The notes below the pieces were generated by a model, which was not told the DNA's origin, did not search any database, and saw only the letters and a list, made by a program, of their open reading frames with translations. Positions 1 to 64,000 of a DNA stretch of 64,000 nt are shown piece after piece. Origin of the DNA: Alphaproteobacteria bacterium (GTDB taxonomy: Bacteria; Pseudomonadota; Alphaproteobacteria; Sphingomonadales; Sphingomonadaceae); assembly GCA_030430365.1 (NCBI GenBank), contig JAUIFP010000006.1, positions 1 to 64,000 on the forward strand, written 5' to 3'. How positions within the stretch are numbered: the first letter of the stretch is position 1; each line of letters starts with the position of its first letter. The position numbers and the translations under genes are program-made.

Positions 1-66
1 CTCAGTTGGTAGAGCAACTGACTTTTAATCAGTAGGCCGCTGGTTCGAATCCAGCAGGGCTCACCA
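1..66 (+). tRNA. tRNA-Lys (UUU), 5' end cut by window edge
   Basis: The window opens inside a tRNA. The D-arm, a 5-bp anticodon stem around the loop CTTTTAA (anticodon TTT at about 24-26), a TTCGAAT T-loop and the 3' acceptor strand with encoded CCA (64-66) are all present. The first half dozen bases of the acceptor stem lie upstream of the window. Anticodon UUU reads lysine codons. No integrase or direct repeat was seen next to it. Confidence 0.95.
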
Positions 67-123
67 CTCCAGTTGTTCTAGCCGCTCTTTCGCCGCGCAG
101 GCTGGCTGCTAGGATGCCTCGCC

Positions 124-843
124 ATGCAAGACAGCACCGCCCGGCCGCGACGCAAGCCCAAATGGGGCACCCTGACGCTCGTCGTCTTGTTCCATATTCT
201 GGTGCTGGCCGGTCTTGCCCGGGCTTTCGCACCGGATTTCACAAATGCCGCCATGGACAGGGCGGTTTCGATTCTCACCGTTTCGGTCGGTACGGCGGAG
301 GAAGATCCGCCTGCCGAGCTGGAGCAGCCGCCCGAGCCCGACGAAGGCGCCGAGGGGGAAGCAGGCCGCGAGGCTACTCCGCGCGAAACGAGCGCCCCCG
401 AAGTCAAAGTCCCGGTTAAGCCGGCGCCGCCTGCGCCGCGCGCTTCCTCTACTGGCACGGCAGACCGTTCCGGGGCGCAGGAAACCGGCGCGGGCACTGG
501 CGGTGCCTCGGCAGGCAGCGGAACGGGCAGCGGCACCGATGGCAGCGGCCAGGGCAACGGTTTTCGCAAGCTTCGCAAAGTGGCCGGAGACATCAATTCG
601 GCCCGCGACTATCCGCGGGAAACGCGCGATCTGCGGATCGGACACAGCGTGACAGTGTTGCTCACGGTCGGCACGGATGGCCTGGTAAAGGATTGCCGAA
701 TTAGCGAGCCGAGCCCCGATGCGGAGGCAGACCGGATCACTTGCAGGCTCGCACGGGAACGGTTCCGTTTCGAACCTGCCACGGATTCACGGGGTAATCC
801 TATTGTTGGAAGATATGCCTGGCGGCAGCGCTGGTTCTACTGA
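124..843 (+). CDS. TonB-like energy transducer family protein
   Basis: 239 aa. One N-terminal membrane segment lies at about residues 17-35 (LTLVVLFHILVLAGLARAF). It is followed by a long Pro/Glu/Ala- and then Gly/Ser/Thr-rich low-complexity linker (about 55-150) typical of periplasm-spanning TonB proteins. The C-terminal domain (about 160-239) has the TonB pattern of a VLLTVGTDG strand, a CRISEPS strand and a terminal RF-F-PA-D--G-P segment. The protein would couple the proton-motive force to an outer-membrane receptor, or act as an orphan TonB-family protein; no exbB/exbD is adjacent. Two cysteines (CRISEP, ITCRLA) in the C-terminal domain could form a disulfide. It stands alone between tRNA-Lys and manC. 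Confidence 0.8.
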   Translation: MQDSTARPRRKPKWGTLTLVVLFHILVLAGLARAFAPDFTNAAMDRAVSILTVSVGTAEEDPPAELEQPPEPDEGAEGEAGREATPRETSAPEVKVPVKPAPPAPRASSTGTADRSGAQETGAGTGGASAGSGTGSGTDGSGQGNGFRKLRKVAGDINSARDYPRETRDLRIGHSVTVLLTVGTDGLVKDCRISEPSPDAEADRITCRLARERFRFEPATDSRGNPIVGRYAWRQRWFY

Positions 844-935
844 ACAAGGATTAGTGCCCTTTGCTTTGTCTATTTCGCAATAACTATCGGCTATATGTTC
901 CAGAATGAATCGAACGATAGGGGCCTGAACCTGTA

Positions 936-1976
936 GTGGCGGACGAATCGAAGATAACGCCAGTTGTGCTTTGCGGCGGCAATGGCACGCGCCTGTGGCC
1001 GCGTAGCAAGCCTTGTGCGCCAAAGCCGTTCCTGCGCTTGGTGGGCGACACGACCCTGTTCGAAGAAGCGATCGGACGCTGCGCCGGTGAGGAGTTTGCG
1101 CCGCCAGTCGTCGTGACCGGGCACAAGCATCGCGACCTTGTCGAGGGCCAGTTGCCGCAAGGAAGCGAATGCCGGCTGATCATCGAGCCGGAAGGAAAGA
1201 ATACCGCTGCTGCGATCGCATTGGCAGCTTATCGCCTGCCCGAAGACGCGGTCATGCTGGTGTGCCCCAGTGACCATCACATCGCCGATGTCGAAGCCTT
1301 CAGGGCTTCGGCGTTTCAGGCCGCCGCGCTCGCAAGGGAAGGCTGGCTGGTCGCCTTCGGAATCGTGCCGACCCGGCCGGAGACCGGTTACGGCTATATC
1401 AAGCAGGGTGAACCGCTTGCGGGCGGCTATCGCGTCGACAAATTCGTCGAGAAGCCGGACCGTGCTCGGGCGGAAGAATTCCTGGCGCAAGGTGGCTATA
1501 GCTGGAATGGCGGCATTTTCGCCTTCCGCGCAGGCACTTTCATCGAAGAACTTTCCCGCCACCGTCCTGCCCTGGCAAATGCCGTTCGCAAGGCGGTGGA
1601 TTCCGGCCGCGAGGATGGCCGGCGCTTCTTGCCGGGCGCGGACGCCTTCGCGCAGATCGAAGGGGAATCGGTCGATTACGCGGTAATGGAAGAAACGGAC
1701 CATGCCGCGATGGTCCCTGCCGCAATGGGCTGGTCCGATATCGGCAACTGGAGCGCGGTACGTGAAGCCCGCGAACACGATGCGCAGGGCAATGTCGTGA
1801 ATGGGCGTGCGGATCTGCTCGATTGCCGCGATGTGCTGGTGGAGAGCGATGGGCCGCGCGTTTCGCTGGTCGGCCTGGAGAATGTGATCGTGGTGGTCGA
1901 CGGCGACGAAATACTCGTCACCAGTTCCGCAGGCGCGGCCAGCGTCGGTAAGCTGAAGGGGCCAGCCGGCGGATGA
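936..1976 (+). CDS. manC: Mannose-1-phosphate guanylyltransferase
   Basis: 346 aa, starting at GTG. It makes GDP-mannose from mannose-1-phosphate and GTP in the cytoplasm, for exopolysaccharide and glycan precursors. The nucleotidyltransferase signature CGGNGTRLWP (about residues 12-21) is present, as are PSDHHIAD and FVEKP motifs. The length matches the single-domain type that lacks the fused isomerase domain; the isomerase is encoded by the next gene, which overlaps by 4 bp (ATGA). The two therefore form a translationally coupled pair. Confidence 0.92.
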   Translation: MADESKITPVVLCGGNGTRLWPRSKPCAPKPFLRLVGDTTLFEEAIGRCAGEEFAPPVVVTGHKHRDLVEGQLPQGSECRLIIEPEGKNTAAAIALAAYRLPEDAVMLVCPSDHHIADVEAFRASAFQAAALAREGWLVAFGIVPTRPETGYGYIKQGEPLAGGYRVDKFVEKPDRARAEEFLAQGGYSWNGGIFAFRAGTFIEELSRHRPALANAVRKAVDSGREDGRRFLPGADAFAQIEGESVDYAVMEETDHAAMVPAAMGWSDIGNWSAVREAREHDAQGNVVNGRADLLDCRDVLVESDGPRVSLVGLENVIVVVDGDEILVTSSAGAASVGKLKGPAGG

Positions 1977-2761
1977 GTGCACTGCTTCCGACCCGTATCG
2001 TTGAAAAGCCCTGGGGGCGCAGCGACTTGCCGGCCCCCTTTGCGCCGTCGGGAGGAAGGCGTGTAGGCGAAATCTGGTTCGAGCCGCCACCTGAGCTGGA
2101 TAGCCTTCTGGTGAAATACCTTTTCACCAGCGAGAAGCTCTCGGTTCAGGTCCATCCGCCCGGGGCGCAGGGCAAGGATGAATGCTGGCTGGTACTGGAT
2201 ACTCAGCCGGGTGCGACGCTCGGCATCGGCTTTCGCGATGACATTTCCCCGGCGGAAATGCGGGCCGCGGCCCTGGACGGCTCCATCGAGCATTTGATGG
2301 TTTGGCATCCGGTCGAGCCGGGCGATTTTGTCTATATCCCTGCAGGCACGGTCCACGCGATCGGCGCAGGCGTCTGCCTGGTCGAATTGCAGCAGAACAA
2401 CGATGCCACATACCGCCTTTACGATTACGGCCGTCCGCGTGAGCTTCACCTGGACTATGCGATTGCCGTGGCACATGGCGGCCCGCACAATCCGGCCATG
2501 CGGCGCAAATTGCCGGCCAAGGGGTCGGCCAGGCTGACAATGGGCCCCTATTTCACTCTGGAGCGGGTTCAGGGCCGGCTTGCCGGCGATCACCTCGAGA
2601 GGCACGGCCCGCTATTGGTCGTCCCGATCGAGGGGGACGTGCTGGTTGCAGGCGAGGCCGTATCGCCCGGTGAATGCGCCGTGGCGAGCGGGCCCGATGC
2701 AGTCTCGCCTGCGGATGAAGCACAGTGCCTGCTTGCGTGGCCCGGCGTAACGGGCGCATAG
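1973..2761 (+). CDS. manA: Class I mannose-6-phosphate isomerase
   Basis: 262 aa. It interconverts fructose-6-phosphate and mannose-6-phosphate, feeding ManC. The cupin-type type I PMI core is visible: a VQVHPPG metal-binding motif near residue 60, PGDFVYIPAGTVHAIG near 120-135, and LVELQQNNDATYRLYDYGR. At 262 aa it is shorter than the classical 390-aa enzyme and resembles the short bacterial class. Its ATG sits inside the manC stop (ATGA), so coupling is expected. Confidence 0.9.
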   Translation: MSALLPTRIVEKPWGRSDLPAPFAPSGGRRVGEIWFEPPPELDSLLVKYLFTSEKLSVQVHPPGAQGKDECWLVLDTQPGATLGIGFRDDISPAEMRAAALDGSIEHLMVWHPVEPGDFVYIPAGTVHAIGAGVCLVELQQNNDATYRLYDYGRPRELHLDYAIAVAHGGPHNPAMRRKLPAKGSARLTMGPYFTLERVQGRLAGDHLERHGPLLVVPIEGDVLVAGEAVSPGECAVASGPDAVSPADEAQCLLAWPGVTGA

Positions 2762-2769
2762 AACGATGC

Positions 2770-3210
2770 ATGATCGCTCACACCATTCAGCTTGCGCTTG
2801 CGCCGGTATTCCTGCTGGTGGCGATCGGCAATATCATGAATATTCTTTCGCAGCGGATGGGGCGCATCGTCGATCGATCGCGTCTGCTGCAGGATCGGCA
2901 TAGCCAAACCTCCGGCGAAGAGCATGACATGATCGTGCGGGAGATACGCATCGTGGACGATCGGATCGCCACGGTAGGCAAGGCGATCCTACTGCTGGTT
3001 CTCAGCGGCCTTACGGTCGGTGTCGTAGTCGCTCTGCTCTTCCTGGGTGGCTTTCTGGAACTGGACCTGCAGCACGCCGCCGGCGCAGCGTTCATCATCG
3101 CTATTGGGCTGCTGATGGGGGCCTTGCTGCTGTTCCTGAAGGAAACCCGGCAGGCGGCGGCGGCTCTGCGCATTCCCGAGGAATTCCTGGAGAAAGACCG
3201 AGAGCTTTAG
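2770..3210 (+). CDS. DUF2721 family membrane protein
   Basis: 146 aa from the ATG chosen here (MIAHTIQLALAPVF). The open frame runs 15 codons further upstream, but that part overlaps manA and lacks membrane character. There are three hydrophobic segments: about 5-24, 72-94 and 103-122. The sequence between the first and second (QRMGRIVDRSR, then a charged helix) matches the DUF2721 layout. No function is established. It follows manA by only 8 bp and may be cotranscribed. Confidence 0.75.
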   Translation: MIAHTIQLALAPVFLLVAIGNIMNILSQRMGRIVDRSRLLQDRHSQTSGEEHDMIVREIRIVDDRIATVGKAILLLVLSGLTVGVVVALLFLGGFLELDLQHAAGAAFIIAIGLLMGALLLFLKETRQAAAALRIPEEFLEKDREL

Positions 3211-3222
3211 GGCCGGCGGAGT

Positions 3223-3528
3223 CTAGGCCGGGGGAGAAAGCAGCTTTTCGCCCTTCTGACGAATCGTACTTTCGACGATCGGCTCCACGAACGATAGCGC
3301 AGGCGGCAGGTCGATCGAGAAAATGACCTGACGCTCCGCGATTTCCACCAGTCCCGACAAATGCTGCCCCATCATGGCGATCTGCATCGTCATGCAGTCT
3401 TCGCTTGGCCAATCCGTCGTCACCTGGGCCATGCCGCCTGGAATTTGGTCGGCGATCTTATGGCTCGAACCTTTCAGGCGCCTGCGCACCTCTTCCTTTT
3501 CGAATTCGTGCGGGATGGAAACCTGCAT
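3223..3528 (-). CDS. Polyhydroxyalkanoic acid system (PHA_gran_rgn) family protein
   Basis: 101 aa, small and soluble. It reads MQVSIPHEF-KEEVRRRLK followed by a beta-rich stretch and a C-terminal helix, matching the small proteins annotated as polyhydroxyalkanoic acid system family in alphaproteobacteria. It is the third gene of a minus-strand set telA-xpaC-this, with its start overlapping the xpaC stop by one base (TGATG). Any PHA link is by family name only; no phaC or phasin gene is nearby. Confidence 0.65.
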   Translation of the reverse strand: MQVSIPHEFEKEEVRRRLKGSSHKIADQIPGGMAQVTTDWPSEDCMTMQIAMMGQHLSGLVEIAERQVIFSIDLPPALSFVEPIVESTIRQKGEKLLSPPA

Positions 3529-4226
3529 CAGTCCTTCTTTTCTGCGGGCTGCATCGCCTCGCCATATCGGTATTCGAGGAAACGGGTGCGCACTGCCAAA
3601 TCGTCGATCGCGCCGCTGGCGAGCTGGCGCGTGACGCGGTCGATCTCACTGCTGATCTTGCCCAAGCTTTCGACGATTTGTTCGTCAGGCGATCCGTTGG
3701 CGCGCCGTTCGCTGCGCATCTGGGTCGGTATCTTGCGATATGTCTCGACCGTTTCGGGCAAATGCTCGCCCACGAGCCTGCGCGTTTCGGTGGCCGCCGG
3801 ATGATTGCGCTCGATACCCTCGAGCTGCCGCCCGAGCGCGTCGAGTTGCGCGCCGATCTTGTCGATCAAGGTGGCGGCTGGGCGGGGCAGGGCGGAGCGT
3901 TGGTGCTCCAGCCACAATTCGGTGCGTGCCACCAGCTGCCGGGCATCCTGGGTTCTGGTCAAGTCCGACCGCATGGGGACTTTCACCTTGGGATACTTTG
4001 AGAAGATATAGATCGCCGCCACGATCGCCAGGAAGGTCAGGACGATGCCGTTGAAGCCGATCCCATCCAGCACGATGCCGGCGACCGTTCCTGTAAGCAG
4101 GATGGCAAACAGCGCAATGGCGAAATATTTCAGCCGCTTGCGCCTGACTTTCCGGCGCAGCTGTGCCGATCCTCGCCCGATCGGGTAATTGCGGCGCTCG
4201 CTTCGAGCGGGAAAGTTTGAACTCAT
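3528..4226 (-). CDS. XpaC-like 5-bromo-4-chloroindolyl phosphate hydrolysis family protein
   Basis: 232 aa. A very basic N-terminus is followed by two membrane segments (about 32-55 and 60-76) and then a cytoplasmic alpha-helical domain rich in Arg/Glu. Its position directly behind telA, with a 4-bp ATGA overlap, is the xpaC-telA pairing known from Bacillus and others. Members associate with tellurite/toxic-anion and antimicrobial tolerance, though the molecular activity is unclear. The recognition leans heavily on the neighbour. Confidence 0.7.
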   Translation of the reverse strand: MSSNFPARSERRNYPIGRGSAQLRRKVRRKRLKYFAIALFAILLTGTVAGIVLDGIGFNGIVLTFLAIVAAIYIFSKYPKVKVPMRSDLTRTQDARQLVARTELWLEHQRSALPRPAATLIDKIGAQLDALGRQLEGIERNHPAATETRRLVGEHLPETVETYRKIPTQMRSERRANGSPDEQIVESLGKISSEIDRVTRQLASGAIDDLAVRTRFLEYRYGEAMQPAEKKD

Positions 4227-5434
4227 CGGCTATCGAGGCTCAGCAATGACGGTTCGCTGGCTTCCATCTTCGCCTGAGCCTCCGCCTGGCCTTCCGCGCG
4301 GGCGATGTAGCCCTTCGATTTCTCGACTTCGTCCGAAAGCGTGTCGACCGTCTCCTTCATCGAAGAAAGTGCCTGAACCTTGAAGCTGTCGATGTTGTCC
4401 ATCGTGTCGTAGATGTTCTGGAAGGCGCGCTGCAGCGTCTCGATCGGAACGGTCGAACTGGTCGCCTGTTCGTGGATCTTGCTCGTCTGCTCGGCCAGCA
4501 TGGTGCCGGTGGAATCGATCAGCCCCGCCGTCGTATCGTTGAGCGCGGTGATCTGTTGCAGCACGAGCCGCTGGTTGGTCATCGCCTCGGCCACGGTCAC
4601 GGCCGTGCGCAATGCGCCCACGGTCGTGGTGCTGGCACGGTCGACGCCCTTGACCAGTTCGACATTGTTTTTCTTGACCAGATCGAGCGCGAGATAGCCT
4701 TGCACGCTCACGGCCATCTGGGTCAGCAGATCCTGGGTCCGCTGGCGGACATAGAACAAGGCCGTCTCACGCACCGCCTTTGCCTTGGCTGGATCGGTGG
4801 CGTCTAGCTCGTTCGCCTTACTCTCCAGCTTGGCGTCCAGCGATTTGGAAATGTGGATCATCTGCTCCAGATTGCCCATCGCTTCCCACAGATTCTGCCG
4901 CTCCACGTCGATTGCGGCATTGTCCATCAGCAGCTCGTCCTTGCCGGAGGCAAGTTTGGAGAGGATTGCCTGGATATGCGTCTGGGCGCTTTGGTAGCTC
5001 TGGAAATAGCTCTTCAGCGTGTTGCCGAAGGGTATGATGCCCAGAAGCTTGCGCCCGGGCGAGAGCTTCCCTCGCTTGCCCGGGTCGAGATCCTCCACCA
5101 CGCGGCGCAATTCGGAGAGATCGGCTCCCACACCCTGGTCCCGGTCCATTGCGCGCACCGGGCGGTCCAGGAAGCGGTTCGACATGCCAGCGGCGGCCAC
5201 AATCTCCTTGCGGCCCATATCGGTGAGCTGATCCACTTTTTTACCGAATTCAGGCGAATTGACGTCCTGCGCCAGAAGGTCGGAGACGAAGGTTTCGACC
5301 TTTTCGTCCAGTTGCGACTTCTTCTCTTCCGATACGGGGACAAGACCGGCGGCTTTTTCCGGGGCAACCGAGCGTACGGGCTCGGGCGGCGTCAGTTCGA
5401 GTTTTTCCGCCGTCTTGGTTTCATTGCTGGCCAT
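4223..5434 (-). CDS. telA: TelA-type toxic anion resistance protein
   Basis: 403 aa from an ATG preceded by GGAGG (GCGGAGGAAGC-ATG). The open frame extends 43 codons further upstream without a ribosome site, so the shorter start is preferred. It is almost entirely alpha-helical and charged, with the TelA family hallmarks: a middle segment GNTLKSYFQSYQSAQTHI, then NAAIDVERQNLWEAMGNLEQMI, then a long helical tail ending in SEPSLLSLDSR. TelA proteins are linked to tellurite and antibiotic tolerance in operons with XpaC or TerC-type genes. First gene of a three-gene minus-strand operon. Confidence 0.88.
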   Translation of the reverse strand: MASNETKTAEKLELTPPEPVRSVAPEKAAGLVPVSEEKKSQLDEKVETFVSDLLAQDVNSPEFGKKVDQLTDMGRKEIVAAAGMSNRFLDRPVRAMDRDQGVGADLSELRRVVEDLDPGKRGKLSPGRKLLGIIPFGNTLKSYFQSYQSAQTHIQAILSKLASGKDELLMDNAAIDVERQNLWEAMGNLEQMIHISKSLDAKLESKANELDATDPAKAKAVRETALFYVRQRTQDLLTQMAVSVQGYLALDLVKKNNVELVKGVDRASTTTVGALRTAVTVAEAMTNQRLVLQQITALNDTTAGLIDSTGTMLAEQTSKIHEQATSSTVPIETLQRAFQNIYDTMDNIDSFKVQALSSMKETVDTLSDEVEKSKGYIARAEGQAEAQAKMEASEPSLLSLDSR

Positions 5435-5556
5435 GCTTCCTCCGCATTCGGTCTGTTCCGTTTGCCTGCTTGGAACCGCCTTGTAACACGCGGATCGTTG
5501 CGCTCCACTAACCCTACTGTATTGGGATTCCAGGGCACGCAAATCAAGGAGCGTCC

Positions 5557-7071
5557 ATGCCAACTACCGAGACGCCGCAGCCAAGCTATTCCTTCGGTCA
5601 TGTGGTGACGAGCCTGCGTGCATGGTGGCGCATCAATGTGGTCGGCACGGTCGACCAGGCGGATGTGATCGAAAACAGGCGGGCGGAATGCGATATTTCG
5701 GCGCGCTACCTGTTCATGCTGGCCATGTCCGCCGGCATTGCCGTGCTCGGCCTGCTGCTCTCCTCGCCAGCCGTTGTGATCGGCGCGATGCTGCTTTCGC
5801 CCTTGATGGATCCGATCATGGGCCTCGGCTTCGCATTGGCCATCGGGGACTATTCCTGGATGAAGCGGGCGGCGATGTCGCTCGCGATCGGAACCGCGCT
5901 GGCCGTTGCGCTGTGCGCGGTGATCGTGTTCCTCTCGCCCTTGCAGACCGTGACGTCGGAAATCGCGGCGCGAACCAGGCCGAACCTGTTTGATCTGGGC
6001 GTGGCGTTCTTTTCAGCCCTGGCCGGCGCCTATGCGATGATCCGCGGGCGCATGGGCACTGTCGTTGGCGTGGCGATCGCCACGGCCTTGATGCCGCCGC
6101 TCGCTGTGGTCGGCTTCGGACTGGCGACCTGGAACGGTGCGGTATTCTGGGGCGCGCTCGGCCTCTATGTCACCAACCTCCTGTCCATTGCCCTCACCGC
6201 CGCAGTCATGGCCCGGCTTTACGGGTTCCGGACCAGCCTTTCGGACCGTCAGACCCAGTTTCAGACCTTCGTGATCGTCGTGGTCTTCATCGCTCTGGCT
6301 ATCCCGCTCGGCTTGTCCTTGCGCCAGATCGCCTGGGAAGCGCGCTCCACCCAGAAGATCCGCAGCGAGGTGCTGGACGCATTCGACAGCCGCTCTGTCC
6401 TCTCGGACGTGAAGATCAATTGGGATTCCGAGCCGATCCAGATCGACGCGACGGTCTTCACGCCCGAACTGGAGCCCGAGGCGGAAGGCATCGCGGCCCG
6501 GGCTATCGCGCGCGAGATCAATCGCGATGTCGACATCGCGATCATCCAGTCGAAGGTGGGCCAGGACGAGGACGCAGCAGAAGAAGCTCAGCTGGCGGCG
6601 GCCCGGGCGCGCGAAGAAGCGGCCAATCTGCGCCGGGCGGAAGAACTGGCTACCCGCCTTGCGCTGGTGGCCGGCGTTACCGAGAGAAGCGTGACGCTCG
6701 ACCGGGAAAAGCGCCAGGCTTTCGTGACCGCACGTCCGCTCGATGGGGCTACGTTGGAAGCCTATCGCGAGTTGGAAGAGCGGATCATTCGGACGGAACC
6801 GGAATGGAGCGTCAGCCTAAAACCGCCTGCCCGTCCGTTACCCGACGTTCCGTTTGAAGAGGGCGAGCCCACAGAGGCAGGTCAGGTTGCGCTGGATATC
6901 ATTGCATGGGCGGCACAGCGGATCGGCGTCCCCGTCATCCTTTCGGGAAGGGCTGGCGAGGTGGCGCAAGTGGCCGACTTCCTGGAAGGCGAGGGGGTCG
7001 AAACCCGTGCTACCGTGGACGAGCGCGCAGACGAAGCCGTGACGGCCAGTTGGGGCGCGCCCGACGAATGA
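5557..7071 (+). CDS. DUF389 family membrane protein
   Basis: 504 aa, preceded by AAGGAG. The N-terminal half carries about six membrane helices with the DUF389 signatures ARYLFMLAMSAGIAVLGLL, PAVVIGAMLLSPLMDPIMG and GVAIATALMPPLAVVGFGL. The C-terminal half (from about residue 270) is a soluble domain with an Ala/Glu/Arg-rich coiled coil (about 340-375). Function is unknown for the family. It is divergent from telA with 122 bp between starts, and its 3' end abuts the fatty acyl-AMP ligase stop exactly. Confidence 0.85.
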   Translation: MPTTETPQPSYSFGHVVTSLRAWWRINVVGTVDQADVIENRRAECDISARYLFMLAMSAGIAVLGLLLSSPAVVIGAMLLSPLMDPIMGLGFALAIGDYSWMKRAAMSLAIGTALAVALCAVIVFLSPLQTVTSEIAARTRPNLFDLGVAFFSALAGAYAMIRGRMGTVVGVAIATALMPPLAVVGFGLATWNGAVFWGALGLYVTNLLSIALTAAVMARLYGFRTSLSDRQTQFQTFVIVVVFIALAIPLGLSLRQIAWEARSTQKIRSEVLDAFDSRSVLSDVKINWDSEPIQIDATVFTPELEPEAEGIAARAIAREINRDVDIAIIQSKVGQDEDAAEEAQLAAARAREEAANLRRAEELATRLALVAGVTERSVTLDREKRQAFVTARPLDGATLEAYRELEERIIRTEPEWSVSLKPPARPLPDVPFEEGEPTEAGQVALDIIAWAAQRIGVPVILSGRAGEVAQVADFLEGEGVETRATVDERADEAVTASWGAPDE

Positions 7072-8805
7072 TCAGGCGGCAAGCTGATAGGGCTCGATCT
7101 CACCTGAGAGGTACAGCGTCTTCGCCTTTGCGCGGCTGAGCTTGCCGGAGCTTGTGCGCGGCAGAGTGCGCGGCGGGACCAGCTCGACCACACAGTTCAT
7201 GCCGGTGACGGAGCGGACCTTGTCGCGGATCATTTCGCGCAGTTCGACCCGTTTCGCCGGATCGGAAACGCGGCAATGGACGAGCACGGCGGGTGCCTCC
7301 TCGCCATTCTCTGTCTCGACCGAGAAAGCGGCGATGTCGCCGTGATTGAACCCGGGCAGCTGCTCAACGGCCCATTCAATGTCCTGCGGCCAATGGTTCT
7401 TGCCGTTGATGATGATCATGTCCTTCGCGCGGCCGACGATGAACAGATAGCCGTCGGCCATATAGCCCATGTCCCCGGTATCGAGCCAGCCATCGACCAG
7501 GCACGCCTCGGTCGCTTCTGGGTCGCGGAAATAGGAATGCATCACGCTCTGGCCCTTGCACCAGACCTTGCCGATCTGATGATCGGCCCGGGCCAGGCCG
7601 TTTTCTCCGCGAATCTCGACGGCCATATCGCGCACCGGCTTGCCGCAATTCACAATCGCGCGGTAACGGGCGGGCCGCGAGAGATCGCGCAGCGCGCCTG
7701 AAAGGCGTTCTTCTTCCACCAGTTCCACACGGATGCCTTCACCCGGCGGCATTAGCGTTACGGCCAGGGTCGCTTCGGCCAGGCCATAGCTCGGCAGGAA
7801 AGCGGAAGCGCTGAAACCTGCATCGGCAAAGGCATTGACGAAACCCTGCATCACGTCGGGCCGGATCATGTCTGCGCCATTGCCGGCCACGCGCCAGCGG
7901 GAAAGGTCGAAACGCTCCGCGACATTGCTCTGGCTGGAAATGCGCCGCGCGCAAATGTCATAGCCGAATGTCGGTGAATAGGAGAGCGTCGTGCCCGGAT
8001 TGCGGCTGATCATGTCCAGCCATGCAAGCGGGCGGCGAGCGAAATCTTCGGTCTTGAGATAGTCGACGGATACTTGGTTGGCGATCGGCGAGAGCAGGCA
8101 GCCGACCAGGCCCATATCGTGATACCAGGGAAGCCAGCTCACACAGCGGTCTTCACCGTCGATTTCCATGCCGTGCGCGTGTCCGGCCAGATTGTTGAGC
8201 AGGGACTGGTGAGTCACTGCAACGCCATGCGGAAAGCGGGTCGAACCGCTGGAATATTGCAGATAGCAGATATCTTCGGGCGCCGGCGAAGGCAGCTCGC
8301 AATCCGGTGCATCCAGCGCCAGGAACTCTTCATAGCTCATGCCGATGCAGCCTTGGCGATTGGCGGCGGCTGCCCCCATTTCCGCTATTTCGGCCGGATA
8401 GAGGAGTATTGCCGGGTCCGAACTGCTCAGCTGGACCGAAAGCTGGTCGATATAGTTGTCTTTGCCGCCAAAGCTGGTGGGCAGCGGCAGAGGCACAGGC
8501 CAGGCGCTGGCATAGACGGCGCCGCAAAACAGGGCGGCGAAATCGGACCCGGTTTCTGCGACAAGCGCGATGCGCGTACCCGGCCGGAAATTCTGGGAAA
8601 CCAGCCTGCGGGCAGCGGCAAGCGCGTCTTCCCGCAAATCGGCATAGGTGTAGACCTGCGCAAGGTTGCCGCGCGGGTCATGGAAATTGAGCCCCTTCGC
8701 GGTCTTGGCGGCATAGTCCAGCGCGTCGCCAAATGTGGCGAAATCCGAATAGCGGCGCGGAATCGCGCAGGTGTTCGGCGTCGGTTTGATTGCGGCGTCG
8801 GTCAT
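7072..8805 (-). CDS. Fatty acyl-AMP ligase (FAAL-type adenylating enzyme)
   Basis: 577 aa from the ATG at MTDAAIKP; the frame is open 23 codons further, without a ribosome site. It is an ANL-superfamily enzyme that activates a fatty acid as acyl-adenylate. Visible motifs: YLQYSSGSTRFPHGV (P-loop, about 180), LPWYHDMGLVG (typical of FAALs), SYGLAEATLAV, GWLDTGDMGYM, and INGKNHWPQDIE replacing the CoA-ligase hinge region. FAALs normally hand the acyl group to an ACP or a PKS/NRPS. No ACP or synthase is adjacent, so the acceptor is unknown. Confidence 0.88.
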   Translation of the reverse strand: MTDAAIKPTPNTCAIPRRYSDFATFGDALDYAAKTAKGLNFHDPRGNLAQVYTYADLREDALAAARRLVSQNFRPGTRIALVAETGSDFAALFCGAVYASAWPVPLPLPTSFGGKDNYIDQLSVQLSSSDPAILLYPAEIAEMGAAAANRQGCIGMSYEEFLALDAPDCELPSPAPEDICYLQYSSGSTRFPHGVAVTHQSLLNNLAGHAHGMEIDGEDRCVSWLPWYHDMGLVGCLLSPIANQVSVDYLKTEDFARRPLAWLDMISRNPGTTLSYSPTFGYDICARRISSQSNVAERFDLSRWRVAGNGADMIRPDVMQGFVNAFADAGFSASAFLPSYGLAEATLAVTLMPPGEGIRVELVEEERLSGALRDLSRPARYRAIVNCGKPVRDMAVEIRGENGLARADHQIGKVWCKGQSVMHSYFRDPEATEACLVDGWLDTGDMGYMADGYLFIVGRAKDMIIINGKNHWPQDIEWAVEQLPGFNHGDIAAFSVETENGEEAPAVLVHCRVSDPAKRVELREMIRDKVRSVTGMNCVVELVPPRTLPRTSSGKLSRAKAKTLYLSGEIEPYQLAA

Positions 8806-8953
8806 AATTGTGTGCGAAACCCGTTGTTGATCCCATTCGTGCGCCTTGATCCCTGCGGCGCTTGAACCCAGCATTAAAGGCGGCTCACATCCCGGTCATG
8901 CTTAATACGGCCTTTCTCAATCGGGGCGGACTGTGGCACGAATATGGCCAAAT

Positions 8954-9523
8954 ATGGCCACACCCTCCTCAACCCATCGCCAAAAAAGGGCATTTCGACC
9001 GCTAAACCCCTCGATTCTCGAGGAATTGGCGCTTGCCTATGTCGCGCGCTTCGCCATCAGCGAGGCAAAACTTCGGAGCTATCTTCGGCGGAAATTGCGT
9101 GAACGTGGCTGGGAAAGCGATGAGGAGCCGCCGGTTGAGGAACTGGTCGAACGCTACGTTTCGCTCGGCTATGTCGATGACAAGTCCTTCGCCCGTGCCA
9201 AGGCGGCGGGCCTCCAGAGGCGCGGATATGGCCCGCGCCGCGTGGAACAGGCGCTTGGCGCAGCAGGCATCGAGCCCGACATTCGCGATGAACTACGCAT
9301 GGGGGAGGCTGCCGCACGCAAAGCCGCGTTGGCGATGGTGCGCAAGCGCGGCTTCGGACCGTTCGGAATGGATTGCCCGGATCGCAAGCAACGTGAAAAG
9401 CAGATTGCGGCCTTGCTGCGCGCTGGCCATTCGCTCGACACTGCGCGACAACTGGTGGATGCAGCCACCGAAGAAGAGGCCGAGGATTGGGCGGCCGAGA
9501 TTGAGGATGAATCCGCAGAATGA
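8954..9523 (+). CDS. recX: RecX-family regulatory protein
   Basis: 189 aa from ATG; a GTG seven codons upstream (8933) is an alternative start behind a GGGGCGG stretch. RecX binds RecA filaments and restrains recombination. The three-helix repeats are visible: SEAKLRSYLRRKLRERGW, VSLGYVDDKSFARAKA, and RKRGFGPF / KQIAALLRAGHSLDTARQLV. RecA is not in the window. A GAATATGGCCAAATATGGCC direct repeat straddles the two possible starts. The stop overlaps the start of the DUF192 gene (ATGA). Confidence 0.85.
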   Translation: MATPSSTHRQKRAFRPLNPSILEELALAYVARFAISEAKLRSYLRRKLRERGWESDEEPPVEELVERYVSLGYVDDKSFARAKAAGLQRRGYGPRRVEQALGAAGIEPDIRDELRMGEAAARKAALAMVRKRGFGPFGMDCPDRKQREKQIAALLRAGHSLDTARQLVDAATEEEAEDWAAEIEDESAE

Positions 9524-10011
9524 CGTTGTTTCGGCCATTGGTATTGCTTGCAGCATTGGCTGCCTGCTCCCCTCAGACGGCTCAGGCGATTCCGTCCGAG
9601 ACGCGTGCAGTAAGCGCGCAGGACGATCGCCACCCGGTCTCCGGCCTGGAGGTCATTCCGCTGCGCGTCACGCAGGATGGGGAGGTTCATCGTTTCAAGG
9701 TTGAAGTCGCGGCGAACCGGGAAGAGCAGGCCCGCGGCCTGATGTTCCGCAGAGAACTTGGGCCGGACGAAGGCATGATCTTTCCGCTTTCTCCGCCGCG
9801 GCTTGCCAGTTTCTGGATGAAGAACACGGTGATCCCGCTGGACATCATCTTCATCGGCAAGGATCACCGGATCATCAATATCGCGGCGAATGCAACGCCT
9901 TACACGCTCGATCCGCGTCAGTCGGAAGGCTTGGCGCTTGCAGTGCTGGAATTGCCGGGCGGACGCGCCGCAGAACTGGGCATCGGCCCGGGGGCATTGG
10001 TGCAGTGGTAA
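9520..10011 (+). CDS. DUF192 family exported protein
   Basis: 163 aa. The N-terminus is a signal sequence with a possible lipobox (LLAALAAC, Cys about 16). The mature part contains the DUF192 core: ANREEQARGLMFRRELGPDEGMIFP, then SFWMKNTVIPLDIIFIGKD and the closing ALAVLELPGG. The family is widespread with no proven function. Its ATG overlaps the recX stop (ATGA). Confidence 0.87.
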   Translation: MTLFRPLVLLAALAACSPQTAQAIPSETRAVSAQDDRHPVSGLEVIPLRVTQDGEVHRFKVEVAANREEQARGLMFRRELGPDEGMIFPLSPPRLASFWMKNTVIPLDIIFIGKDHRIINIAANATPYTLDPRQSEGLALAVLELPGGRAAELGIGPGALVQW

Positions 10012-10083
10012 TTGCCGTCTTCGAAGGCCCAAAAGCAGGCTTTGTCTTGCGCTTTTCCTCAGCTTGTGGCTAACGCGGCGTCC

Positions 10084-10482
10084 ATGGGAATCTTCGGAAA
10101 GATATTCACCTGGTGGGATGGCGCGACCATCGGCACGTCGCTCTGGTCGGCTCGCAATGGCGAACATGTGGGCACTGACGCGCAGGGCAATCGCTATTAC
10201 CGTTCCAAGAAGCCGGGCCCGAACGGACGCGAACGCCGCTGGGTCATCTATGACGGAGCGAATGATGCGAGCCGCGTCCCCGCCGAATGGCACGGCTGGC
10301 TGCATGGCAGTTTCGATGGCGTGCCTGAAAGTTTCCTGCCGCCTCCGCGGATCTGGGAAGTGGACTATTCGCCAAACGCCACCGGCACGCCGGCAGCCTA
10401 TCGCCCGCAGGGCGCATTGGAACGCGGCGGAAAGCGTGCGCGGGCCACGGGCGATTACGAAGCCTGGACGCCGGATTCCTGA
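10084..10482 (+). CDS. NDUFA12-family NADH:ubiquinone oxidoreductase accessory subunit
   Basis: 132 aa from ATG ([11 protein letters not shown]). The open frame starts earlier but the upstream part shows no family match. It is the alphaproteobacterial homologue of mitochondrial complex I subunit B17.2/NDUFA12, with the typical [29 protein letters not shown] and [23 protein letters not shown]. It is a supernumerary complex I subunit made apart from the nuo operon. The set NDUFA12, DUF2155 and aat is a conserved alphaproteobacterial neighbourhood. Confidence 0.93.
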   Translation: [132 protein letters not shown]

Positions 10483-10484
10483 AC

Positions 10485-11024
10485 GTGATGCGCTCCGGGC
10501 CCCGTTCCGGGACGCTGCTGGCCCTCTTATCGCTGGCAGCCCTATCGCTGGCAGGCTGTTCCGACAGGCCCGATTTCGAGGAAACCGAAGATACCGAATT
10601 GCCGGAGGACCTGGCGAGTTTCGAAGCGCCGCAATCCGATGGTGACTCAGAATTGGGAACGCCGCGCGAAGAGCGCGTGGCGACCATCGGCGTCCTGAAC
10701 AAGCGCAATAATCTGACCCAGGATATCGAGATTAAGCCGGGGGAATCGCGCCGCGTGGGCGATGTGATCGTCAGGCTGGCGACTTGCGAAAGAACCGCGC
10801 CGTGGGAATCGCCGCCGGAAACCGGTGCCTTCGTTCAGGTGCTGATCGCGCAGCGCAGCTCGCCGAGCGCCGATCCGCAATGGCAGCGCGTTTTTTCCGG
10901 CTGGCTGTTCAAGAATTCGCCATCGCTCAACGTGGTCGAACACCCGGTCTATGACGTTTGGGTGAAGGATTGCGCAATGAGCTTCCCGGGCGAGGAAGCG
11001 CCGTCGCCATCCGCATCGGATTGA
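10485..11024 (+). CDS. DUF2155 family lipoprotein
   Basis: 179 aa, starting GTG-ATG (an ATG start at 10488 is equally possible). The signal sequence ends in a lipobox LAGC (Cys about 25). The DUF2155 domain has ATIGVLNKRN, ETRPGESRRVGDV-type strands, LATCERTAPWESPPETGAF and GWLFKNSPSLNVVEHPVYDVWV. Two conserved cysteines (TCER, KDCAM) are present. The family sits in the alphaproteobacterial envelope with unknown role. The last 76 bp overlap, tail to tail, the end of aat on the other strand. Confidence 0.88.
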   Translation: MMRSGPRSGTLLALLSLAALSLAGCSDRPDFEETEDTELPEDLASFEAPQSDGDSELGTPREERVATIGVLNKRNNLTQDIEIKPGESRRVGDVIVRLATCERTAPWESPPETGAFVQVLIAQRSSPSADPQWQRVFSGWLFKNSPSLNVVEHPVYDVWVKDCAMSFPGEEAPSPSASD

Positions 11025-11695
11025 AGCGCCCGGTGGCCCAGAGGGACGAGATCGCCCCTGGCTTCCCCTGTATATTCATCTGAATTGTCTCCCGAGGCCG
11101 GCAGCGGGGCCCGCGCTTCGGTCAACCTTTCGAGATATTCGCTTTGGCTGATTTCGATCGCCCCAAGGGAGGCGAGGTGGCTGGTCATGAACTGGCAATC
11201 GAGCAATGTGCAGCCTGCCCGCTTCATGCTGGCGACCAGCCAGGCCAGTGCCACTTTCGAGGCATCGCGTGAGCGGCTGAACATGCTCTCGCCGCAAAAG
11301 ACGCGGCCGAACCCCACGCCGTAAAGCCCGCCGGCGAGTTCTCCGTCTTCCCAGCATTCGATCGAGTGCGCGTAACCGGCCAGGTGAAGCGCGTTGTAGC
11401 TTGCCGTGATTCGCTCACTGATCCAACTTTCCGGGTGATCCGGCCGCGGGGCGGCGCAGGCATCCATCACTTGCGCGAATGCCTCGTTGCAGGTGACCTG
11501 GTATTTGTCTCTGCGCAGCAGCTTCGCCAGAGAGCGCGAGCAATGGAAGTCTTCCAGCGGGATGATCGCCCGCTTGCGCGGCTCGACCCAGAAGACTTCC
11601 GGATCGTCCCGCCGGTCTGCCATGGGGAAGATTCCGCTGCGATAGGCGAGCAGGAGAGTTTCTACCGGAATGAGCTGTGTGGCGGGCGCGTGCAC
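10949..11695 (-). CDS. aat: Leucyl/phenylalanyl-tRNA--protein transferase
   Basis: 248 aa. It adds Leu or Phe to proteins with N-terminal Arg or Lys, marking them for ClpAP (N-degron pathway). The family signatures are visible: YRSGIFPMAD near residue 18, FWVEPRKRAIIP, SWISERITASYNALHLAGYAHSIE, GGLYGVGFGRVFCGESMFS, and LLDCQFMTSHLASLGA. Compared with the family it has a C-terminal tail of about 45 residues, which is what overlaps the DUF2155 gene. Confidence 0.94.
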   Translation of the reverse strand: MHAPATQLIPVETLLLAYRSGIFPMADRRDDPEVFWVEPRKRAIIPLEDFHCSRSLAKLLRRDKYQVTCNEAFAQVMDACAAPRPDHPESWISERITASYNALHLAGYAHSIECWEDGELAGGLYGVGFGRVFCGESMFSRSRDASKVALAWLVASMKRAGCTLLDCQFMTSHLASLGAIEISQSEYLERLTEARAPLPASGDNSDEYTGEARGDLVPLGHRALQSDADGDGASSPGKLIAQSFTQTS

Positions 11696-11816
11696 GCAGC
11701 GATTGTAACAGCTCCTGCCGCCTAGCGGAAATGGCTTTAGCGTTATGACGCCCTACGGTGTCGACTTACGGACCTTGCCATGCCCCGCCAGTCGCATTAG
11801 AGGCCCATCGGCCTGC

Positions 11817-11892
11817 AGGAGTGTAGCTCAGTTGGTAGAGCATCGGTCTCCAAAACCGAGTGCCGGGGGTTCGAATCCCTCCACTCCTGCCA
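11817..11892 (+). tRNA. tRNA-Trp (CCA)
   Basis: Full cloverleaf: acceptor AGGAGTG pairs with CACTCCT, D-loop AGCTCAGTTGGTAGAG, anticodon loop CTCCAAA with CCA at 11850-11852, T-loop TTCGAAT, and encoded 3' CCA. tRNA-Trp upstream of secE is a common bacterial arrangement; here a small ORF and a symporter lie between them. Confidence 0.97.
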
Positions 11893-12056
11893 GGGCTCCC
11901 ATTTTCGAAGAATTCTTGTTTCGCCGCGATTGGCGCTTTCGAGCCGTTCTTTCGCTCGAATTTGGAAATGCCGGCTCGGCTCACCGCAAATCCGGGAACG
12001 TTGGCCGTGGGCCGTGCATTAGCCGCGATATAGCGTCTTCGATGAAAGGAGCACCG

Positions 12057-12206
12057 ATGGCTAACCTCACATTCCATTCGAGCCGCCCAGACCACTGGAC
12101 AATGCCGCGTCCCCATAGCGATGCGAGCTTGCGCCATATGATGCACGGCCCCGTTCAGCCGATGGAAGAACCGGGCTTTTTCCGGAAGCTTTTCCGCCTC
12201 CGGTGA
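12057..12206 (+). CDS. Small hypothetical protein, 49 aa
   Basis: 49 aa, too short for much inference. The ATG is preceded by a strong ribosome site (GAAAGGAG, 6-nt spacing). The product is His/Pro/Arg-rich, ends in a basic FFRKLFRLR tail and has no membrane segment. I do not recognise a family. The gene sits 165 bp behind tRNA-Trp and converges on the symporter gene. The good ribosome site is the main reason to call it real. Confidence 0.5.
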   Translation: MANLTFHSSRPDHWTMPRPHSDASLRHMMHGPVQPMEEPGFFRKLFRLR

Positions 12207-12245
12207 GGCCGTGCGGCGGGGCAGTCCGCCAAGCTGTTCGGGCAA

Positions 12246-13760
12246 TCAATACTCGTCGGGTTCTTCCGGCGATTCATGGCCGAAATCCTGCCCCGCGGTT
12301 TTGTCGCCTTTCGCCAGCTTGAACACGACACCGGACAGCAAGGCCAGCGCCAGCAGGTTGGGCAGGGCCATGGCCGCATTGGCGATGTCACCCAGGCGCC
12401 AGACCAGCTGCAATGGCTGACTGGCCCCGATGAAGATCGCAACGCACCAGACAATTCGCCAGATGAGGTGGAGCCGCAATTCGCCTTTCCGGGTGGATCC
12501 GGGAATCCGGCTGTAAATGAAGGTGATGGCCCGTTCGCCATAATACGACCAGGTGAGCAGGGTGGTGAAGACAAACAGAATCAATGCCACGCTGGCGATC
12601 AGGGTGCCGATCGGGATCGTCCCGACATTGACCGGGAAAGCCGCGGCAAAGGCCCCGGACGTCATGGCAAATCCGCTGAGATCGCTTTGCCAGGCATGCA
12701 GCACTGCGGTGCCATCGGCGGCAAAGTCACCCTCGACGGTCAAAATGACCAATGCGGTCATCGTGCAGATCACGATCGTGTCGATGAATGTCCCCATCAT
12801 CGCCATCTGACCCTGCTGCCTGGGATCGTTCGTCTGCGCCACGGCATGGGCGATGGGGGTGGAGCCTTGCCCGGCCTCGTTGGAAAAGAGCCCGCGCGCA
12901 ACGCCTGCGCGTATCGCGATAATGATGGCGGCGCCCAGAAAACCTCCGGAAGCGGCCTGGGGATTGAAGGCGCCGTGGAAGATGCGGCCGAAGGTTTCGG
13001 GTATGTCCTGAATGTCCAGCAGGATCGCGACAATCGCCATCGCGATATAGGCTGCGGCCATGAAGGGAACGATTTTCTCCGCAACGTTCCCGATCGATTT
13101 GATGCCGCCGATGATCACGACGAACACTGCGATCGCGACGATCAGCCCGCCGACCCATTCGTCCAGCCCGAACAGCTCGTTCAAACCGTCCGCCACGGCG
13201 TTGGACTGGATCGCATTGCCGGTGACCAGCGATGAAAACAGTGTGCCGACGCAGAAGAGAATGGCCAGCCAAGTCCATTTCGGCCCCAGGCCGATCATGA
13301 TGTAGCTCATCGGGCCGCCGCGATAGACCCCGTCCGAAGTGCGTTCGCGATAGCGGATCGCCAGGGAGCCTTCCCCGAAGGCCAGTGCCATTCCGATCAG
13401 CGCCGTCACCCACATCCAGAAAACCGCGCCGGGGCCGCCCAGCGCGATTGCAGTGGCGACACCGGCCAGATTGCCGGTACCGACCTGGCCCGAAAGCGCG
13501 GTAGAAAGTGCGGCAAAGGGCGATATCTCGCCAGAACCGCTCCCCTTGCGGCTCTTGAACAGCCCGGCAAAGGCAGTGCCGAGTTTCAGGATCGGGAAGA
13601 AGCGCAGCCCGATCATGAAATAAAGCCCGACGCCGAACAGGACGATCACCATCGGCGGCAATGGCAGGACTTCGGCGCCGTTCCACGTCCCCCCCCAGAT
13701 GAAATCGGAGACATTGGTGACGTGATCGAGTAATGTCGCGCCCTGATCCTGTGCTGCCAC
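12246..13760 (-). CDS. Alanine/glycine:cation symporter family protein (AGCS)
   Basis: 504 aa from a GTG with GAAGGGA upstream. It is a polytopic inner-membrane carrier with about 10-11 helices that imports small amino acids with Na+ or H+. AGCS hallmarks: GTGNLAGVATAIALGGPGAVFWMW near residue 95-118, PMSYIMIGLGPKW, RAGVARGLFSNEAGQGSTPIAHA near 285-305, and a late AITFIYSRIPGST. Length is usual for the family. Monocistronic, between tRNA-Trp and secE. Confidence 0.92.
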   Translation of the reverse strand: MAAQDQGATLLDHVTNVSDFIWGGTWNGAEVLPLPPMVIVLFGVGLYFMIGLRFFPILKLGTAFAGLFKSRKGSGSGEISPFAALSTALSGQVGTGNLAGVATAIALGGPGAVFWMWVTALIGMALAFGEGSLAIRYRERTSDGVYRGGPMSYIMIGLGPKWTWLAILFCVGTLFSSLVTGNAIQSNAVADGLNELFGLDEWVGGLIVAIAVFVVIIGGIKSIGNVAEKIVPFMAAAYIAMAIVAILLDIQDIPETFGRIFHGAFNPQAASGGFLGAAIIIAIRAGVARGLFSNEAGQGSTPIAHAVAQTNDPRQQGQMAMMGTFIDTIVICTMTALVILTVEGDFAADGTAVLHAWQSDLSGFAMTSGAFAAAFPVNVGTIPIGTLIASVALILFVFTTLLTWSYYGERAITFIYSRIPGSTRKGELRLHLIWRIVWCVAIFIGASQPLQLVWRLGDIANAAMALPNLLALALLSGVVFKLAKGDKTAGQDFGHESPEEPDEY

Positions 13761-14004
13761 TAGCGGATTCCCTTCTTCGCTGCGGAAAGCGCAGGCTATC
13801 TGCGCGAAGCGATCATCACCAGCCCCCTTTTTCCGCTCTCCCCAGCCACTTGCTTTTCGGGCAAGGCATAGCTAAATCGCTTTCGCCTTCCGACATTCGG
13901 AGAATCGCAGCCCCTCCCGGTCATATGGACCGGGGCGGCGATGATCCAATGGCTCAAGGCGCATCAGGAATTTTGCCGAAGGCACGGCGGAAACGAGAGA
14001 GACA

Positions 14005-14199
14005 ATGGCCAAGACGAATCCGGGCGAATTTATCCGTCAGGTGCGCGCCGAAGCATCCAAGGTCGTGTGGCCGACGCGGCAGGAAACCGTGACCACGGCG
14101 ATCTTCGTTGCGATCATGATGCTCATTCTCTCGCTGTTCTTCCTCGGCATTGACTCGCTGTTCGGTGCCGTCGTGCGCTGGCTGCTTTCCCTCGCCTGA
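14005..14199 (+). CDS. secE: Preprotein translocase subunit SecE
   Basis: 64 aa, the short single-TM form typical of most bacteria. N-terminal amphipathic segment FIRQVRAEASKVVWPTRQET, then one membrane helix (about 34-60). It clamps SecY in the inner-membrane SecYEG channel. GAGAGAC precedes the ATG. First gene of secE-nusG-rplK-rplA, with 27 bp to nusG. Confidence 0.96.
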   Translation: MAKTNPGEFIRQVRAEASKVVWPTRQETVTTAIFVAIMMLILSLFFLGIDSLFGAVVRWLLSLA

Positions 14200-14226
14200 G
14201 GCGATTAATACGGATATTTCAAAAAC

Positions 14227-14763
14227 ATGGCCCGCTGGTACATCATTCACGCCTATTCCGGTTTCGAGAACAAGGTCCGCGATTCGATCATCTCGGAAGC
14301 GGAGCGCATGAGCCTTTCCGAAGCGGTCGAGCAGGTCGAGGTTCCCGCTGAGACCGTGACCGAAGTCAAACGCGGCAAGAAGGTCCAGGTCGAACGCAAG
14401 ACGATGCCTGGCTACGTTCTGGCGAAGCTCAAGATGAATGACGATGTCTACCATCTGATCAAGAACACGCCGAAGGTTACCGGCTTTCTTGGCCCGAATG
14501 GCAAGCCGCAACCGATTTCCGAGCGTGAAGCTGCGCGGTATTTCGGTGCGCGCGACGAAGCCGCCGCCATGCCCAAGCGCGAAATCCACGTCGATTACGA
14601 GATCGGCGATCAGGTCAAGGTGCTGGACGGCCCATTCGCCAGCTTCAACGGCGTTGTCGAAGAGCTTGATTTCGATAAGAACAAGGTCAAGGTTTCGGTT
14701 TCGATCTTCGGCCGTGCGACCCCGGTCGAACTCGATTTCGAACAGGTCGAACTGGCCAAATAA
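14227..14763 (+). CDS. nusG: Transcription termination/antitermination factor NusG
   Basis: 178 aa. NGN domain ([16 protein letters not shown], then MPGYVLAKL and VTGFLG) followed by a KOW domain ([22 protein letters not shown]). It binds RNA polymerase and links it to Rho or to ribosomal S10. The length and gene order secE-nusG-rplK are standard. The gap to rplK (193 bp) is long and contains a possible leader ORF. Confidence 0.97.
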
Positions 14764-14819
14764 CTGCACGTCGCCGCGCGCTTCTTCGCGCTGCGGATGC
14801 CGGTTGATTTTTGGAGGGA

Positions 14820-14906
14820 ATGCGACTATCCGCGCGCCTTCCCAAGCGAAAGCCACGGGAAATATTGCGGGAGGCCTTCTTTGTGGAGGTCGCTTGGACC
14901 GCTTAA
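14820..14906 (+). CDS. Possible 28-aa leader ORF between nusG and rplK
   Basis: An ATG directly behind GGAGGGA opens a 28-codon frame ([20 protein letters not shown]...), basic at the start and ending TAA 50 bp before rplK. The Shine-Dalgarno spacing is only 1-2 nt, which is tighter than usual. An inverted repeat CCAAGCG / CGCTTGG brackets most of it. It may be a leader peptide or simply part of the rplKA leader RNA. Low confidence. Confidence 0.25.
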
Positions 14907-14956
14907 CATGAAGGCGCAGCCTATGGCCCGCCTGATAGTGTGAAAGGAGGCCAGCA

Positions 14957-15388
14957 ATGGCCAAGAAGATTGAAGGCTATATCAAGCTGCAAGTGCCCGC
15001 GGGCACGGCAAACCCGTCTCCGCCGATTGGCCCGGCTCTGGGCCAGCGCGGCGTGAACATCATGGAGTTCTGCAAGGCGTTCAATGCCGCTACGCAGGAA
15101 CTCGAAAAGAACATGCCGATCCCGACGATCATCACCGTTTATGCGGACCGGTCGTTCACTTTCATCACCAAGACGCCGCCGGCCAGCTTCCTGCTGAAGA
15201 AGGCCGCAAAGTTGAAATCGGGTTCGAAAGAGCCGGGCAAGGTTTCTGCCGGAACGATCAAGCGTTCGCAGGTTTCCGAAATCGCCGAGATGAAAATGGC
15301 CGATCTCAACGCAAACGATATCGACCAGGCAACCAAGATCATCGAAGGCTCCGCGCGTTCGATGGGCCTCGACGTGGTGGAGGGCTAA
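14957..15388 (+). CDS. rplK: 50S ribosomal protein L11
   Basis: 143 aa. Canonical L11 with the N-terminal [31 protein letters not shown] and C-terminal RNA-binding domain (GSSARSMGL-type end, here [14 protein letters not shown]). It sits at the GTPase-associated centre of the large subunit. AAAGGAGG precedes the ATG. Only 3 bp separate it from rplA. Confidence 0.98.
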
Positions 15389-15391
15389 GAC

Positions 15392-16090
15392 ATGGGCAAG
15401 CTTTCGAAAAAGCAGAAGATGCTGGCTGAGAAGTTCGACGCCGAAAAGCTGTACGGCGTAAATGAAGCGCTTCAGGCGCTGCGCGACGTTTCCAGCAAGA
15501 AGTTCGACGAGACTGTCGAGGTCGCGATGAATCTCGGCGTCGATCCGCGCCATGCGGACCAGATGGTTCGCGGCATGGTCTCGCTGCCTTCGGGCACCGG
15601 CAAGGACATGAAGGTCGCCGTTTTCGCGAAGGACGCGAAGGCGCAGGAAGCTCTGGATGCGGGTGCCGACAAGGTCGGTGCCGATGACCTGATGGAAGAC
15701 ATGCAGGCCGGCAATCTGGATTATGACCGCGTCATCGCGACCCCGGACATGATGGGCGTGGTCGGCCGTCTCGGTAAGGTTCTGGGCCCCAAGGGTCTGA
15801 TGCCCAACCCGAAGCTCGGCACGGTGACGATGGACGTCGCCCAGGCAGTCAAGGATGCCAAGGGCGGCCAGGTCGAATTCCGCGTGGAAAAGGCCGGCAT
15901 CATTCATTCCGGCATTGGCAAGCTCTCCTTCTCGGATGAGCAGCTCAAAGCGAATTTCGATGCGCTGGTCGATGCGATCGTCAAGGCCAAGCCGTCGGGC
16001 GCCAAGGGCAAATATCTGAAGAAGCTTGCGCTGACTTCGACTATGGGGCCGGGCCTCAAGATCGATACGGCGGAAGTCGAAGGGGCCTAA
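15392..16090 (+). CDS. rplA: 50S ribosomal protein L1
   Basis: 232 aa. L1 stalk protein with typical [42 protein letters not shown] and [10 protein letters not shown] motifs. In many bacteria L1 also represses its own rplKA mRNA. It is followed within 30 bp by a strong intrinsic terminator, so rplJL, if present, are not directly continuous; the next gene runs the other way. Confidence 0.98.
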
Positions 16091-16118
16091 GCCCTTTTCA
16101 GAAAATTGGGATCACCAA

Positions 16119-16150
16119 GGGGCCGGGGGAGCGATCCTCCGGCCTTTCTT
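16119..16150 (+). terminator. Intrinsic terminator after rplA
   Basis: A 10-bp stem GGCCGGGGGA / TCCTCCGGCC (one G-U) with a GCGA loop is followed by TTTCTTGT. It lies 30 bp behind the rplA stop and before the convergent lipoprotein gene. Confidence 0.85.
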
Positions 16151-16155
16151 GTGTT

Positions 16156-16719
16156 TCAGCCCAGATTGGCCGGCGTATAGCATTCGATCACCAGGCTGAT
16201 CGGCTGGCCGTCGGGCCGCCGCAGCACCGCCCGGTGCGAAAGGATCGTGTCGGCCGGGCACTGGGCTGCCGCTCCGCGCTGGCTGGCGAGACGGTGCCGT
16301 GTGAAGCCAAGAGATGAGACTGCACGTCCGAACGGCGTGTCTGTCGTCTCCAGGGTGGTGTTCATCTGCGAAGTCAGACGATCGGGCACATACCAATTAT
16401 GCGCGTCGGATAGGACGACGCTCCCGCAGGCGAGGCGCACATGGCGATATCCGAGCCTGGTTTCCGCGCCGACTTCCAGCCGCTCGCGCACGCCGCTGTC
16501 GTCCGCTGCGGGTTCACCCGGTTCCGCGTGGATGGCAACAATCCGGGCGGGTTCGGCGATGCCCCGCGCGGCGCACCATTCTTCAAGTGCGCGCGTGGCG
16601 CTGTCTTGCTGCGCCAATGCGGCCTCGAATGTTTCGAGAGTTACAGATTGTGGCGGCGTTATGCTCGCTGCGCAGGCAGCCAGCAGCAGGCAGGCTGGCA
16701 GCGATTTGGGGAATCTCAT
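16156..16719 (-). CDS. Lipoprotein, possibly chorismate-lyase-fold
   Basis: 187 aa from the ATG that overlaps the upstream cinA-like stop (ATGA); the longer open frame is ignored. The N-terminus is a lipoprotein signal (SLPACLLLAAC). The rest has the order of elements of a UbiC/HutC-like fold: a hydrophobic strand of VLSDAHNWYVPDRL, a DTPFGRAVSSLGFTR-type turn, and a terminal strand SHRAVLRRPDGQPISLVIECY. That resemblance is by eye and tentative, and an exported location would be odd for chorismate lyase. It may be a substrate-binding relative. Confidence 0.5.
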   Translation of the reverse strand: MRFPKSLPACLLLAACAASITPPQSVTLETFEAALAQQDSATRALEEWCAARGIAEPARIVAIHAEPGEPAADDSGVRERLEVGAETRLGYRHVRLACGSVVLSDAHNWYVPDRLTSQMNTTLETTDTPFGRAVSSLGFTRHRLASQRGAAAQCPADTILSHRAVLRRPDGQPISLVIECYTPANLG

Positions 16720-17477
16720 ATCCCGCCGGGGGTGAAATCGCGGCCCAATTCTCCAAGGCCTTCGCATAAAGTGTCGACACAGCTCTTGAGCAGGCCTGCA
16801 TCGGTGGACCGGACGACGAAGTTGGCGCCGGTTTTTCCTTCGCGGAAAAAGGGATAACTGCCGATCTGGCAGCCATCATGGGCCTTTTCGACTTCGCGCA
16901 GCAGGTCGGCCACTTCGCTTTCCGGCACCCAGCAGCCAACCGTTTCGGAGAGCAGGGGGGATCCGCCTTCCAGCTGGCCGGTCAAAGCATCCAGCATCTG
17001 CGCGCAGATATGCGGCACGCCAGCAAGGAGATAGACATTGCCGGTCTTGATCCCGGGGGCGGCGGACATCCGGTTGGGGATGAGCTCCCCGCCTTCGGGC
17101 ACGCGCGCCATTCTCAGCCGCGCATCGTTCAATCCGCCGCGGCTGGCATAATATTCTTCCAGCACGGCCCGGGCATCGGGATGAATGGAAACGCCCACAC
17201 CCAGTGCCGCCGCCACGGCATCCACCGTGATATCGTCATGCGTGGGGCCGATCCCGCCGGTCGTGAAGAGATAATCGTTGCGCGCGCGCAAGGCGTTCAC
17301 AGCCTCTACAATCGCTTCGAGGACATCGGGCACCACGCGCACCTCGGCAAGGCGGATGCCCTGCACCTGCAACCAGCTTGCGAGCTGGGCGATGTTCTTG
17401 TCATGCGTCCGGCCCGAGAGAATCTCGTCGCCGATCACCACCAGTCCTGCAGTCCAGATCTTGTCGCTCGATGCCAT
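16716..17477 (-). CDS. CinA N-terminal / MoaB-Mog domain protein (competence/damage-inducible A family)
   Basis: 253 aa, with only the molybdopterin-binding-like domain and no C-terminal nicotinamide-nucleotide amidase domain. Motifs: VIGDEILSGRTHDKN near residue 18, TTGGIGPTHDDIT near 75, and PGIKTGNVYLLAGVPHIC near 145. Members of this short class are annotated as molybdopterin-binding or CinA-like, with a proposed role in nucleotide pyrophosphate hydrolysis. First of a two-gene minus-strand unit with the lipoprotein. Confidence 0.85.
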   Translation of the reverse strand: MASSDKIWTAGLVVIGDEILSGRTHDKNIAQLASWLQVQGIRLAEVRVVPDVLEAIVEAVNALRARNDYLFTTGGIGPTHDDITVDAVAAALGVGVSIHPDARAVLEEYYASRGGLNDARLRMARVPEGGELIPNRMSAAPGIKTGNVYLLAGVPHICAQMLDALTGQLEGGSPLLSETVGCWVPESEVADLLREVEKAHDGCQIGSYPFFREGKTGANFVVRSTDAGLLKSCVDTLCEGLGELGRDFTPGGI

Positions 17478-17526
17478 GATCAGATCGTTAGGCGAATTCG
17501 CTGCGTCCGGCTACCGCCTGCATTGC

Positions 17527-19014
17527 CTATTCCGCAGCGCGGGCCAGTGCGGCGTCTTTCTGACGGAAAGACAGGATCCCGTCATCGACCGGCCGTCTGC
17601 GGAAATCGCGCTGATCCTCAAGATAGTCCATATTCAGCCGCCAGGGCAGGGCAGGCGCGCTCTTGGGCATCAGATGCCGGACGCGTTGAATATAGCCGGA
17701 AGAGAAAGAATAGACGTCCCCTTCCTCCAGCGCGTGATCCTCCGCCAGATGAGGGCAAACGACGTCGACGCCCAGCTCCTCCATGCGGCCAAGCACGCGG
17801 CAGATATATTGGGCGGAATTGTCGGCCCGCAATGTCCAGGAAGCGTTGAGATATCCGAAGACGACGGCGAAATTCGGCACGTTGGAGAACATGCAGCTGC
17901 GATAGAACCAGTGCTGCGCCCAATCGACCGGCTTGCCGTCAAGCGTAACGGCAATGCCGCCTGCGATCGCCAGATTGAGGCCGGTCGCGGTGACGATGAT
18001 GTCGGCTTCCAGGTGAGTTCCCGATTCAAGCACGATCCCGGTCGCGTCGAAGCGGTCGATGCGATCGGTCACGATCGAAACCTCGCCGGCCCTGACCGCC
18101 TTGAACAGATCGCCATCGGGCACGAGGCATAGGCGCTGTTCCCACGGATTATAGGGCGGCACGAAATCCTTCTCGTTCCAGGCGGGCCCAAGCGCCTTGC
18201 GCGCATGTTTGGTGAGGTAATTGGCAATTCTGGCGGGCCGGCTGCGCGCCTGGTTGAATACGAAACGGTGCAGGCGGATATTCTTGAAGCGGGTCAGCCT
18301 GTAGGCCAGCTTTTCGGGCAGGATGCGGCGCAGGAAATTGGCGAAACGATCCTGGGCCGGCTGGGCGCCCATCCAGGTCGGCGTGCGCTGGAGCATGGTG
18401 ATATGGGCGGCTTTTGCGGCCATTGCCGGCACGAGCGTTACGGCAGTTGCACCCGAACCGACCACGATCACGCGTTTGCCAGAATAGTCGAAATCCTCCG
18501 GCCAAAATTGCGGATGAACCAGCTTGCCCTGGAATTCCTCAGTGCCTGCAAATTCCGGGTCATAGGGATGATCGTAATCGTAATAGCCCGAACCGAGATA
18601 GAGGAAGCGGGCGGCAATTTCCCGCCATCCCGCCGCATCTTCGGTGACAATTTTCCAGCGTGCTTCGCTGGAGCTCCAGTCCGCGGAAATCACTTTCGTG
18701 CCGAAGCGGATATGTTCACGGATACCGCGGCTATCCACCACATGGTTCAGATAGCGCAGGATGGCGTCGCCCCCGGCAATTGCCTCGTCGTCGATCCAGG
18801 GTTCGAAGGCGAAGCCGAAGGAATGCATGTCGCTGTCGGAGCGGATGCCGGGATAGCGGAACAAGTCCCAGGTGCCGCCAAGTTGCTTGCGACGCTCGAG
18901 CATCGTGAAGTTCTGCCCGGGGCGCAGCATCTTCATATGTGCCGCCATGGAGATGCCGGAAATACCGGCGCCGACGATCAGAACGTCAACTTCTTCCGTC
19001 TGCTGTTCGGCCAC
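17527..19014 (-). CDS. Flavin-dependent monooxygenase, Baeyer-Villiger type
   Basis: 495 aa. The N-terminal FAD Rossmann motif GAGISGISMA lies at about residue 16. The first BVMO fingerprint GGTWDLFRYPGIRSDSD (about 46-62) is followed by the second, F-G---H---WP (FQGKLVHPQFWPED, about 165), and an NADPH motif GSGATAV (about 187). These would predict insertion of oxygen into ketones, although some members act as N- or S-monooxygenases. Substrate unknown. It lies between the cinA-like gene and folD, on the same strand as both, with 42 bp to folD. Confidence 0.85.
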   Translation of the reverse strand: MAEQQTEEVDVLIVGAGISGISMAAHMKMLRPGQNFTMLERRKQLGGTWDLFRYPGIRSDSDMHSFGFAFEPWIDDEAIAGGDAILRYLNHVVDSRGIREHIRFGTKVISADWSSSEARWKIVTEDAAGWREIAARFLYLGSGYYDYDHPYDPEFAGTEEFQGKLVHPQFWPEDFDYSGKRVIVVGSGATAVTLVPAMAAKAAHITMLQRTPTWMGAQPAQDRFANFLRRILPEKLAYRLTRFKNIRLHRFVFNQARSRPARIANYLTKHARKALGPAWNEKDFVPPYNPWEQRLCLVPDGDLFKAVRAGEVSIVTDRIDRFDATGIVLESGTHLEADIIVTATGLNLAIAGGIAVTLDGKPVDWAQHWFYRSCMFSNVPNFAVVFGYLNASWTLRADNSAQYICRVLGRMEELGVDVVCPHLAEDHALEEGDVYSFSSGYIQRVRHLMPKSAPALPWRLNMDYLEDQRDFRRRPVDDGILSFRQKDAALARAAE

Positions 19015-19056
19015 ACCATGCTCCCATTCACTCGGCTGGGGCAGCCCGTGGATCGA

Positions 19057-19998
19057 CTAGTCGTCGTTCTTGTCGAAAATCATCGATCGGTCGGGCAGCA
19101 GGTCCCATTCGCTTGAGGCGAAGGCATGCGCCTTGCCGCCTTCCTGCGCCTCGCGGGCGGCCTGCACCGTATTGGCCAGCAGGCAGGCGATGGTCATCGG
19201 GCCGACGCCGCCAGGCACCGGCGTCACTGCGCGGGCGTGCTGGACTTCGTCGAAGGCGACATCGCCGACCAGCTTGACCTTGCCGTCTTCCGTCTTCCTG
19301 CGGGTGATGCCGACATCGATGATAACCGCGCCCGGCTTCACCCAATAGCCTTTGACCAACTCGGGCGCGCCTGCGGCCGCGATGATCACATCGGCCTTGC
19401 GGCACAGGTCCGACAGGTTCTTGGTTTCGATATGGGTGACCGTGACGGTGGCTTCACGCTCCAGCAGCAGCATGGCGATCGGCTTGCCGACGATGTTGGA
19501 CTTGCCGATCACCACGACGTCCAGCCCGGTCATGTCGTCGATCACGGTGTCGAGCAGCTTGGTCACGCCCAGCGGCGTACACGGAACGATGCCGCCGGTG
19601 CCGGTGGAAAGACGCCCGACATTGACCGGATGGAATCCGTCGACATCCTTGTCGGGATGGATCGCGCCCAGAACGACACCGGTATCGATATGATCGGGCA
19701 GCGGAACCTGCACCAGAATGCCGTGCACTTCCGGGTCGGCATTGAGGCGCGCAATCAGCGTAAGCAGGGCATCCTGGGTCGTGTTCTTGCTCAGCCGGTG
19801 TTCGAAGCTGCGAATGCCCGTTTTTTCGCAGCCCTTGATCTTGCGGCCGACATAGACTTCGCTCGCCGGATCGTTGCCAACCAGGACCACGGCCAGGCCG
19901 GGACGGGTCATGCCGGCATCGACCATCGCCTGCACGGCTTTGGCGGTTTGCTCGTCAAGTTCGCGCGCTACGGCGCGTCCGTCGATAATGTCGGCCAT
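19057..19998 (-). CDS. folD: Bifunctional methylene-THF dehydrogenase / methenyl-THF cyclohydrolase
   Basis: 313 aa. It interconverts 5,10-methylene-THF and 10-formyl-THF. Signatures: VGNDPASEVYVGRKIKGCEKTGI (catalytic Lys), GILVQVPLP, DVDGFHPVNVGRL, PCTPLGV, VVIGKSNIVGKP and TPVPGGVGPMTIACL. It has a C-terminal extension past about residue 295. GGAG lies 8 nt from the ATG, and directly behind an intrinsic terminator of metF. With MetF and LigM it can process methyl groups released from aromatic ethers. Confidence 0.96.
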   Translation of the reverse strand: MADIIDGRAVARELDEQTAKAVQAMVDAGMTRPGLAVVLVGNDPASEVYVGRKIKGCEKTGIRSFEHRLSKNTTQDALLTLIARLNADPEVHGILVQVPLPDHIDTGVVLGAIHPDKDVDGFHPVNVGRLSTGTGGIVPCTPLGVTKLLDTVIDDMTGLDVVVIGKSNIVGKPIAMLLLEREATVTVTHIETKNLSDLCRKADVIIAAAGAPELVKGYWVKPGAVIIDVGITRRKTEDGKVKLVGDVAFDEVQHARAVTPVPGGVGPMTIACLLANTVQAAREAQEGGKAHAFASSEWDLLPDRSMIFDKNDD

Positions 19999-20009
19999 CG
20001 GGTTGCTCC

Positions 20010-20053
20010 AAAAACAAAGGCAGCCCGCGTCCTAGCGAACGCGCGCTGCCTTT
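20010..20053 (-). terminator. Intrinsic terminator or attenuator between metF and folD
   Basis: On the minus strand AAAGGCAGC pairs with GCTGCCTTT, with further GC pairing inside, followed by TGTTTTT. It lies between the metF stop and the folD ribosome site, the T-run running straight into GGAG. It would end metF transcripts and could set how much folD is read through. Confidence 0.75.
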
Positions 20054-20080
20054 CAATACCATATGAAAATATTAGGCCGC

Positions 20081-20950
20081 TTAATGCGCGGCGTCGTATT
20101 TGTTGATCCATTCGGCCGAGGCGGTCAGCGCGCCGAAGGGATAGAGGTGCAAGCGGACCCGCCCCAGATCCTCGGTCAGGCCCTTGTCGAGCGAGGCAAC
20201 CAGCTTGTCCGGGCCGGCACTGCCGATGAGGTTGGTCAGCGAGATGCCGTATTTCTTCATGACATTGGCCGATGCGCCGACACCGCAGCGCTTGGCAAAG
20301 CCCAGCAGGCGCTTGATGCCGGCGGGGCCGGGCACGCCCAGGCGCACAGGCACGTCGATGCCGCGTGCGCGCATTTCCTTCAGCCACTCGACGATCGCTT
20401 CGTCATCGAAAGCGAACTGGGTGACCACCAGCGGGACCATTCCATGGGCTTTTACGGCAGCGATCTTGCGCTCCATCCAGTCCCACAGTTCGTCCTTGGT
20501 GTTGTTGGGGTGGCCTTCGGGATGCCCGCCAATACCGACGATCTCGATACCGTGCTTTTCCAGCAGGCCGGTTTCGATGATCTGCAGCGAATCCGAATAA
20601 GGGCCTTCGGGCTCCGGCGGGTCGCCCGCGATAATGAAGACGCGCTTCACACCGGCCTTGGTGGTGATGTCGCGCAGGTAATTATCCAGCACTTCTTCCG
20701 AAGCGATGCGGCGCGCGGAAAGGTGGACGATCGGTTCGAAGCCCAATTCGCGGACCAGCACGGCGGCTTCCACGCGCTGTTCGATTTCTTCGCCGGGCAG
20801 GAAGGTCACGGCGACCTGGGTGCCGGGGCGGATCAGGGGTGCGGCTTCCTTGATGCCTTCGATTTCCTTCGCCGTCATTTCCAGCGAATAGCCATCGACC
20901 ATATTGGTGCGGGGTTTTTCCCAATCGGGGTGGATCGCGGCGTAAGACAT
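20081..20950 (-). CDS. metF: Methylenetetrahydrofolate reductase
   Basis: 289 aa from ATG (MSYAAIHPDW), GGGAG 8 nt upstream; the frame is open 13 codons further. TIM-barrel MTHFR family: SLEMTAKEIEG, TQVAVTFLPG, AAVLVRELGFEPIVHLSARRI, FIIAGDPPEPEGPYSDS and GGHPEGHPN. In sphingomonads such as SYK-6 a MetF of this short type is known to be required for growth on vanillate, converting the 5-methyl-THF made by LigM to methylene-THF. Divergent from the hydrolase-ligM unit, which fits that role. Confidence 0.93.
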   Translation of the reverse strand: MSYAAIHPDWEKPRTNMVDGYSLEMTAKEIEGIKEAAPLIRPGTQVAVTFLPGEEIEQRVEAAVLVRELGFEPIVHLSARRIASEEVLDNYLRDITTKAGVKRVFIIAGDPPEPEGPYSDSLQIIETGLLEKHGIEIVGIGGHPEGHPNNTKDELWDWMERKIAAVKAHGMVPLVVTQFAFDDEAIVEWLKEMRARGIDVPVRLGVPGPAGIKRLLGFAKRCGVGASANVMKKYGISLTNLIGSAGPDKLVASLDKGLTEDLGRVRLHLYPFGALTASAEWINKYDAAH

Positions 20951-21064
20951 CTCATGAACTCCCAAGATCGAATCTGTTCGGTATTGCACCGGAATAAAGG
21001 CGTATCCGGAGCCTGATTGAACAGGAAGGCAGCCTTTTCAAGAAAGACTCTAGCAGAATCGCAT

Positions 21065-21101
21065 TTCTTCGTATAGATGAAAACTTCACGTTGACGAAGA
21101 A
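21065..21101. promoter_or_regulatory. Nested dyad in the metF / hydrolase-ligM divergent region
   Basis: TTCTTCGT and ACGAAGAA form a perfect 8-bp inverted repeat with a 21-bp spacer. Inside the spacer lies a smaller dyad TGAA-AAC-TTCA. The pair sits just upstream of the hydrolase ATG (21120) in the only promoter-bearing gap between metF and ligM, so it is a candidate operator. Function inferred from position only. Confidence 0.4.
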
Positions 21102-21119
21102 TGTTGCGCGCGAAAACCG

Positions 21120-21812
21120 ATGTTAATCCTGCTTCCCGGCCTGATCTGCGACGCTTCCATCTATGCGCCGCAAACCGCAGCATTCAGCGACTCGCGCGCA
21201 ATCGACGGCTATGGCATGCGCGATACGCTCGAAGGCATGGCGCAATATGTCCTCGAATCAGCGCCGGAGAAGTTCGATCTGCTGGGCCATTCGATGGGCG
21301 GGCGAATCGCGCTGGAAATCATCCGCGCCGCTCCCGAGCGTGTTCGGCGGCTGGCGCTTGTCAGCACCGGCATCCATCCGCTCAAGCCGGGCGAGGTGCG
21401 CAACCGTTTCGAATTGCGGCGCGTAGGCCGCGAGCAAGGCATGGAAGCGCTGGTCGATTCCTGGCTGCCGCCGATGGTTGCACCGGCCCACCGCCAGGAT
21501 GCTGCTATCATGGAGCCGCTGCAGGCCATGTGCATGCGTGCGGGACTTAAGGTGTTCGATGCGCAGATCGACGCGCTGCTTGCACGCGGCGAGGTCAAGA
21601 GCTTGCTCCCGGACATTACCTGCCCCACGCTGGTCATGACCGGAAGCGAGGACGCGTGGAGCCCGCCTGCACAGCATGAGGAGATTGCAGAGGCGATCCC
21701 CAATTCCGAACTCGTCATCGTCGAAGGTGCTGGGCATATGATCCAGCTCGAAGCGCCTAAAGCGGTGAATGAAGCAATCGCCCGCTGGCTTGCCCAGCCG
21801 GTGACCGACTAA
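21120..21812 (+). CDS. Alpha/beta hydrolase
   Basis: 230 aa. Compact alpha/beta-hydrolase fold with nucleophile elbow GHSMGG (Ser about 60), acid GSEDAWSPP (about 182) and His in GAGHMIQLE (about 206). No signal peptide, so cytoplasmic. It is 44 bp upstream of ligM on the same strand and probably cotranscribed, which suggests ester or C-C hydrolysis of an aromatic intermediate; the substrate cannot be read from sequence. Confidence 0.85.
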   Translation: MLILLPGLICDASIYAPQTAAFSDSRAIDGYGMRDTLEGMAQYVLESAPEKFDLLGHSMGGRIALEIIRAAPERVRRLALVSTGIHPLKPGEVRNRFELRRVGREQGMEALVDSWLPPMVAPAHRQDAAIMEPLQAMCMRAGLKVFDAQIDALLARGEVKSLLPDITCPTLVMTGSEDAWSPPAQHEEIAEAIPNSELVIVEGAGHMIQLEAPKAVNEAIARWLAQPVTD

Positions 21813-21856
21813 ACCGAAGTGTAATCAACCAGGCTCTTTCTAGGAGAGGCAGACAA

Positions 21857-23266
21857 ATGAGTGAACAAAACCTTCAGCAGAAGCTGGACGCAGCCGGCGA
21901 TGTCGTCGAACTCCTGCGCAACCAGCAGGTCGGACCGAACCCCTATCCGGGCGTTCCGGCGGAATATTCCAACTGGCGCAACGAGCAGCGCGCCTGGGCT
22001 GAAAGCGCCGTGCTGTTCAACCAGAGCTACCACATGGTCGAGCTCTATGTTCGCGGCAAGGACGCCTTCAAGCTCCTCGAATATCTCGCGATCAACTCGT
22101 TCAAGAACTTCACCGTCAACAAGGCGAAGCAGTTCGTGCCCGTGACGCCCGACGGCTATGTCATCGGCGACGTGATCCTGTTCTACCTTGCTGAAAACGA
22201 ATTCAGCCTGGTCGGCCGCGTGCCGGCGATCGAATGGGTCGAATTCCACGCGCAGTATGGCGATTGGGACGTGGAAGTGGAGCGTGACGAGCGCACCGCC
22301 ATGCGGACCGACGGCGTCCGCAAGAACTATCGCTTCCAGCTCCAGGGCCCGAATGCGATGAAGATCCTGGGCATCGCCATGGGCGAAACGCCGCCGGACC
22401 TGAAGTTCTTCAACATGGCCCATGTCGACATCAACGGTAAGGACGTGATCGCTCTGCGTCACGGCATGGCCGGTCAGCCGGGTTACGAACTGTTCGGCCC
22501 GTGGGAAGACTATCAGGCCGTTCACAGCGCATTGGTGGAAGCCGGCAAGAATGACGGCCTGACCCTGGTCGGCGGCCGCGCCTATTCGTCCAACACGCTG
22601 GAATCGGGCTGGCTGCCTTCGCCGCTGCCCGCTTTCTACACTGGCGACAGCCAGATGATGAAGGACTTCCGCGCCTGGGCCGGTGCCAATTCCTATGCCG
22701 GCATGTGCTCGGTCGGCGGCAGCCACGTTCCCGATAGCGTAGAGGGCTACTACCTCACGCCGTGGGATATCGGTTATGGCCACATCGTGAAGTTCGACCA
22801 TGATTTCGTGGGCCGCGAAGCTCTCGAAAAGATGGCAACCGAAACGCACAAGCAGAAGGTCACGCTGGCTCTCGACAATGAAGACATGATGCGTGTCCTC
22901 TCGTCGCTCTATGCCGAAGGCGACCGCGCCAAGTATTTCGAATTCCCGAGCGCAGTGTATTCGATGCACCCGTTCGACGAAGTGAAGTGCGACGGCAAGG
23001 TGATCGGCGTTTCGACCTGGGTTGGCTATTCCTCCAACGAAGGCAAGATGCTGACCCTGGCGATGATCGATCCGGCCTATGTCGAAATGGGCAAGGAAGT
23101 GACGCTGGTTTGGGGCGAGCCCAATGGCGGCACCACCAAGCCGACCGTCGAGCCGCACGTTCAGACGGAAATCAAGGCGATCGTTTCGCCGGTGCCTTAC
23201 TCCAAGGTCGCCCGTGACGCCTATGCGGACAGCTGGCGCCAGACCGGCGTTGGCGCCAACGCCTGA
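21857..23266 (+). CDS. ligM: THF-dependent aromatic O-demethylase (LigM/DesA family)
   Basis: 469 aa; AGGAGAGG sits 8 nt before ATG. An aminomethyltransferase (GcvT)-fold enzyme that moves a methoxy methyl group from vanillate, 3-O-methylgallate (LigM) or syringate (DesA) to tetrahydrofolate. The sequence has the family run SNWR-EQRAW--SAVLFNQSYHM, VNKAKQFVPVTPDGYVIGDVILFYL, LRHGMAGQPGYELFGPWED, GGRAYSSNTLESGWLPSPLP and WGEPNGGTTKPTVEPH. I cannot separate LigM from DesA by eye. metF (divergent) and folD next door close the C1 cycle; the formyl-THF ligase LigH is not in the window. An intrinsic terminator follows. Confidence 0.92.
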   Translation: MSEQNLQQKLDAAGDVVELLRNQQVGPNPYPGVPAEYSNWRNEQRAWAESAVLFNQSYHMVELYVRGKDAFKLLEYLAINSFKNFTVNKAKQFVPVTPDGYVIGDVILFYLAENEFSLVGRVPAIEWVEFHAQYGDWDVEVERDERTAMRTDGVRKNYRFQLQGPNAMKILGIAMGETPPDLKFFNMAHVDINGKDVIALRHGMAGQPGYELFGPWEDYQAVHSALVEAGKNDGLTLVGGRAYSSNTLESGWLPSPLPAFYTGDSQMMKDFRAWAGANSYAGMCSVGGSHVPDSVEGYYLTPWDIGYGHIVKFDHDFVGREALEKMATETHKQKVTLALDNEDMMRVLSSLYAEGDRAKYFEFPSAVYSMHPFDEVKCDGKVIGVSTWVGYSSNEGKMLTLAMIDPAYVEMGKEVTLVWGEPNGGTTKPTVEPHVQTEIKAIVSPVPYSKVARDAYADSWRQTGVGANA

Positions 23267-23302
23267 GCCGCACACGGTTCAGCGGCGTAAAGCCAAAACA
23301 AA

Positions 23303-23335
23303 GGGGGCGGTCACTTCGGTGGCCGCCCTTTTTCT
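23303..23335 (+). terminator. Intrinsic terminator after ligM
   Basis: GGGGCGGTCAC-TTCG-GTGGCCGCCC hairpin with a stable UUCG tetraloop, followed by TTTTTCTTT, about 40 bp behind the ligM stop. Confidence 0.93.
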
Positions 23336-23482
23336 TTGCCGGGAATCCATGTGCCACGCCCGCCATGAAATCCCGCCTTGCATCCTCGCACGGACCCTCG
23401 CAAACTCGCACCGCTTCTGGAGAGGAGAATCTGCATATGGGCAGGGCGTAGGGCGCGCCTTGCTCCCTCTCGGGAGACGTCA

Positions 23483-24877
23483 ATGGGGGACGTATACGAT
23501 TTCATCGTGATCGGCAGCGGGCCGTCGGGGCGCCGCGCTGCTATCCAGGCGGCAAAACTCGGCAAATCGGTATTGGTGGTGGAAGGGCGGACCAAGGTCG
23601 GCGGGGTTTCGGTGCATACCGGCACGATCCCCTCCAAGACCCTGCGCGAAACCGCGCTCAACCTCTCCGGCTGGCGGGAACGCGGCTTCTATGGCCGATC
23701 CTACCGCGTGAAGAAGGATATCGGCAGCGAAGACCTCTCGGTGCGCCTGACCAAGACGCTCGCCTATGAGGTCGACGTGCTGGAGCACCAGTTTCTGCGC
23801 AATGGCGTGGCGACGATGGCGGGTTTCGCGCGCTTTGTGGACGAGCATAACGTCGTCATTCAATCGCCCGACGGTAGCGAGCTTAAAGTCAGGGGAGAGC
23901 GTATCCTGATTGCAGTGGGCACCGTGCCGCATCGTCCCGACACGATCGATTTCACCGTGCCCAATATTCTCGACAGCGACGGGATCGTTTCCGTTCCCAA
24001 GCTTCCCCGCAGCCTGACGGTGATAGGCGCGGGGGTGATCGGCATCGAATATGCGACGATCTTCTCCGCGCTCGACGTGGCGGTGACGGTCATCGAACCG
24101 CGCAGCAGCTTCTTCGATTTCGTCGACAAGGAGATTGTGGAGGAGTTCATCCATCAATTGCGCGACCGCGGCGTGCAGTTCCGCATGGGCTCGCCGATGA
24201 CGAAAGTGGAGGCGTTGCCCACTGGTGGCATCGTCACCACGACTGCGGATGGCCGCAAGGTGAAGAGCGAAATGCTGCTCTATTGCGCGGGGCGCATGGG
24301 CGCGACTTCGGATATCGGGCTGGACAAATGCGGGATCGAAACGGATGCGCGCGGGCGGATCAAGGTGGACGAGAACACGTTCCAGACATCGGTCCGGCAT
24401 ATCTATGCGACGGGGGATGTGATCGGATTTCCCAGCCTGGCCTCGACTTCCATGGAGCAGGGGCGGATCGCCGCCTGCCACGCCTTCGAAATGCCTCTTC
24501 CGCCGGCTCCGGCCTATTTCCCTTATGGGATCTATGCCGTGCCGGAGATTTCGACCGTTGGCCTTTCGGAACAGGAAGTGCGCGAAAAGGGCATCAGCTA
24601 TGAATGCGGCATTGCCCGTTTTCGCGAGACGTCGCGCGGCCATATCATGGGGCTGGAGCAGGGGATGATGAAGATGATCTTCTCCAACGCCACGCGCCGG
24701 CTGCTGGGCGTGCATATCATCGGGGAAGGCGCGACCGAATTGATCCATATCGGCCAGGCCGTGCTGAACCTGAAAGGCACGATCGATTATTTCATCGAGA
24801 ACACTTTCAACTATCCGACGCTGGCCGAAGCCTACAAGATCGCCGCGCTGGATGCGTGGAACCGGATGCCGCAATAG
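23483..24877 (+). CDS. sthA: Si-specific soluble NAD(P)+ transhydrogenase
   Basis: 464 aa from ATG (MGDVYDF) behind CGGGAG; the frame is open 35 codons further. Flavoprotein disulfide-reductase fold, FAD motif GSGPSGRRAA. The redox CxxxxC of lipoamide dehydrogenases is replaced (GGVSVHTGTIPSK), as expected for SthA. NAD site GAGVIGIEYA, then YATGDVIGFPSLASTSMEQGR. It would rebalance NADPH and NADH. Standing behind the ligM terminator with its own leader, it is probably a separate unit. Confidence 0.92.
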   Translation: MGDVYDFIVIGSGPSGRRAAIQAAKLGKSVLVVEGRTKVGGVSVHTGTIPSKTLRETALNLSGWRERGFYGRSYRVKKDIGSEDLSVRLTKTLAYEVDVLEHQFLRNGVATMAGFARFVDEHNVVIQSPDGSELKVRGERILIAVGTVPHRPDTIDFTVPNILDSDGIVSVPKLPRSLTVIGAGVIGIEYATIFSALDVAVTVIEPRSSFFDFVDKEIVEEFIHQLRDRGVQFRMGSPMTKVEALPTGGIVTTTADGRKVKSEMLLYCAGRMGATSDIGLDKCGIETDARGRIKVDENTFQTSVRHIYATGDVIGFPSLASTSMEQGRIAACHAFEMPLPPAPAYFPYGIYAVPEISTVGLSEQEVREKGISYECGIARFRETSRGHIMGLEQGMMKMIFSNATRRLLGVHIIGEGATELIHIGQAVLNLKGTIDYFIENTFNYPTLAEAYKIAALDAWNRMPQ

Positions 24878-24888
24878 CCCTTATGCAA

Positions 24889-24978
24889 GCAGCGCAGTTA
24901 TGGGGCGGACAAAACCGCCCTCAAGCAGCGCAGCGATAGGGCAGGCAAAACCGCCCTCGAGCAGCGAAGCGGTAGGCC
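24889..24978. repeat. 36-bp tandem repeat, about 2.5 copies
   Basis: Two adjacent 36-bp units (24889-24924 and 24925-24960) start GCAGCGCAG and contain a GGGC-GGC/GACAAAACCGCCCTC core. A third partial unit starts at 24961 (GCAGCGAAGCGGTAGGCC). Each full unit has a short internal inverted repeat (GGGC-G...CCGCCC). It fills the convergent gap behind sthA. Confidence 0.85.
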
Positions 24979-24992
24979 CAAAGAGAGAGTAA

Positions 24993-25029
24993 GCCCGCCT
25001 CCGGCAGTTTCCGGGTACCGGAGGCGGGC
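24993..25029. terminator. Long hairpin in the sthA / DUF6607 convergent gap
   Basis: GCCCGCCTCCGG pairs perfectly with CCGGAGGCGGGC (12 bp) across a 13-nt loop. No T-run flanks either side, so it is not a classic intrinsic terminator, but its place between two converging genes suggests a shared transcription end or 3' stabiliser. Confidence 0.6.
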
Positions 25030-25050
25030 AACCGCCTGACGATGGAGTAA

Positions 25051-26043
25051 TCAGGCGGTATTCTTGCGGATGAGGTCGAGAGCTTCGGCAATCGCGGCCT
25101 GCTCGCTCTTCGAGCCATCCTGTATCTCATTGGCGATTTCGAGCAGGCGGCCGGAAATCACGGTGCCCGTCTGCGCTTCTTCCTCGATATGGATGCCGCC
25201 CTTGGCCTCGGCGATGGCATCCCATTCGGCGCGCACGGCCGACCAATAGCCTTCCGTTGCGGCCCAGTATTCGTCTGCGGCAGAGACGGGATATTCGTCG
25301 AAGCGGGTATAGGTGTTGAGGACATATTCCTGCACCACCGGTTTCAGTTCGCCGTCGATCATGCCCATCTTGATATTGTCCTGCCAATGGATCCAGCCAT
25401 TGGGCGTGGGCTGGTGGCGGTTGATCGCCCGATATCGGTCATAGATCGGATTGCGCACCGCATCGCGGCGGGCCAGCGGGCGGATGGTCCAGTTGGAGCG
25501 CCAGCGTCGCACGCCGCCCTGGGTTTCGAACTGGCCCCAGCCGGCATAACGCGGGCTGTCATCCACCTGCCAGACGGTTTGCGCCCAGCGGCCCTTGCGC
25601 ATGCGTTCGGGCACATCTTCCCAGGTCCAGCTGTCCGGCCCGGAATAGACCAGGATCTTTGCAGGTTCGTATTCCCAATCCTGCCGCCAATGCTTGATGA
25701 CGAAGGTCTGGCCTTCATGTTCGACGACGAGAAGGTGCTGCAGGACAATCTTCTCGCCCGTATCCTCGATCACGCGGACGGATTCGTGGCCACCGGAAAT
25801 CTTGCGGTCGAGCGGTTCGTAACCTGCCATCCATGCCGTGGATTCCTGCATGTCGAAGCGCACCTTGAAGTTGCCGGCCATGGCCAGGATGTCGGCCCGG
25901 TCTGCCTCATAGGCGGCCTGCTCCTGCGCGGAGCCGCCATGATCGATCGGCCCATGCGCGAGTGCCGGAGCGCTCGCCAATGCGCCGGTGCATAAGGCCG
26001 CGGCGCAAAGGCCGGCGCGAAGGGTTTTGGGTAGTATTCTCAT
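25051..26043 (-). CDS. DUF6607 family exported protein
   Basis: 330 aa with a clear signal peptide (cleavage after ALAHG/APALA, about residue 28). The mature part is rich in Trp and reads as a DUF6607 protein: GNFKVRFDMQESTAWMAGYEPL, HLLVVEHEGQTFVIKHWRQDWEYEPA, WTWEDVPERMRKGRWAQTVWQVDDSPRY and GWIHWQDNIKMGM. Function unknown. It lies 39 bp behind a haem-type TonB receptor gene and is probably cotranscribed under the same Fur box, so a role in haem or iron acquisition is likely. Confidence 0.8.
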   Translation of the reverse strand: MRILPKTLRAGLCAAALCTGALASAPALAHGPIDHGGSAQEQAAYEADRADILAMAGNFKVRFDMQESTAWMAGYEPLDRKISGGHESVRVIEDTGEKIVLQHLLVVEHEGQTFVIKHWRQDWEYEPAKILVYSGPDSWTWEDVPERMRKGRWAQTVWQVDDSPRYAGWGQFETQGGVRRWRSNWTIRPLARRDAVRNPIYDRYRAINRHQPTPNGWIHWQDNIKMGMIDGELKPVVQEYVLNTYTRFDEYPVSAADEYWAATEGYWSAVRAEWDAIAEAKGGIHIEEEAQTGTVISGRLLEIANEIQDGSKSEQAAIAEALDLIRKNTA

Positions 26044-26082
26044 TGTCGGTTTCTCCCGGAAAAAACGAACTGGTGGTCTGGA

Positions 26083-28443
26083 TCAGAAGCGGAAAGTTGC
26101 GGAGACGGAGGCATTGCGGCCGGGGCGCGTATAGGCATCGATCACGCTGGAACTTTCGGAGAGGCCGCGTACGTCGCTCCACACCGCGTAGGTTTCGTCG
26201 GTGATGTTGAACACGCCCGCGCGCAGCGTCAGCATCTCCGCGATGCGCAGAAAGGCTGTCGCATCGAGAATGGTCGAAGCGTCGGGGCGGAAATAGGTGG
26301 GATCCGTGCGCACCTTCTGCTTGCGGGCATGATGCGTCACGATCAGTTCGCCGCCGAAAAGGCCGCCCGGATCGCGATAGCCAAGCCCGAGGACCATATT
26401 GACCGGATCGATGGAATCGAGCGGAATCGTGCCACCGCCAGTGACGATCTCGTCACCCTTGGCATAGGCGATCGCAAAACGCCCGGTTATGCCGCTTTCC
26501 AGCTTGAGGCTGGCCTTCGCCGCGACGCCTTCGATCTCCACCTCGCCGATATTGATGTATTTGTAGATCGCCGGGTCTTGCGGCGTGAAGGATCCGGAAA
26601 CCGCGGCCTGTTCGATGAAGTCGGTATAGTCGGCACGAAAAGCCGTGGCAGAAAGCGTGAGATTGCCGCTCACATAGCGGATGCCGCCTTCCCAGCTTTC
26701 GCTGCGCTCCGGCCCGAGATCGGGATTGGGCTCGGACGTGTAGCCGAAGGCGATATTGCCGAAATAGTTGTTCACCTGGAACGGCGTCGGCGCGCGAAAG
26801 CCCTGGGCATAGCTGGCGAATAGGCGGACCGTATCGCCCAGCTTGGCGACCGCGCCCAGCTTTGGCGACAGCCGCGAACCATCTTGCTCCGCCTGGCTCA
26901 GCGCCGGGTAGAGCGGATCGTCCTGCGGATCGAGCTTGTAGAAGTCGAAACGCAGCGCGGGATACAGCGTCAGCGCGCCGTCCAGAAGCGCGATGTCGTC
27001 ACCCAGGAACAGGCCGCCAAGCGTGAAATCGGTTTCCGGAAAGGCGCTGGTAGGGAAGGTTTCCCCGCTCGGCGGCACAGTGCCGTCGCGGATGCCCTTC
27101 TGGTTGGTCCAGTTGATGTCGCCGCCAAAGGTCAGGACATGGCGGATATCGCCGGTGCCGAAATCACTGCGGGCTTCGGCGGAAAAGCCCCAGACGCGGT
27201 TTTCGAACGTGTTGTAGCGTTCGCGGTCGGGAACCGAAGAGCCGCCGCCAAGATCGGAGCGATCTTCGTCGGTGAATTGGATGTCGTTGCCGTCCTGCCA
27301 ATAGGCGGCGACATGGGCGTAATCGATGGCGTCGGAACCGTCCGCGCTGCCCTCCCAAGTCCAGTCGAGAGAGACGCGGCCGCGCTTCGATTCATCGTCG
27401 GCGGTCAGATCGTCGACAATCCAGCTCGGCGACGGGCCGAACAGGAAGGCTGGGCCCTGGCCCGAAAGAACGTCGCTGTGGAGCTGGCGTTTCAGATATT
27501 CGCCGGTCAGGCGCAGTCGGTGACCGCCTTCGGACCAAACCAGCTTGCCCAGAAAGGCATCGGATTGTCCGCCTTGCGGGTTGGGCAGCGTGCGGCTGGA
27601 GCCGATCCCGTCCACTGTGCCCTTGTTCTTCAGTTCGCCGAAGTCGCGCCTGGTATAGGCAAGCAGCGCCGAGATATTGCCCGAACGGCCGGCCAGTGCC
27701 GCCGTTTGCGTGAACTCGTCGTCCGAAGAATTATACTGTGATCGGGCAAAGCCACCTACGGACGCATTCCCGCGCAGGAGGTCTTCGGGGTCAGACGTGG
27801 TGAAGCTGATCACGCCGGCCAGCCCGTCACTGCCATAGAGGGCGGATCCGGGGCCGCGCAGAATTTCCACCCGCTTGACCAGGCCGACATCGGTATAGCC
27901 GCCGCGTCCCGCATCCTGGGCGCCGAATTCGAAGCCTTGCGGGCTGCGGATGCCGTCCACCTGGATCAGCACGCGGTTGCCGCCGATCCCGCGAACGGTG
28001 AAGCTTTCGTTCTGGGCGCGGCCGGTCACGCCGAGCGCGGCGCCGAAGCGCGCCGGGGCACGCCGCACGGAAACGCCAGGCTCGAAACGGACAAGGTCCT
28101 TGATGTCGGTCGCCATCTGGTCGGCGATGTCCTGTTCGGTGATGACGGTCACGGTCGCCGGTGCGTCGTAAATTTCGATCGGAGTGCGCGTGGCGGTGAC
28201 GGTGATCCCGGGGCGCAGGCGGTCCAGCCAGTAAAGGCCGTCATTGCCCTGTGCGGCGGCAGGGGAGGCCATTGCCAGACTTCCGAGCGCCGATCCCAGC
28301 AGAAATGGAGCGAGCCCATACGCAAAGCCCCCACGCCCCTTGCGCACAGCTCGCTCCTCACGCGGCGCGGTACGACCGCGCGCCGCGAGAATGCCGATCC
28401 CGTTCGATCCGACGAAATTCCCCTGCATACCCCCTGAGCTCAC
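26083..28443 (-). CDS. TonB-dependent haem/haemoglobin-type receptor
   Basis: 786 aa. A GTG start with TTTGGAGGG upstream is preferred over the ATG at 28428. A long basic N-region is followed by a signal peptide (to about 64, ASPAAAQ). Plug domain: TVTATRTPIEIYDAPATVTVITEQDI, PGVSVRR, FTVRGIGGNRVLIQVDGIR, VEILRGPGSALYGSDGLAGVI, close to the haemoglobin/transferrin/lactoferrin receptor family. The beta barrel ends in the terminal aromatic (SVSATFRF). A Fur box lies directly upstream. With DUF6607 it forms an iron-responsive pair. Confidence 0.88.
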   Translation of the reverse strand: MSSGGMQGNFVGSNGIGILAARGRTAPREERAVRKGRGGFAYGLAPFLLGSALGSLAMASPAAAQGNDGLYWLDRLRPGITVTATRTPIEIYDAPATVTVITEQDIADQMATDIKDLVRFEPGVSVRRAPARFGAALGVTGRAQNESFTVRGIGGNRVLIQVDGIRSPQGFEFGAQDAGRGGYTDVGLVKRVEILRGPGSALYGSDGLAGVISFTTSDPEDLLRGNASVGGFARSQYNSSDDEFTQTAALAGRSGNISALLAYTRRDFGELKNKGTVDGIGSSRTLPNPQGGQSDAFLGKLVWSEGGHRLRLTGEYLKRQLHSDVLSGQGPAFLFGPSPSWIVDDLTADDESKRGRVSLDWTWEGSADGSDAIDYAHVAAYWQDGNDIQFTDEDRSDLGGGSSVPDRERYNTFENRVWGFSAEARSDFGTGDIRHVLTFGGDINWTNQKGIRDGTVPPSGETFPTSAFPETDFTLGGLFLGDDIALLDGALTLYPALRFDFYKLDPQDDPLYPALSQAEQDGSRLSPKLGAVAKLGDTVRLFASYAQGFRAPTPFQVNNYFGNIAFGYTSEPNPDLGPERSESWEGGIRYVSGNLTLSATAFRADYTDFIEQAAVSGSFTPQDPAIYKYINIGEVEIEGVAAKASLKLESGITGRFAIAYAKGDEIVTGGGTIPLDSIDPVNMVLGLGYRDPGGLFGGELIVTHHARKQKVRTDPTYFRPDASTILDATAFLRIAEMLTLRAGVFNITDETYAVWSDVRGLSESSSVIDAYTRPGRNASVSATFRF

Positions 28444-28456
28444 TCAACCCTCCAAA

Positions 28457-28471
28457 TGATAATAATAATGA
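28457..28471 (-). promoter_or_regulatory. Fur box upstream of the TonB receptor
   Basis: TGATAAT-A-ATAATGA matches the 7-1-7 Fur consensus TGATAATNATTATCA at 12 of 14 positions. It sits 13 bp before the receptor GTG, just outside the ribosome site, in otherwise GC-rich DNA. Repression in iron-replete cells is the expected behaviour. Confidence 0.8.
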
Positions 28472-28570
28472 GTCGCAGTAGCGTCTCTATGAGCGAGGCA
28501 TGCGCGCGTCAAGTCGGGTCCGGAAGATCCGGACAAATCAGGATGATTTTTTGTGGGGGATGAAGGCGGG

Positions 28571-29332
28571 TCAGCCCGCTTCGAGTAGCCCGGCAGTGCG
28601 CAGCATCAGGTCCTTGGCGCGCATTTGCATCGCCTCATTATTGCGGACCTTGGGGATCGCGACAGATAGAGCGCCGATCATTTCCTGATCGATCGCGACC
28701 ACGCGGCCGATACCGGTGATCCCGAGAGAATATTCTTCGTCGGTATATGCAAAACCGGTTTTGCGGACCTCTTCCAGCTGTTTGCGCAGCTTGGCTTCGG
28801 ACGTGATCGTTGCAGGTGTGAAACGTTCAAGTTTCGCCTGCGCGAAGAACCGGTCCAGTTCCTCTTCGGGCATGGCAGCAAGCAGGGCCTTGCCGGATGC
28901 CAGCGCATGCATGGGCAGCCGTGTCCCTGTTTCCACGGCGTAGCGCAGTGCCTGTTCGCTGCTCTCGGTCGCGATCGGTTCGACCTGCCAGTCGTTCTGG
29001 ACCCAGAAGGACACGGTTTCGTTCAATTGGACCCGCAGAGTTCTGACCAGCGGCGCCACTCTGTCGACCAGCGAGAAACCGCCGCTGCGGGCCTGCAATC
29101 GTTCCAGGCCGGGCCCCGTCGTGTAACGCCTGCCTTGGCGCAACAGATATCCCCGCTCCACAAGGGTGGAAAGCAGATAGGAAAGACTGCTAACGGGAAT
29201 TGCAAGGGCCGTAGAAATCTCCTGGGCGACCAGTGGACGGCCCGCCGCCACGACATATTCGATAATGTCGAGCGTGCGCGTCGCCGATTTGACGCTGCTG
29301 GTTGCCGGATTGTTCTGACTGTCCGCCGCCAA
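28571..29332 (-). CDS. IclR family transcriptional regulator
   Basis: 253 aa from a TTG with AGGGGG 6 nt upstream; the frame is open 19 codons further (TTG at 29389). N-terminal winged helix-turn-helix (about 15-75: ATRTLDIIEYVVAAGRPLVAQEISTAL...YLLSTLVERGYL) and a C-terminal ligand domain with MHALASGKALLAAMPEEELDRFF and EEYSLGITGIGRVV. IclR proteins commonly control aromatic catabolism. Divergent from the NTF2-SDR-DUF3237 operon, which it probably controls. Confidence 0.88.
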   Translation of the reverse strand: MAADSQNNPATSSVKSATRTLDIIEYVVAAGRPLVAQEISTALAIPVSSLSYLLSTLVERGYLLRQGRRYTTGPGLERLQARSGGFSLVDRVAPLVRTLRVQLNETVSFWVQNDWQVEPIATESSEQALRYAVETGTRLPMHALASGKALLAAMPEEELDRFFAQAKLERFTPATITSEAKLRKQLEEVRKTGFAYTDEEYSLGITGIGRVVAIDQEMIGALSVAIPKVRNNEAMQMRAKDLMLRTAGLLEAG

Positions 29333-29361
29333 GGCTGGCCCCCTAGAAAAGACGCCGCCAT

Positions 29362-29400
29362 CTATTTCATATATGCGAAAACGACGCAAGTGTGAAATAG
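29362..29400. promoter_or_regulatory. Inverted repeat in the iclR divergent promoter
   Basis: CTATTTCA and TGAAATAG are a perfect 8-bp inverted repeat with a 23-bp spacer, and a third ATTTCA lies at 29411. It is upstream of the preferred iclR start, so binding there could govern both iclR and the divergent operon. Candidate IclR site, by position. Confidence 0.45.
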
Positions 29401-29438
29401 CGTCACAGCCATTTCATGAGGCTTCTTGCCTGCCATCA

Positions 29439-29450
29439 TAACGATCGTTA
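29439..29450. promoter_or_regulatory. TAAC-N4-GTTA element, copy 1
   Basis: TAACGATCGTTA, a perfect 12-bp palindrome 20 bp before the NTF2-like ATG at 29471. A TTGCCT hexamer lies 7 bp upstream, with 16 bp to TTAGGA. Same half-sites as copies at 33493, 35878 and 40735. Confidence 0.6.
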
Positions 29451-29470
29451 GGAATCTGCATGGGAGAGCG

Positions 29471-29866
29471 ATGGATATGACCCGTACTGCGCAGGAAGAG
29501 GCAAACCTCAAGCTCGTGCTCGACATGTTCGAGAATGTGCTGATTCCCTTTGACAGCGGCGCAGTCGATCGCTTCATCGACGAAGACTATATCCAGCACA
29601 GCCAGCTGGCTCCTCCCGGGCGCGATGCGCTCAAGGCTTTCCTCGACACAGTCAAGGAGCAGAGCCCGCAAGGCGAGCACAGGATCCTGCGGGCCTTCGT
29701 CGACGAGGATCACGTCACCGTGCATTATCACGTCATCCGCTGGCCTGGCGATCCGGGCTTTGTGGTGATGGACATATTCCGCATCGAGAACGGCAAGATC
29801 AAGGAACATTGGGACGTAATGCAGGATGTGGTCGAAGGCGGCCCCAATCCGAATTCCCAATTTTGA
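29471..29866 (+). CDS. SnoaL/NTF2-like protein (1 of 4)
   Basis: 131 aa from ATG behind GGGAGAG; the frame is open 15 codons further. Small cone-shaped NTF2 fold of the SnoaL type: FIDEDYIQHSQLAPPGRDAL, HYHVIRWPGDPGFVVMDIFRIENGKIKEHWDV. SnoaL-like proteins act as cyclases, isomerases, dehydratases or retro-aldol enzymes with a pocket His/Asp (here QH in DYIQH and HWD). First gene of a plus-strand operon with an SDR and DUF3237; the role in the pathway is not set by sequence. Confidence 0.82.
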   Translation: MDMTRTAQEEANLKLVLDMFENVLIPFDSGAVDRFIDEDYIQHSQLAPPGRDALKAFLDTVKEQSPQGEHRILRAFVDEDHVTVHYHVIRWPGDPGFVVMDIFRIENGKIKEHWDVMQDVVEGGPNPNSQF

Positions 29867-29876
29867 GGGGCAAGGC

Positions 29877-30626
29877 ATGAGATTCGCTGGCAAGATCGTG
29901 CTCGTCTTCGGCGGCAATAGCGGGATGGGGCTTGCCGCGGCCAAGTCCTTCGCCGCGGAAGGTGCCAAGGTCCACATTACCGGCCGCAACCGGAAAACGC
30001 TGGATGAAGCAGTTGCCGAAATCCCGGGTAGCCGCGGCTATCAGGCCGATATTGCCGATATCGCCACGAGTGAAGACGTGGTGCAGCGTATCGAGGCCGA
30101 GGACGGGCGGATCGACGTGGTCTATATCAACGCCGGCGTTGGGGGCTTCGCCCCGCTGAGCGAGATCACGCCCGAAGCCTGGGATCATACCCACTCGATC
30201 AATCTCAAGGGCTGCGTTTTCGCGCTGCAGAAGGCAGTGAGGCTGATGGGTAAGGGCGGCGCGGCTGTCGTCACCGGATCGATCGGGGCGCATGCCAGTG
30301 TCCCGGGCAACGGCGTCTATGCTGCGGCCAAGGGCGGGCTTTATGCCGCGATGAAGGTTTTCGCGGGCGAGCTGGTGGGGCAGGGAATCCGGCTCAATAT
30401 GGTCAGCCCCGGCCCGATCGATACGCCGCTGCTCCACCGCAATCCCGGCATGGACGAGGATGCGGTGGAAATGCTGCGCCAGCAGATGATCAAGGCCGTT
30501 CCGATGCACCGCATGGGCGAGGCGGAGGAAGTCGCCAAGGCCGTGCTGTTCCTGGCCAGCGAAGATGCCTCATTCATAACTGCCGCCAATCTCTTCATCG
30601 ATGGCGGATTGCTGGAGCTGCGCTGA
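29877..30626 (+). CDS. Short-chain dehydrogenase/reductase
   Basis: 249 aa from ATG 10 bp behind the NTF2 gene. Classical SDR: cofactor motif GGNSGMG (about 12-18), NAG-equivalent NAGVGGF, catalytic Ser in VTGSIGAH (about 140) and Tyr/Lys in VYAAAKGG (about 153-157), C-terminal DGGLLEL. The Arg-rich cofactor strand TGRNRKTL suggests NADP(H). Likely oxidises or reduces a side-chain hydroxyl or keto group of an aromatic substrate. Confidence 0.9.
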   Translation: MRFAGKIVLVFGGNSGMGLAAAKSFAAEGAKVHITGRNRKTLDEAVAEIPGSRGYQADIADIATSEDVVQRIEAEDGRIDVVYINAGVGGFAPLSEITPEAWDHTHSINLKGCVFALQKAVRLMGKGGAAVVTGSIGAHASVPGNGVYAAAKGGLYAAMKVFAGELVGQGIRLNMVSPGPIDTPLLHRNPGMDEDAVEMLRQQMIKAVPMHRMGEAEEVAKAVLFLASEDASFITAANLFIDGGLLELR

Positions 30627-31144
30627 TGGCCGACGGACCTTTCACACCGCCATTTTCAACCTTCGATAATCCGCGGCTGGAATTTGCGATGGAGGTCCGG
30701 CTGACCTTCCCGGAAACCTATGCCATGCCCGATGTGCCGGCCGGCGGCATGCGCAGCGCGGTGCTGGTGGAAGGCGGCACGTTCGAAGGCCCGCATATCA
30801 AGGGGCGTGCCGTCCCGCATTCCGGCGGCGATTATGCCTATTTCCGGCCGGATGACGTTGCCTGCTTCGATGCGCGTTATCTGCTGGAAGAAGAAGATGG
30901 CACGCTGATCCTGCTCAACAATCGCGGTTTCCTGTGGGGGCGCAAGCCGGACACGATGCAGCGCCTGCGCGATTGGGCCTTTGCCGATGGCGCGCCGGTG
31001 GAGGAACAGGAATATTATCTGCGCGGCAATCCCACTTTCGAATGCCCGAAAGGCAAGCATGACTGGCTGACCAAGCATGTATTCGTCGGGGTCGGGCAGC
31101 GGCGGGCAGATGGCAATGTGCTGCGCTATTACGCGCTGACTTGA
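30626..31144 (+). CDS. DUF3237 family protein
   Basis: 172 aa; its ATG shares one base with the SDR stop (TGATG). Predicted beta-barrel: LEFAMEVRLTFPETYAM, GGTFEGPHIKGRAVPHSGGDYAYFRPDDVACFDARYLLEEEDGTLILLNNRG, and a closing FVGVGQRR-DGNVLRYYAL. The family has no established chemistry but recurs in aromatic and terpenoid catabolic clusters. Third gene of the operon. Confidence 0.82.
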   Translation: MADGPFTPPFSTFDNPRLEFAMEVRLTFPETYAMPDVPAGGMRSAVLVEGGTFEGPHIKGRAVPHSGGDYAYFRPDDVACFDARYLLEEEDGTLILLNNRGFLWGRKPDTMQRLRDWAFADGAPVEEQEYYLRGNPTFECPKGKHDWLTKHVFVGVGQRRADGNVLRYYALT

Positions 31145-31597
31145 AGCGCGCCATGCGCGGCCAAACACTTCCCGGCTAGTATTCCGCTCCACTTCATGAC
31201 ATGCTTGACTTTGGCAAGGACGGCCAATGCGCTCAGGAAGCGCGTTGATTCTGGCTCACTCGTGGGCTGGGAAAGGTTGTTATTGCCTGTGTTCCGCTTG
31301 GTGTTCTCCCCCGATTCATGGGGTGAGTTTCGCAATTTCGAGTTTGAGGCTGACGATCCTGCACCCGCATTTGCGGAAGTGGATCGGCATAACAACCATG
31401 TGCGCGCCGAAATCTGGCAAGGCGCCACGATGTTGTGCTTTGTGGAAGCAACGCCCGCAGCTGGGAAGCTATGGATCGCCCATCCATCGGGAATCCGCAG
31501 TCTTCTGCAAACGCCAGCAGTGCCAAACAAAAAGGAAGACGACCATGCAATGGCCGCCTTCCCGGAGGACTGAACAAGGACAATAAATCATCCTCCT

Positions 31598-31645
31598 GAG
31601 GCCTGGGCCTCACGGATAGTTAAGTCCTGTTAGGGCCTAGGCCCT
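31598..31645. repeat. Paired GC-rich palindromes
   Basis: GAGGCC-TG-GGCCTC (31598-31611) and the perfect 14-bp palindrome AGGGCCTAGGCCCT (31632-31645) lie 20 bp apart. Neither is followed by a T-run. Function unknown. Confidence 0.55.
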
Positions 31646-31752
31646 GTCATATAAATTGATAACCCTGAGGTTGGTTCCCCGGGGATAGGGCGCGGTGCAT
31701 CCGGACGCAGCAAATCGGCTTGGCAGGCCGCTGCATTCGCTGTCATGTAGCG

Positions 31753-31789
31753 AGGAAGAAAAAAGGCCCGACCGTTGCCGGCCGGGCCT
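31753..31789 (-). terminator. Intrinsic terminator for the stilbene dioxygenase gene
   Basis: On the minus strand AGGCCCG-12 nt-CGGGCCT forms a hairpin with extra internal pairing, followed by TTTTTTCTTCC. It lies about 180 bp behind the dioxygenase stop, giving a long 3' untranslated region. Confidence 0.85.
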
Positions 31790-31970
31790 GGAAGTTTTGG
31801 GAGAGGATGCCTGAAAGGCAGGTTCGATATGCTCCATGGCTCCCGAATAGAAAATCGACTTAAACGCACCACCCGTTGCATTCTTTGCAACACTCGCGGC
31901 AGCCGCGGGCTACAGCCTTAAAATACGCCGATATTTTCTTGAAAAAAATGTCCTGCCTTGACGCTTCAGC

Positions 31971-33458
31971 CTATTTGAGGGCCGAGCGGTTGAGCTTTTC
32001 GCGGCTCACCCAGGTTCCGTGGACCTGGCTTCTGAGAGCCATTCCCGTTTTCACCTTTGCGACGGGGCCTGCAGCGACGTCGCCGGCATCGATGATCCAG
32101 AGCTGCGAGGTATAGTCGCCGGGTATCTGCCGGGCAGGATCGGGATCCTTCGGCAGATCGACTACACTCAGCAGCCAGCCATCGTGCCCGCGCGAGCGTG
32201 ACGGGACATGGGCCGGTTCGCTAATCCCGGCGCCGGGCGGCAGGCCAAGCATTTCCAGATGGCCGTTGCCCGGTTCGATCCGCAGCAGGCAATTGAAGTT
32301 GGCACCCACAGGCCCGCCGGGCATGGGTGGGCCGCCTTCGGGGTTCATGCTCAGATACCAGGCATGGCTGTAGGGCCGGCCCTGATCCTTGTCGGCCAGC
32401 CGCGGCAGATCGCCGGTGGGACCCAGGGGGCGCTCCGAAATTTCCGGATTTTCCTGCGACAGGTCGATCGTCCAGCGGGTTAGCGCGCCTTCCACTTCCG
32501 GTTGCGGAATATCGATGCCGCCGGCCTCCCGCATGAAGGGGAAGGCATTGGTGCTTGTCAGACACAGATCGATATGCAGCAGATCCCCGTCGTCGAAGGC
32601 ATTGACTTCATGGAACACGGAAACGCCGACTGGCCCCTTGATCCACCTGATCTCCTCGACCTTGCCGTAGCGCGGCATGACGCCCACCCAGCTTTCCAGA
32701 TCCTGCACATGCGCCCAATGTTCACCGCCGGATTCGATCCTCTCGAGGTCCGCGATGGTCGGAAAGATCGGGAAGACCGCGTATTTCTCCGTGATCACGA
32801 AATCGTGGATGGTCGAGAGATAGGGCTGTTCGAACCATTGTTCGGAAACCAGCTTCCCGTCCTTGTCGGCAATGCAATAGGCGACGTTCGGATCGCACAG
32901 GCCGCCAGCCTCGTAGCCGAAGAAGAACATCTCGCCGGTTTCGGCATCGATCCGCGGATGCGCCGTGAAGGTGGCCGATTTCAGCTTTCCGCCGAATGTC
33001 CACTTGCCGATGGTTTCCAGCGTATGCGGATTGATTTCGTGGCCGAGCCCGTCTTCCTTTGTCATGAACAGGCGGTTCGCGTGCCAGACGGGGGTCGTAT
33101 TGGCGACGGTGCGGTCCACGCCCTTGACGCTGGGATCGTCGGTAAACGGATTGCGGTAGCGCCCGAACAGGGCGCGCCGTGCTTCCTTTTCCGCCTTGTA
33201 GCGGTCGGTCTCGACATATCGGATGTCGAAATCGACGGCGCCGTCCTGAAAATGGAAGCGGCTGATCATGCCGTCGGCATTCAGGGCGATATCGTCTTCG
33301 AACATGGGCGGGTGCGCATTGTCGGGCACGGCCCGGAAAAAGGCGCCGTCGATGTCGTCGGGAATCTCTCCTTCAACTTCAAGATCGCGAAGCGTTATTT
33401 CCATCCGCCGTGGAGTGTTCGATCCGATAAAATGGATCGTTTGCGGAAAGGCTTCCAT
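31971..33458 (-). CDS. Lignostilbene dioxygenase-type carotenoid oxygenase
   Basis: 495 aa, GGGAG 8 nt before ATG. Seven-bladed propeller non-haem iron enzyme that cleaves the central C=C of hydroxylated stilbenes to two aromatic aldehydes. The four iron-binding histidines are at H167 (TAHPRID), H218 (STIHDF), H283 (FHEVNA) and H480 (VHGTW). Tyr101 and Lys134 (MTKEDG) fall at the positions I recall as contacting the substrate phenol in lignostilbene dioxygenase LsdA, supporting stilbene rather than carotenoid substrates. No signal peptide. Divergent from marR-NTF2, with a TAAC-N4-GTTA element in its putative promoter. Confidence 0.9.
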   Translation of the reverse strand: MEAFPQTIHFIGSNTPRRMEITLRDLEVEGEIPDDIDGAFFRAVPDNAHPPMFEDDIALNADGMISRFHFQDGAVDFDIRYVETDRYKAEKEARRALFGRYRNPFTDDPSVKGVDRTVANTTPVWHANRLFMTKEDGLGHEINPHTLETIGKWTFGGKLKSATFTAHPRIDAETGEMFFFGYEAGGLCDPNVAYCIADKDGKLVSEQWFEQPYLSTIHDFVITEKYAVFPIFPTIADLERIESGGEHWAHVQDLESWVGVMPRYGKVEEIRWIKGPVGVSVFHEVNAFDDGDLLHIDLCLTSTNAFPFMREAGGIDIPQPEVEGALTRWTIDLSQENPEISERPLGPTGDLPRLADKDQGRPYSHAWYLSMNPEGGPPMPGGPVGANFNCLLRIEPGNGHLEMLGLPPGAGISEPAHVPSRSRGHDGWLLSVVDLPKDPDPARQIPGDYTSQLWIIDAGDVAAGPVAKVKTGMALRSQVHGTWVSREKLNRSALK

Positions 33459-33492
33459 GCCCGAATTCTCCCAAATACGTTTGCACAGATCT

Positions 33493-33504
33493 TAACGAGT
33501 GTTA
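33493..33504. promoter_or_regulatory. TAAC-N4-GTTA element, copy 2
   Basis: TAACGAGTGTTA (reverse strand TAACACTCGTTA). On the minus strand TTGGCA, 16 bp, TTAAGA forms a plausible promoter for the dioxygenase, with the element covering the spacer and -10. It is in the gap between the dioxygenase and marR starts. Confidence 0.65.
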
Positions 33505-33592
33505 CGAAAGCTGCCAAGAAAGTTTGGCCGGATCATGGGATATAGCGAGCCGTGGCAGCGAGCAGACGGAATCCGGGAAGATGGGGAGCGCG

Positions 33593-34129
33593 ATGCAGGA
33601 CGATTTGATCCACGAAGGCCCGGATACATCCGCCGATCAGGCACGCATGCTGCACGATCTGCTGAAACTGGCCAATCGCCTGACGGCGCCCTTTTCCACC
33701 CATCTCGCCGATCGCTACCGGATCAGCCTGAATGAATTCCGCCTGCTGATGACGATTGGCCGGATTGGCGCGACCGCCAGCCACGAAGTGGCGGAAATCA
33801 CCGGCGTCAATGTCATGAGCGTGAGCCGGGCCGTTTCAACGCTCGAGCGCAACGGGCGCATCCATGTCGCGCTCGATCCCGCGAACCGCAGGCGCAAGGT
33901 GCTCACCCTGACAGCGGAAGGGCAGCGGCTCTATGAGATCATGCGTCCGCAGACCCTGACGGTTGCCGAGTTTCTTTTCAGCGAGCTGTCCGAGACCGAT
34001 GTTCATGCGCTCGACCGGATCCTCGCCCAATTGATCGATACGCTGGAAGCGCGCGACGAGAATGGCAATTCCGTGTTTCTTGAGGCAACGAAGCCGGGCG
34101 AAGACGCCGTGGTGGCGCAGGGAAAATAA
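33593..34129 (+). CDS. MarR family transcriptional regulator (1)
   Basis: 178 aa from ATG behind GGGGAG; ATGs further upstream in frame are less well placed. Winged helix: NEFRLLMTIGRIGATASHEVAEITGVNVMSVSRAVSTLERNGRIHVALDPANRRRKVLTLTAEG, the classic MarR core with the DPANRRRK wing. MarR proteins typically repress catabolic genes and are released by phenolic ligands. As one of the TAAC-N4-GTTA elements lies in its own promoter region, it is the leading candidate to bind them. The stop is followed 3 bp later by an NTF2-like gene. Confidence 0.9.
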   Translation: MQDDLIHEGPDTSADQARMLHDLLKLANRLTAPFSTHLADRYRISLNEFRLLMTIGRIGATASHEVAEITGVNVMSVSRAVSTLERNGRIHVALDPANRRRKVLTLTAEGQRLYEIMRPQTLTVAEFLFSELSETDVHALDRILAQLIDTLEARDENGNSVFLEATKPGEDAVVAQGK

Positions 34130-34132
34130 GCG

Positions 34133-34561
34133 ATGGATCTCGAGGAACGCCAGCAGGTGGAGCAGCAATGCACTCGCCTGATCAACCACTATGCCAATCT
34201 CAACGATGCGCAGGATTGGGAAGCGGTTGCCCAGCTTTATACAGAGGATGCCCATTTCCAGCGGCCCAGCGGCGGCGATCCGGTGATCGGGCGCGAGGCA
34301 ATTCTGGAAAGTTTCCTCGCCCGTGCCCCGCGCACGCAGCGCCATGTCATTGCCAATGCGGTGGTGGATGCCGAAGGGCCTGCCACCGCGCGTGCCTTCA
34401 GCGCCATCCTGCTGTTTCACGGCGATGCGGCAAAGGATGGCGAACTTCCGGCGATGGCGCCCAATTCGCCGCTGGTCGGCTGGTATCGGGACCTGATCGT
34501 GCTCACGCCGGAGGGGTGGCGTTTCCAGCAGCGGATCGGCGGGCTGGACTTCAGGCCGTGA
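34133..34561 (+). CDS. SnoaL/NTF2-like protein (2 of 4)
   Basis: 142 aa, starting 3 bp behind marR. SnoaL_4-like NTF2 fold: VEQQCTRLINHYANLNDAQDWEAVAQLYTEDAHFQRPSGG, GREAILESFLARAP-TQRHVIAN and WRFQQRIGGLDFRP. In sphingomonads an NTF2-fold enzyme (LdpA) turns a beta-1 diarylpropane diol into lignostilbene with loss of formaldehyde; the dioxygenase next door makes this gene a candidate for similar chemistry, but that is inference. Its last 11 bp overlap the MFS gene end on the other strand. Confidence 0.82.
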   Translation: MDLEERQQVEQQCTRLINHYANLNDAQDWEAVAQLYTEDAHFQRPSGGDPVIGREAILESFLARAPRTQRHVIANAVVDAEGPATARAFSAILLFHGDAAKDGELPAMAPNSPLVGWYRDLIVLTPEGWRFQQRIGGLDFRP

Positions 34562-35774
34562 TCTCCTCGCCTGCCGGCTGAGCGCGCTTCACTGCTAGCG
34601 CGGCGGGCAGCCCCAGACAGATCAGCGCGCAGAGCGCGGCCGGTAGAGCGGCGGCCATCAGAAACATCGACGGCCCGGTCCCGGCCGCCAGCATGGCCGA
34701 TCCCACCATCGGCCCGGAAATGGCGCCGATCCGCGCGATCAGCACGCCCATGCCGATGGCCGATGAAAGCAGCTGCCGGGGGAACAGGGCGGGGGTGAGC
34801 GCGGGAATCGCCATGGCTGCACCGGCGCTGCCGCCCACGCCGATCAGCAGCAGCACGGTCCAGGCCGCCGGCGCCGGCCCGATCAAGCCGATCGCAAGGA
34901 AGCTGGCCGCCACGATGGCGAACAGCCCCACCATGGTGGGGCCTGGCTTCCACCGGTCGATCAGCACGCTGGCAGATAGGCCCATTGCAAACCCTGCGCC
35001 TTGCACCAGCCCGCTGATCCGGGCGGCCTGGTCCAGCGTGAATCCGGCATCGGGCAGCACGCTGGGCATCCACTGGCTGAGCAGATAGAGATTCAAGGCA
35101 TTGAGCGTCAGCGCCGCGGCCATGATCGCGAAAGGCAGGTTCCACGGGCTGCGCAGCAATTCCAGCTGCGGGGCCTTGCTGCGCGGTGCCCCGGCCGGCG
35201 GAGCAGGCCTTGCGGATTGCGCGGGCAGGACGGCCCACAGCGCCAGCGCAAGCAGCACGGCAAGAATTCCCGGAGTGAGGAACAGCCCGGCCCAGCCGCC
35301 CAGCGCAACCACTTCGGGCGCCGTCAGGCCGGCGCCCATCGCGCCCAGCGGGATTCCCGCGGAAACCAGCGTCATCACCGTGGCGCGCTTGTTCTCGCTC
35401 GCCAGTTCGGCCGAAAGCGCCGTGCAATTGGGCAGGCAGGCGCCCAGGCTCGCGCCGGTCAGCAAGCGCCACAGGGCGAATTCCGCGATGCTGCCGGAAG
35501 AGGCCGTCGCGAATGTCGTCAACGCCGCGGCAAGGCAGCTGAAGACGATCAGCGGCTTGCGCCCGATCCGGTCGCCCAGCGGAGCTATCAGCGCTGCACC
35601 GCCGCCCAGGCCGACCAGCACGGCGGAAAACGCAATCCCGAACTGCGCGGGCGAAAGGCCGAGTTCCCTTTGGAGATGGGGAACCGCCAGCGGCATCGCA
35701 TTGAGATCGAAGCCGTCCATCACGAAGACGCCCGCGAGCAGCACCAGCGCCAGCAATCTGCGGCCTTGGCTCAT
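34551..35774 (-). CDS. MFS permease, aromatic acid:H+ symporter (AAHS)-like
   Basis: 407 aa, twelve predicted helices. The DGFDLNAM segment in helix 1 is the AAHS hallmark (as in PcaK), and the loop 2-3 motif is PLGDRIGRKPLI. It would import a phenolic or benzoate-type acid. Divergent from the flavocytochrome operon, with a TAAC-N4-GTTA element between them. The C-terminus overlaps the upstream NTF2 gene end by 11 bp. Confidence 0.85.
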   Translation of the reverse strand: MSQGRRLLALVLLAGVFVMDGFDLNAMPLAVPHLQRELGLSPAQFGIAFSAVLVGLGGGAALIAPLGDRIGRKPLIVFSCLAAALTTFATASSGSIAEFALWRLLTGASLGACLPNCTALSAELASENKRATVMTLVSAGIPLGAMGAGLTAPEVVALGGWAGLFLTPGILAVLLALALWAVLPAQSARPAPPAGAPRSKAPQLELLRSPWNLPFAIMAAALTLNALNLYLLSQWMPSVLPDAGFTLDQAARISGLVQGAGFAMGLSASVLIDRWKPGPTMVGLFAIVAASFLAIGLIGPAPAAWTVLLLIGVGGSAGAAMAIPALTPALFPRQLLSSAIGMGVLIARIGAISGPMVGSAMLAAGTGPSMFLMAAALPAALCALICLGLPAALAVKRAQPAGEEITA

Positions 35775-35877
35775 TGCCGTGCCTGCAATTTAACGCTTGT
35801 ACCGCGCCGGACCATCGCACATCCCCCACTCGGCGGGTTCGCCCCGCGCTTGACTCTGATACACGCTAGAAGAAAAG

Positions 35878-35889
35878 TAACGCTCGTTA
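35878..35889. promoter_or_regulatory. TAAC-N4-GTTA element, copy 3
   Basis: TAACGCTCGTTA in the 164-bp gap between the MFS permease and the flavocytochrome operon, 49 bp before the flavoprotein ATG. Positioned to affect both. Confidence 0.65.
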
Positions 35890-35938
35890 AAGTTGGTGGC
35901 ATGAACAAGCACCGCCGACAGGGGGAGAGAATTGAATA

Positions 35939-37516
35939 ATGGCTGACACGCCCCTTCCGCCCGGATTCGACGAATACAAGATGGCACGGGCGCGGCGGGC
36001 TTTCGAAAGCGCGCTGGGCCATCGCAAGGTCTTCTTCGAAGAGCTCGACCGGACCGGTTATCAGGACAAGTTCGCAGTCGACGATGCGCTGCATCACCCG
36101 GCCGGGGCGATCGCCCCGGAATCGGTGGAGGAAGTGCAGGCGGCTGTCCGGATCGCCAATCAGTATCTGCTGCCGCTCTGGCCGATCAGCCGCGGCAAGA
36201 ATCTGGGCTATGGCGCCAGTGCGCCGCTGCTGGCGGGCAGCGTGGTGCTCGACATGTCGCGGATGAAGAAGATCGAGTTCGACGAGCATCTGGGCACGGT
36301 GGTCGTGGAACCCGGCGTCGGCTTTTACGATCTCTACGATTATCTCCAGGCCAACGATCTGCCTTTCTGGCTCTCCACACCGGGAAACAGCTGGGGCTCG
36401 GTGATGGGCAACGCGCTGGACCGGGGCGTGGGCTACACGCCCTATGGCGAGCACACGAAGCAGATCTGCGGCATGGAAGTGGTGCTGCCCGATGGCGATC
36501 TGGTCCGCACCGGCATGGGTGCGTTTGCAGGGTCCGACACCTGGCAGGCCTATCCCTATGGCTACGGCCCGGCCTGGGATCAGATGTTCGTCCAGTCCAA
36601 TTTCGGCATCGTCACCAAGATGGGCCTGTGGCTGATGCCGGAGCCGGAAAGCCTGATGGGCATGGATGTCGAATTCGACCGCCCGGAAGACCTCAAGGCG
36701 ATGATCGACACGATCGCCCCGCTTCGGCGGGAGCGGGTGCTGACCCAGAGCCCCAGCATCGGCAACTGGCTGCGCGCCGCCGCCGTGCTGACCACGCGGG
36801 ACGAATGGACGGACAAGCCCGGCGCGCTGGGCGAGGATGTGATCGACAAGATCCGCAAGACCTTCAACATCGGCTGGTGGGGCGTCTCGCTGAGGCTTTA
36901 CGGGCGCGAGGAGGTCAACAAGGCCGCCTACAAGATCCTGGAAAAGGCGATGAACGATATCGATCCCATGCTGATCAAGCCGACCAGCTGGGTGAAGGGG
37001 GAACCGCTGGAACATACCGGCTGGACCGGCACGCCCATGACTTTCCCGATGCAGAATGTGAACTGGTATGGCGGGCGCGGCGGCCATATCGGCTTTTCGC
37101 CCATCATTCCGCAAGACGGGACCAAGGCGCTGGAGCAGTTCCGGCGCACCTATGCCCGCTATCAGGAATACGGGATGGATTATCAGGGCAGCTTCGCCTT
37201 CGGCGAACGGCACATGATCAACGTCAATGCGATGATCTTCGACAAGGACGATCCGGAAATGATGAAGAAGGTCGATCCCTTCTTCCGCACGCTGGTGCAG
37301 GACGCGAAGGAGCAAGGCTACGGCGAGTACCGCACCCATCTGGATTACATGGACCTGGTTGCCGATAGCTATGACTTCAATGGCGGTGCGCTGGCGCGGC
37401 TGAACGGCAAGGTGAAGGACGCGCTCGATCCCAATGGTATCCTGGCCCCGGGCAAGAGCGGTATCTGGCCGGAGCGCTTGCGGGGATCGAATGCGGGCGG
37501 GGGGCGCAGATCGTGA
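35939..37516 (+). CDS. VAO-family flavocytochrome, flavoprotein subunit
   Basis: 525 aa, GGGGGAGAG before ATG. FAD-dependent 4-alkylphenol oxidase/hydroxylase family (vanillyl-alcohol oxidase, p-cresol methylhydroxylase, eugenol and pinoresinol hydroxylases). Visible: FAD-binding SRGKNLGYG with phenol-binding Tyr91, His383 in GGHIGFSP at the place of the FAD-linking His of VAO, and Tyr464-Arg465 in GEYRTH that bind the phenolate. The VAO catalytic Asp170 (VPDLGGGS) is Gly149 here (TPGNSWGS). No signal peptide is visible although the partner cytochrome is exported. The adjacent cytochrome implies electron transfer to the respiratory chain rather than O2. Confidence 0.9.
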   Translation: MADTPLPPGFDEYKMARARRAFESALGHRKVFFEELDRTGYQDKFAVDDALHHPAGAIAPESVEEVQAAVRIANQYLLPLWPISRGKNLGYGASAPLLAGSVVLDMSRMKKIEFDEHLGTVVVEPGVGFYDLYDYLQANDLPFWLSTPGNSWGSVMGNALDRGVGYTPYGEHTKQICGMEVVLPDGDLVRTGMGAFAGSDTWQAYPYGYGPAWDQMFVQSNFGIVTKMGLWLMPEPESLMGMDVEFDRPEDLKAMIDTIAPLRRERVLTQSPSIGNWLRAAAVLTTRDEWTDKPGALGEDVIDKIRKTFNIGWWGVSLRLYGREEVNKAAYKILEKAMNDIDPMLIKPTSWVKGEPLEHTGWTGTPMTFPMQNVNWYGGRGGHIGFSPIIPQDGTKALEQFRRTYARYQEYGMDYQGSFAFGERHMINVNAMIFDKDDPEMMKKVDPFFRTLVQDAKEQGYGEYRTHLDYMDLVADSYDFNGGALARLNGKVKDALDPNGILAPGKSGIWPERLRGSNAGGGRRS

Positions 37517-37920
37517 TGCGCGCGCCTGTTCTTGCAGCGGTGCTGCTGGCGCTATGTTCCTGCAGCGGTTCCGAAAGGGCAAGTGCGCCGGAAGGCGAAG
37601 GCGGCGGACCGCCGGCATTTCCCAAGCCTGTCACCGTGTCCGCCCGGCCGGATGCCAGTGTGCGCGAGAAGCTCTATCTTGAACATTGTGCGATGTGCCA
37701 CGGCCCCGGCGGGATGGGGCAAGGCCTGCTCGCCCGCCGTATGGATCAGCCCGATCTGGAAAAGCGCGCGGATCTGACGGCGGAATATGTTATCGCTGCG
37801 GTGCGCACGGGCATGGGCAATATGCCGCCGGTTACGCGCGGCGAATTGAGCGACGAGCAATTGGAAGAAATCGCGCAATATCTCGAAGCCGGCCCGCATG
37901 GAGAGGGAGACGGGGCATGA
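37516..37920 (+). CDS. Cytochrome c subunit of the flavocytochrome
   Basis: 134 aa; ATG overlaps the flavoprotein stop (a GTG sits one codon earlier). Lipoprotein-like signal (LLALCSCSGS), one CAMCH haem site about 50 residues on, and the axial Met probably in RTGMGNMPPV. Small class I cytochrome c, matching the c-type partner of p-cresol methylhydroxylase-like enzymes. It would take electrons from the FAD subunit. Coupled to the next gene by ATGA. Confidence 0.9.
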   Translation: MRAPVLAAVLLALCSCSGSERASAPEGEGGGPPAFPKPVTVSARPDASVREKLYLEHCAMCHGPGGMGQGLLARRMDQPDLEKRADLTAEYVIAAVRTGMGNMPPVTRGELSDEQLEEIAQYLEAGPHGEGDGA

Positions 37921-38468
37921 TCGAAACGACACGCAGGGCCGCGCTGGGAGGCGCGATGTTCGGGGTGCTCGCCGTGCCGACGATCTCCGGCCTGGCGACA
38001 TGGCGCTGGAACCATGGGGACCGGCGCGTGCTGCTGCACGATCCCGCGCTCGAGGCCGGGCGGCGATTTGCCGCCGCGGGCGAAGCCAAAGGCATTGCGC
38101 CGCAAGCGATCGAGGGTGACCGGATCCGCCTGGCGCGCAGCGTGCTGGCGGCCGCTCCCGCCGTGATCGTGGGCGTCAGCCGCCATGCCGATCTGCTGCT
38201 GATCGCCGATGCCGCGCGGGAAGCCGGCTATGTCACGGCGGCCCGCCTGGAATCGCATGTCGGGCGCTGCACCGGGGCGGAATGCATGCCGGGCTGGAAT
38301 GCGCTGGCGAGGGCAGGCCGCGCGGCCGGGGCGGACTGGGCCGAAGTGCTGGCCGCCTTCGCTGCGGATCCGCGCGGAGCGGTGCCAAGCGCCTCCACCG
38401 GCAACTGGTTCGGCGGCAAGGATGGCGGGCTGGTGCTGGGCTGGGTATTGGCCAAACGCATCGGCTAA
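37917..38468 (+). CDS. Unknown exported protein coupled to the flavocytochrome
   Basis: 183 aa from the ATG inside the cytochrome stop (ATGA). N-terminus TTRRAALGGAMFGVLAVPTISGLA resembles a twin-arginine signal or anchor. The rest is Ala-rich and alpha/beta, with ADLLLIADAAREAGY and two cysteines (GRCTGAECMPGW), and ends VLAKRIG. I recognise no family. Translational coupling argues for a dedicated role: a third subunit, assembly factor or FAD/haem maturation helper. No catalytic motif is evident. Confidence 0.7.
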   Translation: MIETTRRAALGGAMFGVLAVPTISGLATWRWNHGDRRVLLHDPALEAGRRFAAAGEAKGIAPQAIEGDRIRLARSVLAAAPAVIVGVSRHADLLLIADAAREAGYVTAARLESHVGRCTGAECMPGWNALARAGRAAGADWAEVLAAFAADPRGAVPSASTGNWFGGKDGGLVLGWVLAKRIG

Positions 38469-38470
38469 CG

Positions 38471-38487
38471 TTCACCTATCTGGTGAA
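38471..38487. other. Inverted repeat behind the flavocytochrome operon
   Basis: TTCACC-TATCT-GGTGAA, a perfect 6-bp inverted repeat directly after the stop at 38468. No T-run follows, so it is a weak terminator at best; it could also be a protein site. Confidence 0.4.
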
Positions 38488-38501
38488 ATGCCTTGACATC
38501 G

Positions 38502-38512
38502 TAACGCTGTTA
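38502..38512. promoter_or_regulatory. TAAC-N3-GTTA variant element, copy 4, in a convergent gap
   Basis: TAACGCTGTTA, one base shorter in the spacer than the other copies, 3 bp behind a consensus -35 TTGACA. It lies between two gene ends (flavocytochrome operon and tannase), where no start is seen. It may be a relic of a lost gene or promoter. Confidence 0.5.
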
Positions 38513-38602
38513 TGGCACAAATACAGAAGCTGGCGATAATGCGATTCGCAGGGCAGCGGTGCTGTGGGCGCGCAGCATCCAGGCCCCGCTATTTGGGCGC
38601 CA

Positions 38603-40177
38603 TCACTCAGGCATTTTGCAGGTGAAATTCTCCGCAAGGCGGGTGTCGCCTTCGCCCGAATAGGCAGGAAAAAGCGGGTAGGGGCAAAGCGGTCGGCTCA
38701 TCTCTTCGCGGTCCGGTTCCGGCGGGAAGCCGGGCAAGGCGGGGACCTCGGTCGGGCGTGTGGCGATGATGCGACCTGGGGCTTTGCCGCTGGTCGCCCA
38801 GGCATCGATCACTCCCAGCGTATCGAATTCGGATGGGCCTTCGCCGCCCGCGCAATGCTGCATGCCCGGGGCCATGAACAGGCGCAGCTGGCTCTGCACT
38901 TCCGCCTCCGGCAATGCGCGGTAGAGATCGCTGTAGAAATTGACTGTGTTGACCGCGGGGATCAGCCCGTCATTCCAGCCATGGCTGAGCAGCAGCTTGC
39001 CGCCCCGGGCGAAGAATGTGCTGAGCCCGTCGGCAGGCACGTCGAGCATCCCGCTGCCATAGGCGCGCCCATCGGCCAGCGCTTCGCCGAAATCCATCAG
39101 CTGCCAGTGCCAGCCGAAATGTTCGCCATAGACCAGCAGGCGGTAGTAATCATGCGCGACGGAGAAGGGCCGCCCGCTTGTGAGCAGGGCAAGCTGCTCT
39201 TCGGCGCCGCGCGGCCAGCCGGGCAGCAGTAGGCGGCCGTCTTCGGCGCGCACGCCGTCATAGATGGCGCGCATCGCCTCGATATGCGGGGCGATCAGGC
39301 AGGCACCGGACTGGCCATCCTGGCAAAGCATTTCGCCGGGATCGAAATTGCAGGCACCGGGGCGCGAAACCACGCCGTCTTCCAGCCCGTCCAGTCCATC
39401 GCAATCCGCCAGCACGGCCCGATGTATCGTGCCCAGCACGCTGCCGGTCAGCCCGCCTTCGGGGTCCTGTTCGCTGACCCAGTTGGCCCACATGGATTGC
39501 AGCATCAGGTCCGTCATCGGATTGGCCGGTGCGAGCGCGGAGATCGCGTCGTAATCTTCCGGATGGCGATAGGCGGACATCAGGCCCTGCCGGCCGCCGG
39601 TGGAGCAGGAATCCCAGAGCGAGAGGCTGGGCCCTTCGCCGTAATAATCCGCGATGGCCGCCTTGGCGGTCACGGTCATTAAATGGACGGCGCGGTGGCC
39701 GAAATCGATCAATTTCTCCGGATGGCCGATGGCCCAGTCGGCAGTCATCCCGCTGCCCGTATGCCCGGTATCGGTGGTAGCGACGGCATAGCCGCGCGAA
39801 AGCGGCTCCACGAGCTGCGAATAGCTGAGCTGGCCGGCCCACACGCCATTGCCCAACCCGACAAACTTGCCGTTCCAGTCTCTCGCCGGCATCCAGACTT
39901 CGACCTTGATGCTGGAATCGGGGGTAGGGGTGAGCGTCGCCTGCACGCGGCAGAAGGCGTCCAGGCTGTTGAAATGCGTCGCGCCGACACCGGGGGGCAG
40001 CATGACGCCTTCCGGCAGTTCGAAGGCGCCCGGCGCGACCCATTCGGCGGAGGTGACCGCGCCGTCTTCAAGCGAGAGGTCTATAAGCTCCGGGCATTCC
40101 CTGGCGGAAGCGGAACCGCCTGCGGAAAGGGCAAGCACGGCGGCCGATGCGGCCAATACATTGCGCCAGGCCTTCAT
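38603..40177 (-). CDS. Tannase/feruloyl esterase family protein
   Basis: 524 aa with a signal peptide (about 1-26, cleaved near ASA-RE). Alpha/beta hydrolase of the tannase family with the CS-D-HC motif: Cys191-Ser192 in SCSTGGRQG, Asp in HGWNDGLIP and His-Cys in GMQHCAGG, the Cys pair bridging the catalytic residues. Hydrolyses esters of hydroxycinnamic or gallic acid in the periplasm or outside. Second gene after an NTF2-like gene (25-bp gap) in a minus-strand unit whose promoter region carries a TAAC-N4-GTTA element. Confidence 0.9.
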   Translation of the reverse strand: MKAWRNVLAASAAVLALSAGGSASARECPELIDLSLEDGAVTSAEWVAPGAFELPEGVMLPPGVGATHFNSLDAFCRVQATLTPTPDSSIKVEVWMPARDWNGKFVGLGNGVWAGQLSYSQLVEPLSRGYAVATTDTGHTGSGMTADWAIGHPEKLIDFGHRAVHLMTVTAKAAIADYYGEGPSLSLWDSCSTGGRQGLMSAYRHPEDYDAISALAPANPMTDLMLQSMWANWVSEQDPEGGLTGSVLGTIHRAVLADCDGLDGLEDGVVSRPGACNFDPGEMLCQDGQSGACLIAPHIEAMRAIYDGVRAEDGRLLLPGWPRGAEEQLALLTSGRPFSVAHDYYRLLVYGEHFGWHWQLMDFGEALADGRAYGSGMLDVPADGLSTFFARGGKLLLSHGWNDGLIPAVNTVNFYSDLYRALPEAEVQSQLRLFMAPGMQHCAGGEGPSEFDTLGVIDAWATSGKAPGRIIATRPTEVPALPGFPPEPDREEMSRPLCPYPLFPAYSGEGDTRLAENFTCKMPE

Positions 40178-40202
40178 TGCGCCTGCTTGTCCATGGCTGC
40201 GT

Positions 40203-40697
40203 CTAAGTCCTCTTCTTCAGCGAGTCGGGGCGCTTCCTGGGAACCCATTGGCCGTGGCCGGGAAAGTTCTTCAGCACTTCGCCATCCCATAGGCGCACAA
40301 TCCGGCGCTTGAAACGCCATTGTCCGTCGTCGCATTTCACGGCCACATCGTCATACCAGCCGGTGAAGCGCAGAAGGTAAGGCGGCTCGCCTTCACATTC
40401 GGTTACGAAGGCGAAGCTCTTCATCGCCACGCTGCCATCCGCCTGCGGCAGATACTTGGTCTGCGTCACATGGTGCTGGCGCCCTGGAAAGCCGGGGGCG
40501 CTGGCATAGTGGCGCATCAATCCGCGAATGCCTTCATGTCCTTCCCAGATGTCGGGGTCTTCGAACACTTCCTCGCTCATCAGGCAGTCCGGGGTGAAAC
40601 AGGCGACCAGCCCATCCTCGTCGCCCGTGTCCAGCGCCCAGCCGTAATCCGCGAACAGATCCATCAGCGCCAGCCGGTCTTCGATTGCCAGTGTCAT
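40203..40697 (-). CDS. SnoaL/NTF2-like protein (3 of 4)
   Basis: 164 aa from ATG (MTLAIEDRL); an ATG four codons earlier (40709) is possible. SnoaL_4/scytalone-dehydratase-like NTF2 fold: LALMDLFADYGWALDTGDEDGLVACFTPDCLM, EGHEGIRGLMRHYAS-PGFPGRQHHVTQ, and WRFKRRIVRLWDGEVLKNF. The HH in the central strand and the Tyr/Asp of the first helix fit the usual catalytic pocket. It resembles the type that includes LdpA-like lyases, but assignment needs a tree. Leads the unit with the tannase gene. Confidence 0.82.
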   Translation of the reverse strand: MTLAIEDRLALMDLFADYGWALDTGDEDGLVACFTPDCLMSEEVFEDPDIWEGHEGIRGLMRHYASAPGFPGRQHHVTQTKYLPQADGSVAMKSFAFVTECEGEPPYLLRFTGWYDDVAVKCDDGQWRFKRRIVRLWDGEVLKNFPGHGQWVPRKRPDSLKKRT

Positions 40698-40734
40698 TGC
40701 CCCGTCCATCCTCTTTCCATTATTGCCACAACCG

Positions 40735-40746
40735 TAACACTTGTTA
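40735..40746. promoter_or_regulatory. TAAC-N4-GTTA element, copy 5
   Basis: TAACACTTGTTA in the gap between the NTF2-tannase unit and the NmrA-PQQ-ALDH operon. On the plus strand TTGCCA, 16 bp, TATTGT gives a plausible promoter with the element across spacer and -10, the same geometry as copies 1 and 2. Confidence 0.65.
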
Positions 40747-40822
40747 TTGTCGCCAGCAACAAAGGCAGCGTCCGCAAGGCAGGCTGCAAAAGGGCCGTAA
40801 AAAGGGCCCGGGAAGAGGATTC

Positions 40823-41737
40823 ATGGGCAAGATCATCGTCACCGGCGCGTCCGGACAATTCGGCAATGCGGCGGCGAAACTGCTGCTGCAATCCGTCCCC
40901 GGCGAAGATTTGATCCTGCTGTCCCGCACGCCGGAAAAGCTGGCCGAATTCGAAGCCAGCGGCGCCCAGATCCGCTGCGCCGATTTCGACGATCCATTGA
41001 GCCTGCCTTCCGCGATGGAAGGGGGGGAGCGGATGCTGCTGATTTCCACCGCGCGGGTCGGCACCAGGGTGGGGCAGCACACCAATGCCGCCCAGGCTGC
41101 CGTGGCGGCGGGCGTGCGGCAGATCGCCTATACCTCGCTGTTCGGTGTGGACGCGCCGGGCAATCCGGCGATCGTGAAGAACGATCATCTCGCCACCGAA
41201 ATCGCCATTCGCGAAACGGGGGCGGAATACACGTTCCTGCGTGACAGCCAGTATGCCGAAGCGGTTGCCGCGGCGATGGCGATCCCCGCGCTCCAGCATG
41301 GCGCGAAGCCGGACAATTGCGGGGATGGGAAAGTCGGGTTCGTCAGCCGGGACGATTGCGTGGCGGTCGCCGCCGGCGTGCTGACGCAGGACGGGCACGG
41401 CAACCGGGCCTATCCGCTTACGGGGCCGGAGGCACTTTCGATCCCGCAGGCCATGGCGATGGTAAGCGAAATGGCGGGCAAGCCGATCCAGGTCCAGCAG
41501 GTCAGCGACGAAGAGATGTTCGCCTATTTCGATTCGCTGGGGGTACCGCGCCATGCATCGGACATCGTGCCGGAAGGGCCGATCCCCTGGTCCAGCGAAG
41601 ACATGGTGACTTTCGGTGCGTCGATCCGCGAAGGCTATTTCGACGGGGTGACTGATTGCGTCGAACGGATAACGGGCAAGGCGCCGCGCAGCTTGCGCTC
41701 TGTGCTCGAGCAATATCAGGGAGAATGGCCGGTATGA
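40823..41737 (+). CDS. NmrA-like NAD(P)-binding reductase (atypical SDR)
   Basis: 304 aa from ATG behind GAAGAGG; the longer open frame is ignored. N-terminal Rossmann motif VTGASGQFGNAAAKLLL, then LLISTARVGTRVGQH, AYTSLFGVDAPGN and LRDSQYAEAVAAAM, the pattern of quinone-oxidoreductase-2-like NmrA proteins and of isoflavone/pinoresinol-lariciresinol reductase relatives. Lacks YxxxK. The reduction of an aryl-ether or quinone-methide intermediate is possible. Its stop overlaps the PQQ dehydrogenase start (ATGA). Confidence 0.85.
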   Translation: MGKIIVTGASGQFGNAAAKLLLQSVPGEDLILLSRTPEKLAEFEASGAQIRCADFDDPLSLPSAMEGGERMLLISTARVGTRVGQHTNAAQAAVAAGVRQIAYTSLFGVDAPGNPAIVKNDHLATEIAIRETGAEYTFLRDSQYAEAVAAAMAIPALQHGAKPDNCGDGKVGFVSRDDCVAVAAGVLTQDGHGNRAYPLTGPEALSIPQAMAMVSEMAGKPIQVQQVSDEEMFAYFDSLGVPRHASDIVPEGPIPWSSEDMVTFGASIREGYFDGVTDCVERITGKAPRSLRSVLEQYQGEWPV

Positions 41738-43944
41738 CGGTTTTGCGCAGCATATTGGCAGCGGGCGCGCTGATCTGCCTGGCCGCCTGTTCGAAGGGCG
41801 ATAACGCGTTCGGCGTCGATAGCTCGGTCTATGGGGCGGGGGACGATTGGAACAATCCGGGCGGCGACTGGGCGGAAAGCCATTTCTCCCGCCTGGAAGA
41901 TATCGGCCCCGGCAATGCCGCCCAGCTCGGCCTGGCGTGGGAATACGATCTGGGCACCGCGCGCGTGCAGGAAGCGACGCCCGTGGTGATCGATGGGGTG
42001 ATGTACACTTCGGGCAATCTCGGGCGGGTCTATGCACTCGATGCCGCCAGCGGGGCGGAACTGTGGACCTTCTCCCCCGAAGTGGACATGCAATATAACC
42101 GCTATTCCTGCTGCGATCAGGCCAATCGCGGCGTAGCCGTGGCGGGGGACCAGGTCTTCGTCGCCACGCTGGACGGCTGGCTCTATGCGCTGGATGCGAA
42201 GACCGGCGAAGTCGCCTGGAAGGCTGACACCTTCCCCGATCGCAGCCGCGCCTATGCGATCACCGGCGCACCGGAAATTGCCGGCGATCTGGTGGTGATC
42301 GGCAATGGCGGCGCCGAATACGATACGCGCGGCTATGTCACCGCCTATGACATGCGCACGGGCGAGCAGGCCTGGCGCTTCAACACCGTGCCTCGCGATC
42401 CCGCCGAAGGCCCGCAGGAGAGCGAAGCGCTGGAAGCCGCGCTGGACAGCTGGAGCGAGAATACGCGCTGGGACATTGGCGGGGGCGGCACCGTCTGGGA
42501 TGCGATCACCTACGATCCCGAATTCGATCAGGTGATCATCGGCACCGGCAATGGCGCACCGCATCCCCAGGCGCTGCGTTCGGCCAGCGGCGGGGACAAT
42601 CTCTATCTCAGCTCGCTGGTCGCGATCGACCGCGAAAGCGGCAAGATGAACTGGCATTTCCAGGAAACGCCGGGCGACAATTGGGACTTTACCGCCAGCC
42701 AGCCGATGATCCTGGCCGATGTCGAAGTGGAAGGCGCAGCGCACAAGGCGATCCTGCATGCGCCCAAGAACGGGTTCCTTTTCGTGGTGGACCGGGAGAC
42801 GGGCAAACCGCTGGCCGTCAATGCAATGGTCCGCATGAACTGGGCCACGGGCTGGGATAACGAAGCGGGGCGGCCGATCCTGAGCCCTGAGACTTCCGAT
42901 TATTCCACCGGGCCCAAGATCGTGTTCCCGGCCTTCCCTGGCGCGCGCAATTGGTATCCCCCGGCCTACGACCCCGGACGGAATCTCTATTTCGCGTCCT
43001 TCCTGGATATGGGCAATCTGCTGTTCCTGCCGCCTGGGCTGGAAAAGGCGCCGCACAGGGCCAAGGCGCTGAATGCCGGGCCGGCCATCCTCTTCAGCCC
43101 GGATCTGGAGGCCTTGCTGCCCAGCCTGCCGCCGCCATTGCAGGAAGCGGCCAAGGCGCTGGACCACTGGCAATGGGTGAAGGAAAAGCCATTCGTTTCT
43201 CAGCTGCGCGCCGTCGATCCGGTAACGGGCCAGACCAAATGGGCCGCCGATCTGGAAGGCTGGCAGGATCGGGGCGGCGTGATGGCGACGCGATCCGGGC
43301 TGGTCGTCCACGGCTCGCTTTCTGGCAAGCTGATCCTGCGCGATGCGGAAAGCGGCAGGATCGTGAAGCAGATCGAAACCGGCAGCACCATCATGGCCGC
43401 GCCTATGTCCTACCGGGTGAACGGTGTGCAATATATCGCGGTGCAGACGGGCTGGGGCGGCGGCGGCTGGGGCTTCGTGCCCTCTTATGCCGCAGCCTAT
43501 TCCAAGGGGAATGCCAACCGCCTGCTGGTCTTCAAGCTGGGCGGCGGCGAAGTGCCGATCCCCGAGGACCTGCCGCCGCTGCAGCCTGCCCCGCAGCCGC
43601 CGGAGCAGCTGGAAGGCGTGACGGCACAAACCATCGAAAGAGGCTCCGCCCTGTTCGCAACGACTTGCGCGATCTGCCATTCCAATCAGCCGCGCGCGCC
43701 GCTGCCCGATCTGCGCCGGATGGCGCCCGGAACGCACCGCGCCTTCGATCAGATCGTGCTCGAAGGGTTGCTGCTGCCCAATGGCATGCCGCGATTCGAC
43801 GATCTGCTCGATGAGCAGGAGACGAAAGCGATCCACGCCTTCCTGATCGATCAGCAAAAGGCTTTGCGGGCCCGCGAGTTAGAGCTCCAGGCGGCCGGGA
43901 AACCCCTCGATTCGCAGAGTCTCACTGTTCTTTCGGACATATGA
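41734..43944 (+). CDS. PQQ-dependent quinohaemoprotein alcohol dehydrogenase
   Basis: 736 aa with a lipoprotein-type signal (ICLAACSKG). Eight-bladed propeller with repeated W-docking motifs (GRVYALDAASGAELWTF, GWLYALDAKTGEVAWKA), the vicinal disulfide CC (YSCCDQ, about residue 127), PGDNWDFTASQP near the active-site Asp, and a C-terminal cytochrome c domain with CAICHS (about 648). It oxidises primary or benzylic alcohols at the membrane and passes electrons to the respiratory chain. PQQ synthesis genes are not in the window. Confidence 0.93.
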   Translation: MTVLRSILAAGALICLAACSKGDNAFGVDSSVYGAGDDWNNPGGDWAESHFSRLEDIGPGNAAQLGLAWEYDLGTARVQEATPVVIDGVMYTSGNLGRVYALDAASGAELWTFSPEVDMQYNRYSCCDQANRGVAVAGDQVFVATLDGWLYALDAKTGEVAWKADTFPDRSRAYAITGAPEIAGDLVVIGNGGAEYDTRGYVTAYDMRTGEQAWRFNTVPRDPAEGPQESEALEAALDSWSENTRWDIGGGGTVWDAITYDPEFDQVIIGTGNGAPHPQALRSASGGDNLYLSSLVAIDRESGKMNWHFQETPGDNWDFTASQPMILADVEVEGAAHKAILHAPKNGFLFVVDRETGKPLAVNAMVRMNWATGWDNEAGRPILSPETSDYSTGPKIVFPAFPGARNWYPPAYDPGRNLYFASFLDMGNLLFLPPGLEKAPHRAKALNAGPAILFSPDLEALLPSLPPPLQEAAKALDHWQWVKEKPFVSQLRAVDPVTGQTKWAADLEGWQDRGGVMATRSGLVVHGSLSGKLILRDAESGRIVKQIETGSTIMAAPMSYRVNGVQYIAVQTGWGGGGWGFVPSYAAAYSKGNANRLLVFKLGGGEVPIPEDLPPLQPAPQPPEQLEGVTAQTIERGSALFATTCAICHSNQPRAPLPDLRRMAPGTHRAFDQIVLEGLLLPNGMPRFDDLLDEQETKAIHAFLIDQQKALRARELELQAAGKPLDSQSLTVLSDI

Positions 43945-43987
43945 GGCGTAGTTTGCTTGGTAACGAATTTAGATATTGGAGAGAGCC

Positions 43988-45457
43988 ATGATCCCCGAAG
44001 GAGTATCCATCAGCCATCCCGATAAACTCTATATCGGCGGCGAATGGGTGGACGCGAAATCCGGCAAGATGCTGGAGATCATCAACCCCAACAGCGAAGA
44101 TGTGGTCGCCCGCGTGGCAGAAGCCGGCAATGACGATATGGACCGGGCAGTTGCCGCGGCGCGCAAGGCCTTCGATCACGGCCCCTGGCCCACGACGCCG
44201 CCTGCCGAGCGCGGGCGCATGCTGCGCGAACTGGCGGACCGGCTGAAGGCGCGCTCCACCGAGCTGGAGAAGGCCTGGACCGCCCAAATCGGCGGACTGC
44301 CGGGCATGGCCACCGGCGTCGTGATGAACGGCAACACCACTCTGGATACGATTGCGGAGCTGGCCGACAGTTTCAAATGGGTGGAAGAGCGCAAGGGCCA
44401 GGCCGTCGACACGATTGTCGTCGCGCGCGAGCCTGTGGGTGTCGTCGCCGCGATTGCGCCATGGAACGCGCCCTACATGATCATGATCAGCAAGGTCGCC
44501 TATTCCCTGCTTTCGGGCAGCACGGTGGTGATGAAGCCTTCGCCCGAAACCCCGCTGGAATGCTACATCATTGCCGAGGAGGCCGAAGCGGTCGGTTTCC
44601 CGCCGGGCGTGATCAACCTCGTCCCGTCAGACCGGGAAGCGGCGGATCACCTGGTCAACAATCCGGGCATCGACAAGGTCAGTTTCACCGGTTCGACCGC
44701 TGCCGGTAAGCGCATTGCCGAAGTCTGCGGCAGCCGCATCGCACGTTATACGCTGGAACTGGGCGGCAAGTCGGCTGCGATCATTCGCGACGACTATTCA
44801 ATTGAAAGCGCTGCGAACCTGCTGGGCAATACGATCACTATGCTCTCGGGCCAGATCTGCGCCATGCTGAGCCGCGCGATCGTGCCCAAGAACCGCCATG
44901 ACGAACTGGCCGAAGCGATCAAGGGCGTGATGGAAGGGGTCAAGATCGGCCGCTCCGAAGACGAAGGGACGCAGCTGGGCCCGCTGGCGATGAAGCGCCA
45001 GCTGGAACGCGTGGAGATGTATATCGAGGAAGGCCGCAAGAGCGGTGCGGATCTGGTCACCGGGGGCAATCGTCCGGCGCATCTCAACAAGGGCTATTTC
45101 ATGGAGCCCACCCTGTTTGCCAATGTCGACAATAACAGCCGCATTGCGCAGGAGGAGATCTTCGGCCCGGTTCTGTGCCTGATCCCGGCGGAGGACGAGG
45201 AAGATGCAATCCGCATCGCCAACGAATCCAACTATGGCCTGCATGGTTCAGTGCTCACAAACGATCCGCAGGCGGCCTATGACATCGGGCGGCGCGTGCG
45301 CACTGGCGTGATCGCGCAGAACGGCCTCAAGATGGATTGGGGCGCGCCCTTCGGCGGCTTCAAGCAGTCGGGCATCGGGCGCGAAGGCGGCGAAGAAGGC
45401 CTGTGGCCCTATGTCGAAACGAAGAGCGTGATGCTGGACTCATCGGTCAAGGTCTGA
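43988..45457 (+). CDS. NAD(P)+-dependent aldehyde dehydrogenase
   Basis: 489 aa from ATG behind TTGGAGAG (an in-frame TTG lies four codons earlier). ALDH superfamily: PWNAPYMI, GSTVVMKPSPETP, FTGSTAAGKRI, catalytic Glu in LELGGKSAA and Cys in GQICAML, then EEIFGPVL and GGFKQSGIGREGG. It would turn the aldehydes made by the PQQ dehydrogenase or the stilbene dioxygenase (for example vanillin) into acids. Third gene of the NmrA-PQQ-ALDH operon; a strong terminator follows. Confidence 0.94.
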   Translation: MIPEGVSISHPDKLYIGGEWVDAKSGKMLEIINPNSEDVVARVAEAGNDDMDRAVAAARKAFDHGPWPTTPPAERGRMLRELADRLKARSTELEKAWTAQIGGLPGMATGVVMNGNTTLDTIAELADSFKWVEERKGQAVDTIVVAREPVGVVAAIAPWNAPYMIMISKVAYSLLSGSTVVMKPSPETPLECYIIAEEAEAVGFPPGVINLVPSDREAADHLVNNPGIDKVSFTGSTAAGKRIAEVCGSRIARYTLELGGKSAAIIRDDYSIESAANLLGNTITMLSGQICAMLSRAIVPKNRHDELAEAIKGVMEGVKIGRSEDEGTQLGPLAMKRQLERVEMYIEEGRKSGADLVTGGNRPAHLNKGYFMEPTLFANVDNNSRIAQEEIFGPVLCLIPAEDEEDAIRIANESNYGLHGSVLTNDPQAAYDIGRRVRTGVIAQNGLKMDWGAPFGGFKQSGIGREGGEEGLWPYVETKSVMLDSSVKV

Positions 45458-45482
45458 CCCTTCGGCAAGGTCCAGGTAGGAG

Positions 45483-45513
45483 AGCCCCCGGGTCGAACCG
45501 GGGGCTTTTCTTT
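45483..45513 (+). terminator. Intrinsic terminator after the aldehyde dehydrogenase
   Basis: AGCCCCCGG-GTCGAA-CCGGGGGCT, a 9-bp perfect stem, followed by TTTCTTTT. It separates the operon from the convergent second flavoprotein gene. Confidence 0.93.
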
Positions 45514-45542
45514 TGCGGGCATCGCTTGGCGCCTCACCAAGC

Positions 45543-47105
45543 CTATCCCTCGCGCCATGCCTTCGGCCAGATCCCCTGCTTGCCCGGGGAGAGAATGCCA
45601 TTGGGATCCAGCACATCCTTGATCGTTTCGGCAAAGCGCCGCTGCGCATTGTCGTTGAAGTCGTAGAGCGCGGCGACCTCGTCCATGAAGTCCAGATGGC
45701 TGCGATATTCGCCATAGCCAAGCTTCGCCGCAGGCTCGAGCATGGCCTTGGTCGCGGCATAGGCCTCCCGCGTCTGGCGCTCGTTCTTGGTGTCGAACAC
45801 CACCAGCGCCACGTGGATCATGCTGCGCTTTCCAACGATGATCGCTGCGGAATAATCCAGCCCGCGCTCATTGAGCACCTTGCGCGTCAAATCGCGGATC
45901 GCGCAGCCATCCTTGCCGGCAATCGGCATGGCGCAGGAAAAGCCGATATGGCCGCCTTCCTCACCGCCATACCAGCGCGTCATCTGGTCTAGCGCCATGG
46001 ACGGTATGCCGGCCTGCACGCGGTGATGCGGATTGTCGAATTCAGGCAGATTGCGGCCGTCGAATTCTTCGAACACAACCGATCCGCCCGGGATCGCGGT
46101 GAACGCCTTTTCGATTTTTGCGCGGTTATGCGCAACGACCGGAGCATCCCCATAGAGCGCGAAACGCATCACCCAGCGCCCGAAGCCGGGGGTGGCCGCG
46201 ATCTTGTCCAGCACTTCCTCAGGAATGGAATCCTCGCCCGTGTACCATTCCTTGCGCTCGCCGAAGGCGCTGGCCGCGCACACGGCATTGATGATCATCG
46301 GCTGGTTGGGGATCGTCCCGTCGATCATCAGCGGGCGCAGGACTTCCAGGAAGCTGCCGAAATGCTCTTCATTGTCGAGCATGAACCAGCCCGGCGCATA
46401 GACTTCCGGCGCGTGGAACAGGCTCACCCCCATCTTGGTGACGATGCCGTAATTGGACTGCGTGAACAGCCCGTCCGGCGTTGGCCCAGCGCTATGCGGA
46501 TAGATCAGCCAGTTATGCGGGTTGGACATGCCCCCCATTCCGGTACGCAGGACATCGCCATTGGCGAGCACCACCTCCATTCCGCAATGCTGGCCGAAAT
46601 GGTCGCCGATGGGGGTGTAGCCCACACCGTGTTCCAGCGCGTTGCCGATCACGCTTCCTCCGCCAAGATCGGGCACCGACATCCACAGCTTCGAACCCGT
46701 CGAGCGCAGATGTTCGTAAAGGTCGAAGAAACGCACGCCCGGTTCGACCAGGGCCATGCAGTTTTCTTCGTCGACTTCCAGCACGCGGTTCATCCGCCGA
46801 AGCGAGACGACGAAGCTGCCCGATACCCGTGGCGCTCCGCCGCCATAGCCCTTGTTGCGGCCCTGGCTGCTGGTCCAGATCGGGGTCTTGTGCCGATTGG
46901 CGATGCGCAGCAGGGCCTGCACTTCCTCCACGCTGCCCGGCAGAAGCACGGCGCCGGGGCTATACCATTCGCCGGGCGGGGCGAAGGGATCGCCGTGATC
47001 GGCCATGCCTTCCGCCTCAGTGAGAACATTGTCCTTGCCAAGCGCGGCTTCCATCTCGCGGATAGCTGCGTCGAGACTGCCCGGCGGCAGTGCGTCCTGG
47101 TTCAT
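45543..47105 (-). CDS. VAO-family flavoprotein oxidase (second copy)
   Basis: 520 aa, GGAGAGG 8 nt before ATG. Same family as the gene at 35939 but closer to VAO/eugenol oxidase: QGRNKGYGGGAPR (phenol Tyr87), VPDLGGGSVIGN with catalytic Asp146 retained, His in GGHIGFSCAMP for covalent FAD, and Tyr-Arg in GEYRSH. No cytochrome gene is adjacent, so it could use O2 or borrow the other cytochrome. Probable substrates are 4-(hydroxy)alkyl- or methoxymethyl-phenols. Behind the secreted NTF2-like gene on the same strand, 138 bp apart. Confidence 0.9.
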   Translation of the reverse strand: MNQDALPPGSLDAAIREMEAALGKDNVLTEAEGMADHGDPFAPPGEWYSPGAVLLPGSVEEVQALLRIANRHKTPIWTSSQGRNKGYGGGAPRVSGSFVVSLRRMNRVLEVDEENCMALVEPGVRFFDLYEHLRSTGSKLWMSVPDLGGGSVIGNALEHGVGYTPIGDHFGQHCGMEVVLANGDVLRTGMGGMSNPHNWLIYPHSAGPTPDGLFTQSNYGIVTKMGVSLFHAPEVYAPGWFMLDNEEHFGSFLEVLRPLMIDGTIPNQPMIINAVCAASAFGERKEWYTGEDSIPEEVLDKIAATPGFGRWVMRFALYGDAPVVAHNRAKIEKAFTAIPGGSVVFEEFDGRNLPEFDNPHHRVQAGIPSMALDQMTRWYGGEEGGHIGFSCAMPIAGKDGCAIRDLTRKVLNERGLDYSAAIIVGKRSMIHVALVVFDTKNERQTREAYAATKAMLEPAAKLGYGEYRSHLDFMDEVAALYDFNDNAQRRFAETIKDVLDPNGILSPGKQGIWPKAWREG

Positions 47106-47243
47106 TGCTGCGCCTCTCCGTCTGTTATGTTTTCGTGGCCCGCCGCCTGTGCGGAAGAGCCGCGCATACTATACACCAGCTCCGCCGGGCCCGTAATGGA
47201 TTTAGAGCATAGCATGGCGCTGTTTGCGCGCCTGTGCAGCCGG

Positions 47244-47804
47244 TCAGTTCAGTCGGTTGTCATTGGGGTCGATCGGCGTGTCGCTCTTCAGCATCGGGTC
47301 CCAATGTTCTGCGATCTTGCCATCTTCGATCCGGTAGAGGTCGAACCAGGTCGAATAATAGGTGTTGCCGTCCGCGTCCTTCACCGGGCGGACGAAGGCC
47401 ATCGACACCATGTTGCGCTCCGCCACGATGTTGATCAGCGGAAGCTCCAAACGGTCCTCTATCTCCCGTTCGGGCCGCGTTTTGCGCACATAATCCATCA
47501 CGCCGGCCAGGCCTTGCCCGGCATTCGGATTGTGCTGGATATAGTCCTCGGCAATGAATTCGCCGGCCCGGTCCGCCAGCCCTGCCTGCAGCAGGATGCG
47601 GTACATGTCGTAGACCAGCTGCTTGTTCGCCGCGAGCTGCGGGTCGTCGCTTGCCAGCAGGGCTGCATGATCGCTGGCCGTTGCCGGTGCGGTGCCGTTC
47701 GTCTCAGTTCCCATCTGTGCCTTGTCCTGTTCCGCTGCGAGCCTATCTGGGGCCGCAGCAATCAAGAAAATGACAGGAAGCAATTTTATTGCCGCCTTGC
47801 GCAT
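47244..47804 (-). CDS. Secreted SnoaL/NTF2-like protein (4 of 4)
   Basis: 186 aa with a signal peptide (LLPVIFLIAAAPDRLAAEQ). The mature SnoaL-like domain reads LVYDMYRILLQAGLADRAGEFIAEDYIQHNPNAGQGLAG, then MVSMAFVRPVKDADGNTYYSTWFDLYRIEDGKIAEHWDPM, very like the cytoplasmic copy at 29471 (DYIQH, FRIENGKIKEHWDV). Export makes it unusual; it would act in the periplasm with the second flavoprotein gene downstream. Divergent from a TonB receptor, 108 bp between starts. Confidence 0.82.
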   Translation of the reverse strand: MRKAAIKLLPVIFLIAAAPDRLAAEQDKAQMGTETNGTAPATASDHAALLASDDPQLAANKQLVYDMYRILLQAGLADRAGEFIAEDYIQHNPNAGQGLAGVMDYVRKTRPEREIEDRLELPLINIVAERNMVSMAFVRPVKDADGNTYYSTWFDLYRIEDGKIAEHWDPMLKSDTPIDPNDNRLN

Positions 47805-47912
47805 CGCCGTTCTCCCTTGTTACCGCATAGCTCTGCCAGAGGCGGAGTGGTGCGGCAAGGAAGCCCGGCCCTGCGATCCGTCACCGACTTCACCTGAATT
47901 GGAACGAGATAA

Positions 47913-49919
47913 ATGAGTTTGAGGATCTGCCTGCTTGCCGGCGCCATGTGCCTTCCCGTTGCAGCGCCTGCACATGCGCAGGACGACGATGAAACGATCG
48001 TGGTGACGGGCGCCGGTCTGGACGCGACCCCGTCTGTCATCGCCTATTCCACCATCACGATCGGCCAGGACCAGTTGCAGTCTACCGCCTCGGGCCGGAT
48101 CGAGGATGCGCTGTCCAACATTGCCGGCTTCCAGCAGTTTCGCCGCTCCGACAGCCGCTCTTCCAATCCCACGGCGCAGGGCGTGACGCTGCGCGCCCTT
48201 TCAGGCAATGCCACCAGCCGCGCACTGGTGCTGTTGGACGGCGTGCCGATGCTCGATCCGTTTTTCGGCCATGTACCACTGAGCGCGCTTTCGCCCAGCC
48301 AGCTGGAAATGATCCGCGTGACGCGCGGGGGCGGTTCCGGCCCCTTCGGCGCGGGCGCATTGGCGGGCACGATCGAGCTGGAAAGCATCGACGCCGCCGA
48401 TCTGGGCCTGGTGCGCGGTCAGGCCCTGGTGAACGATCGCGGCGAGACCGAGCTGGAAGCCAGCCTTGCGCCCCAATGGGATGACGGGTTCGCTGTGGCG
48501 AGCGGCCGCTGGGACCGCGGACAGGGCTTCTGGACGGCGCCGGAAGATCAGCGCACGCCGGCGTCGATCCGCGCTTCCTATGACAGCTGGTCGGCCGGTG
48601 CGCGGCTGGTGCAGACGCTGGGGCCGGATCTGCAGTTGCAGCTGCGCGGCCTTGCCTATGACGACGATCGCAGTTTGCGCTTCGATGGCGCGGAAACGAC
48701 CCAGAACGGGCAGGATCTCAGCCTCCGCCTGATCGGCCGCGGGGAATGGCAGTTCGACATTCTCGGCTATGGCCAGTGGCGTAATTTCTCCAACATCGTG
48801 ATCAGTTCGGGTACCTTCAATCCGGTGCTGGATCAGCGCGATACGCCTGCCAGCGGCCTGGGCGGCAAGGTGGAAGTGCGCCCGCCATTGGGCTGGGGCC
48901 ACGTGCTGCGCCTGGGTGCAGATTTCCGCCAATCGGAAGGCGATCTCTCGGAATACCGCTTCAACGCCTTCAGCGGCGCAGCCAATGGCAGCCGGTTCGC
49001 AGGCGGCACGAATAGCGATCTGGGCCTGTTTGTGGAGCATGACTGGACGATCGGAATGTTCCTGCTCACCGGTGGCATCCGTGCGGATCGCTGGAGCATT
49101 CGCGATGGCTATCACCGCAATCTGGCCGCTGATGGTTCTGTGCTTGAGGATTCTACCTATGCGGACCGCTCCGGCTGGGACGTGTCCTGGCGTGCGGGCG
49201 CCACGGCCGATGTCGCGCGCGGTGTGCGGCTACGCGGCGCGGCCTATACCGGCCTGCGCCTGCCGACGCTGAACGAGCTTTACCGGCCCTTCGTGGTGTT
49301 CCCGGTGACGACCAACGCCAACGCGCAGCTCAGTAATGAGCGGCTGGAAGGCTATGAGGCCGGCGTGGATGTGATCCTTTCGCGCGACACCGATTTCTCG
49401 CTGACCCTGTTCGACAATAAGGTGGAGAACGCCGTCGCCAATGTCACGCTCACCGATACGGAACGCCAAAGGCAGAATCTCGATGCCATTCATGCGCAGG
49501 GCGTGGAACTTGGCGCGCGGGTCGGCGGCGGGCCCGTGACGTTCTTCGGTACGCTGACCTATACCGATGCCGAAGTCGAAGCGAGCGAGGTTCAGGCGGC
49601 GCTGGACGGCAACCGCCCATCGCAAACGCCCAATTGGTCGGCCAGCGCGACGCTCAGCTGGGAGCCGATGGACGATTGGCTGCTATCGGCCACTCTGCGC
49701 CATGTCGGCGCGCAGTTCGAAGGCGATCAGGAGAATGACGAGCTGCCCGCGGCGACTACGCTGGACATGTTCGCAAGAGTGCCGGTCACACGCGATTGGA
49801 GCGTTGTCCTGCGCGGGGAGAACCTCTTCGACGAAGAGATCCTGACCCGCAATCAGGGCGGCTCGATCGATCTAGGCGTTCCGCGCACGGTCTGGGCCGG
49901 GCTGCGCTACGGCTATTGA
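47913..49919 (+). CDS. TonB-dependent receptor (second)
   Basis: 668 aa, signal peptide ending PAHAQ (about 23). The plug has ETIVVTGAGLDATPSVIAYSTITI (TonB box region), GRIEDALSNIAGFQQFRRSDSRSSNPTAQGVTLRALSGNATSRALVLLDGVPMLDPFFG, and VTRGGGSGPFGAGALAGTI. Barrel ends WAGLRYGY. No Fur box was seen upstream. Given its place in the catabolic region it may take up aromatic oligomers rather than iron; that is inference. Ends 17 bp from the ThDP gene stop. Confidence 0.88.
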   Translation: MSLRICLLAGAMCLPVAAPAHAQDDDETIVVTGAGLDATPSVIAYSTITIGQDQLQSTASGRIEDALSNIAGFQQFRRSDSRSSNPTAQGVTLRALSGNATSRALVLLDGVPMLDPFFGHVPLSALSPSQLEMIRVTRGGGSGPFGAGALAGTIELESIDAADLGLVRGQALVNDRGETELEASLAPQWDDGFAVASGRWDRGQGFWTAPEDQRTPASIRASYDSWSAGARLVQTLGPDLQLQLRGLAYDDDRSLRFDGAETTQNGQDLSLRLIGRGEWQFDILGYGQWRNFSNIVISSGTFNPVLDQRDTPASGLGGKVEVRPPLGWGHVLRLGADFRQSEGDLSEYRFNAFSGAANGSRFAGGTNSDLGLFVEHDWTIGMFLLTGGIRADRWSIRDGYHRNLAADGSVLEDSTYADRSGWDVSWRAGATADVARGVRLRGAAYTGLRLPTLNELYRPFVVFPVTTNANAQLSNERLEGYEAGVDVILSRDTDFSLTLFDNKVENAVANVTLTDTERQRQNLDAIHAQGVELGARVGGGPVTFFGTLTYTDAEVEASEVQAALDGNRPSQTPNWSASATLSWEPMDDWLLSATLRHVGAQFEGDQENDELPAATTLDMFARVPVTRDWSVVLRGENLFDEEILTRNQGGSIDLGVPRTVWAGLRYGY

Positions 49920-49936
49920 GCGCAAGGCGGTCGTTC

Positions 49937-51610
49937 CTATCCGCGCGAAATGGTCGTTTCCTTTTCGGTGATGAATTCCACCAATGCGGGCTGACCGGCC
50001 TCGGTCGCGGCGATCGCGCGCTTTAGCGCGGGAACGATCTCGCTGGCTTCGGTCACGCGTTCGCCATGGCAGCCCAGCGAGCGGGCAAAGGCGGCATAGT
50101 CCCCGCTGATATCGGTGGAGCGGTACTTTTCCGTCGCCACGGGCATCACCGGCAATTCGATCGCCATCGCCTGGTTGTTGAGCAGGATGGAGAGGATCGG
50201 AATGCTCTCCCGCGCTGCGGTTTCCAGGTCGGTGCCGGTAAACCCGATTGCAGCATCGCCCCAGACATTGATGCACAGCCTTTCCGGATGGACCAGCTTT
50301 GCCCCCATGGCGAGGCCGAGCCCATAGCCGAGCTGGGTCGATTTGCCCCAGCCGATATAGGAATGCGGCGCGCTGCTCTTCCAGAAAGGCACCAGCTGAT
50401 CGCGCGGGCTGCCCGCATCGTGGGTGATGATTGTGTGCGGCTTGTCGACCACTTGCTGCAGGTCCCACAGGACGCGGTAGGGGGAAAGCGGGGTGCTTTC
50501 CTGCGTGCATTTGGGCATCCATTGCGCCAGCCATGCGGCCTCCACATCCTTGATCCGATGGGCCACAGGTGCATTGTCGCGCGCCTGCGGCAGGCGTGCC
50601 TTCACTGCGTCAAGCAGCACCTGCAGGGTAAGCCTGGCATCGCCGATTAGCGCGATTTCACTGGCCACGGATTTGTCGATGTCGGTTGGGTCCAGCGTGG
50701 CGTGGATCACTGCCTTGCCATCCGGAATCTTCAGACCGAAACCTGTCGCGGTGAAGCTGCAGCCGATGCCGAACAGCAGATCGCATTCGTCCAGCCACTT
50801 GCGAACGCAGCCATTGATGCCGTTGCCCCCTGAACCCAGCGCCAGCGGATGGGTTTCGTCGAAGGTGCTCTTGCCCGGTAGGCTCGTCATCACCGGGATC
50901 GCCAGATGCTCGGCAAGCTGCTGCAGCTCTTCATAGGCTTCGGACCAATGGACGCCCTGGCCGGCATAGATCGCCGGATTTTCCGCAGCGATCAGGCGCT
51001 CGGCCGCCGCCTCGATTTCCGCTTGAGCGGGCCGGCTCAGTGCGACCTTGCCGGGCCGATATTCCAATTCCCCCTCATAGGGCTTGTCGAGAATGTCATA
51101 GGGCAGTTCGACCAGCACGGGCTGCGGGCGGCCATTGCGCAGCTGCGTGAAGGCACGGCGCAGCACCGGGACGACCTGGTCTGCGCCGGTGAGCGGCTCT
51201 GCATGTTTCGAAACGCTGGCCATGGAGCGGACCGAGTTGAAATTGAACGGGACGTGCATCTGCCCCAGCGCATAACCTTGCGGCATCACAAGCACCGGCA
51301 CGCAGTCGGCAAAGGCCTGGGCCACGCCGCCAAAGGCGTTTTCCGCGCCCGGGCCCTGCTGCATCACGAATACGCCCATCTTGCCGCCCTTGGTCATACG
51401 GCTGACGGCGTCCGCCATATGCAGGCCCGTGCGTTCCTGCCGCACGATGATGGTGCGGATGTCGATCCGCGCGGCAGCTTCCAGGATCTGATTGCGCGGA
51501 TAGCCAAAGACGATTTCCACCCCTTCGCGTTTCAGCACCGCTGCGATTGCGTCGGCCACTGTGCCGTTCGCATGGACTTGCTGGCCGGTATCTCCGCTGC
51601 CTGTTCTCAT
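49937..51610 (-). CDS. ThDP-dependent enzyme (acetolactate synthase / benzoylformate decarboxylase superfamily)
   Basis: 557 aa from ATG behind ACGGGG; the frame is open 23 codons further. Three-domain ThDP enzyme: activating Glu59 (RQERTG), QQGPGAENAF, and the ThDP/Mg motif GDAAIGFTGTDLETAARESIPILSILLNN near the C-terminus. It could be a lyase or decarboxylase for an aromatic 2-keto or acyloin compound, for example making or splitting C-C bonds between aryl aldehydes. No acetolactate synthase small subunit is adjacent, which argues against branched-chain synthesis. Follows a MarR gene at 169 bp on the same strand. Confidence 0.85.
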   Translation of the reverse strand: MRTGSGDTGQQVHANGTVADAIAAVLKREGVEIVFGYPRNQILEAAARIDIRTIIVRQERTGLHMADAVSRMTKGGKMGVFVMQQGPGAENAFGGVAQAFADCVPVLVMPQGYALGQMHVPFNFNSVRSMASVSKHAEPLTGADQVVPVLRRAFTQLRNGRPQPVLVELPYDILDKPYEGELEYRPGKVALSRPAQAEIEAAAERLIAAENPAIYAGQGVHWSEAYEELQQLAEHLAIPVMTSLPGKSTFDETHPLALGSGGNGINGCVRKWLDECDLLFGIGCSFTATGFGLKIPDGKAVIHATLDPTDIDKSVASEIALIGDARLTLQVLLDAVKARLPQARDNAPVAHRIKDVEAAWLAQWMPKCTQESTPLSPYRVLWDLQQVVDKPHTIITHDAGSPRDQLVPFWKSSAPHSYIGWGKSTQLGYGLGLAMGAKLVHPERLCINVWGDAAIGFTGTDLETAARESIPILSILLNNQAMAIELPVMPVATEKYRSTDISGDYAAFARSLGCHGERVTEASEIVPALKRAIAATEAGQPALVEFITEKETTISRG

Positions 51611-51710
51611 GGAATCCCCGTCTCCCGATTTTGCACGCTGAAGGCGGGCACGCTGGCCCGCTATCGCAATCCTTAACACCTACAATAAATTCGGCAGGCG
51701 TACAGGGATT

Positions 51711-51740
51711 AGCCGGGAGAGGTCCCGGCTTCTGCAGAAG
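51711..51740. promoter_or_regulatory. Hairpin and palindrome upstream of the ThDP gene
   Basis: AGCCGGGA-GAGG-TCCCGGCT (perfect 8-bp stem, 51711-51730) adjoins the perfect 12-bp palindrome CTTCTGCAGAAG (51729-51740). They sit between the marR stop and the ThDP start on the minus strand, and may be a MarR operator or leader structure. Confidence 0.45.
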
Positions 51741-51779
51741 GGAATGGGGATTGCGGCAACCCGGTCCCGCGGGGCGGGG

Positions 51780-52292
51780 TTATTTTTCCGGTAGCCCTGC
51801 GTCGAGCCTGGTCAGCAGCTCGGCAAAGAATTCGTTCACCTGATCCAGCTGCGCTTCGGAAAAGCCTTCGAGCAAGCGCCCGCGCAGGGCATCGGCAATA
51901 TCGAAAATCTCCTCAAGCGCCTGCTCGCCGGCAGGAGTTGCCTTGAGAAGTTTCGTGCGCCGGTCCTTCGGATCGGGCAAGCGCTCGACCATGCCGTCCT
52001 TCTCAAGCGAATCGAGCATCCGGGTGAGCGTTGGCCCTTCGATACGCAGGCGCTTCGCGATATCCACCTGCGGGCTGAGCGGCGGGGAATTCATGATCGC
52101 CGAAATGGCTTCCATGCGGGCGGAGCTCTGATCGATCGGCCGCAATTTCTCGTCCAGCAGCGAACGCCATCGGCGCGCCGCCAGAACCATATAGATGGTC
52201 AGCCGGATCTCCGGCGTGGCCTTGCCTTCCATATAGAGGTCGAAAGTACTCTTCACGCCCGTACCGGATTTTGTGTCGCTTGATGCAACCAT
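51780..52292 (-). CDS. MarR family transcriptional regulator (2)
   Basis: 170 aa from ATG (GTG one codon earlier). Winged helix: SARMEAISAIMNSPPLSPQVDIAKRLRIEGPTLTRMLDSLEKDGMVERLPDPKDRRTKLLKATPAGEQAL. The DPKDRRTK wing is typical. Upstream of the ThDP gene on the same strand. A palindrome GGCAATTGCC in its promoter region may be an autoregulatory site. Confidence 0.9.
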   Translation of the reverse strand: MVASSDTKSGTGVKSTFDLYMEGKATPEIRLTIYMVLAARRWRSLLDEKLRPIDQSSARMEAISAIMNSPPLSPQVDIAKRLRIEGPTLTRMLDSLEKDGMVERLPDPKDRRTKLLKATPAGEQALEEIFDIADALRGRLLEGFSEAQLDQVNEFFAELLTRLDAGLPEK

Positions 52293-52376
52293 CACTTGCC
52301 CCGTTTTGCTCTTTGTCCACCTGAATGGCGCGATCGTGATGCGATCGCCGGTAACATGGTGCCGGAACCGGAAAAT

Positions 52377-52386
52377 GGCAATTGCC
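52377..52386. promoter_or_regulatory. GGCAATTGCC palindrome upstream of the second marR
   Basis: Perfect 10-bp palindrome 85 bp before the marR start, in the gap behind yejF. Resembles short MarR-type sites (TTGC/GCAA halves). GCGATC-GTGATGC-GATCGC lies nearby at about 52330-52348. Candidate only. Confidence 0.4.
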
Positions 52387-52438
52387 TAACACATGGACTG
52401 GCGTGGCCTAGAGCAAATTGTCTGCAATGCAAGCCAAG

Positions 52439-54121
52439 CTAGGCGGCATGCGTGCGCAGTTCCAGCGCCGCCATCAGAAGTTCGCGCGTATAGTCGGTCT
52501 GCGGGTTCTCGAAGATTTTATCTGCCGGGCCCTGTTCCACCACCTTGCCGCCGCGCATCACCAGCAGATCGTGCGCCAGCGTGCGCACCACTTTCAGGTC
52601 GTGGCTGATGAACAGATAGGTCAGATTGTGCCGGGCCTGGAGGTCGCGCAGCAACTCCACGATCTGGCCTTGAACCGACATGTCCAGCGCGCTGGTCGGT
52701 TCGTCCAGCACGACGAGGTCCGGCCTCAAGATCATGGCCCGGGCAATGGCGATGCGCTGGCGCTGCCCGCCTGAAAATTCGTGCGGATATCTGTCCAGCA
52801 CGGCGGCAGACAGCCCCACTTCGCCAATGATGGTGCGCACCGCCTCTTCCCGTTCCTCGCGTGAGAGGTGGGGGCGGTGGATCGGCAGGCCTTCGCCCAC
52901 GATCTGGCGGACCGTCATCTTCGGGCTGAGCGAGGCGAAGGGATCCTGAAAGACGATCTGCATCTTGTCGCGCAGCGGACGCATGGCCTTGGTGTTGCGC
53001 GTATGGATCGGCTCACCTTCGAACAGGATCTTGCCTTGCGAACGGCTGATTCGCAGCAGGGCCATGCCCAGCGTCGTCTTGCCGGAACCCGATTCCCCGA
53101 CAACGCCCAGAGTGTGGCCTCGGCGCAGATTGATCGTCACCCCGTCCACCGCCTTCACATGGTCGCGCACGCGGCCGGACCAGCCCTTGATCGGAAACCA
53201 GACCTTGAGGTCCTCTGCCTGGATGATCTGCTCCGGCTCCCCTTGCAGGGGCAACGGCTGGCCCTTGGGCTCGGCATTGACCAGGCGCTTCGTGTAATCG
53301 TGCTCTGGCCGGTCGAACACCTGGTCCACATCGCCGGTTTCGACCACTTCGCCCTCAGTCATCACGCAGACGCGATTTGCCATCTTGCGCACTACGCCCA
53401 GATCGTGCGTGATCAGCAGCATCGCCATGCCCAGCCGTTGCTGCAGATCGTGCAGCAATTCCAGAACCTGCGCCTGGATCGTTACGTCCAGCGCCGTGGT
53501 CGGTTCGTCCGCGATCAGCATGTCCGGCTCGTTGGCCAGAGCCATGGCGATCATCACGCGCTGGCGCTGCCCGCCGGAAAGCTCGTGCGGAAAGGCCTTG
53601 GCGCGCAATTCGGGATTGCGCACGCCCACCAGGCCGAGCAGCTCAATGATGCGATCATGCATTTCCGCCTTACCGATATCCTGGCGGTGCAGCCGCATTG
53701 CTTCGGCAATCTGCCGCTCCACCCGGTGCAGCGGATTGAGCGATGTCAGCGGCTCCTGCGGGATCAGCGCTATACGCCCGCCGCGCAGATTCTGCATCGC
53801 GGCTTCACCAGCGCCGAGCAATTCCTGCCCATCGAACCGGATCGATCCGGAAGGATGGAATGCCGTGGGATAGGGCAGCAGCTGCAGCACGGACATGGCG
53901 GCGCTGGATTTGCCCGATCCCGATTCCCCCACCAGCGCCAGCGTCTCCCCGCTTCTGACCGAGAAGGAGATGTTTCTGACCGCCTTCACCTCGCGGCCTT
54001 CCGATTGGAAGGAGACGGAAAGATCCTCCACGCTCAGCAGTGGCTGGCTGCCGGCACGTGCCGTGCCGCTGTGTGCTGCGCCTTTTTGCGTCATCGCGTT
54101 TTCCATGACACCTTTGCCCAT
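52439..54121 (-). CDS. yejF: Yej-type ABC importer, fused ATPase
   Basis: 560 aa from ATG sharing one base with the permease stop; the long upstream extension in the ORF track is out of context. Two ABC domains in one chain: Walker A GESGSGKSSAAM and signature LSGGQRQRVMIA, then Walker A GESGSGKTTLGM and signature FSGGQRQRIAIA. Typical of YejF, the ATPase of the oligopeptide/microcin C importer. Last gene of a five-gene minus-strand operon. Confidence 0.9.
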   Translation of the reverse strand: MGKGVMENAMTQKGAAHSGTARAGSQPLLSVEDLSVSFQSEGREVKAVRNISFSVRSGETLALVGESGSGKSSAAMSVLQLLPYPTAFHPSGSIRFDGQELLGAGEAAMQNLRGGRIALIPQEPLTSLNPLHRVERQIAEAMRLHRQDIGKAEMHDRIIELLGLVGVRNPELRAKAFPHELSGGQRQRVMIAMALANEPDMLIADEPTTALDVTIQAQVLELLHDLQQRLGMAMLLITHDLGVVRKMANRVCVMTEGEVVETGDVDQVFDRPEHDYTKRLVNAEPKGQPLPLQGEPEQIIQAEDLKVWFPIKGWSGRVRDHVKAVDGVTINLRRGHTLGVVGESGSGKTTLGMALLRISRSQGKILFEGEPIHTRNTKAMRPLRDKMQIVFQDPFASLSPKMTVRQIVGEGLPIHRPHLSREEREEAVRTIIGEVGLSAAVLDRYPHEFSGGQRQRIAIARAMILRPDLVVLDEPTSALDMSVQGQIVELLRDLQARHNLTYLFISHDLKVVRTLAHDLLVMRGGKVVEQGPADKIFENPQTDYTRELLMAALELRTHAA

Positions 54122-55200
54122 CACAGGGCCTTCTTCGGATCGAAGGCATCGCGTGCCGCTTCGCCGATGAAGATCAGCAGTGAGAGCATCGTGGCCATCA
54201 CCGCGAAGCCGGCGATGCCGAGCCAGGGCGCATAGAGGTTGTTCTTCGCCTGATTGAGCAGCTCCCCGATCGAAGGCGATCCGCGCGGCAGACCGAAGCC
54301 CAGGAAGTCCAGTGCCGTCAGCAGGGCGATAGAGGTCGAGAGGATGAATGGCAGGAAGGTCAGCGTGGCGACCATTGCATTGGGCAGGATATGGCGGAAC
54401 ATGATCAGCCGGTTGCCCAGGCCCAGCGCTCGGGCGGCGCGGACATAGTCCAGATTGCGTGCGCGCAGGAATTCGGCGCGCACGACGCTCACCAGCGTCA
54501 TCCATGTCACCAGCAGCAGCACCCCCAGGATCGAGAAGAAGCTAGGCTCCACGAAGCTGGCCATCACGATCAGCAGATAGAGCACGGGGAGGCTCTGCAG
54601 GATCTCTATCCCGCGCTGGAACAGCAGGTCCGTCCAGCCCCCGAAATAGCCCTGTATCGCGCCTGCAGTGATGCCGACGGCGGAGCTGAGCGCGGTCAGC
54701 AGCAGGCCGAAGGTCACCGATAATCGGAAGCCGTAAAGCACCAGGGCGAACACGTCGCGTGCCTGGCCGTCCGTGCCGAAAATGTGCCGCATCGAAGGGG
54801 CGGAGGGCACCGGTTGCGGGATGTCGTAATCGATCGTGTCGTAGGAGAATCGGATGATCGGCCAGACCGTCCAGCCATCGCCTTCTTCGATCAGGTCCTG
54901 CACGAAGGGATCGTGATAATCGGGCTCGGTCTCGAAATCGCCGCCGAATGCGGTTTCGGGATAGGCCTTGAACACCGGGGCGTAGATTTCCCCGCGATAG
55001 GAAAGCAGGATCGGCTTGTCGTTGGCGATCAGTTCGGCGCAGAGCGACAGGCCGTAAAGCGCCAGGAAGATCCACAGGCTCCAATATCCGCGCTTATTTG
55101 CCCTGAATACGGCCCAGCGCCGCCGAGTGAGCGGGCCGAAGAAGGGCCGCCTGGCCGGTGCGCTCTCCTGCGCCGCGATCACGCTGCCTTCGGCGTTCAT
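54121..55200 (-). CDS. yejE: Yej-type ABC importer, permease (YejE/OppC-like)
   Basis: 359 aa. N-terminal helix after RRRWAVFRANKRGYWSLWIF, a large periplasmic insertion (about 60-145), then five helices with the EAA-type loop ARAALGLGNRLIMFRHILPNA. The 70-90-residue insertion after the first helix is characteristic of YejE. Overlaps both neighbours by 1 bp (TGATG). Confidence 0.9.
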   Translation of the reverse strand: MNAEGSVIAAQESAPARRPFFGPLTRRRWAVFRANKRGYWSLWIFLALYGLSLCAELIANDKPILLSYRGEIYAPVFKAYPETAFGGDFETEPDYHDPFVQDLIEEGDGWTVWPIIRFSYDTIDYDIPQPVPSAPSMRHIFGTDGQARDVFALVLYGFRLSVTFGLLLTALSSAVGITAGAIQGYFGGWTDLLFQRGIEILQSLPVLYLLIVMASFVEPSFFSILGVLLLVTWMTLVSVVRAEFLRARNLDYVRAARALGLGNRLIMFRHILPNAMVATLTFLPFILSTSIALLTALDFLGFGLPRGSPSIGELLNQAKNNLYAPWLGIAGFAVMATMLSLLIFIGEAARDAFDPKKAL

Positions 55201-56282
55201 CAGACATCCCTCCGCTCGAAATCGATCCGCGGATCGACCAGCGTGTAGGTGATGTCCCCCAGCAGATTGGCGACCAGACCCAGCAGGGAGAAGATGAACA
55301 GCGATCCCAGCATCACCGGATAGTCGCGGTTGATCGTCGCCTCGAAGCCCAGCAGCCCCAGACCGTCGAGCGAGAAGATCACTTCGATCAGCAGGCTGGA
55401 GGTGAACAGCACGCCGATGAAGGCGGCGGGAAACCCGGCGATCACGATCAGCATCGCATTGCGGAAGACATGGCCGTAAAGCACGCCGCGCTCGGTCTGC
55501 CCCTTGGCCCGGGCCGTCACCACATATTGCTTGTTGATTTCATCGAGGATGGAATTCTTGGTCAGCATTGTCAGGCTGGCGAAAGCGCCGATCACCAGCG
55601 CCGTGACGGGCAGCACCATGTGCCAAAGATAATCCAGGATGCGCGCCGGCCACGAAAGCTCGTGCCAGTTTTCGGAAACCAGACCCTGTGCCGGGAAGAT
55701 GCTCCAGAAATTCCCGCCGGCAAACAGCACCACCAGCAGCACGGCAAACAGGAAGCCCGGGATCGCGTAGCCCAGCGTGACGGCGAAACTGGTCCAGGCA
55801 TCGAAACGCGTCCCCGCGCGCACGGCCTTGCGGATGCCCAGCGGAATCGCGACGAGATAGGTGATCAGCGTGGTCCACAGGCCGAGCGAGATCGACACGG
55901 GCAATCGCTCCACGATCAGGTCGATCACGCGCTGGCCTTTGTAATAGCTGTCGCCGAAATCGAACCGCGCGAAATCCCACAGCATCTTGAAATAGCGCTC
56001 GTGAATCGGGCGGTCGAAGCCGTAGAGTTTTTCGAGCTCGGCAACCATTTCGGGATCGAGTTCGCCGGTGGCGGAAAGGCCGCCGCTGGTCGCGCCGGTA
56101 TCCGTGCTGCCGGAAATCGTGGCCGTGGCGTCTAGCTGCGATCCAGCGAGCTTCGCGGCGATCTGTTCGATCGGCCCGCCCGGCACGAACTGGATGATGA
56201 TGAAGCTGACCGTGACGATCCCAATCAGGGTCGGCACCATCAGCAGCAGGCGCCGCAGGATGTAACTCCACATAGCTGTCAT
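55200..56282 (-). CDS. yejB: Yej-type ABC importer, permease (YejB/OppB-like)
   Basis: 360 aa from the ATG overlapping the binding-protein stop (ATGA). [34 protein letters not shown] is the canonical OppB/DppB start; a periplasmic loop of about 90 residues ([20 protein letters not shown]) follows, then the EAA loop [22 protein letters not shown]. Pairs with YejE. Confidence 0.92.
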
Positions 56283-58186
56283 CGGCTGGCTCCATGCGTG
56301 ATGTGCGCGGCTTTTTCGGCGTCGTGCCACCAGACATCGGCCGTATAGACGGAGAAGAAGTAGCTCGGCTCCGTCTCCGGACGTCCGAACCTGTTCCAGT
56401 AGGAGATCGGCATTTCGCCGACCGGCGTTGGATAGGAATGCTGCAGCGGGACCGAATAGAATTCCCAGCGCGCAATCCGGTCCACCACCCGCATCATGTC
56501 CACCACCGTCTGGCGATCCGTGGCGGAGACCATGCGCTGCATCGCCTCGTCGATCGCCGGGTGCTTCACCCCGCTGTAATTGAGCAGGCTGGGCTTGTCG
56601 GCGGCTTCGGACGTCCAGATCAGCAGCATGCCATGGCCCGGCGTTGGCAGCGGGGCGAAGGCATTGCGGTAGAGCAGCAGGTCGTAATCGTAGTTTCGCA
56701 TCAGATGCCGCAGCTGCGCGGCATCGGCATGGCGGAACGTTACTGTGACGCCCAGCCTTTCCATATTGGCAATGAACAGCCCCATCTGGTTCATCGTCAC
56801 TGGCGAATAGGCCAGCAGATCCAGCGTCACCGGCTGTCCATTCGCCGGATCGATCAGCTTGCCGCCTTCGACGCGGTAGCCGGCCTGGCGCAGCAGGCCG
56901 CGCGCCTGCAGCAGGTTCTGCCGCATCTTCGCGCGGTTGCCGCCAACCGGCGGATGCGGTTCACGGACGAAGATCTCGGGAGGCAGGCTGCCGCGATATA
57001 TTTCCAGAATTTCCAGCTCGCCCTGGCCGGGCAGGCCTTCGGCCTTGAATTCGGAATTGGCGAAATAGCTTTCCAGGCGCCCGTAATCGCCGCCCAGGAT
57101 GACCTTCCTGGTCCATTCGAAATCATAGGCCAGCACCAGCGCCTGGCGCACCCGGCGATCCGAGAGGAAAGGCACACGCGCATTGATCGTGAGCGAATTG
57201 TAGACCGCGCCATTTTCATATTCGAGGCTGTCGTTCAGGATGTCGCCGCTGCGAAAGGCGGGCAGCCCTTCCAGCTGCTTCAGCTTCGCCGCATCGGTTT
57301 CGACCCGCAAATCGTCCAGCCCCGCCATGAAGGCTTCGTTCAGCAGCGATGCGTCGCGGTAATAATCCTGCCGTAGATGGTCGAAGTTCCAGCGTCCCCG
57401 GTTCACCGGGTGATCGGCGGCCCAATAATCCGGGTCCCGCTCCAGCACCAGATTGCGCCCCGGATCGGCGGAGGCGACGCGGTAGGGGCTGGCCATCACC
57501 GGCCTATCCAGGCTGGGCTTGTGCGGATCGCGGCGTTCGAAATCCGCCTTGGACACCACAGGCATCAGCCCGATCACGGTGATCAGCGTGGGGTTGTCCT
57601 TCATCGCGAAGTGAAAGCGCACCGTGCTGGGGCCGGTCCGCTCTGCCCGGTCGATGATCTGCGACAGGCGGCTGAAGGCGGGAACGGATAGTCCTTCGCC
57701 CAGGCGGAAGGAATAGATCACGTCCTCCACCGTGATCGGCGATCCGTCGGTGAAGCGGGCGCGCGGGTCCAGCTCGAACTCCACCCAGGCAAGATCCTGC
57801 GGCCAGCGGACCTGTTTGCAGATCAGGCAATAGAAGGATGCCGGTTCGTCCCGGCTCTGTTCCAGCAGGGAATCCGCCGTGAACAGCAATACGGGCGGAA
57901 AGGTGCCCAGCAATGCCACCGGGTTCAGGCTGTCGAAGGTGCCTTGCAGGCCATAGCGGTATTCGCCGCCCTTGGGAGCGGCGGGGTTGGTGTAATCGAA
58001 ATGGTCGAAGCCGGATTGGTATTTGAGCTGGCCGAAGGCGGCATAGCCATGACTGGTGGTGACGCCGGGATAGGCGCCAGGGGCCGCCTGGCCCGCACTG
58101 CTCAGCGCACAAAGCGCAATCAGGGCGATCCATGCGCGCAGCTGGCGCCCGGCGCGATCGCGCAGCTGCCGGGCATAGCGCTTCAC
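56279..58186 (-). CDS. yejA: Extracellular solute-binding protein (YejA-like, second)
   Basis: 635 aa, signal peptide ([15 protein letters not shown]). Family 5 binding protein: [104 protein letters not shown]. Delivers the ligand to YejBE. It and the upstream gene are tandem paralogues sharing nearly all these blocks. Confidence 0.9.
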
Positions 58187-60135
58187 CGGAACTCACCGTG
58201 CGAAAGCTGGGCTTCCTTTTCCGGATCCCACCACCAATGGTCCAGCATCATCAGCGGATAGATATAGGTCAGGTCCTTTTCGGGCCGGCCGAAGCGGTCC
58301 CAATAGGCCACCGGCTTCATGCCCACCGGTGCCGGATAGTGATGATGGATCGGGATCGAATAGTAATTGGCCCGCGCAATACGGTCGATCGCGCGCATCG
58401 CGTCCACCACGGTCTGCCGGTTCTCGGCCTGCAGGATCGCATCCAGCGCATTGTCGATCGCCGGTTCGCGGATGCCCGCGAGATTGAGCTGGTTGGGCAG
58501 GTCCGCCGCTTCCGATGACCAGGAAGTCAGCAATTCGGTGCTGGGCGCTTCGCTGGGGCCGAACACGGCCGTCCCATAGGTCAGGTCGAATTGATAGGTG
58601 CCGGTCAGGATGCGGTATTGCGCAGGCTCGTAGTGGCGGAAGTTCACCTCGATCCCCAGCCGCTCCATGTTCTGGATGAACAGGTTGGTCCAGCGGATCG
58701 CCAAAGGAGAAAAGGTCACGAAATCGAGCACGACCGGTTCGCCGGTCTGCGGATCGATCAGCTTCATATCCTCGATCCGGTATCCCGCCTCGGCCAGCAG
58801 GTCGCGCGCCTGGATCAGATTGCTGCGCAGCTTCGCCCGCGTTCCCGCCTCCGGCAGCTTGGGCGGGGCTGCGAATGCTTCTGGCGGCAAGCCGGCGCGA
58901 TAGGGTTCCAGGAATTCCAGCTCACCCGGTGAAGGCGATCCCGACGCCTTGAATTCGGTGTTGTCGAAATAGCTGGTGATCCGCCCGTGATGCCCGTGCA
59001 GAATGTTCTCAAGCATGAATTCGTAATCGTAAGCGAGCTGGACCGCCTTGCGCACGCGCCGGTCGCTCAAAAACGGCGTGCGGGTGTTCATCACGATCGA
59101 ATTGTAGAAGGCGCTGTTCTTGTAGGGCAGATTGTCGCGCTGGATATCGCCGGCCGCAAAGGCGGGCATGGACGCTTCCGCTTCCCAGCGCACGGCGGTG
59201 AAATCCTGCGTCATATGCGTGCGGCCGATGTAGAAATCCTCGTAGGATTGGCGCGGATCGCGGTAGAACAGGTGCTGGATGCTGTCCCAGTTGAAGCGTC
59301 CCTTGCGCATCGGGAGATTGGCGCCCCAGTAATCCTTGTCCCGCACGAATTCGAACAGGCGCCCCGGTTCGACCCTGCCGATCTTGTAGGGGCCGCTGGT
59401 TACCGGGCGCTCCAGCGATGGCTTGGTCAGGTCGCGGCCTTCATAATAATGCTTGGGCAGCACTTTCATGCTCGCCACCGCGCCGGGCAGCGTGGGATTG
59501 TCTTTCTGCTTCAGCTCCATGCGTACCCGGTGCGGCCCGGTCTGGTATGCCTTGGCGACGGCACGCGCGCCCATATTGGTTTGCGGCCGGATCAGCGGAT
59601 CGTCCAGCGCTTCCAGCGTGAACAGCACGTCCTCCACCGTGATCGGCTGGCCGTCATGCCAGCGCGCTTCGGGCCGCAGCTCGAATTCCACCCAGGAAAG
59701 GTCTTCGGGATAGCTGATCGTCTTGGCGATGACGCCGTAATAGGAAACCGGCTCGTCCTGCGGGCGGTCCATCAGCGGGTCGTAGAGATTTTCGATCAAA
59801 TAGGGGAAGGTGCCGGTCAGCGCGAACTGGTTGAGGCTGTCGAACCTGTTGGAGCCGCCGGCATAGCGGTAGAAGCCGCCCTTGGGCGCCTGCGGGTTGG
59901 TGTATTCCAGATGGGTGAAAACGGGCCCGTATTTCAGCTCCCCGAACACGGCATATCCGTGGCTGGTGGTCACCTTTCCGCCGGGGGAGACGGCGCTGAT
60001 CGGCCCGGCAATCGCGGTCAGCAGCAGCGCTGCCAGCAGGACAAACCGCGCCTTCGTGCCGCGCAGCGCTTTCGGCCATGCCGACAGGGACAGCCGCCTG
60101 CTGAACGCCGACAATCGGGCGGCCCGTTGTTCCAT
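58183..60135 (-). CDS. yejA: Extracellular solute-binding protein (YejA-like, first)
   Basis: 650 aa from ATG behind TTGGGAGAG; a TTG six codons earlier overlaps the ribosome site and is rejected. Signal peptide with long basic N-region (to about residue 48). Same blocks as the downstream copy: [98 protein letters not shown]. First gene of the importer operon, ATGA-coupled to the second copy. Confidence 0.9.
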   Translation of the reverse strand: MEQRAARLSAFSRRLSLSAWPKALRGTKARFVLLAALLLTAIAGPISAVSPGGKVTTSHGYAVFGELKYGPVFTHLEYTNPQAPKGGFYRYAGGSNRFDSLNQFALTGTFPYLIENLYDPLMDRPQDEPVSYYGVIAKTISYPEDLSWVEFELRPEARWHDGQPITVEDVLFTLEALDDPLIRPQTNMGARAVAKAYQTGPHRVRMELKQKDNPTLPGAVASMKVLPKHYYEGRDLTKPSLERPVTSGPYKIGRVEPGRLFEFVRDKDYWGANLPMRKGRFNWDSIQHLFYRDPRQSYEDFYIGRTHMTQDFTAVRWEAEASMPAFAAGDIQRDNLPYKNSAFYNSIVMNTRTPFLSDRRVRKAVQLAYDYEFMLENILHGHHGRITSYFDNTEFKASGSPSPGELEFLEPYRAGLPPEAFAAPPKLPEAGTRAKLRSNLIQARDLLAEAGYRIEDMKLIDPQTGEPVVLDFVTFSPLAIRWTNLFIQNMERLGIEVNFRHYEPAQYRILTGTYQFDLTYGTAVFGPSEAPSTELLTSWSSEAADLPNQLNLAGIREPAIDNALDAILQAENRQTVVDAMRAIDRIARANYYSIPIHHHYPAPVGMKPVAYWDRFGRPEKDLTYIYPLMMLDHWWWDPEKEAQLSHGEFR

Positions 60136-60399
60136 CTGCAAAGTCTCTCCCAAGCTGCCCGGTTTTTGCGTTTACGGCAGCATGCATTCGCGCAGCGTCG
60201 CTTACGAAAACCAACATTGCAAGAGTGAACACATGAAAAAATAGGGAGCTAAGCAAATCTCCGCAAAATGGCCGTGGAGGCCGCAGATCTGGGCGAGCGG
60301 CGGGGCGCCTGCTACACGCAATGTTCGCCACGGCAGGGCATTGTCCTCTCGCCGGTCAATTGCTACACACGATAAGTAAATAGGCGGAGAGGAAAGACC

Positions 60400-61455
60400 T
60401 TGATCAAGACCAACAGCTACGCTGCCCATTCCCCCGGAGAGGCTCTGAAGCCTTGGCCGCTGGAGCGGCGCGATCCCGAGCCGAACGATATCGTGATCGA
60501 AATCGTCTATTGCGGCATCTGCCATTCCGACATCCACACTGTGCGCGGCGAATGGGGGGAACAGAACTGGCCCTTCGTTGCCGGGCACGAGATCATCGGC
60601 CGTGTGATCGCCACGGGCGACAAGGCCAGCCTGCATAAGGTCGGCGATATGGTCGGCGTGGGCTGCATGGTCGATTCCTGCCGCACCTGCGCGCCGTGCG
60701 AAGTGCGGATGGAACAGTTCTGCGAAAACGGCTTCAACGGCACCTATTCCGGGATCGAAAAGCCCACCGGGCGGCCGACTTATGGCGGCTATTCGGGCGT
60801 GATCGTTGTGCATGAGGATTTCGTGCTCCGGCTTCCCGAAGGGCTCGATCCGGCAGGCGCGGCACCGCTGCTCTGCGCCGGTATCACCACCTATTCCCCG
60901 CTCCGGCGCTGGAATGTCGGCCCCGGCATGAAGATCGGCATCGTCGGGCTGGGCGGGCTGGGCCATGTCGCGCTGAAGATCGCCAAGGCAATGGGCGCGC
61001 ATGTCACCTTCTTCACCACCTCTCCTGAAAAGGTAGAAGATGCCAAGGCACTGGGCGCACATGAAGTGGTCATCTCCACCGATCCGGCGGCGATGGAAGC
61101 GGCCGCCTACACGCTGGATTTCGTGCTCGATACGGTGTCCGCGCCGCACGATCTCGATCCCTATCTCGAAACGCTCAGGATCGACGGCACGATGTGCCTG
61201 GTCGGCATGCCCGAGGCCCCGCATCCCTCACCCGATCCGGGCAGCCTGATCCTGAAGCGCCGCAGCCTGGCCGGATCGATCACCGGCGGGCTCACCGAGA
61301 CGCAGGAGATGCTCGATTTCTGTGCCGAGCACGGGATTGCCGCTGATTACGAAATGGTCGCCATGGACGAGGTGAATGAAGCTTATGAAAAGCTTTTGGC
61401 CGGCCAGGTGAAATATCGTTTCGTCATCGATATGGCGACCATGCCTGCGCTCTAG
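60400..61455 (+). CDS. Zinc-dependent NAD(P) alcohol dehydrogenase (YahK/cinnamyl-alcohol type)
   Basis: 351 aa, starting TTG behind GGAGAGGAAAG. Medium-chain dehydrogenase with catalytic zinc ligands CGICHSDIHTVRGEWG and AGHEIIG, a four-cysteine structural zinc lobe (GCMVDSCRTCAPCEVRMEQFC), and Rossmann GLGGLGHVALK. Close to the YahK/CAD group that reduces aromatic aldehydes with NADPH. Divergent from the Yej operon across 264 bp in which TGCTACACGC and TGCTACACAC repeat directly. Confidence 0.92.
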   Translation: MIKTNSYAAHSPGEALKPWPLERRDPEPNDIVIEIVYCGICHSDIHTVRGEWGEQNWPFVAGHEIIGRVIATGDKASLHKVGDMVGVGCMVDSCRTCAPCEVRMEQFCENGFNGTYSGIEKPTGRPTYGGYSGVIVVHEDFVLRLPEGLDPAGAAPLLCAGITTYSPLRRWNVGPGMKIGIVGLGGLGHVALKIAKAMGAHVTFFTTSPEKVEDAKALGAHEVVISTDPAAMEAAAYTLDFVLDTVSAPHDLDPYLETLRIDGTMCLVGMPEAPHPSPDPGSLILKRRSLAGSITGGLTETQEMLDFCAEHGIAADYEMVAMDEVNEAYEKLLAGQVKYRFVIDMATMPAL

Positions 61456-61533
61456 CCGGGCCTGCCCGGAAACGCGCCAGGGCGAGTGAAGATGCAAACG
61501 GGATGTTAACCATGCCCGTCCTATTGTGGCTGG

Positions 61534-62139
61534 ATGACAGCTCTGGCTGAAACCATGCAGGACGATGAATCCTGCCGCCGGGATGCTGGGCGGGCGATCT
61601 TGTCCTTCCCTGGCAAACTGGCGCTGTCCGATGGCAATTTCGATTGCGTGCTGGAAGATCTCTCCCTCGGGGGCGCCCGCGTCAGCAGCGACAGGGCGAT
61701 CGAGCAGGGGCGCGAGGTCTGGCTCAAGTTCGACCGGTTCGAAGTCTTCGGCACGATTACATGGGCCAATGGCGGCCAGTACGGGATCGAATTCGAAGAA
61801 CGTCTGCCCAAGAGCGTGATCCTGGAGATGCAGGGCTACGCCGTCGATTTCGACGATTACGAAGAATATCACAGCAAGATCGCGGCCAAGGCCCATGTGA
61901 TCGGCGATGCGCCGCCCTTGCGCTCACCGCTGATGCGGATGCTGGAAGTGGTCGGCCCTATCGACCGCAAGAATTTTGAAGCGTGCCTGGAATGCGAAAG
62001 CGGCATTCCCTGTGCGACCCATTGCGGGCACAAGAAATACCGCCGTGCCCAGCTGACCCGCGTCGTCTTCTACCTAGCGCTTGCCGCGCTGATCGGCGCG
62101 GCCATCGGTATCGGCAGCGTGCTGCTCGGCCGGATCTAG
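61534..62139 (+). CDS. PilZ-domain protein with a Cys-rich segment and C-terminal membrane anchor
   Basis: 201 aa. The PilZ pattern RR--R near residue 15-20 and DLSLGGARV near 42-50 predicts cyclic-di-GMP binding. After the PilZ fold comes a segment CLECESGIPCATHCGHKK with four Cys and two His (about 149-166), then one C-terminal membrane helix (about 177-199). The Cys/His cluster may bind a metal. Its stop overlaps the MFS gene end on the other strand by 4 bp. Confidence 0.78.
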   Translation: MTALAETMQDDESCRRDAGRAILSFPGKLALSDGNFDCVLEDLSLGGARVSSDRAIEQGREVWLKFDRFEVFGTITWANGGQYGIEFEERLPKSVILEMQGYAVDFDDYEEYHSKIAAKAHVIGDAPPLRSPLMRMLEVVGPIDRKNFEACLECESGIPCATHCGHKKYRRAQLTRVVFYLALAALIGAAIGIGSVLLGRI

Positions 62140-63500
62140 GCGCTGCGCATTGGCTGAGCGCGGGCCGGCAGAAATACAGAGATCACCGCCACGGCGACCA
62201 GCGCCGTAAGTGCCAGGCCGAAAAATCCCCGCACGCCTGCAAGCTCCAGCGCCAGCGCGCCCAGATAGGCGGCGGCCAGCATGCCGACCCGCCCCGAAGC
62301 GCTGCCCAGGCCGATCCCGGTTCCCCTCAGATGGGCGGGAAACGCGTCCGCGGCTGCGGCGTAGAGCGCGGTCGTCATGCCGGAGGCCAGAGAGCCTTCG
62401 ATCACGAATATTGCGAACAGCCAGAACGCCTGATCCGGATTGTACTCCCAGGAGAACAGGATGAAGGTGAATATCAGTGCCGCCACTACCAGCAGGCGCG
62501 CCGTTCTGATGCTGCCCAGCACTTCGATGATCCGCCCCGTCACCAGCGTTCCGGCGATCCCGCCCAGGCTCCACACGGTGATCGCGAAATTGGACAGCCT
62601 CAGCGAAAATCCTTCCGCCGCCAGCATGGTCGGCAACCAGCTGAAGATCGTGGAGATCATCAGGAACAGGCAGAAAAAGGCGGCGCACAGGAAGAAGGTG
62701 GCGCGCAGCGTTTCGGGCTGCAGCAGATTGGACAGCGGGCGCGCGGCCTTTTCCTCTTTCTCGCCTTCGCCGGTGTAAAGGATGCGCCGCCCGCGGACCG
62801 GGTGGCCCAGCCGGTCCATCACGCGGTCAAGCTGCGCCCGTCGCGCGGGATGCCCGGCAAGAAAGGAAGGGGATTCGGGCAGGGTGAACATCAACAGCAC
62901 GGCCCAGGCCGCCGGGATGATGCCGCCGATGAAGAACAGGATGCGCCAGCCGTAATCTTCCAGCAGCAGGCCCGCCATGGCCGAGCTGAAAACGATGCCC
63001 ACCACGGTCAGCGCCAGGGCCGCCGCGATCGTGCGCCCGCGATAGCGATGGGGGCTGAGCTCCGCGACCAGGGCAAGGCCGGCCGGCAGGTTCATGCCCA
63101 GCCCGATACCGGCCACGAAGCGCGCCGCGCCCAGCCAGAACAAGTCGTCCGCAAATGCGATGGCGGCCGTCGCCAGGCCGAAGATCAGCGTGGTGATCGT
63201 CAGCGGCCATTTGCGGCCCAGCCGGTCCGTCACCGGCCCGCCCAGCGCAACACCCAGGGCAGCGCCCAGCGAGCTTAGGAAATGCGCCGTGGCGAAGGCG
63301 GAGGGCGGCAGGCCCCAGTCAGAGGCCATCTTTGGGATCGATGCGCCCAGCACATTGCCGTCGATCCCTTCGGAAACGAAGATCACCACCAGCATCGCCT
63401 GCACGATCTTCTGCTGGCGCGTCCACAGGCCTTCCCCGATCACTTGCGGGACATGAAGCGGGGCATTGCCTTGGTCTGCCTGTTTGCTGGGATCTGCCAT
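62136..63500 (-). CDS. MFS permease (second), aromatic-acid transporter-like
   Basis: 454 aa from ATG (MADPSK); an ATG 15 codons upstream (63545) is also open, and neither has a clear ribosome site. Twelve helices, with an EGIDGN segment in helix 1 resembling the AAHS motif, loop motif PVTDRLGRKWPLT and ELSPHRYRGRT. A sugar-porter/AAHS-like carrier, likely for a phenolic acid given the neighbours. Confidence 0.82.
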   Translation of the reverse strand: MADPSKQADQGNAPLHVPQVIGEGLWTRQQKIVQAMLVVIFVSEGIDGNVLGASIPKMASDWGLPPSAFATAHFLSSLGAALGVALGGPVTDRLGRKWPLTITTLIFGLATAAIAFADDLFWLGAARFVAGIGLGMNLPAGLALVAELSPHRYRGRTIAAALALTVVGIVFSSAMAGLLLEDYGWRILFFIGGIIPAAWAVLLMFTLPESPSFLAGHPARRAQLDRVMDRLGHPVRGRRILYTGEGEKEEKAARPLSNLLQPETLRATFFLCAAFFCLFLMISTIFSWLPTMLAAEGFSLRLSNFAITVWSLGGIAGTLVTGRIIEVLGSIRTARLLVVAALIFTFILFSWEYNPDQAFWLFAIFVIEGSLASGMTTALYAAAADAFPAHLRGTGIGLGSASGRVGMLAAAYLGALALELAGVRGFFGLALTALVAVAVISVFLPARAQPMRSA

Positions 63501-63792
63501 GCGGGCGGCCGGGGTCAGCGCAAGACCGCCGCGGCGGCCGTCCATTCACGGCAGGTGCAATCCTGCATACACGCTACTCCCCGTCCCGTTGCAGGCCTTG
63601 TGGCCTGTCAGATTGGCTGCGGCGCGGCACACGCGCGGCAACATGGATAGGGCTTGATTTCGCAATTCCATGCGGCAGTAAAGCAATAAACTACAATTGT
63701 GTTATTCCATCGGGCGCGACACTGCCTTGGCAAAATGGGCAGGCGCGCCATCGAAACAACGGGATCGCCGGATCCGGGAGAGGTCGCCAAGA

Positions 63793-64000
63793 ATGGATTT
63801 CGAATTCCTGTTCGAACCCTTTTCGCTGGGCAAGACGCGTCTGCCCACGCGTATCGTCATGCCGGGCATGCAGCGGGGGCGCTGCGAAGATGGGCATCTG
63901 ATGCCGGAGATGATCGACTATTACGCGCGCCGCGTGCGCGGGGGTGCCGGGCTGATCGTGGGGGAGGGGTGCTGCGTCGAACACTGGTCGGCCTCCGGCA
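63793..64000 (+). CDS. NADH:flavin oxidoreductase (old yellow enzyme family), cut by window end
   Basis: Only the first 69 codons are in the window. ATG behind GGGAGAGG. The start FLFEPFSLGKTRLPTRIVMPGMQRGRCEDGHLMPEMIDYYARRVRGGAGLIVGEG is the OYE/2,4-dienoyl-CoA reductase barrel entry. These FMN enzymes reduce activated C=C bonds. Function cannot be narrowed further. Confidence 0.85.
   Translation, partial: MDFEFLFEPFSLGKTRLPTRIVMPGMQRGRCEDGHLMPEMIDYYARRVRGGAGLIVGEGCCVEHWSASG

Follow-up and report, generated by a model that had tools for sequence, protein, structure and literature searches.

The stretch of DNA analysed here (the window, 64,000 nucleotides from a member of the Sphingomonadaceae) carries on its forward strand a flavoprotein gene, a cytochrome c gene and a small third gene, in that order. 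The features discussed below are:

35939..37516 (+), VAO/PCMH-family flavoprotein subunit, 525 aa, FAD_binding_4 and FAD-oxidase_C domains, no signal peptide
37513..37920 (+), cytochrome c subunit with the haem motif CAMCH; Cytochrome_CBB3, E=1.5e-16 (class I cytochrome domain)
37917..38468 (+), third gene, 183 aa, ATG start; encodes the proposed Tat hitchhiker (export) subunit of the flavoprotein
37917..38015 (+), twin-arginine signal region (MIETTRRAALGGAMFGVLAVPTISGLA...) of the third protein
38028..38459 (+), mature domain of the third protein, the region behind the signal-free profile; small alpha/beta fold, C-terminal strand with the near-invariant Trp176
38268..38285 (+), CTGAEC (Cys118, Cys123) of the third protein, in an optional insert according to the alignment
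45546-47168 (-), second VAO-family flavoprotein, Asp-Leu oxidase signature, no signal peptide and no third-gene relative

The cytochrome gene starts at GTG 37513 or ATG 37516 and overlaps the flavoprotein stop; its own TGA (37918-37920) and the ATG of the third gene share an ATGA overlap. With overlaps at both junctions, the flavoprotein, cytochrome and third genes make up a single, tightly coupled unit, and the coupling of the third gene to the flavocytochrome, claimed in the first-pass annotation, is borne out both by the ATGA overlap and by linked adjacency in other genomes.

With its two domains and linked cytochrome c, the flavoprotein is a VAO/PCMH-type 4-phenol-oxidising flavocytochrome subunit. 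The closest structures are VAD, EUGO, VAO and PCMH, and the best PDB relative is the vanillyl-alcohol dehydrogenase (VAD) of Marinicaulis flavus (8s7t series). The flavin N5-site residues are Gly149-Asn150, in place of the Asp/Glu-Leu signature of oxidases, and His383 is of the flavin-linking type. The cytochrome has a signal peptide and is possibly a lipoprotein (LCSC). TatC was found in the window's genome. The second flavoprotein of the window, at 45546-47168, serves as an internal control. An aromatic-degradation cluster surrounds the locus (31971-43944), with an RPE65-type oxygenase, an MFS transporter, SnoaL-like proteins, a tannase/feruloyl esterase and a PQQ-type dehydrogenase-like ORF with a CxxCH motif.

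The third gene is a real gene: homologues with intact frames and 28–66% identity occur in other genomes, mostly adjoining the same two genes, as do the homologues in relatives of the window's genome. The translated N-terminus, MIETTRRAALGG..., is a Tat-type signal, which confirms the earlier description of an exported protein of 183 aa. Single-sequence and profile searches of Pfam, NCBIfam and PDB sequences returned nothing above the cut-off except generic Tat-signal models, and neither the window protein nor any of 52 family members matched an entry of Pfam-A. An AlphaFold model has a confident core at residues 31-110 (block pLDDT 84-98), which forms a small alpha/beta domain; compared with PDB folds and a viral library, it gave no match at E <= 0.001. 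The first reading, which could assign no family, thus still stands: the third protein falls into a previously unrecognised family, outside all described ones.

A search of genome contigs with the single third-protein sequence gave no matches and was replaced by a flavoprotein-based scan; iterated search of the ORFs around flavoprotein loci built a family of 181 ORFs. A hidden Markov model of the mature domain, with the signal removed, regains 177 of the 181, so the likeness does not come from the Tat signal only, an explanation that can be ruled out. Relatives occur in Alpha- and Gammaproteobacteria, in Acidobacteriota and, weakly, in Campylobacterota; members in named records include Sphingobium SYK-6 (L176), Roseomonas, Novosphingobium plasmid pNL1, and gammaproteobacterial and Acidiferrales MAGs. 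The twin arginine (R6-R7) is invariant or nearly so in alignments of 79 and 75 members; the only other near-invariant positions are the C-terminal Trp (W176) and a few core residues (Asp42, Ala52, Gly86). The alignment holds no conserved set of cofactor or catalytic residues. Distances among flavoproteins and distances among their partners are correlated (Mantel rho 0.38, a value reached in 0 of 500 permutations); this establishes co-inheritance and says nothing on contact. On Sphingobium yanoikuyae pF1 (L279) the set of flavoprotein, cytochrome and third gene is present twice, in inverted orientation on either side of an IS6 transposase; the two copies encode identical cytochromes and identical third proteins.

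The classical two-subunit picture of PCMH-type enzymes does not explain how a folded, signal-less flavoprotein gets to a cytochrome in the periplasm. A conserved partner with a Tat signal would supply the explanation and assign a function to a gene whose role has been unknown. For each of 197 distinct flavoproteins we noted whether a partner gene, a cytochrome and a signal of its own were present, and which two residues occupy the flavin N5 site; according to PMC7617285 these residues separate oxidases (Asp/Glu-Leu) from dehydrogenases. Signal classes were assigned by rule, and five were corrected by eye (L124, L126 and L130 to signal; L066 and L204 to none).

All 140 flavoproteins with a partner are without a signal peptide, and none has the oxidase signature Asp-Leu (Gly-Asn in 105, Asp-Pro in 19, others in 16). 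A clade of 12 flavoproteins with Tat signals of their own has cytochromes throughout and Thr-Val at the N5 site, and none of the 12 has a partner. Among the 31 flavoproteins with neither partner, signal nor cytochrome, six of which lie close to the end of their locus, 19 have Asp-Leu and one Asp-Ile; flavoproteins of the oxidase type (Asp-Leu) have neither cytochrome nor partner. At the edge of four loci (L078, L080, L086 and L087) an oxidase-signature second flavoprotein forms a mixed pair with a partner-bearing copy of dehydrogenase type.

A check that does not depend on homology gave a similar division. In loci with enough flank, a small ORF with a Tat-like start was sought within 2.5 kb of the flavoprotein, and was present at 127 of 135 partner loci, at 0/21 loci without cytochrome and partner, and at 0/14 loci with the oxidase signature; it was also seen at 4/12 own-Tat-signal loci and 3/12 cytochrome-only loci. 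Named plasmids with a Tat-type small gene come from Sulfuricurvum, Rhizobium, Roseomonas, Massilia, Paraburkholderia, Sphingobium and Novosphingobium. Every cytochrome-linked plasmid locus that was read has such a gene adjoining, even beyond the reach of the profile (Massilia, Rhizobium, Paraburkholderia, pNL2); at the oxidase locus of a Rhodococcus plasmid none was found adjoining.

Co-occurrence with VAO–cytochrome pairs, the check proposed in the first-pass annotation, was approached through the flavoprotein, with the mature-domain profile run over 401 whole genomes of related bacteria of the family. The profile matches 58 of these, and a VAO/PCMH flavoprotein is found in 62. Genomes with the third-gene domain nearly always have the flavoprotein as well (56/58, against 6/343 of those without the domain; Fisher p~7e-59, a value that takes no account of shared ancestry among the genomes). 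Occurrence is thus largely not sporadic, the two remaining genomes holding a diverged copy alone. Of 86 profile matches, 75 have a listed flavoprotein no more than 3 kb away. Five of the other 11 adjoin flavoprotein copies that were omitted from the first list or lie just beyond the 3-kb limit; the remainder comprises one contig end, one weak chance match and four true orphans, namely G065 and G147 (with rpsA as neighbour in G147) and G278 and G365 (with a TonB receptor as neighbour). Most of the apparent orphans are rejected as such, being sited beside flavoprotein copies unlisted in the first search. The six genomes with a flavoprotein and no third gene are made up of four whose sole copy has no adjoining cytochrome, one with its own Tat signal and one at a contig edge. 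Five of the six fit an export role for the third protein.

Few evolutionary events underlie the complementary pattern, since on the flavoprotein tree the own-Tat clade amounts to one change, as does the oxidase group, which is confined to one clade. Independent-pairs tests on this tree (third gene against oxidase signature or against adjacent cytochrome) were not significant, there being too few changes. About nine loci hold a flavoprotein and a cytochrome with no recognisable adjoining partner or signal (L064, L195, L200, L201, L206, L068, L069, L071 and L073). Four family genomes among them (G147, G065, G256 and G292) have a third-gene copy elsewhere, which makes it possible, judging from gene content, that the third protein acts there in trans. 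At three loci (L084, L090 and L092) the copy is of dehydrogenase type, and no cytochrome or partner lies close to it. G278 and G365 have a diverged third-gene copy and no 4-phenol flavoprotein in the genome, so the domain can also serve elsewhere.

One of the orphan relatives (L249:2905-3297, +) adjoins a ribosomal protein S1 gene; its genome and that of a second (L248:4713-5132, +) have flavoprotein–cytochrome pairs without an adjoining partner. Two diverged members with Tat signals (L228:4950-5552, -; L229:4744-5466, -), from two genomes that have no 4-phenol flavoprotein, lie between an HWE histidine kinase and a TonB-dependent receptor. A TonB-dependent receptor-like ORF in the window (47913 onward, +) resembles the receptor that adjoins the family member in L228.

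The earlier reading of the third gene product as a third subunit or maturation factor finds support: as a partner of cytochrome-dependent VAO/PCMH flavoproteins the gene is both conserved and genetically linked. The data point to a more specific job, that of supplying a Tat export signal to a flavoprotein that has none. Cytochromes c are matured in the periplasm, and the flavoprotein partner must therefore be periplasmic too; since it has no signal and is folded with FAD bound, the small Tat-signal protein linked to it is the obvious candidate for its carrier. We consider it likely that the three genes encode a cytochrome-dependent 4-phenol dehydrogenase in which the third protein is the Tat hitchhiker subunit, ferrying the folded flavoprotein to its periplasmic cytochrome. 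The flavoprotein would fold and bind FAD in the cytoplasm, with no export signal of its own, and would there be bound by the third protein, whose twin-arginine signal would take the folded complex through the inner membrane via the Tat translocase. The cytochrome c would be exported unfolded by Sec and receive its haem in the periplasm, where the flavoprotein would meet it. From sequence we infer the binding, the co-export and the dependence on it for export, and likewise that the third protein may stay on as a lasting subunit. Three features of a hitchhiker carrier are found: the protein is small, with a twin-arginine signal at its N-terminus and a conserved R6-R7 pair; a linked, cofactor-bearing partner without an export signal exists wherever the third gene is present; and the carrier is missing beside all 12 flavoproteins with their own Tat signal and beside all those with the oxidase signature, as expected where the partner exports itself or has no periplasmic role, but this last holds over only two clades.

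Other roles can be imagined for an exported protein encoded beside a flavocytochrome. The third protein might be exported alone and serve the enzyme from the periplasmic side, either by helping in its assembly or as a structural third subunit that joins flavoprotein to cytochrome; some other route would then take the flavoprotein to the periplasm. Tight coupling and co-inheritance of the three genes would be expected on this account as well, and use of the Tat pathway suggests that the third protein folds before export. However, the flavoprotein shows no other export signal, and the own-Tat clade retains its cytochrome yet has no partner, even though docking should be required in that clade too; we regard this explanation as unlikely. 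A sensory or ligand-binding protein for the phenolic substrate is less probable again. The best fold matches do include halves of periplasmic binding proteins, and the diverged copies of G278 and G365 lie, with no flavoprotein, between an HWE histidine kinase and a TonB receptor; but none of the fold matches is significant, conserved residues that could form a pocket are lacking in the family, a few core positions aside, and the third gene tracks the cytochrome-dependent enzyme type while skipping oxidases that act on similar phenols.

The two cysteines singled out in the first-pass annotation invite the further idea that the third protein serves the cytochrome as a factor for redox reactions, haem handling or disulfide formation. 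They are present in the window protein (Cys118 and Cys123), closely spaced there and in its near relatives, but the family as a whole does not share them: the surrounding insert is optional, absent from short members, and missing in most members even beside the same type of cytochrome. A role built on these cysteines is very improbable and we reject it. Least credible of all is that the third gene is unrelated and sits in the operon by chance; two genomes do have the domain and no flavoprotein, but chance would hardly produce the co-occurrence seen in the 401 genomes, or adjacency across distant clades, gene orders and strands.

The nearest functional counterpart of the proposed hitchhiker is the gamma (small) subunit of FAD-glucose, gluconate 2- and fructose dehydrogenases, which is likewise small and equipped with a Tat signal, its gene accompanying those of a signal-less FAD subunit and a cytochrome c (PMC6719666). 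In FAD-glucose dehydrogenase this hitchhiker is reported to be required if the catalytic subunit is to fold and be secreted, and its cysteines, like those of the third protein, are reported as not conserved (PMC6719666). The gamma subunit is described as five helices, whereas the model of the third protein is alpha/beta. The clients differ too, the gamma subunit serving a GMC-type and the third protein a VAO/PCMH-type flavoprotein. Neither the window protein nor any of the 52 members searched matched the Gluconate 2-dehydrogenase subunit 3 family (PF13618) in Pfam-A. The best explanation is that the third protein is functionally like the gamma subunit but unrelated to it. PaoABC provides a further precedent for Tat hitchhiking; in it and in HybO-HybC of E. 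coli one subunit with a Tat signal carries signal-less partners, but that carrier is a redox subunit with Fe-S clusters (PMC4273604), whereas the third protein has no conserved cofactor ligands.

For the enzyme itself the closest solved relative is VAD (PDB 8s7 series; PMC7617285), whose His387 aligns with His383 of the window flavoprotein and whose N5 residues are Asp150-Pro151, as against Gly149-Asn150 here. The window's Asn150 is the equivalent of the VAD variant P151N, which is still a dehydrogenase (PMC7617285). An endogenous cytochrome c is the suspected physiological acceptor of VAD, and the available portion of its description, unlike the window locus, includes no third protein (PMC7617285).

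In Sulfuricurvum, Massilia and two gammaproteobacterial genomes (L259 and L272) the order is cytochrome, small Tat protein, flavoprotein, as opposed to flavoprotein, cytochrome, third gene in the window. A Tat gene between the cytochrome and flavoprotein of PCMH-type loci occupies the place of pchX in Pseudomonas putida, where the p-cresol methylhydroxylase operon runs pchA-C-X-F and PchX is not known to have an assigned function. One hhalign comparison of the third-gene family with a profile of genes in the PchX position gave E=4e-5, a probability of 70% and a colinear alignment over 84 columns; comparisons with single sequences from that position were marginal (mature-domain E 0.001-0.04). 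These values, obtained with PchX-position genes from outside P. putida, are suggestive of such genes being remote members of the family. In the papers searched, nothing on PchX or on PCMH export was found. As a tentative extension, which we put forward with less than even confidence, PCMH-, VAD- and pinoresinol-hydroxylase-like cytochrome-linked 4-phenol dehydrogenases might all be three-component enzymes, their signal-less flavoproteins exported by one fast-evolving family of Tat hitchhikers that includes PchX, a system that the oxidases of the superfamily never joined or have left.

If the hitchhiker reading is true, then a second, unrelated protein family joins the mechanism known for FAD-glucose dehydrogenase, and a co-expression partner is predicted for making lignin-related enzymes together with the electron acceptor that they use in nature. 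Whether the third gene is present or absent also offers a simple genomic marker that tells dehydrogenases from oxidases among VAO-family sequences. The own-Tat flavoproteins (L123, L124, L126-L130, L132 and L134-L137), with their cytochrome and Thr-Val, resemble nsVAO, whose N5 residues in PMC7617285 are T181/V182, in a numbering about 28 higher than that of EUGH; because of this resemblance nsVAO may be an exported cytochrome-linked dehydrogenase and not an oxidase.
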